From positions 1 through 21,544 of IMG/VR virus record IMGVR_UViG_3300048447_000082: a DNA stretch of 21,544 nucleotides, one strand, 5' to 3'. Within the stretch, counting starts at the first letter, position 1, and each line of letters opens with the position of its first letter. This DNA is from a virus. Made by a program: the position numbers and the translations under genes. Below, piece after piece: positions 1 through 21,544 of this stretch. Under the pieces are notes generated by a model. The model had not been told where the DNA came from. It saw nothing but the letters and a program-made list of their open reading frames with translations, and made no database searches.

Positions 1-329
1 AGTGCCAGCGTTATGTTGCCACAGGGAGTATTACTTCTGCTATCTTGGTTGACGTTGCAGATGTTAATCTGGATACTCTACTTACATCTCTGAAGAAGAA
101 AGACTTTACTAATGTAAAGAAGTGGGTAGTTCAGCATCTTGATAACGATCCCAGTATGGTGATGCGTAAGGTTTATGATAGTTTGTATGGTGTATTGAAA
201 CCTGCTTCTATTCCTGAAGCTGTTCTTATCATCGCTAAGTATATGAAAGACATTACTATTGTTCCTGATCAAGAGATCAACATGTTGGCATGTCTGACAG
301 AGATTATGATGAGTTGTGAATTTCGATGA
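1..329 (+). CDS. 44: Clamp loader large subunit gp44 (C-terminal 108 residues, cut by window edge)
   Basis: The frame is open from the left edge (first full codon at base 3) to TGA at 327-329, so only the C-terminus is present. It resembles the C-terminal collar region of T4 gp44, with the pattern LLTSLKKKDFTNVKKWVVQH, then a D-x-x-x-V-x-R-K-V-Y-D-S-L-Y-G segment, and an ending rich in helix-forming residues (LACLTEIMMSCEFR). In T4, gp44 is the ATPase of the gp44/62 complex that loads the gp45 sliding clamp; the ATPase motifs would lie upstream of this window. Synteny with gp62, RegA and gp43 supports the call. Its stop overlaps the next start as ATGA. The internal TTG at 45 is not a start. 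Confidence 0.85.
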   Translation, partial: CQRYVATGSITSAILVDVADVNLDTLLTSLKKKDFTNVKKWVVQHLDNDPSMVMRKVYDSLYGVLKPASIPEAVLIIAKYMKDITIVPDQEINMLACLTEIMMSCEFR

Positions 330-469
330 CACTACTCAAATTTATTGAGAAAGAACCTAAAATTATTATGATGGAGGAAATGTATGAGCGACTCGAAAAA
401 GAACCAGAGAGACAATGGGAATACATCAAAAGTAAAAACTACACCAGAGAATGTTCAGGAAGCAAATGA
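326..469 (+). CDS. Small conserved-looking protein, 47 aa, coupled to gp44
   Basis: ATG at 326 overlaps the gp44 stop (ATGA), the typical translational coupling in this genome. The product is 47 residues, rich in Glu, Lys and Arg, with a helical middle (MMEEMYERLEKEPERQWEYI) and ending SKNYTRECSGSK. The sequence looks protein-like and charged-amphipathic rather than random. It overlaps the next gene (384) by 86 bases in a different frame. I do not recognise a function. It may be a true small gene or the N-terminal part of a protein continued by frameshift into the 384 frame. Confidence 0.5.
   Translation: MTLLKFIEKEPKIIMMEEMYERLEKEPERQWEYIKSKNYTRECSGSK
373..377 (+). promoter_or_regulatory. 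Shine-Dalgarno GGAGG for the 384 start
   Basis: GGAGG lies six bases upstream of ATG 384. It fixes the start of the next gene even though this lies inside the preceding reading frame. Confidence 0.7.
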
Positions 470-641
470 AGCATTGTTTCATGCTACAATGAACCTACCC
501 CATGCTGCTGCTCATTGTGGAATGACAGAGCGTGAAATGAAAATGATCTTTCGTGAATACCTTAAATACCATGCCCCAGACATTGAAGTCATTAAAGACA
601 CCATTGAGATACCCAGGCGGGAAGAGTCGTGCCCTGAGTAA
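384..641 (+). CDS. Conserved cyanophage-type small protein, 85 aa, helix-turn-helix-like
   Basis: Start is ATG 384 behind a good ribosome site. Residues 1-25 are polar and low in complexity. Residues 26-66 (NEALFHATMNLPHAAAHCGM, then TEREMKMIFREYLKYHAPD) look like a compact helical, possibly helix-turn-helix, domain of a kind I associate with small cyanophage ORFans next to gp44/62. The last ~20 residues (IEVIKDTIEIPRREESCPE) are encoded in bases that also encode the conserved N-terminus of the methylase in another frame, so this tail is probably not ancestral. No function is assigned; DNA or RNA binding is only a guess from the predicted helices. Confidence 0.7.
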   Translation: MSDSKKNQRDNGNTSKVKTTPENVQEANEALFHATMNLPHAAAHCGMTEREMKMIFREYLKYHAPDIEVIKDTIEIPRREESCPE

Positions 642-1413
642 ACTCTTTCAGTATATTCCTGACCTAAAAAATTGTACTCATTACCACGAACCATTTATTG
701 GTGGTGGTTCTGTGGCATTGGAAATTGGTAAACGATATCCACACCTAGACATCTGGGTGAATGATCTTTATGAACCCCTCTATAATTTCTGGCGAGTGCT
801 TCAGGATCAAGGACAAGAACTTCATGATGAGTTAGTTCAACTTAAGCAACGTCATCCAGAACCAGTATCAGCAAAACTATTATTTTTAGACGCCAAGGAG
901 AAAGTGAACGATGATCAGATATCCGATGTATTTCGTGCTGTTAGTTTTTACGTTGTTAATAAGTGCTCTTTTTCTGGTCTCACTGAATCCAGTTCCTTCA
1001 GCAAGCAAGCGTCAGAGAGCAATTTCTCGATGCGAGGCATTGATAAACTTCCAGACTACTCCTTGATGATTAAGAAGTGGAAGATTACAAATCTTCGATA
1101 TCAAGAACTACTTACCGATAGTAAAGATGTTTTTACTTATCTAGATCCTCCTTATGAGATTGGTTCTAATCTCTATGGTAAGAAAGGAAATATGCATAAA
1201 GGATTTGATCATGATGGGTTTGCTGCTATCTGTGATCGCTTTATCGGTCCTCAACTTGTGTCATACAATTCAACGCAACTGATCCGGGATCGCTTTAAGA
1301 AGGGGTGGACAGCTGCTGAATTTGCACACACTTACACCATGAGGAGCGTGGGGAGTTATAATACAGATCAAGCAGATCGCAAGGAACTCGTCCTAGCAAA
1401 CTATGAAATGTGA
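571..1413 (+). CDS. dam: D12-class N6-adenine DNA methyltransferase (Dam-like)
   Basis: About 280 residues, the usual length for the family. From ATG 571, the N-terminus PLRYPGGKSRAL (residues 11-22) is the D12 signature. The AdoMet-binding motif I follows as EPFIGGGS (40-47), and the catalytic motif IV is LDPPYE with DPPY at 192-195. The enzyme would transfer a methyl group from S-adenosylmethionine to N6 of adenine in a short target site, typically GATC for Dam relatives, protecting phage DNA from host or rival nucleases. A GTG at 553 could extend the frame by six residues, but neither start has a clear Shine-Dalgarno. The gene overlaps the preceding one by 71 bases and the next start by 11. 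No cognate endonuclease is seen nearby, so it looks like a solitary methylase. Confidence 0.92.
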   Translation: MPQTLKSLKTPLRYPGGKSRALSKLFQYIPDLKNCTHYHEPFIGGGSVALEIGKRYPHLDIWVNDLYEPLYNFWRVLQDQGQELHDELVQLKQRHPEPVSAKLLFLDAKEKVNDDQISDVFRAVSFYVVNKCSFSGLTESSSFSKQASESNFSMRGIDKLPDYSLMIKKWKITNLRYQELLTDSKDVFTYLDPPYEIGSNLYGKKGNMHKGFDHDGFAAICDRFIGPQLVSYNSTQLIRDRFKKGWTAAEFAHTYTMRSVGSYNTDQADRKELVLANYEM

Positions 1414-1546
1414 AGTCACCCTCTACGTATCGGGCACCGTGTTTAAGGAGCAGGTCATTGCTCGTAATTATGAAGAAGCAAGACAAACTGCTCTTGCTAG
1501 AAATCCTACCGCTAAGATTGTTGGTGTAACCGCTGTATTTAAATGA
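1403..1546 (+). CDS. Small conserved cyanophage protein, 47 aa
   Basis: ATG at 1403 overlaps the methylase stop by 11 bases, and TGA at 1544-1546 overlaps the next ATG (ATGA), so it fills the gap between two real genes exactly. The product begins MKCEVTLYVSGTVFKEQVIA and ends KIVGVTAVFK. The pattern is strand (EVTLYVSG), helix (NYEEARQTALARNP), strand (AKIVGVTAVF), a small alpha/beta fold like many cyanophage ORFans of this size. Function unknown. Confidence 0.7.
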   Translation: MKCEVTLYVSGTVFKEQVIARNYEEARQTALARNPTAKIVGVTAVFK

Positions 1547-2055
1547 ACATCTTTGTCACTGATGAGTCTCCTTATAAATCAGCACGGGTTCTTCCTGACA
1601 AGCACATCGTCAAGATGCCTTTAGAGACTTGTCAGATGCTTTCTATTGTTTGCTCAGACAAATGGGGTCATGGTTATGGCACAATACCTAAGGCAGACGG
1701 TAATCCCTATGCTACGGACAAGGGAGCATTCCGTAATCACCCCTGCACTAAGTGGGCAAACGAGACCGTATCCAATGCTCGCTGGTTGCTGCAGCATGGG
1801 TTTGCTTTATGTGAGGAGTATGCAGCACGATATGGCAAAGTCCATACTTGTTTCTTGACTCTCCTTGCTGCTGACGAAATCATTCCCAAAGTATCATTGG
1901 ATGACCATACTCCTTTTGTCTTTGCAGGACCTGACGAGTATAAGTATGATACAAGCATTGATATCTTCACTGCTTATAAGATGTATATTGCATCTAAACC
2001 TTGGGTAAAAGATAACTACCTACGATTACCACACCACAAACCTGACTGGATTTAA
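1543..2055 (+). CDS. Conserved phage protein of the MNIF...KHIVKM type, 170 aa, function uncertain
   Basis: Starts with ATGA overlap from the preceding gene. The sequence opens MNIFVTDESPYKSARVLPDK, followed by HIVKMPLETCQML (21-33). Later it has a NHPCTKW block, a WLLQHGFALCEEYAARYGK segment and a C-terminal DIFTAYKMYIASKPW. I recognise this as a protein family scattered through tailed phages and normally annotated as hypothetical. The conserved His, Lys, Cys and Trp residues suggest an enzyme, and a distant relation to pyrimidine-dimer glycosylases has crossed my mind, but nothing in the sequence proves it. It lies just ahead of gp62 in the replication operon, so a role in DNA metabolism fits the context. 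Confidence 0.7.
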   Translation: MNIFVTDESPYKSARVLPDKHIVKMPLETCQMLSIVCSDKWGHGYGTIPKADGNPYATDKGAFRNHPCTKWANETVSNARWLLQHGFALCEEYAARYGKVHTCFLTLLAADEIIPKVSLDDHTPFVFAGPDEYKYDTSIDIFTAYKMYIASKPWVKDNYLRLPHHKPDWI

Positions 2056-2057
2056 TA

Positions 2058-2441
2058 ATGTATCAATTGAAAGACTACTTGTACTCAATTAACCAATCGA
2101 AAAAAAGTATCCTAAATGATGACGCTGATGGTGAGCGAGGGTATCCTCCTTATATTGTTAACAGGTGCTTGTCTTCTTTCACTGATACTATCTTATACGT
2201 AAATGAGATGAATAAAAATTCTCATCTACCAAAGAAATTGCAATATGACTTTTTACTAAATAGTGTGAAACCGAGGAAGCGTTTCTCTCCTTGGGCACGA
2301 AAAGATTCTATTGATTATCTTGAAGTAGTTAAAGAGTATTATGGTTATAATGACGATAAAGCACTCCAGGCACTCAGGATTCTTACCAAGGATCAGTTAG
2401 ATCATATTACCAAGGTATTGAATAAAGGTGGAAGAACATGA
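2058..2441 (+). CDS. 62: Clamp loader small subunit gp62
   Basis: 127 residues, shorter than T4 gp62 (187) but of the size usual in cyanophages. The core matches the family: a conserved Asn-Glu-Met-Asn segment (YVNEMNK), the LPKKLQYDFLLNSVKPRKRF block, SPWARKD, then LEVVKEYYGYNDDKALQALR and a C-terminal ILTKDQLDHITKVLNKGG. In T4, one gp62 joins four gp44 subunits to load the gp45 clamp on primed template. It sits between the 1543 gene and regA, separated from gp44 by about 1.7 kb of accessory genes, which is an expansion of the compact T4 order. The 3' end overlaps regA by four bases (ATGA), so the two are translationally coupled. Confidence 0.85.
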   Translation: MYQLKDYLYSINQSKKSILNDDADGERGYPPYIVNRCLSSFTDTILYVNEMNKNSHLPKKLQYDFLLNSVKPRKRFSPWARKDSIDYLEVVKEYYGYNDDKALQALRILTKDQLDHITKVLNKGGRT

Positions 2442-2863
2442 ATGATGAAACTATAATCCAGTGGAAACAAACTGATATGGTCGAAGTGGTTCTTGGTGAA
2501 CCAGATGACTTTCTTAAAGTTAGGGAAACTCTAACACGTATTGGTGTTGCTTCTCGTAAAGAAAAAAAGATCTATCAGTCCTGTCACATTTTACATAAAC
2601 AAGGTAAGTATTATATTGTTCACTTCAAAGAGTTGTTTGCTCTTGACGGTAAGAATACTAACTTGTCATTGAATGATGTCCAGCGTCGTAATCGTATCAT
2701 CCAATTGCTTAGTGATTGGGGATTAATTTCTGTTGTTAACATTGAAGCAATTACTGATCTTGCTCCTTTGAATCAAATTAAAGTTCTATCTTTCAGAGAG
2801 AAAGGTGAATGGACACTTGAATCCAAATATAATATCGGTCGTAAGAAGACTACGGTAGAGTAA
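2438..2863 (+). CDS. regA: RegA translational repressor
   Basis: Clear match to T4 RegA: EPDDFLKVRETLTRIGVASR, then YQSCHILHKQGKYYIVHFKE, QRRNRIIQLLSDWGL, and the C-terminal EKGEWTLESKYNIG. RegA binds the initiation region of early phage mRNAs and blocks ribosome entry, autoregulating its own message in T4. From ATG 2438 (coupled to the gp62 stop, with a purine-rich ribosome site in AAAGGTGGAAG) the product is 141 residues, with 13 more at the N-terminus than T4. Met14 (codon at 2477) lines up with T4 Met1, so a later start is possible though its ribosome site is weaker. It ends the gp44-62-regA transcription unit, followed by a structured gap. Confidence 0.95.
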   Translation: MNDETIIQWKQTDMVEVVLGEPDDFLKVRETLTRIGVASRKEKKIYQSCHILHKQGKYYIVHFKELFALDGKNTNLSLNDVQRRNRIIQLLSDWGLISVVNIEAITDLAPLNQIKVLSFREKGEWTLESKYNIGRKKTTVE

Positions 2864-2884
2864 ACCGCAATCTTTAATAAGGAA

Positions 2885-2909
2885 AACCGTTATTAAAGTA
2901 TAAACGGTT
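2885..2909 (+). repeat. Inverted repeat AACCGTT / AACGGTT with 11-base spacer
   Basis: Perfect 7-base arms at 2885-2891 and 2903-2909 lie 22 bases after the regA stop. It could fold in the 3' end of the regA mRNA as a stabilising stem, or be an operator. The short motif TTATTAAAG occurs here and again just ahead of the hsp20 ribosome site. The rest of the 145-base gap 2864-3008 holds no convincing ORF or promoter. Confidence 0.45.
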
Positions 2910-2936
2910 ATCGTTAAATAATACTGTGAGAGGTTC

Positions 2937-2958
2937 GGGGTGGAGACACCCCCCTTTT
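2937..2958 (+). terminator. Probable intrinsic terminator after regA (GNRA-capped hairpin)
   Basis: Stem GGGGTG (2937-2942) pairs with CACCCC (2947-2952) around a GAGA tetraloop, then CCTTTT. The six pairs, mostly G-C, make a stable stem, but the T run is only four and displaced by two C. A terminator for the gp44-62-regA operon is the simplest reading. The GNRA loop (GAGA) recurs in the hairpin after nrdB. Confidence 0.5.
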
Positions 2959-3008
2959 ACGCCAAGATGCCTTCGGGGTCTTAGAGTTAACGTCGCTTAT
3001 TAAAGGAC

Positions 3009-3413
3009 ATGGTAAATATCAACTGGGAAACTTATACTCCCTACTCAATCGGATTCAATGAAACATTCAGCAGACTTGAAGCTATTGCAGGAGGTGGATC
3101 TAATTACCCACCGTACAATGTGGTGGACGGACATGATGGCAGAACCCTGCTGGAAGTCGCTCTTGCAGGATTTTCAGGAGGAGATATTGAAGTTACAACA
3201 GAACGAAATGTTCTAACAGTATCTGCTAATAAAGCACCACCAGATAAAGAACGTAAATATTCTCATAAGGGAATCTCATACAGAACCTTTGCTCGCAACT
3301 GGCAAATGGCAGATGATGTAGAAGTGGAAGAAGTAAAATTTGAAGACGGTCTTCTCACAGTTATTCTGGTTAAGAACCTACCAGAGAAACAGAAACGAAA
3401 GACTTGGTTCTAA
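3009..3413 (+). CDS. hsp20: Small heat-shock protein, Hsp20 family
   Basis: 134 residues. ATG 3009 follows AAAGGAC, a usable ribosome site. The alpha-crystallin domain spans roughly residues 36-125: PYNVVDGHDGRTLLEVALAG, IEVTTERNVLTVSA, then GISYRTFARNWQMADDVEVE and the signature FEDGLLTVILVKNLPE. A short tail QKRKTWF follows, without the C-terminal I-x-I anchor that bacterial IbpA-type proteins use for oligomer assembly. Hsp20 binds unfolding proteins; phage copies are a hallmark of T4-like cyanophages and may protect photosystem or capsid-assembly proteins in the infected cell. It appears to be its own transcription unit, with a terminator-like hairpin before it and a strong terminator after it. 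Confidence 0.93.
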   Translation: MVNINWETYTPYSIGFNETFSRLEAIAGGGSNYPPYNVVDGHDGRTLLEVALAGFSGGDIEVTTERNVLTVSANKAPPDKERKYSHKGISYRTFARNWQMADDVEVEEVKFEDGLLTVILVKNLPEKQKRKTWF

Positions 3414-3422
3414 ATAAAAACG

Positions 3423-3448
3423 AAAGGCACTTGACGGTGCCTTTTTTT
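3423..3448 (+). terminator. Strong intrinsic terminator after hsp20
   Basis: AAAGGCAC (3423-3430) pairs with GTGCCTTT (3437-3444) around loop TTGACG, running into seven T (3442-3448). This is a textbook Rho-independent terminator ten bases after the hsp20 stop. Confidence 0.9.
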
Positions 3449-3459
3449 AATGCTAAACT
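3431..3459 (+). promoter_or_regulatory. Putative sigma-70-type promoter starting in the terminator loop
   Basis: TTGACG (3431-3436, one mismatch to the -35 consensus) is followed by a 17-base spacer and TAAACT (3454-3459), preceded by TGC as an extended -10. Transcription would start near 3466, about 15 bases before ATG 3481. The -35 element is the loop of the terminator, so one unit would end and the next begin within 40 bases. The match is good but unproven. Confidence 0.5.
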
Positions 3460-3480
3460 TAGAAAGAATTCATAATAACT

Positions 3481-3852
3481 ATGGCAGTATCAATCCTAAC
3501 TTTGAAAACTGGCGATCGTGTTATTGCTGAACTGAAAGAAATCTTTGATGGTGAAGGCGAAGACAAAAAAGGTGTCTGTCTTCTCATGGAGGAACCATAT
3601 GTATTGAATCTTGATGGCGGTAATCCTCAATACCTTACTGAACAGTATGGTATGGAATATCAAATCAAGTTCAGTAAGTGGAATCCTTATTCTTCAGATT
3701 GGCAATACAAGATGCCTTACGATTGTATCATGACAATTAGTAATCCAGAACCTGGACTACAGGAAGCATATGAAAATAAAATCACAGAAAAACGAGCAAA
3801 GCAAAATGACGGAACAGACCCCGGAAACACCACAACTGAAGACGAATCATAA
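3481..3852 (+). CDS. Cyanophage Sm-like family protein, paralog 1 of 3
   Basis: 123 residues. The body (1-105) alternates short strands: VSILTLKTGDRVIAELKEIF, GVCLLMEEPYVLNL, then YQIKFSKWNPYSSD, KMPYDCIMTISNPEPGLQEA. The acidic tail (TDPGNTTTEDES) is disordered-looking. The pattern 'x-L-x-x-G-(D/E)-x-V-I-A', a PYVL strand, W-x-P and a closing (M/I)P...T-x-x-P is shared with the next two genes. I recall that proteins of this cyanophage type have been shown by structural genomics to adopt an Sm-like fold (the Hfq/LSm RNA-binding barrel), but I cannot verify that these belong to that family. It begins a new operon behind the hsp20 terminator, and there is no good Shine-Dalgarno. Confidence 0.75.
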   Translation: MAVSILTLKTGDRVIAELKEIFDGEGEDKKGVCLLMEEPYVLNLDGGNPQYLTEQYGMEYQIKFSKWNPYSSDWQYKMPYDCIMTISNPEPGLQEAYENKITEKRAKQNDGTDPGNTTTEDES

Positions 3853-4210
3853 TGTTCGTGTTGTAAAATTAACTACTAACGAAACACTTCTTTGTCTTTT
3901 TGGTGACATTAAAGGCGATGATGATAAAGTACTTGGATATAGACTTCTTTATCCTTATGTTTTGTCCTTGGGAGATCAAAACGAAGATGGAACTTTGCCA
4001 ATTCAGTATACTCGTTGGTGTCCTTTTACACCAGTTCAGGAGTTTAAAATTCCTGGTGAGCATTTGATTGCTGTTACTTATCCCGATAATAATATTCTTA
4101 GTAATTTTGTTACGGAACTTGGTAATTTTGGAATTACTGAAGATCAATTATTCTATGATGTAGAGGAGACTAATGGAGATAACAGCGAACCTGATCAAGC
4201 TGCAGAATGA
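3806..4210 (+). CDS. Cyanophage Sm-like family protein, paralog 2 of 3
   Basis: 134 residues from ATG 3806; an upstream in-frame ATG at 3770 would add 12 basic residues and lengthen the overlap with the preceding gene, so I prefer 3806. After a polar leader the shared module runs VRVVKLTTNETLLCLFGDI, YRLLYPYVLSLGD, IQYTRWCPFTPVQEFKIPGE, LIAVTYPDNNILSNF. PYVL, W-x-P and T-Y-P line up with paralog 1. A likely acidic tail (VEETNGDNSEPDQAAE) follows. It overlaps paralog 1 by 47 bases and paralog 3 by 38, as expected from tandem duplication followed by compaction. The function is inferred only from the fold family. Confidence 0.75.
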   Translation: MTEQTPETPQLKTNHNVRVVKLTTNETLLCLFGDIKGDDDKVLGYRLLYPYVLSLGDQNEDGTLPIQYTRWCPFTPVQEFKIPGEHLIAVTYPDNNILSNFVTELGNFGITEDQLFYDVEETNGDNSEPDQAAE

Positions 4211-4430
4211 GTGGATCATCGCTCAGGTAGAACCTGCTGAGGGGGACACCTTACCAGGTGACCCTGACGTGTGGATGATCGAACCCTATGTGGTAGACTG
4301 TGAAGGTCAGATAAATCAATGGGCTCCTCATGCTGCTGAACGTGAATTCAACGTTAGGTCTTCTGACCTGACTGTTGTGACTAATCCAAGCAAGGCACTC
4401 CTTGCTCGTTATATCGAATCTCTTGAATGA
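4173..4430 (+). CDS. Cyanophage Sm-like family protein, paralog 3 of 3 (short)
   Basis: 85 residues. GAGGAG at 4163-4168 is a good ribosome site for ATG 4173, inside the end of paralog 2. The module is compressed: ITANLIKLQNEWIIAQVEPA, VWMIEPYVVDCEG, INQWAPHAAEREFNVRSSDL, VVTNPSKALLARYI. It keeps PYV, W-x-P and T-N-P at matching positions but lacks the long acidic tail, so it is about the minimum size for an Sm-type barrel. The ATGA overlap with gp43 ties its translation to DNA polymerase. Confidence 0.75.
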   Translation: MEITANLIKLQNEWIIAQVEPAEGDTLPGDPDVWMIEPYVVDCEGQINQWAPHAAEREFNVRSSDLTVVTNPSKALLARYIESLE

Positions 4431-6919
4431 AGTTTTACACTAGTGTTGAGCAAGCAGGCAATCGTCTGCTTGTCCGTGGTTATGAGAATGGCAATCGCTA
4501 TAGCGTGAGGGTTCCTTTCAACCCCACGATGTACTTGCCTAGTAAAAATTATTCTGAGTGGAAAACACTAGAAGGTGATTGTGTAGAACCACATAAGTTT
4601 GGTTCTATTAATGATGCTCGTGAGTTTATAAAACAATACAAAGAGGTAGATGACTTTGACATCTATGGAAACTCTCGTTTCCTGTATCAGTATATTGCGG
4701 AGCAGCATCCTGAAGAGGAACTGAAGTTTGATAGCAGCAAGATTCGTGTCTTTACTATTGACATCGAGACTGCTGCTGAGAATGGTTTCCCTGACATCGA
4801 GACGGCAGACCAAGAGATTCTTGCTATCAGTATCAAGGACTCCTTCACGGGTCGTATAACGGTCTTTGGTGCTCGTCCTTTTAACAACCAGGACAAGATG
4901 GTTGACTACATGCACTTCAGATCTGAAGAGAGCATGATGGGTGCCTTCCTTGATTTCTGGCAGGAGAATTATCCTGACGTGGTTACAGGGTGGAACTGTC
5001 AACTGTTCGATATGCCATACATCCATAATCGTATCAATCGTATTATGGGTGAGAAGTTTGTGAAACTGTTGTCGCCTTGGAAACTTGTGTCGCAACGTGA
5101 GATCTTTATCAAAGGTCGTAAGAACTTCTCTATCGATATGCTTGGCATCTCGCAACTTGATTACCTTGAGTTGTATAAGAAGTTTACTTACACTAACCAA
5201 GAATCATATCGTCTGGACCATATTGCTTTTGTTGAACTCGGATCTAAGAAACTAGATCACTCAGAGTTTGACACATTCAAAGAGTTCTACGAGGGAGACT
5301 GGCAGAAATTTATTGAATACAATATTCATGACGTTCGTCTGGTGGATCAACTAGATGATAAGATGAAGTTAGTTGAACTCGCATACACCATGGCATATGA
5401 TGCTAAGGTGAACTATGAGGATGTGTTCTCACAGGTTCGTATGTGGGACAACTACATCTATTGTGAACTGCTTAGGCGTAAGATTGCTATTCCTCCAAAG
5501 AAGGAAAGCGCAACTAAAACAGAGAAGTATGCTGGTGCTTATGTTAAGGAACCGAAACCTGGATTCTATGATTGGGTGGTGTCTTTTGATCTCAACTCTC
5601 TGTATCCTCATCTCATTATGCAGTACAACATCTCGCCCGAGACGCTACTCGACAAAAGACATTCAACAGCAACTGTTGATAAGATACTTGATAAAGAACT
5701 AGAGATTGATGGTGAGTATGCTGTGTGTGCCAATGGTGCTCAGTATACAAAAGAGAAGCATGGGTTTCTTCCTCAGATGATGAAGAAGATGTATGACAGT
5801 CGTGTCATTTTCAAGAAGAGAATGATCAAGGCAAAGCAACAGTATGAGAAAACTCCTACTGTCGAACTCATGAAAGAGATTGCTCGCTGTAATAATATCC
5901 AGATGGCAAAGAAGATTTCTTTGAACTCTGCTTATGGTGCTATCGGCAACGAACACTTCAGATACTTTCGTCTTGCTAATGCTGAGGCTATTACTCTTTC
6001 TGGTCAGGTCTCTATCAGGTGGATTGAGAACAAGATGAATGAGTATCTAAATACTCTTTTAAAAACAGAGAAGGTAGATTATGTCATCGCTAGCGATACC
6101 GACTCGATCTATCTTAATCTTGGACCTCTTGTTGATAAATTTTTTGCTAATAAGTCTGGCGATAAAGCAGCAATTGTTTCGATACTTGATAAGATCTGCG
6201 AAGACAAGTTGGAACCATTCATCGAATCCTCTTATCAGGAACTTGCGAATTACGTTTCGGCGTATGAACAAAAGATGAGTATGAAGCGTGAGAATATTGC
6301 TGACCGTGGTATCTGGACTGCGAAGAAGCGTTACATTCTCAACGTATGGGACAGTGAAGGAGTTAGATATAATGAGCCCAAGATGAAAATCATGGGTCTT
6401 GAGACTGCGAGGTCTTCTACTCCAGCGTACTTTAGGGATAAGTTATATGCAGCGTTTAAGATTATTATCGGCAAAACAAATGATGAACTTATCGATTTCA
6501 TCAATGTCGTGCGAGCAGAGACTAGACTGCGACCTTACGAAGAAGTCGCTTTCCCCAGAGGAGTTAACAACCTTGCGAAATATAGACACCCACATGAAAT
6601 CTATCAGAAAGGAACCCCCATTGCGGTAAGAGGTGCTCTACTCTATAACTATTATGTCAAAAAGCATAAGGTAGAGAACAAGCATCCACTTATTCAAGAA
6701 GGTGAAAAGATCAAGTTCATGTATCTCAAGACACCAAACCCGTTGCATGAGAATGTGATTAGTTTCTTTGGTGAGTTGCCCAAGGAGTTTGGTATCGAGA
6801 AGTATGTAGACTACCAAACACAATTTGAAAAGTCTTTTCTCGAACCACTCAAAAACGTGCTATACTGTGTCGGGTGGCAACACGAGAAAACCATTACTAT
6901 TACGAGTTTCTTTGGATGA
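4427..6919 (+). CDS. 43: DNA polymerase gp43 (family B, proofreading)
   Basis: 830 residues, close to T4 gp43 (898) and in one piece, with no intron or split. The 3'-5' exonuclease has FTIDIET with Asp112 and Glu114 (same numbers as T4), Exo II WNCQLFDMPY (Asp195) and Exo III YNIHDVRL (Asp302). The polymerase palm has motif A SFDLNSLYP (Asp388), motif B KKISLNSAYGAIGN (495-508) and motif C IASDTDSIY (Asp557, Asp559). The C-terminus ends TITSFFG, a clamp-binding peptide like T4's LDFLFG. It is the replicative polymerase working with the gp44/62 loader and gp45 clamp. It is coupled to the Sm-like paralog upstream and to a 58-residue gene downstream by ATGA overlaps. Confidence 0.98.
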   Translation: MKFYTSVEQAGNRLLVRGYENGNRYSVRVPFNPTMYLPSKNYSEWKTLEGDCVEPHKFGSINDAREFIKQYKEVDDFDIYGNSRFLYQYIAEQHPEEELKFDSSKIRVFTIDIETAAENGFPDIETADQEILAISIKDSFTGRITVFGARPFNNQDKMVDYMHFRSEESMMGAFLDFWQENYPDVVTGWNCQLFDMPYIHNRINRIMGEKFVKLLSPWKLVSQREIFIKGRKNFSIDMLGISQLDYLELYKKFTYTNQESYRLDHIAFVELGSKKLDHSEFDTFKEFYEGDWQKFIEYNIHDVRLVDQLDDKMKLVELAYTMAYDAKVNYEDVFSQVRMWDNYIYCELLRRKIAIPPKKESATKTEKYAGAYVKEPKPGFYDWVVSFDLNSLYPHLIMQYNISPETLLDKRHSTATVDKILDKELEIDGEYAVCANGAQYTKEKHGFLPQMMKKMYDSRVIFKKRMIKAKQQYEKTPTVELMKEIARCNNIQMAKKISLNSAYGAIGNEHFRYFRLANAEAITLSGQVSIRWIENKMNEYLNTLLKTEKVDYVIASDTDSIYLNLGPLVDKFFANKSGDKAAIVSILDKICEDKLEPFIESSYQELANYVSAYEQKMSMKRENIADRGIWTAKKRYILNVWDSEGVRYNEPKMKIMGLETARSSTPAYFRDKLYAAFKIIIGKTNDELIDFINVVRAETRLRPYEEVAFPRGVNNLAKYRHPHEIYQKGTPIAVRGALLYNYYVKKHKVENKHPLIQEGEKIKFMYLKTPNPLHENVISFFGELPKEFGIEKYVDYQTQFEKSFLEPLKNVLYCVGWQHEKTITITSFFG

Positions 6920-7092
6920 GCAAGAGAATCTTTGTTGTGACATGGACTAACCATCTTGTCGGTCAAGTAGGACCAGAGGACATTAAGTGCTTTGAGGACT
7001 ACAAAACTGCTATTGGGTTTTCTAAACTCATGAAGCAGTCTTATAATTATGTAAACTTTTACGAGGAAAATGTAGAAAAATGGGATTCTTAG
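6916..7092 (+). CDS. Small cyanophage protein between gp43 and uvsX, 58 aa
   Basis: ATG 6916 overlaps the gp43 stop (ATGA), so the true start is here and not upstream. The product is 58 residues: a strand ([17 protein letters not shown]), a helix ([19 protein letters not shown]) and a strand (YVNFYEEN). This beta-alpha-beta layout and the position between gp43 and uvsX resemble small ORFans seen in related cyanophages. It overlaps uvsX by 13 bases. No function can be assigned. Confidence 0.7.
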
Positions 7093-8093
7093 ATTCTGTA
7101 ATTAAGGATAGTGGCAATGAGTTTGCTAGTCGTGTTAGTGAAGGGGTTGCTGCTGGCGACATTACATCTTACGTTGATACTGGTTCTTACATCTTTAATG
7201 CCTTGGTTAGTGGTTCTTTGTTTGGGGGTCTACCCTCCAATAAGGTTACTGCCTTGGCAGGAGAATCAAGCACTGGCAAGACTTTTTTTGCTCTCAGCGT
7301 CGTTAGTAATTTCCTTGCTGATAATCCTACGGGTGGAGTCATTTATTTTGAGTCTGAATCTGCTATCTCGCGTGATATGATTGAGACTCGTGGCATTGAC
7401 AGTTCACGTATGATCATCATGCCTGTTGCAACGATCGAAGAGTTCAGGACACAAGCTTGTCGTATCCTAGACAAGTATGTGAAAGAACCTAAAGACGAGA
7501 GGGTTCCTATGCTATTTGTGTTAGACTCTCTTGGTATGCTTTCAACATCTAAGGAGATGGAAGATGTTGCTAATGACAAGCAGGTCAGGGACATGACTAA
7601 GAGTCAGTTAATTAAGGGTGCCTTTCGTGTGCTTACCCTCAAACTAGGACAGGCATCTGTTCCTATGATTGTTACCAACCATACATATGATGTTATCGGT
7701 TCTTATGTTCCGATGAAAGAAATGGGCGGAGGAACAGGTCTTAAGTATGCTGCTTCCACAATCATTTATCTTGGTAAAAAGAAAGAGAAAGATGGTACTG
7801 AATTAGTAGGTAACATCATCAAGTGTGAGGCAAAGAAGTCTCGTTTAACAAAAGAAGGTAGTAAAATTGAGACACGTTTATTTTTTGACGAACGTGGACT
7901 TGACAAGTATTACGGACTACTGGAACTGGGTGAACGATACGGAGTCTTTGAGCGTGTTGGCAATCGTATTAAGATTGATGGTTCTTCTGTTTATCCTAAA
8001 TCGATTCTCGCAGACCCTGAAAAGTACTTCACTGAAGAAGTAATGGTTAAACTTGAAGAAGCAGCACAGCAAGAATTCTCCTATGGCAACTGA
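7080..8093 (+). CDS. uvsX: UvsX recombinase (RecA-like)
   Basis: 337 residues (T4: 391). Walker A is GESSTGKT (61-68) and Walker B is [11 protein letters not shown] with Asp149. The neighbouring YFESESAIS (89-97) matches the RecA/UvsX catalytic glutamate strand, and the C-terminal half contains [11 protein letters not shown], which occupies the RecA sensor strand. UvsX forms filaments on single-stranded DNA and drives strand invasion for recombination-dependent replication and repair. ATG 7080 lies within the previous gene, with a purine-rich GAGGAAAA somewhat far upstream. The 3' end overlaps gp41 by 11 bases. Confidence 0.97.
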
Positions 8094-9471
8094 GCGCATT
8101 CAACAAACTATCTTACGTAATCTCATCTTCACTGAAGAGTATTATCGTAAGGTAGTCCCTTTCCTAAGAGCAGATTATTTTGAGGAGTATCATGAGAAAG
8201 TTATCTTTGAAGAGATCGCTGACTTCGCTGGTAAGTATGACAAAGTTCCTACTCAAGAAGTCTTATCGATTAATCTCCAAAATCGTAATGATCTTACTGA
8301 CGAAACGTTCAGAGATTCGTTATCGACAATACGAGGACTTACCGATGAGTGGGTTGACTACGAGTGGCTCCTCGACGCAACCGAAAAGTGGTGTCAAGAC
8401 AGAGCAATCTATCTCGCCCTTATGTCCTCGATCAAGATCGCAGATGGAGGCGATAAAAAAATATCAAAGGATGCGATCCCAGGTATCTTACAAGAAGCCT
8501 TGGCAGTATCGTTCGACGAACACATAGGACACGATTACATTGAACAAGCAAAAGACCGCTATGAATTCTATCACCGCAAAGAAGAGAAGGTTCCCTTTGA
8601 TCTGGAAAAGTTTAACTATATTACTAAAGGTGGTATCTCTAACAAGACTCTCAGTGTCGCTCTTGCTGGAACGGGTGTCGGCAAGTCTCTATTCATGTGC
8701 CATTGCGCTGGTGCCGCACTCACCCAGGGGAGGAACGTACTCTATATTACATGTGAAATGGCAGAGGAGAAAATTGCTGAACGAATTGACGCGAATCTTT
8801 TAAATGTTTCTATCAAAGATATTGCTGAACTACCTGAAGTTATCTTCAATTCTAAAGTTCAAGAGATCTCTAGGAAGACTAGAGGCAAACTTATTATCAA
8901 AGAGTATCCCACAGCATCAGCACATGCTGGACATTTTAAATCACTCATAAGTGATCTGTCTCTCAAGAGAGATTTCAAACCAGATATAATCTATATTGAT
9001 TATCTAAACATCTGTGCATCAGCGAGGTATAAAGGTGCGATTGTCAATTCTTACACGTATGTTAAAGCGATTGCTGAGGAGCTTCGGGGTCTTGCTGTGG
9101 AATGTAATGTTCCTATTGTCACAGCTACTCAAACTACTCGTAGTGGTTATGGCAATAGTGACCCTGACCTTACCGATACTTCTGAGTCTTTTGGTTTGCC
9201 TGCCACTGCTGACTTTATGTTTGCTCTTATCAGTACTGATGAGCTTGAACAACAGGGTCGCATCATGGTTAAACAACTTAAGAACAGATACAACGAAACC
9301 GCTGCCTCACGAAAATTCATGGTGGGAATTGACAGATCCAAGATGAGGCTGTATGATGTAGCGGAAGATGCTTCTGACATCAACATTAATGAAGAGAACC
9401 CTGGTGAAGAGTTCTCACAATTTGCACAAACACAAAACCGACTATCTAAATTTGCTGAGTGGAATGTATGA
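8083..9471 (+). CDS. 41: Replicative DNA helicase gp41 (DnaB-like)
   Basis: 462 residues from ATG 8083 (T4: 475); a TTG 30 bases upstream would add ten residues inside uvsX and is not needed. The N-terminal helical domain (1-150) is followed by the RecA-type core: Walker A AGTGVGKS (195-202), the glutamate strand [15 protein letters not shown], Walker [11 protein letters not shown] with Asp306, and [13 protein letters not shown]. The C-terminus has QLKNRYNE, the usual arginine-finger region of DnaB-type hexamers. It unwinds the fork and interacts with gp61 primase, which here lies some 7.5 kb downstream. MazG follows by ATGA overlap. Confidence 0.96.
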
Positions 9472-9872
9472 CTATTAAATTTGAACGCTATGAAGAATTT
9501 GTTTCAGCAGTTACTTCAGAGGCTTCTACAAACTTTGTTGACTTTGCTGATCGTATCGGGGATCTTGATCGACAAGGTGCCAATATTGAGAGACTTCTTA
9601 CTGCTGGTGTTGGAATTAATGCTGAGGGCGGTGAGTTCCTTGAGATCATTAAAAAAATGGTCTTCCAAGGAAAACCGTGGAACGAAGATAATCGTGAGCA
9701 TCTTATCATTGAGTTGGGTGATGTTATGTGGTATGTTGCTCAAGCTACAATGGCACTTGATATATCCTTCGATGAGGTAATTGAAACTAACGTCAACAAA
9801 CTCAAGAAGCGTTATCCAGGTGGTGAGTTCAATGTTCATAACTCGGAAGTTCGTGCTGCTGGCGACAGATAA
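9468..9872 (+). CDS. mazG: MazG-like nucleotide pyrophosphohydrolase
   Basis: 134 residues from ATG 9468 (a GTG three codons upstream is inferior). The all-alpha NTP-PPase signature is intact: AEGGEFLEII gives E-x-x-E (Glu53, Glu56), and IIELGDVMWY gives E-x-x-D (Glu82, Asp85), the acidic residues that hold the Mg ions. Upstream is the helix ERLLTAGVGIN. The family hydrolyses (d)NTPs to monophosphates; cyanophage MazG proteins have been described as acting on dGTP and dCTP, which would feed phage DNA synthesis after host DNA breakdown, and earlier work proposed ppGpp control. Coupling to gp41 by ATGA fits a nucleotide-supply role. Confidence 0.9.
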   Translation: MTIKFERYEEFVSAVTSEASTNFVDFADRIGDLDRQGANIERLLTAGVGINAEGGEFLEIIKKMVFQGKPWNEDNREHLIIELGDVMWYVAQATMALDISFDEVIETNVNKLKKRYPGGEFNVHNSEVRAAGDR

Positions 9873-10069
9873 TGTTCAGTCTCTGGATCCACCTACGAGC
9901 ATTCTTTTCTGTTGTAGTGGTGAGTTGTGCTCACCCTGTCAACTGGGAGCATTGTGTTCGTGTGGACCAGTGGCTCTTGCCAGAAGTCAAGGAAGGGTAT
10001 AGACTATGGACAGGACAAACGCACCCCTATCAAAATGAAAAAGATTATCTCGACCTCCCCTCTAAATAG
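9872..10069 (+). CDS. Putative small lipoprotein or membrane-anchored protein, 65 aa
   Basis: ATG 9872 shares one base with the mazG stop. The N-terminus is a hydrophobic stretch after one Arg (MFSLWIHLRAFFSVVVVSC); V-V-S-C at residues 16-19 fits a lipobox, with Cys19 as the would-be lipidated residue. The mature part is soluble, with AHPVNWEHCVRVDQWLLPEV, a Trp-rich middle and a polar end. It could act at the cytoplasmic or outer membrane of the host, for example in superinfection exclusion, or it may be a plain single-pass protein. Another frame here (9781-10002) does not look real. The stop codon lies inside the terminator hairpin that follows. Confidence 0.6.
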   Translation: MFSLWIHLRAFFSVVVVSCAHPVNWEHCVRVDQWLLPEVKEGYRLWTGQTHPYQNEKDYLDLPSK

Positions 10070-10088
10070 TTAGACGGGAGGTTTTTTT
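10053..10088 (+). terminator. Intrinsic terminator whose 3' arm is the next gene's ribosome site
   Basis: ACCTCCC (10053-10059) pairs with GGGAGGT (10076-10082); after a C/C mismatch the stem continues TCTAA (10061-10065) with TTAGA (10070-10074) around ATAG. Seven T follow (10082-10088). It closes the gp43-uvsX-gp41-mazG unit. GGGAGG (10076-10081) is also an ideal Shine-Dalgarno, seven bases from ATG 10089. Confidence 0.9.
10062..10068 (+). promoter_or_regulatory. Candidate late promoter inside the terminator
   Basis: CTAAATA matches the cyanophage form of the T4 late promoter (TATAAATA at -10) and sits in the loop end of the hairpin. Transcription would begin about 7-9 bases after the motif, near 10076, exactly at the 3' arm that carries the ribosome site. 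Motifs of this length also occur by chance, so the position is what makes it persuasive. Confidence 0.55.
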
Positions 10089-11615
10089 ATGTCTAAGCAA
10101 GGAAGGGTAAACATTACAGGACAGTGGGAAGTAGCAGTCCGTAAGGTTCAAGAAGCATTAGCTGGTGCTGATCCTCAAGGAAAAGAGTTTGCTTATTTTA
10201 ACTATGATGTTAAAACTGCAGTTGATCCTAGTGATGCTGCAAACAAGAGAAAAAAGATCTTCTTTGGTATTAAAGTTTTAGTTCCTAAAAGCGGTAGAGC
10301 AGTAGCAGCTAATAGAATAACTAGAAATTTAACAGAAACATTTTCAGACGCTGTTGCTAGCAGAGACAATCAACAGATTGATATTCCAATTGTTGTTGGT
10401 GGAATTTCTAAATCTATTCGAGTAGAAGTAAAACCAGAAGCAGGTGGTGGATCTGGCGGCGGCGCAACAGAGACAGAACGTAATGAGTGTGCTCAGTGTT
10501 TGTATGCTGCTCTTGCTTTCTATGTTTATGGTGGACATATAGATCCAACTAAAATTATTTCCGAAGAAGATTTTCAACAGGCAGCAAAATATATTGATTT
10601 AAAAGATACAAAACTAGAACAAATCTATGGCGATGCTTTAGATCTTTCGTGGCATCATTCTTCTATCAAAGGTGCTAATAAACTTTGGGATGTCTTCGGT
10701 AGAAATTCTAGAGGTAGAAGATATACTTTCTGTCGTGGTGGTGGACCAGACGATAAAGAAATCAAAGCAGCATTTCAAAAAGTAAATGCTCAACTGAAGA
10801 GCGATCCTAATATTAGAGTATCTTTTTCTTCTGAAGATAAATGGAATCCAGCAGACATTTGGATGGTGGATAACTCTCTTAATATGTCTGAACTTGATGC
10901 TTTACAAACTGTAGATGCTATTAATAATTTTATCAAAGAAAAGTATGAATCTAAGGAATTGATTGGTGTATCTTTGAAACGAATTGCTGGTAGAGTTAAG
11001 ATGCAGGTTCTTAATTACCGTAAAGATGCTCGCGCATTAAAAGCATCTAAGTATGGTTTTAAAAAGTACGACTTAGTTTATAAGACATCATCAAAAAAAG
11101 ATAATAAAGATAACTATCCTATGGATGCATATCTTTATTACTATAATGGTGGTTATGACAAGTTCCAATCTAGAAACTTTGGCGATACAACAGCATCTTG
11201 GCAGTTAGAATTGAAAGCATCATCTGCTGCTGGTGGTCGTGCTGGTGGTGGTAGTGCTATTACTATATTAAAATCTTTAAACGTTAATTACGCTGGTCTT
11301 ACTAGTGGATGGGATAATAAACCTTTCCATCAGACATGTGATCCTAAAAACAAAACTTACAAGAAAAAAATTTCGGAAGACATTTTAGAACTTCTTAAAA
11401 AGTATAATGCATCTGGATTACCAAAAGATGATACTCAGGCACTTGGTGAAATATACCAAAGAAATCAATCTTGGAGATATTCCAAATTGTTGAGTCTGAG
11501 ATTACTTGATTGTATATCAACTTCTGGTAAGGGTGATGAAATTATGAGAGCTCTATATCTTTATGCGTCTTCTCAAACTGATAAATCATCTGTGTATGTG
11601 AAGTTGATGGATTGA
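10089..11615 (+). CDS. Unrecognised 508-aa protein with nuclease-like motifs
   Basis: ATG 10089 has a perfect ribosome site. Residues 1-115 form an alpha/beta-looking N-domain; residues 116-127 are a Gly/Ser linker (EAGGGSGGGATE). The second domain has TERNECAQCLYAAL (129-142), then KWNPADIWMV (251-260) and LIGVSLKRIA (291-300), and WQLELKA (371-377). A Glu helix, an Asp strand (Asp256) and an (S/E)-x-Lys strand (Lys297) in that order are what a PD-(D/E)xK-type nuclease core looks like, so a nuclease-like fold is possible. Arg is mostly AGA, unlike the CGT habit of uvsX and gp41, and the gene is poorer in GC-ending codons, which could mean separate origin. It could instead be a virion protein. 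Function not established. Confidence 0.85.
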   Translation: MSKQGRVNITGQWEVAVRKVQEALAGADPQGKEFAYFNYDVKTAVDPSDAANKRKKIFFGIKVLVPKSGRAVAANRITRNLTETFSDAVASRDNQQIDIPIVVGGISKSIRVEVKPEAGGGSGGGATETERNECAQCLYAALAFYVYGGHIDPTKIISEEDFQQAAKYIDLKDTKLEQIYGDALDLSWHHSSIKGANKLWDVFGRNSRGRRYTFCRGGGPDDKEIKAAFQKVNAQLKSDPNIRVSFSSEDKWNPADIWMVDNSLNMSELDALQTVDAINNFIKEKYESKELIGVSLKRIAGRVKMQVLNYRKDARALKASKYGFKKYDLVYKTSSKKDNKDNYPMDAYLYYYNGGYDKFQSRNFGDTTASWQLELKASSAAGGRAGGGSAITILKSLNVNYAGLTSGWDNKPFHQTCDPKNKTYKKKISEDILELLKKYNASGLPKDDTQALGEIYQRNQSWRYSKLLSLRLLDCISTSGKGDEIMRALYLYASSQTDKSSVYVKLMD

Positions 11616-11664
11616 ACCAGTTGGCAAACCGTCTATCAATCTCCCAAGGCACCTCATACTAGAG

Positions 11665-11670
11665 TACAAT
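11665..11670 (+). promoter_or_regulatory. Weak -10-like element TACAAT before the 11677 gene
   Basis: TACAAT lies seven bases before ATG 11677, so initiation would be at or next to the start codon. No convincing -35 and no Shine-Dalgarno are seen. The 61-base gap 11616-11676 shows no terminator for the 508-residue gene. Confidence 0.25.
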
Positions 11671-11676
11671 AAAGTC

Positions 11677-12882
11677 ATGTCAAACGTCAAACAACTCAAG
11701 CACCTAGAGCACTTGGAAGATGAGATGCTGAACTATGGCGTTGATGGATGCAAGGCAGCAGTATCATTTCTCAAGGAACTGAGGAAGATGTTGGGTCAGC
11801 AGGAGAGCAGTGGTTTCATGCAAACCAAATGGGATGGTGCTCCTTCTGTTGTTTGTGGTGTTGATCCTCTGTCTGGTTTGTTCTTTGTTGGAACTAAGTC
11901 AGTCTTTAATAAGACAGAACCTAAGACTTGTTTTTCTGAAGAAGCAATTGATAATTATTACTCTGGAGACCTTGCTGAGAAACTAAAGTTTTCTCTACGC
12001 TACTTTAGTAAGTTGGGTATCAAGGGAGTTATCCAAGGGGATTTATTATATACAGATTCTACCGTAAATACAGAGGTGGTTGATGGAGAGAGACTATACA
12101 CATTTCGACCAAACACTATTACTTATGGCATCCCTACTGACCACGATATTGGTAAACAAGTTGGGAGATCTAAGATTGGAGTAGTGTTCCATACGCACTA
12201 CACTGGCGATTCTCTTGCTGAGATGCAGGCAAGAGCTGGTGCTCCTATTAATACATTCAATAAAATTACTGAATGTGCTGTGATTCCTAATGATACACCT
12301 ATGGATAGGGTTGGGTTTTCTAAATCAGAGATAAGAAAATTCGACAACTATATTACTAAGATTGAACGCATGTGTGGTATCTGTGGCAATTTCTTAGATG
12401 AATTAGTTGCCAAGACAGGTACTACTGGTGATGCTAAATTTCACATCGCATCTTATCTCAAGCAGTTCTTTAATAATGAGATCAAGAATGCTCGTAGTAT
12501 CTCCAACATCGATGAGACGATGTATGATATGTTGAACTTCTATGAAGAGAAAACAAGTAAAGAACTTGCCAAGATCAAGACAGTTGCGAACCTGACTAAG
12601 AAGAGAGAACTTGTATATGGTAGTCAGAACTACGTAGTAGATAATGTATACAAGTTCAAAGCAATGCTTACTTTGTATAAAGAACTGCAAGCAGTCAAGC
12701 AAATGGTTATAGATAAACTGGACCACCTGGAAGAGTTTAGAACATACGTTCAAACTGAAAAGGGATATAAGGTTACAACTCCTGAAGGATATGTTCTTCA
12801 CAAAGATGGCAGCATGATTAAGTTTGTTAATCGCCTGGAGTTTGCATACAATAACTTCACCCTACAGAAGCAATGGCGTTAA
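11677..12882 (+). CDS. Ligase-like nucleotidyltransferase-fold protein (DUF6267-type), 401 aa
   Basis: Opens with LKHLEHLEDEMLNYGVDGCK, the start of a widespread phage family that I know as DUF6267. Residues 50-56 are TKWDGAP: K-x-D-G is the motif I signature of the covalent nucleotidyltransferase fold shared by ATP-dependent DNA/RNA ligases and capping enzymes, with Lys51 as the would-be adenylated lysine. FFVGTKSVF (69-77) is in the place of motif III, GVIQGDLLY (117-125) resembles motif IV, and SKIGVVFHTHY (165-175) with Lys166 resembles motif V. The C-terminal half (about 215-400) is helical. Substrate unknown; RNA ligation or repair is a reasonable guess. It overlaps an HxGH-type nucleotidyltransferase by ten bases, a recurrent phage pairing. 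Confidence 0.85.
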   Translation: MSNVKQLKHLEHLEDEMLNYGVDGCKAAVSFLKELRKMLGQQESSGFMQTKWDGAPSVVCGVDPLSGLFFVGTKSVFNKTEPKTCFSEEAIDNYYSGDLAEKLKFSLRYFSKLGIKGVIQGDLLYTDSTVNTEVVDGERLYTFRPNTITYGIPTDHDIGKQVGRSKIGVVFHTHYTGDSLAEMQARAGAPINTFNKITECAVIPNDTPMDRVGFSKSEIRKFDNYITKIERMCGICGNFLDELVAKTGTTGDAKFHIASYLKQFFNNEIKNARSISNIDETMYDMLNFYEEKTSKELAKIKTVANLTKKRELVYGSQNYVVDNVYKFKAMLTLYKELQAVKQMVIDKLDHLEEFRTYVQTEKGYKVTTPEGYVLHKDGSMIKFVNRLEFAYNNFTLQKQWR

Positions 12883-13436
12883 ATTGTAATACTTGCTACT
12901 TTACATTTGGTAGGTTTCAACCACCTACCACAGGACACAAAGATAACTTTGATGGGGTGAGACGTATCGCAGGTAGTCATGACTATCGGATCTATATCTC
13001 TCAGACGTTTGATACTAAAGGTAAGAACCCCTTACCACCTGATCGTAAATTGTATTACATGAACTTGATGTTTCCAGAACATCGTGGTAAGATAATATCT
13101 GGACCCAAAGATCCTGTTGCTATTATGCAAGACTTAATGTTGGGGGGATATAATGAAGTTGTATTTTTAGTTGGATCTGATCGTGTTAGTGCGATGCAGT
13201 TCTTACACAAATACAATGGCAAAGACTTCTCGTTCAGAAAGATCGAGATACAATCTTCTGGTAGCAGAGATGCTGATGGAGATACCTTTGCTATTTCTGG
13301 AACGAAGATGAGACGTGCGGCATTTGCTAACGACTTTAAAACATTTCGTTCTGGTATTCCCAAAGCATTGAATGACAAACAGTGCCAGAAAATGATGGAA
13401 GAGATACAAGAAAATCTACCTGCGAATTTTAAATGA
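12873..13436 (+). CDS. HxGH-type nucleotidyltransferase (NMNAT/cytidylyltransferase-like)
   Basis: 187 residues. CYFTFGRFQPPTTGH (8-22) is the N-terminal nucleotide-binding strand plus a T/HxGH motif, and ISGTKMR (141-147) is the C-terminal ISSTxxR-type motif. Between them are FLVGSDRVSAMQ (98-109), the usual inner strand, and the flexible RDADGD loop. The fold transfers a nucleotidyl group to phosphate-bearing substrates: NMN plus ATP to NAD, or CTP to lipid or sugar phosphates. The substrate cannot be read from the sequence. It overlaps the ligase-like gene upstream and is coupled by ATGA to the next gene. NAD synthesis or RNA 5'-end chemistry would both suit a partnership with a ligase-like enzyme. 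Confidence 0.85.
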   Translation: MALNCNTCYFTFGRFQPPTTGHKDNFDGVRRIAGSHDYRIYISQTFDTKGKNPLPPDRKLYYMNLMFPEHRGKIISGPKDPVAIMQDLMLGGYNEVVFLVGSDRVSAMQFLHKYNGKDFSFRKIEIQSSGSRDADGDTFAISGTKMRRAAFANDFKTFRSGIPKALNDKQCQKMMEEIQENLPANFK

Positions 13437-13690
13437 AAGATTTCAAGAAACTACGAGAAGAAGCACTACGGCAACAACAGAGACAGGAAGAAATATTTAA
13501 AGAAGGTGATGCTGTTATGTCATCACGTACAGGAGAGAAGGGACATCTTCATAGAGTAGGCGGAAACTATGCTATCGTAATTTCTGAAGAAGGTAATATG
13601 TTTAGAGAATGGATTAGGAATATTAGATCTATAAATAATACGAGAAGAACCTCCTTGTTAAACGATGAAGTATCAGAAGACAGTCAATAG
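13433..13690 (+). CDS. Small protein with KOW-like middle, 85 aa
   Basis: ATGA overlap with the preceding gene. The N-terminus MKDFKKLREEALRQQQRQEE resembles T4 capsid-targeting peptides (MKTYQEF...). The middle, EGDAVMSSRTGEKGHLHRVG, then GNYAIVISEEGNMFREWIRN, is a small beta unit (G-D-x-V ... G-x-x-G-x-x-H-R-x-G-x-N-Y) of KOW/SH3-like flavour known in cyanophage ORFans. The C-terminus is polar. It overlaps the next gene by 26 bases and contains that gene's late promoter. Role unknown; a capsid-associated or nucleic-acid-binding protein is possible. Confidence 0.7.
   Translation: MKDFKKLREEALRQQQRQEEIFKEGDAVMSSRTGEKGHLHRVGGNYAIVISEEGNMFREWIRNIRSINNTRRTSLLNDEVSEDSQ
13630..13637 (+). promoter_or_regulatory. 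Late promoter, perfect TATAAATA
   Basis: Exact T4 late consensus, 27 bases upstream of ATG 13665 and inside the previous gene. Initiation would be near 13645. Confidence 0.65.
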
Positions 13691-14219
13691 CGTTAACAAT
13701 AATGACGAGTTTTCGTCTGAGTTGATGGAAGCATATGGTAAATGGATGGGTGGAGACACCTTCCAGAATACTACCATTAGCGAAGCAGCATTTGATGGTA
13801 TGCCACAGCAGTCCAATGGTGCTGAAATTGAAGACACTACGGTAAAAGCAAAGAAAGCAAAGAAAACGGTCAAGAAAGAAGAAGTAGAAGTTCTTGAGCG
13901 CGAAGAGTATGAGATCGATGGCGAGATTTATGTCATCGAGAAAGTAAAGATGGATGGCGTTGATGACAACGGCAACACCTCATGCTGGAAAGGATATAAG
14001 AAGCAAGGCACCAAGAAGAAAGGTGGTAAAGAAGTTAACAACTGTGTAAAAGCAGGTGTTGAATATGAAGGTGATGAACTCACTGAAAAGAAACTTGACC
14101 CCGTAGGTAAGGCAGATGCTGACATCGACAATGATGGCGATGTAGATAAGTCTGACAAGTATCTCCACATGCGTCGTAAGAAGGTCTCCAAGATCATTGG
14201 TATGTCAAAGAAAAAATGA
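13665..14219 (+). CDS. Basic late protein with dockerin/EF-hand-like loop, 184 aa
   Basis: Starts at ATG 13665, behind a perfect late promoter. Residues 60-90 are a Lys/Glu-rich stretch (KAKKAKKTVKKEEVEVLERE). Residues 106-128 have the cyanophage virion-type block CWKGYKKQGTKKKGGK...NNCV with two Cys. DADIDNDGDVDKSDKYL (151-167) matches a Ca-binding loop: Asp153, Asp155, Asp157, Gly158, Val160, Asp164. The end (RRKKVSKIIGMSKKK) is basic. Such D-x-D-x-D-G motifs recur in T4-like cyanophage small proteins, likely internal or prohead-core components. The mixture of basic, acidic and calcium-loop segments fits DNA or core binding rather than an enzyme. Confidence 0.75.
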   Translation: MKYQKTVNSVNNNDEFSSELMEAYGKWMGGDTFQNTTISEAAFDGMPQQSNGAEIEDTTVKAKKAKKTVKKEEVEVLEREEYEIDGEIYVIEKVKMDGVDDNGNTSCWKGYKKQGTKKKGGKEVNNCVKAGVEYEGDELTEKKLDPVGKADADIDNDGDVDKSDKYLHMRRKKVSKIIGMSKKK

Positions 14220-14575
14220 AAACATTTAGACAACTTCGTGAAGATTGTGGCAGTAGTTGCCCCAAAGACTGCAAGAAGAGTTGCTGCAATAAAAAAACCA
14301 AGAAAAAAGAAAAGAGCACTGTAGAAGTCATGCCTACTGTTAATGACGGACAGAAGGGCATGGTTACTAAACCTACTAATGAGTCAAAGAACTATCAGGG
14401 TCCTTTGTATGCTCCATGGTCTGCTGTTGTTAAAGGCAGAGGTTTTGATCCGCTAGAAGAATCTTTTGAAACTGGTGTAGCAAAAGCAAGACGCGACTAC
14501 CGTTCTGGAACACTTTTAAATTTTAAACAGTTCATGTCAAAATTGACATCTATTTTAGACGAGTGGGAGAAATAA
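14216..14575 (+). CDS. Cys-rich late protein, 119 aa
   Basis: ATGA overlap with the preceding gene. The N-terminus MKTFRQLREDCGSSCPKDCK continues with SCCNKK: Cys at 11, 15, 19, 23 and 24 in a regular C-x3-C-x3-C-x3-CC ladder, followed by KKTKKKEK. The pattern suggests metal (Zn or Fe-S) or disulfide binding. The first ten residues again resemble a T4 capsid-targeting sequence. The C-terminal half is less basic, with LYAPWSAVVKGRGFDPLEES and FKQFMSKLTSILDEWEK, likely helical. No family recognised. The stop overlaps a candidate late promoter for the next gene. Confidence 0.7.
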   Translation: MKTFRQLREDCGSSCPKDCKKSCCNKKTKKKEKSTVEVMPTVNDGQKGMVTKPTNESKNYQGPLYAPWSAVVKGRGFDPLEESFETGVAKARRDYRSGTLLNFKQFMSKLTSILDEWEK

Positions 14576-14578
14576 ATA
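14572..14578 (+). promoter_or_regulatory. Candidate late promoter ATAAATA
   Basis: ATAAATA overlaps the stop codon of the previous gene and lies 24 bases before ATG 14603. It is one base short of the full consensus. Confidence 0.45.
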
Positions 14579-14600
14579 GTTCATGCTCTATGACATGAAC
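14579..14600 (+). repeat. Perfect hairpin just ahead of ATG 14603
   Basis: GTTCATG (14579-14585) and CATGAAC (14594-14600) form a 7-base stem with an 8-base loop, ending two bases before the start codon. No Shine-Dalgarno is visible here. It may control translation of the next gene, or be only partly present if transcription starts within it. Confidence 0.55.
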
Positions 14601-14602
14601 CA

Positions 14603-14806
14603 ATGTTATCCTTTCTACTTCCACTAGCATCCAAAATTATTTCTGATGCTGTTAATAAAATTCCAGAAAATGAAGAACTGGGCGAGAAACTTGTTGAGAT
14701 CTGTCTTGCTATTCTTGCTAAAGCAGTTAAGTTAACTAAGACTGACATGGACGATCAACTTCTAGAAGTTGTATCGAAAGCGATTGCTGCTCGCAAAGAT
14801 TCTTGA
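14603..14806 (+). CDS. Small helical protein with hydrophobic N-terminus, 67 aa
   Basis: MLSFLLPLASKIISDAVNKI is a hydrophobic amphipathic helix; the remainder (ENEELGEKLVEICLAILAKA, then KLTKTDMDDQLLEVVSKAIA) is two more helices. The '(K)TDxDDxLLxxV' ending is shared by small phage proteins of unknown function found in many tailed phages. It might associate with a membrane through its first helix, but a full transmembrane span is not clear. It lies between a hairpin and a perfect late promoter. Confidence 0.7.
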   Translation: MLSFLLPLASKIISDAVNKIPENEELGEKLVEICLAILAKAVKLTKTDMDDQLLEVVSKAIAARKDS

Positions 14807-14809
14807 GAA

Positions 14810-14817
14810 TATAAATA
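14810..14817 (+). promoter_or_regulatory. Late promoter, perfect TATAAATA
   Basis: Exact consensus in the 40-base gap between the stop at 14806 and ATG 14847. Expected start about 14825, giving a short leader. The intergenic position and exact match make it one of the best promoter candidates here. Confidence 0.75.
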
Positions 14818-14846
14818 ACCATTAGGAAAATAAACGCTGAATAAAC

Positions 14847-15458
14847 ATGTCTCTATACGGAAGAACTGACAGCAATGCAAATAAAACCAAAGCTGGTGTA
14901 GGCATTGCAGCGTCAAGTCAAGCAAAAACTACAGTCTTCGTTGACGAGACTGAAGCACAACTAAACGAAACCAAGTCCCGTGGTATCACTGGTCCTGGTT
15001 GGTGGTCTTATTTCACCTATACTGATTCTTCTGGCGCAACCCGTCATAAGGCAGAGCAACTTATTTTTGTTGCTAATCCTGATGGCACAGAAACTCAGGC
15101 AGATGACACTATCGCAGCAGACGTAGCATCGGCAGTTACCATTACGGTTCAACCTGCTAACTCTACATCTTCCTCTGGTGCTGGTACTTACACCCTCACC
15201 ACTACAACAACAGGAACACCTGGAGCACTTGCATATCAGTGGCAGCGTCAGACTGCAGGCGGTAAGCGTTGGACTAACATCACTGCTTCTCTTGACACTG
15301 GCATTACCTATGCAGACTTCACGACAGCAACTCTTGCTTATAGTGCTCTCGCTGCTGATACTCTGGATGGTAACAAGTTTAGAGTCAAGGTCACCTCTGC
15401 GGGTGGTACTGAAGAAGTAATGTCTGATGGTGCAGCAACACTAACCTTCGGAAGTTGA
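14847..15458 (+). CDS. Virion structural protein with Ig-like domain (probable), 203 aa
   Basis: A perfect late promoter lies in front. Residues 1-90 form an N-domain found in cyanophage structural proteins (MSLYGRTDSNANKTKAGVGI, WWSYFTYTDSSGATRHKAE, QLIFVANPDGTE). Residues 95-203 look like an immunoglobulin-type beta sandwich: VTITVQPANS, TYTLTTTTTGTPGALAYQWQ, RWTNITASLDTGITYADFTT, NKFRVKVTSAGGTEEVMSDG. The Y-Q-W-Q strand and F-R-V-K-V closing strand are typical; the usual disulfide Cys are missing. It is Thr- and Ala-rich with no Cys. Such domains decorate capsids and tails and bind surface carbohydrate, as T4 Hoc does. It has no Shine-Dalgarno. Confidence 0.7.
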   Translation: MSLYGRTDSNANKTKAGVGIAASSQAKTTVFVDETEAQLNETKSRGITGPGWWSYFTYTDSSGATRHKAEQLIFVANPDGTETQADDTIAADVASAVTITVQPANSTSSSGAGTYTLTTTTTGTPGALAYQWQRQTAGGKRWTNITASLDTGITYADFTTATLAYSALAADTLDGNKFRVKVTSAGGTEEVMSDGAATLTFGS

Positions 15459-15461
15459 TGA

Positions 15462-15815
15462 ATGAACTTCAATGAATTGACGCCAGACAACTGGCTCTTC
15501 TTTGCTATTCAAAATTATAACAACCCGTCGTCAGTAACTTATAGTGATTTTGAAGAAGACTTAAAGAGATTTAAGTATATCAAACGATTACTAAAACGAT
15601 ATGAGACGACGGGTGAGTTAAAAACACATCTTATTTTAAATCATGTGATTGTATTATATAATGTGTTTGGTGACGCAGCAACTCCGTTGTTGTTTTACAA
15701 GACAGAAGCAACATATTGGAAACAGATTACTGCTTTCATGTTGTTTCTAAATAGATTACCACTTAACTTTACTGATGCTGACGAAGAATGTCTAAAAAGT
15801 CTGAATCTAATTTAA
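15462..15815 (+). CDS. Conserved cyanophage protein, 117 aa, function unknown
   Basis: Three bases after the previous stop. The sequence is aromatic and helical: TPDNWLFFAIQNYNNPSSVT, DFEEDLKRFKYIKRLLKRYE, LKTHLILNHVIVLYNVFGDA, FYKTEATYWKQITAFMLFLN. It is of a strongly conserved cyanophage type ('D-x-W-x-F-A-I-x-N-Y ... K-R-F-K-Y-I-K-R-L-L'). Function is not known to me. Its own late-promoter-containing 3' end overlaps the next gene by 28 bases. Confidence 0.75.
   Translation: MNFNELTPDNWLFFAIQNYNNPSSVTYSDFEEDLKRFKYIKRLLKRYETTGELKTHLILNHVIVLYNVFGDAATPLLFYKTEATYWKQITAFMLFLNRLPLNFTDADEECLKSLNLI
15747..15753 (+). promoter_or_regulatory. Possible late promoter CTAAATA before the 15788 gene
   Basis: CTAAATA, 34 bases upstream of ATG 15788 and inside the previous gene. 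The spacing fits, but the motif also occurs by chance in gp43 and gp61. Confidence 0.35.
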
Positions 15816-16498
15816 ATGAAATGATGGCAGGAGACGGTTCTGGTCTTCAATTGCCACCTGCTTTTGTTATGGTGAATCCTAGACAGCACCGTAAGTATAA
15901 AAAGAACAACCAAGACAAAGTTGATGGGCGCACATCCGGCGCTCGTACCCTCTTCGATCGTATACAAAAAAGAAAAATGAAAGAACAACTAGAAACACAA
16001 ATTGACGAAGCAATTGTGTCCGATACAGAGAGGGCACAGAAAGTTATCCAACAGGGTAAGAAATTGAATCGCCAGAAAGAAATGCAGAAAAAGCGTAAAG
16101 AGGCGAAAGAAAAAATGATGAATAAGTCTGGTGAGATGGATACTCTCATGAAGGCACGTATGTCTGACTTTAAAAAGAAGGCAAAGGATCAAGAAAAAAA
16201 GGTCCAACAAAAAAATTCTTATGAACCCACAGGTGAAATTATGACTGAAAATCAAGATGTAGTTCAAGTTGCATTAGACGTTGCGACATCAGAACTCAAT
16301 CCACAAGGTGAAGGATCGTTTGCCAAGGTACAATTTGGCGATGGATCTACACAGAACCTTGATAACTTCTCAGCAAAACGTATTGCTGCTTGCTATGCTC
16401 AACTAGATGATAGTCATAAGCAACAGTTCCAGTATCTGCTGAACAAAGATGCTTCTTCATATCAAACTGCACTTAATTTTGCAGTAAGGAATGTATAA
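15788..16498 (+). CDS. Basic coiled-coil late protein, 236 aa
   Basis: N-terminal LQLPPAFVMVNPRQHRKYKK (20-39) and GRTSGARTLFDRI, then a long Lys/Glu/Gln-rich helix (about 60-145) with heptad-like charge that should form a coiled coil, and a helical C-domain (155-236: VVQVALDVATSELNPQGEGS, AKRIAACYAQLDDSHKQQFQ, SYQTALNFAVRNV). Charge and layout suit a prohead core or scaffold-like protein, but this is inference. Start ATG 15788 has a weak ribosome site; ATG pairs at 15821 are alternative starts. Confidence 0.65.
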   Translation: MSKKSESNLNEMMAGDGSGLQLPPAFVMVNPRQHRKYKKNNQDKVDGRTSGARTLFDRIQKRKMKEQLETQIDEAIVSDTERAQKVIQQGKKLNRQKEMQKKRKEAKEKMMNKSGEMDTLMKARMSDFKKKAKDQEKKVQQKNSYEPTGEIMTENQDVVQVALDVATSELNPQGEGSFAKVQFGDGSTQNLDNFSAKRIAACYAQLDDSHKQQFQYLLNKDASSYQTALNFAVRNV

Positions 16499-16501
16499 AT
16501 A
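16494..16501 (+). promoter_or_regulatory. Late promoter, perfect TATAAATA
   Basis: Exact consensus overlapping the stop codon of the 15788 gene, 32 bases before ATG 16534. It runs directly into a 16-base palindrome. Confidence 0.7.
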
Positions 16502-16515
16502 AGTATTAATACTTA
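16500..16515 (+). repeat. 16-base perfect palindrome TAAGTATTAATACTTA
   Basis: Perfect inverted repeat covering the presumed transcription start of the late promoter at 16494. It could be an operator or a 5'-end hairpin, although an all A/T-rich palindrome may be accidental. Confidence 0.5.
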
Positions 16516-16533
16516 CACTTAAATGTAGCACAT

Positions 16534-16950
16534 ATGGCATTCGGTCTTGGTAGATTAGCAGTATTAGAATCAAAACTCGATATTTATGAAGACCTCTCCA
16601 AAGAGATGCTTGACAAGCTTGAAAGAGCAGTTGGAACAATCTCGGAGAACAGCAACAGAGTTGCTGTAATCTTGGAGCGCCACGAAAATCGTTTGGATGA
16701 ATCTGAACGTGCCGATAAACTTATCATCGGTATGCTGGAAGAGATGAAGGAAAGACATGATAAGGATCATGAAGTGGTTCAGAATAGGATCAGTAAGATC
16801 CAGAAGAAAGTGGATACCAACGCAAAGTTTGTTATCGGTGCAGGAGCAGTCCTCGCGACCCTTGTGGCAGTATTACAAGTGGTTCCACCTCTCGTAAAAT
16901 TGTTGACACCCCAAGCAAACGCTGCTATTATAAGACCAGCGAATCCCTAG
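16534..16950 (+). CDS. Coiled-coil membrane protein, XhlA/holin-accessory-like layout, 138 aa
   Basis: Residues 10-95 are heptad-rich helix (LESKLDIYEDLSKEMLDKLE, ERHENRLDESERADKLIIGM, ...RISKIQKKVDT). Residues 99-122 form one membrane span (FVIGAGAVLATLVAVLQVVP), followed by VKLLTPQANAAIIRP. N-terminal coiled coil followed by a C-terminal transmembrane helix is the layout of XhlA-type lysis accessory proteins and of several cyanophage ORFans. It may act in lysis or tether something to the membrane, but no family signature proves it. It is expressed from its own late promoter and is the last gene before gp61. Confidence 0.65.
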   Translation: MAFGLGRLAVLESKLDIYEDLSKEMLDKLERAVGTISENSNRVAVILERHENRLDESERADKLIIGMLEEMKERHDKDHEVVQNRISKIQKKVDTNAKFVIGAGAVLATLVAVLQVVPPLVKLLTPQANAAIIRPANP

Positions 16951-16956
16951 TAGTGA

Positions 16957-17946
16957 ATGTCATTCATTGACGTAAAGTATATACAACTAGTATCCTCTCG
17001 TTTGACTCTTTTTAGTCGCAAGAAGGCAGACCTGTATAATTTCAGGTGTCCTTACTGTGGTGACTCACAAAAGAGGAAGAATAAAACGAGGGGATATCTT
17101 TTTAAAATCAAGAATGACTTTGTGTTTAAGTGCCATAACTGTGGCATGGGTAGAACACTTTCTAATTTTTTAAAGGACCAGGATATGTTTCTCCATGATC
17201 AATATGTCATGGAGAAATTTAAAGATGGTAGGACTGGTAAGGGAACTACAGTACCCAATCCTAAGTTTGAATTCAAAGCACCAAAGTTTGCTAAGAAAGA
17301 TACAAATCTTGAAAAGATTTCTTCGCTAAATATATCTCACCCGGCAAGAGAATATCTTGAGAACCGAGGAATCAAAGATCTAGATTACTTCTACTATTGT
17401 CCCAAGTTTAAAGCTTGGACAAATGAGCAAAAGAAGATGTTTGATACCCTTAGACAAGATAGTGCTCGCATTATTATTCCATTCCGAGACAAAGAAGGTA
17501 ACCTGTTTGGATACCAAGGCAGATCGCTCGCCCCTAAGGCAAAACTAAGATATATAACGATCATGCTAGACGAAGAACACCCAAAGATCTTCGGACTGGA
17601 TAAAATACAAGACGACAAACCTGTATACATTGTGGAAGGACCATTTGATGCTACCTTCCTCAGTAATTCTGTTGCTATGGCAGGATCTGATGCTGATGTT
17701 AGAACATTTGGTTGGAACAATTACATCTGGGTATTTGATAATGAACCACGCAACAAAGAAATCGTCAACCGAATCTCTAAAGTTATTAGCAAAGGGGATA
17801 AGGTAGTCATTTGGCCAAAGAAGATACAGGAAAAGGACATAAACGATATGTTCCTTGCTGGACACGACGTTCAGAACATGGTAGACTCTAATGTCTATGC
17901 TGGATTAGAAGCAACCCTTAAATTAAACGACTGGAAGAAAGTATGA
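16957..17946 (+). CDS. 61: DNA primase gp61
   Basis: 329 residues (T4: 342). The zinc-binding domain has Cys31, Cys34, Cys59 and Cys62 (CPYCGD ... KCHNCGMG). The TOPRIM catalytic core has YIVEGPFDATFL with Glu227 and Asp231, GSDAD (243-247) and WVFDNEPRNKE with Asp261. It makes the short RNA primers on the lagging strand together with gp41. The start ATG lies six bases after the previous stop with no clear ribosome site. The stop overlaps nrdA (ATGA). Confidence 0.95.
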   Translation: MSFIDVKYIQLVSSRLTLFSRKKADLYNFRCPYCGDSQKRKNKTRGYLFKIKNDFVFKCHNCGMGRTLSNFLKDQDMFLHDQYVMEKFKDGRTGKGTTVPNPKFEFKAPKFAKKDTNLEKISSLNISHPAREYLENRGIKDLDYFYYCPKFKAWTNEQKKMFDTLRQDSARIIIPFRDKEGNLFGYQGRSLAPKAKLRYITIMLDEEHPKIFGLDKIQDDKPVYIVEGPFDATFLSNSVAMAGSDADVRTFGWNNYIWVFDNEPRNKEIVNRISKVISKGDKVVIWPKKIQEKDINDMFLAGHDVQNMVDSNVYAGLEATLKLNDWKKV

Positions 17947-20264
17947 CAAACGGACATGGTATTAAAGTTCAGAAGCGAGACGGCGCTGTAGAGGCGTTGA
18001 ACCTTGATAAGATCCATAAGATGGTAGAAGAGGCATGTGAGGGTCTAGGGGGCGGTGTGAGTGCCTCTCAGGTGGAAATGAGTTCGGGTCTCCAGTTCTT
18101 TGATGGAATTAAGACAAGCGACATTCAAGAAATCCTTGTTCGCTCTGCTAGTGATTTGATTAGTTTGGACAATCCTAACTATCAGTTCGTTGCTGCTCGC
18201 TTACTTTTATTCGCAGTTCGCAAGCAAGTTTTTGGACCTGATTGGGTTCAAGGTTATCCTACGGTGTTGGATCACGCACAGAAATGTGTTTCAACTGGTG
18301 TGTATGATGATAGTATCTTGCGTAAATATACTCAGGAAGAGTGGAACAAGATTGATTCCTATATGGATCATGATCGTGATATGTTGTTTACATACGCTGG
18401 TCTTCGCCAGGTTGTAGATAAGTATCTTGTTCAGGATCGTAGTTGTGGTGAAATGTATGAGACTCCTCAATACATGTACATGATGATTGCGGCAACTCTT
18501 TTCCAAAATTATCCTACAGAGACTAGACTGGATTATGTCAGACGATACTACAACGCAATCAGCAAGCACAAGATCAACATCCCAACGCCAATCATGGCGG
18601 GAGTTCGGACACCGCTCCGTCAATTTGCATCTTGTGTTCTCGTTGATGCTAATGACTCCCTCGATAGTATCTTTAGCAGCGATATGGCTATTGGTAGGTA
18701 CGTCGCACAAAGGGCTGGTATCGGTATTAACGCAGGCAGAATTCGTGGCATCAATTCTAAAATTAGAGGCGGCGAGGTACAACACACAGGTGTTGTCCCC
18801 TTCCTTAAAAAGTTTGAATCAACTGTACTCTGCTGTACACAAAACGGCATCAGAGGTGGTTCTGCTACAGTTCACTTTCCTATCTGGCACCAGGAAATAG
18901 AAGATATTATTGTTCTTAAGAACAATAAAGGAACAGAAGACAATCGAGTGAGGAAACTTGACTACTCAATCCAAATTTCAAAACTTTTCTACGAACGTTT
19001 CATTGCGAATGGAGAGATTAGCCTCTTCTCACCGCATGACGTACCAGGTCTCTATGATGCTTTTGGTACTGATGCATTTGACGCTTGCTATGTGGACTAT
19101 GAATCAGATCAGTCTATTCCAAGAAAGACTATCGGGGCACAAGAACTCTTTCTAGATATTCTGAAAGAGAGAGCAGAGACCGGTCGTCTTTATTTGATGA
19201 ATATTGACCACTGTAACTCACATTCATCTTTTAAAGATAAGGTTAGCATGTCTAATCTTTGTCAAGAGATCACACTTCCTACTAAACCATTAGAGCATAT
19301 TGATGACCCTAATGGTGAGATTGCTTTGTGTATTTTGTCTGCTGTTAACATAGGTAAAGTATCAAAGAAAGATGAACTAGAAGAAATTTGTGATCTTGCT
19401 GTTCGTGGTCTGGAGGAACTGGTAGATTATCAGGAGTATCCAGTAGAAGCAGCAGAATTGAGCACCAAGAATCGTAGATCTCTTGGTATTGGTTATATCG
19501 GACTCGCACATTACTTAGCAAAACAAGGAGAACACTATGATGATCCAAAAGCATGGAAACTCGTCCACGACTTGTCTGAATCTTTCCAATATTACTTGCT
19601 CAAGTCAAGCAACACCATCGCTAAAGAGAAGGGCAAGTGTGGATATTTTGATCGAACCAAGTATGCAGACGGTATCCTCCCAATCGACACTTACAAGCGT
19701 GATATCGATGAGTTCTGTGGAACGGAGTTGAATCATGATTGGGATTCTCTTAGGACATCTATCGCCACCTACGGACTCAGGCACTCAACACTGTCTGCTC
19801 AGATGCCATCAGAAAGCAGTTCCGTTGTGTCAAACGCAACAAATGGAATCGAGCCACCTAGAGCCTTTCTGTCCACTAAAAAAAGCAAAAAGGGACCACT
19901 CAAACAGATCGTTCCTCAGTATGGTAGTCTCAAGAATAACTACACTCTTCTATGGGATATGAAGGGTAATGATGGATACATCAAAATTGTTGCTGCCATG
20001 CAAAAGTTCTTTGATCAGGCAATTTCTGGCAACTGGAGTTACAATCCAGAGAACTATGAGAACAATGAGGTTCCAGTATCTGTCATGGCAGGTGATTTCC
20101 TGAAAACTTACAAGTATGGATGGAAAACTTCTTATTACCAAAACACATATGATAACAAAGATGATCTGCAGGAACCAATAGAGGAGAAAAAAGAATCTAT
20201 CGAAGACTTATTATCCCAAATTCTAGAAACCGAGGAGGAAGACTGTGACAGTTGCAAAATTTAG
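17943..20264 (+). CDS. nrdA: Ribonucleoside-diphosphate reductase alpha subunit NrdA (class Ia)
   Basis: 773 residues, full length. The N-terminal ATP-cone starts IKVQKRDGAVEALNLDKIHK. Catalytic residues match E. coli NrdA one position or a few off: Cys231 and Cys463 (redox pair C225/C462), Asn438, Cys440 and Glu442 in SNLCQEIT, the Tyr pair YY at 731-732 (radical transfer) and the C-terminal C-D-S-C (768, 771) that re-reduces the active site with thioredoxin or glutaredoxin. It reduces NDPs to dNDPs for phage DNA synthesis. Coupled to gp61 by ATGA. Its last codons contain the ribosome site of nrdB. No intron or intein. Confidence 0.98.
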   Translation: MTNGHGIKVQKRDGAVEALNLDKIHKMVEEACEGLGGGVSASQVEMSSGLQFFDGIKTSDIQEILVRSASDLISLDNPNYQFVAARLLLFAVRKQVFGPDWVQGYPTVLDHAQKCVSTGVYDDSILRKYTQEEWNKIDSYMDHDRDMLFTYAGLRQVVDKYLVQDRSCGEMYETPQYMYMMIAATLFQNYPTETRLDYVRRYYNAISKHKINIPTPIMAGVRTPLRQFASCVLVDANDSLDSIFSSDMAIGRYVAQRAGIGINAGRIRGINSKIRGGEVQHTGVVPFLKKFESTVLCCTQNGIRGGSATVHFPIWHQEIEDIIVLKNNKGTEDNRVRKLDYSIQISKLFYERFIANGEISLFSPHDVPGLYDAFGTDAFDACYVDYESDQSIPRKTIGAQELFLDILKERAETGRLYLMNIDHCNSHSSFKDKVSMSNLCQEITLPTKPLEHIDDPNGEIALCILSAVNIGKVSKKDELEEICDLAVRGLEELVDYQEYPVEAAELSTKNRRSLGIGYIGLAHYLAKQGEHYDDPKAWKLVHDLSESFQYYLLKSSNTIAKEKGKCGYFDRTKYADGILPIDTYKRDIDEFCGTELNHDWDSLRTSIATYGLRHSTLSAQMPSESSSVVSNATNGIEPPRAFLSTKKSKKGPLKQIVPQYGSLKNNYTLLWDMKGNDGYIKIVAAMQKFFDQAISGNWSYNPENYENNEVPVSVMAGDFLKTYKYGWKTSYYQNTYDNKDDLQEPIEEKKESIEDLLSQILETEEEDCDSCKI
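20232..20238 (+). promoter_or_regulatory. Shine-Dalgarno GAGGAGG for nrdB, inside nrdA
   Basis: GAGGAGG encodes part of the acidic Glu run of NrdA and lies six bases before GTG 20245. It supports GTG over the downstream ATGs at 20278 and 20299, which have no good ribosome site. Confidence 0.7.
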
Positions 20265-21429
20265 AACAAATAATCAAATGCGTAGTCAAGTAGATGGTAT
20301 GACAGTATTCAATACAAGTATTGTTGACAGCACCAAGCAAAAAATGTTCTTTGGACCCCCTCTTGGGGTTCAGAGATACGATAAGTTTAAGTATCCTGTG
20401 TTTGATAAACTTACACAGCAACAACTAGGTTATTTCTGGCGTCCTGAAGAGGTATCTCTACAGAAAGATCGCGCTGACTATCAAATTTTAAATGATGCAC
20501 AGAAACACATCTTCACGTCGAACCTTAAGTATCAAATCCTCCTTGACTCCGTACAAGGTCGTGGTCCTGGCATGGCTTTCATGCCTTATTGCAGCCTACC
20601 CGAACTTGAGGGTGCCATGAACATTTGGCAGACCATGGAGATGATCCATAGTCGCTCCTACACCCACATTATCAAGAATGTATATGCTGATCCTTCTGAT
20701 GTCTTTGATAAAATCTTAGATGATGACAGGATTCTTGCTAGAGCACAGTCAGTTACTAGTGCTTATGATGAGTTTCTACAGGCAGCACAGGAATGGGGTG
20801 CTGGTAATCAATGGGAACATGCTTTGGATGAAGTTCCGACAGCACAGATAGAACTTCGTGAACTCAAGCGTAAATTGTATCGTGCTGTGGTCAATGTCTA
20901 TATTCTAGAAGGCATTCGTTTCTACGTATCATTTGCTTGTTCATTTGCTTTTGGTGAACTTAAACTTCTCGAAGGATCTGCTAAGATTATTGGTCTCATT
21001 GCTAGAGATGAGAGTCAACACATGACTATTACCAAGAACATTATCAAAAAGTGGTTGGAAGGTGATGATCCTGAGATGGTTGAGATTGCTAAGGAAGAGG
21101 AAGAGAATGTCTATCAGATGTTCCGTGAGTGTGTAGAAGAAGAGAAGTCTTGGGCAGAGTATTTGTTCCGAGATGGATCTCTTATTGGTCTTAATGACAA
21201 ACTTCTTGCTAAGTATGTTGAGTGGACTGCTAATCGTCGTCTAAAGTCTATTGGATTGAAGGCAATCTTTGATACTCCTGTTAGTAATAACCCTCTTCCA
21301 TGGACAGAGCACTGGTTATCTTCTAAAGGTATGCAAGTTGCTCCTCAGGAAACAGAAGTAGAATCATATTTAATTGGGAGCATTAAGCAAGATGTTGAAA
21401 AAGATACGTTCGCTGGTTTTCAGTTGTGA
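20245..21429 (+). CDS. nrdB: Ribonucleoside-diphosphate reductase beta subunit NrdB (class Ia)
   Basis: 394 residues from GTG 20245; most relatives seem to begin near Met19 (ATG 20299: MTVFNTS...), so 18 residues may be an extension or the start may be later. The di-iron site is complete: Asp101, Glu132 and His135 (METMEMIHSR region, E-x-x-H), Glu222 (YILEGIRFY), Glu256 and His259 (DESQH). The radical Tyr139 follows His135 at the E. coli spacing, making this the iron-tyrosyl radical type. The C-terminus KDTFAGFQL is the peptide that docks on NrdA. It overlaps nrdA by 20 bases. Confidence 0.96.
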   Translation: MTVAKFRTNNQMRSQVDGMTVFNTSIVDSTKQKMFFGPPLGVQRYDKFKYPVFDKLTQQQLGYFWRPEEVSLQKDRADYQILNDAQKHIFTSNLKYQILLDSVQGRGPGMAFMPYCSLPELEGAMNIWQTMEMIHSRSYTHIIKNVYADPSDVFDKILDDDRILARAQSVTSAYDEFLQAAQEWGAGNQWEHALDEVPTAQIELRELKRKLYRAVVNVYILEGIRFYVSFACSFAFGELKLLEGSAKIIGLIARDESQHMTITKNIIKKWLEGDDPEMVEIAKEEEENVYQMFRECVEEEKSWAEYLFRDGSLIGLNDKLLAKYVEWTANRRLKSIGLKAIFDTPVSNNPLPWTEHWLSSKGMQVAPQETEVESYLIGSIKQDVEKDTFAGFQL

Positions 21430-21450
21430 CAAACTACTCTTTACCTGGTT

Positions 21451-21465
21451 GGAGGGAAGACCTCC
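21451..21465 (+). other. Small hairpin after nrdB
   Basis: GGAGG (21451-21455) and CCTCC (21461-21465) with a GAAGA loop. No T run, so probably not a complete terminator. It lies 21 bases after the nrdB stop. Confidence 0.4.
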
Positions 21466-21488
21466 TACAGACAAATCTACCCAGTCAG

Positions 21489-21506
21489 GAGGAGAGAGAT
21501 CTCCTC
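21489..21506 (+). other. GNRA-capped hairpin near the right edge
   Basis: GAGGAGA (21489-21495) pairs with TCTCCTC (21500-21506) around a GAGA tetraloop. It could hide a Shine-Dalgarno-like AGGAGG. The 115 bases 21430-21544 hold no complete ORF that I can see; a start codon may lie beyond the window. Confidence 0.4.
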
Positions 21507-21544
21507 TCAAGGGGTCCGTCAAGTCTAGCAAAAGCATTTCAACT

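Follow-up and report, generated by a model that had tools for sequence, protein, structure and literature searches.

A late-promoter hairpin slot of T4-like marine phages holds exchangeable proteins with PD-(D/E)xK-like motifs

The gene at 10089-11615 and its family

The window (the whole stretch of DNA analysed, 21.5 kb) shares 99.6% identity with the T4-like cyanomyovirus Synechococcus phage ACG-2014j (KJ019089); the gene treated here, its leader, and the two genes following it lie on the + strand. The exact ORF at 10089..11615 is a real gene, and its 508-aa product is identical to the 'hypothetical protein' AIX28499.1 of ACG-2014j. It is preceded by mazG and a 65-aa ORF, and followed by a DUF6267 gene and an NMNAT/cytidylyltransferase-like gene. 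The phrog_1462 profile matched the protein over its whole length (residues 7-507, E=5.6e-144), and the corresponding annotation, T4-GC_533, is found in Syn1, P-SSM7, P-HM1, S-SSM5, S-BM1, and S-MbCM7. The full-length alignment and the shared position between mazG and T4-GC_71/T4-GC_190 make the window protein a member of T4-GC_533/phrog_1462, from which it shows no difference; the family was simply known without a function. We refer to it as type A of the alleles found in this slot.

The family was found by tblastn in 54 phage records with the window protein as the query and in 92 with a distant member as the query (overlap with the 54 uncounted). Profile-guided scans of IMG/VR added at least hundreds more relatives, including some from non-cyanophage contexts (Pseudoalteromonas phage XG4), and the few relatives in bacterial genome collections, all on MAG or single-cell contigs, are probably phage. 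The preliminary description of this DNA had called the protein an orphan, which is wrong in view of this large family. The dN/dS values of the window gene against four relatives were ~0.16-0.28, indicating purifying selection on the slot gene. Sequence searches of Pfam, NCBIfam, PADLOC, and PDB with the slot protein gave nothing above noise, and BFVD yielded, besides members of the family, two distant phage proteins as weak matches.

Arginine is encoded in the slot gene by 16 AGA versus 5 CGT codons, and its GC3 of 0.20 is the lowest among the tabulated genes. A contrast between AGA here and CGT in the neighbours, drawn earlier, is correct for the slot gene and for uvsX, pol43, and regA, in which CGT is preferred, but not for gp41, DUF6267, and gp61, in which AGA exceeds CGT. 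The low GC3 and the use of AGA are compatible with cassette exchange and are no proof of foreign origin.

Late promoter and hairpin in the leader

The leader contains an intrinsic-terminator-like hairpin at 10052..10083 (GACCTCCC...GGGAGGTT, with a T run after it; -18.2 kcal/mol, z -4.0). A T4-type late promoter motif, CTAAATA, lies within the hairpin at 10062..10068, and the Shine-Dalgarno sequence GGAGG is located on its 3' arm at 10077..10081, 7 nt before the ATG. The same layout was observed at seven other loci (L007, L009, L017, L023, L034, L036, and L043). The motif [CA]TAAATA was present within 60 nt of the start in 190 of 221 family genes, against a shuffle expectation of 4.5%, and also in every leader of the phrog_613 head protein (14/14), whereas it was not detected at the starts of gp41 (0/119), uvsX (0/52), mazG (0/109), and DUF6267 (0/151; 0/431 in total). 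The cyanomyovirus late promoter has been reported as NATAAATA (PMC2984593), with which the CTAAATA of the window agrees in the TAAATA core only. Judged from these motifs, the slot gene is predicted to be transcribed late.

A strict stem followed by a T run was counted in 24 of 222 family-A leaders and 9 of 19 allele-B leaders, and in none of the leaders of two other late genes (0/75 and 0/14), showing that the full device occurs in a minority of leaders and the promoter in most. This strict count replaced an MFE-based count of promoters in hairpins, which was too loose (71% in shuffled controls versus 50% in real leaders).

In the leaders of T4 e, soc, 49, and I-TevI, early read-through RNA conceals the Shine-Dalgarno sequence, and the 5' arm is missing from late RNA (PMC3014915). 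The slot leader shares with these T4 leaders a late promoter in the hairpin region and a Shine-Dalgarno sequence on the 3' arm; however, its hairpin adds the terminator-like T run and persists while the gene body is swapped. The gene had previously been described as having its own switch-like leader and as being the first gene of an island. Both descriptions are borne out and are accounted for by the late-promoter hairpin, with which the slot gene opens a late unit comprising itself, DUF6267, and the NMNAT-like gene.

The late unit and its probable packaging into virions

The next gene of the late unit, DUF6267 (T4-GC_71; 11677..12882; PF19782, E=2e-124), carries a KWDGAP motif and lies downstream of the slot gene in most family loci; 468 phage records were found to carry DUF6267. 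It is followed by the NMNAT/cytidylyltransferase-like gene (T4-GC_190; 12873..13436), orthologues of which have been detected in cyanophage virions, including that of S-SM1 (PMC3037559). In DUF6267, the KWDGAP is nearly invariant and is accompanied by an invariant QGD, the two resembling motifs I and III of covalent nucleotidyltransferases/ligases; a comparison of DUF6267 with the PDB gave no match above noise.

In T4 capsid targeting, residues 4 and 7 serve as the target signal and residues 8 and 10 serve processing (PMC9026906). By this rule (residues 4, 7, 8, and 10), capsid-targeting-like N-termini such as MKSFRSFLTEG, MKSFKDYIAEA, and MKSFFQFLSEA were found in 17/247 proteins of the slot family, 34/166 of DUF6267, and 67/164 of the NMNAT-like family, compared with none in gp41 (0/166), uvsX (0/85), and mazG (0/126; 0/377 for the controls together) and 31/2319 among other ORFs. 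In distant phages, all three late-unit proteins can possess such N-termini. The slot protein of the window has no capsid-targeting sequence recognisable by the residue rule. Its orthologue in S-SCSM1, SSCSM1_90, is annotated as 'virion protein', and the S-SCSM1 study identified 45 proteins by MS from purified virions (PMC9602691). The slot protein of S-SZBM1 (gene 142, allele C) is absent from the published virion list, in which its neighbours 139 and 140 appear; S-SZBM1_139, considered as a virion-detected slot orthologue, was set aside as a different gene.

Exchange of alleles in the slot

The position between the gp41/mazG and the DUF6267/NMNAT-like genes is a cassette slot of T4-like marine phages. 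The proteins gp41, mazG, and the 65-aa ORF are 100% identical between the window and ACG-2014e, and DUF6267 is 97% identical, whereas the slot proteins share 53% identity; at the DNA level, the 98.9% identity extends to ~10100 and ends just inside the slot ORF. Similarly, Syn1 and one S-RIM44 isolate share mazG (99%) and cyt (100%) and have unrelated slot proteins, while other S-RIM44 isolates have allele A in the slot. Allele B (phrog_8438 in S-RSM4) is found in S-RSM4, S-RIM32, and S-CAM1, and allele C in S-SZBM1 and S-WAM1. A new IMG/VR sample supplied 63 ORFs located immediately before DUF6267: 19 of type A, 4 of type B, 7 of type C, and 33 without a match to any of the three. Most of these 33 belong to further families, and two are gp41 itself, the slot being apparently empty.

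Alleles B, C, D/G (L438, L407), and I (L454) share with A the position, the late motif, and a conserved D...SxK (in I, D and SLK), but have no detectable overall homology with it; A aligns only with D/G, and at the motif only. HHalign comparison of the A, B, and C profiles with each other found no homology.

A group of occupants of ~230-260 aa was also observed upstream of DUF6267 (L425, L427, L431, L451, and L456), one with the capsid-targeting-like N-terminus MKINEVITEAG. At L375 (~1900-1942) and L013 (5685-5757), the slot gene directly follows a tRNA gene, annotated as tRNA-Ala in S-SCSM1, or, in S-RIM32, a tRNA-like 3' end, which is a possible recombination site.

Invariant residues and the predicted fold

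The N-terminal domain of the slot protein (residues 1-118; 10089..10442) is variable, with poor conservation across the family. It is followed by the motif GSGGGATETERNE (residues 121-133; 10449..10487), which begins helix 121-146 and ends in E133, by NPADIW with D256 (10845..10862), by GVSLK with S295-L296-K297 (10965..10979), and by the nearly invariant Q360-x-R362 and E374 (11166..11210), the candidate for a relocated acidic residue. In a set of 28 sequences, mostly from tblastn, E133, W188, W252, P254, D256, N279, S295, L296, K297, N309, D346, Q360, E374, A380, and K505 were invariant (28/28). In an alignment of 234 sequences, E133 was conserved in 233 and D256, S295, L296, and K297 in all 234, where the counts for W252, P254, and D256 are partly ascertained because the IMG/VR search pattern included KW.PADI, E133 and SLK being outside the pattern. 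The other counts were 231/234 for G125, 227/234 for T129, 228/234 for E374, 227/234 for R362, and 226/234 for Q360. D256 and K297 were invariant even in relatives at 17-25% identity. The Gly/Ser linker, Glu-bearing helix, NPADIW, and GVSLK noted in the preliminary description are thus all in place, and the conservation of D256 and K297, for which it had proposed a homologue alignment, was confirmed.

AlphaFold2 modelling with 145 sequences gave a pLDDT of 92.8 and a pTM of 0.80. In the model, E133 lies inside helix 121-146, D256 just ahead of strand 257-261, and K297 just past strand 291-296; two helices (266-271 and 275-287) are inserted between D256 and K297. The order resembles that of PD-(D/E)xK nucleases and their SxK variants, namely a Glu helix, D ahead of a strand, and SxK closing the strand that follows; however, the slot protein differs from them by a D-to-K spacing of 41 residues with inserted helices, by Ser in place of the acid of (D/E)xK, and by yielding no fold or profile match. 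SxK variants exist among PD-(D/E)xK nucleases, such as Cfr10I/Bse634I.

The Foldseek search of the PDB with the whole model gave no match at E<0.001 and no nuclease among the matches listed, at the top of which were Pol beta, mu, lambda, RelSeq, and FaRel2 (E 0.02-0.5). The model of residues 119-400 alone, a core that includes every candidate catalytic residue, gave a best E of 0.95, with no nuclease and no Pol X-type match listed. As the core model finds no such enzyme, the Pol-beta-like match of the predicted structure probably stems from the variable N-terminal domain (1-118), or it was simply weak. Foldseek thus supports neither a nuclease nor a transferase fold for the core, although divergent superfamily members can escape it. 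Given this null result, the protein is not filed as a PD-(D/E)xK member, but the working analogy stands. Of the PD-(D/E)xK-like core proposed earlier, the residue order, the invariance, and the slot context hold, whereas a nuclease fold match was not obtained from AlphaFold and Foldseek.

Nuclease-like motifs in unrelated occupants

Of the seven occupant families, six (A, B, C, D, E, and G) have a conserved D followed by SxK 10-45 residues on, with column-permutation probabilities of 0.0025-0.03; the test on A is not independent, as family A had already been inspected when the pattern was drawn up. Family F has no conserved D...SxK by this rule, and of the eight control families, gp41 alone showed something similar. 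Among the singletons, L389 has a canonical ELK (GFQYELDL...KADLEL...KFELKEKL) and L454 has PKTDILIGNKRLSLKIG, together with the N-terminus MKGFKDFIDE; to judge by their residues, both read like textbook PD-(D/E)xK cores. Profile alignment of the window core with D/G placed NPADIW/LIGVSLK onto NSPADIV/LLGVSLK (41% identity, 27 columns), with p 0.0033, a probability of 9.6%, and a ~25-residue insertion falling in family A.

A proposed late-made, probably injected nuclease-like effector

The explanation that we prefer, with about an even chance of being right, is that the slot protein is a nuclease effector of PD-(D/E)xK-like type, made late, probably packaged in virions, and encoded at a locus where alleles are exchanged. 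The slot gene would be one allele of the cassette slot, with its own late promoter. The hairpin would stop transcription coming in from the replication genes and, on RNA that reads through, hide the Shine-Dalgarno sequence, whereas late transcripts without the 5' arm would allow translation of the slot protein. Together with DUF6267 and the NMNAT-like protein, it would then probably be packed in the head and, on ejection, enter the host alongside the DNA. The core would act as a metal-dependent PD-(D/E)xK-type nuclease through E133, D256, and S295-x-K297, perhaps with E374 as the relocated acid. Its target, which we infer may be nucleic acid of the host or of a defence system, or else a competing phage, would differ among alleles, which is the proposed reason for swapping the slot. 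The preliminary description had offered a nuclease and a virion protein as alternatives, but the late promoter, the capsid-targeting-like N-termini of relatives, and the S-SCSM1 annotation make the two readings compatible; a DNA-end protein, also suggested there, is unsupported.

A wider proposal is more tentative and, in our judgement, plausible but short of probable: that the conserved late-promoter hairpin slot swaps many unrelated PD-(D/E)xK-like nucleases, which are packaged with the KxDG ligase-like DUF6267 and the NMNAT-like protein as a host-delivered weapon or counter-defence payload.

The late promoter, the capsid-targeting-like N-termini of relatives, and the virion annotation in S-SCSM1 would also suit a non-catalytic role in the virion or inside the head. 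The slot product would then be a diversifying protein that binds DNA or counters restriction, in the manner of T-even internal proteins, and its invariant residues would be structural. The T-even internal head proteins (IPI-IPIII) are likewise late-expressed and allele-diverse, relatives of the module fit the T4 targeting rule, and the missing nuclease fold match agrees with such a role. The slot protein is non-homologous to them, much larger, and has an enzyme-like core, and that of the window has no recognisable capsid-targeting sequence. Against a non-catalytic role, the invariant E133, D256, and K297 and the near-invariant E374, in a family otherwise 17-40% identical, look catalytic, as does the recurrence of D...SxK in unrelated occupants. 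We consider this explanation unlikely, though with an appreciable chance of being correct.

A free-standing homing or interference endonuclease, that is, selfish slot genes acting on the DNA of co-infecting phages without the allele and with no virion delivery, would explain the exact gene replacement between identical flanks. The late-promoter hairpin device occurs in T4 I-TevI and has been reported or implicated for Aeh1 mobE and T4 segB, at least two sampled loci have a seemingly empty slot, and homing endonucleases are known in cyanophages. Against this, no match to GIY-YIG, HNH, or another homing family was obtained, nor any Pfam match in 145 members; the slot is occupied in most sampled loci; and packaging is suggested by the co-transcribed module, in view of its capsid-targeting-like N-termini and the virion annotation. 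We regard this explanation as rather improbable. Least probable by far is a nucleotidyltransferase-like enzyme of the Pol-beta/RelA-SpoT superfamily, ranked first by Foldseek with the full model, a reading that was dropped as the core-only model lost every such match and no DxD is conserved.

Few known phages are as abundant as the T4-like cyanophages, yet for the most part it is unexplained what accompanies their DNA into the host. If the wider proposal is true, these very common marine phages would carry an exchangeable nucleic-acid weapon or counter-defence payload. One locus with different nuclease-like proteins in near-identical genomes offers a tractable test of virion-delivered nucleases, with host range, counter-defence, and phage-phage competition at stake; invariant residues are available for mutagenesis, and natural allele swaps for comparison (S-RIM44 isolates; ACG-2014j versus ACG-2014e).

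Other features of the window

Late-promoter-like motifs were also observed at 14572, 14811, and 16495, ahead of the ORFs starting at 14603, 14847 (head protein, phrog_613), and 16534, respectively. Residues 4 and 7 agree with T4 capsid targeting in two small proteins, encoded at 13433-13690 (MKDFKKLREEA) and 14216-14575 (MKTFRQLREDC), and in all 19 relatives of the latter. The window is 30 bases shorter near this last ORF than KJ019089, where its 119-aa product is annotated only in an 81-aa form (locus 14360-14605), together with a longer DUF7201 gene.
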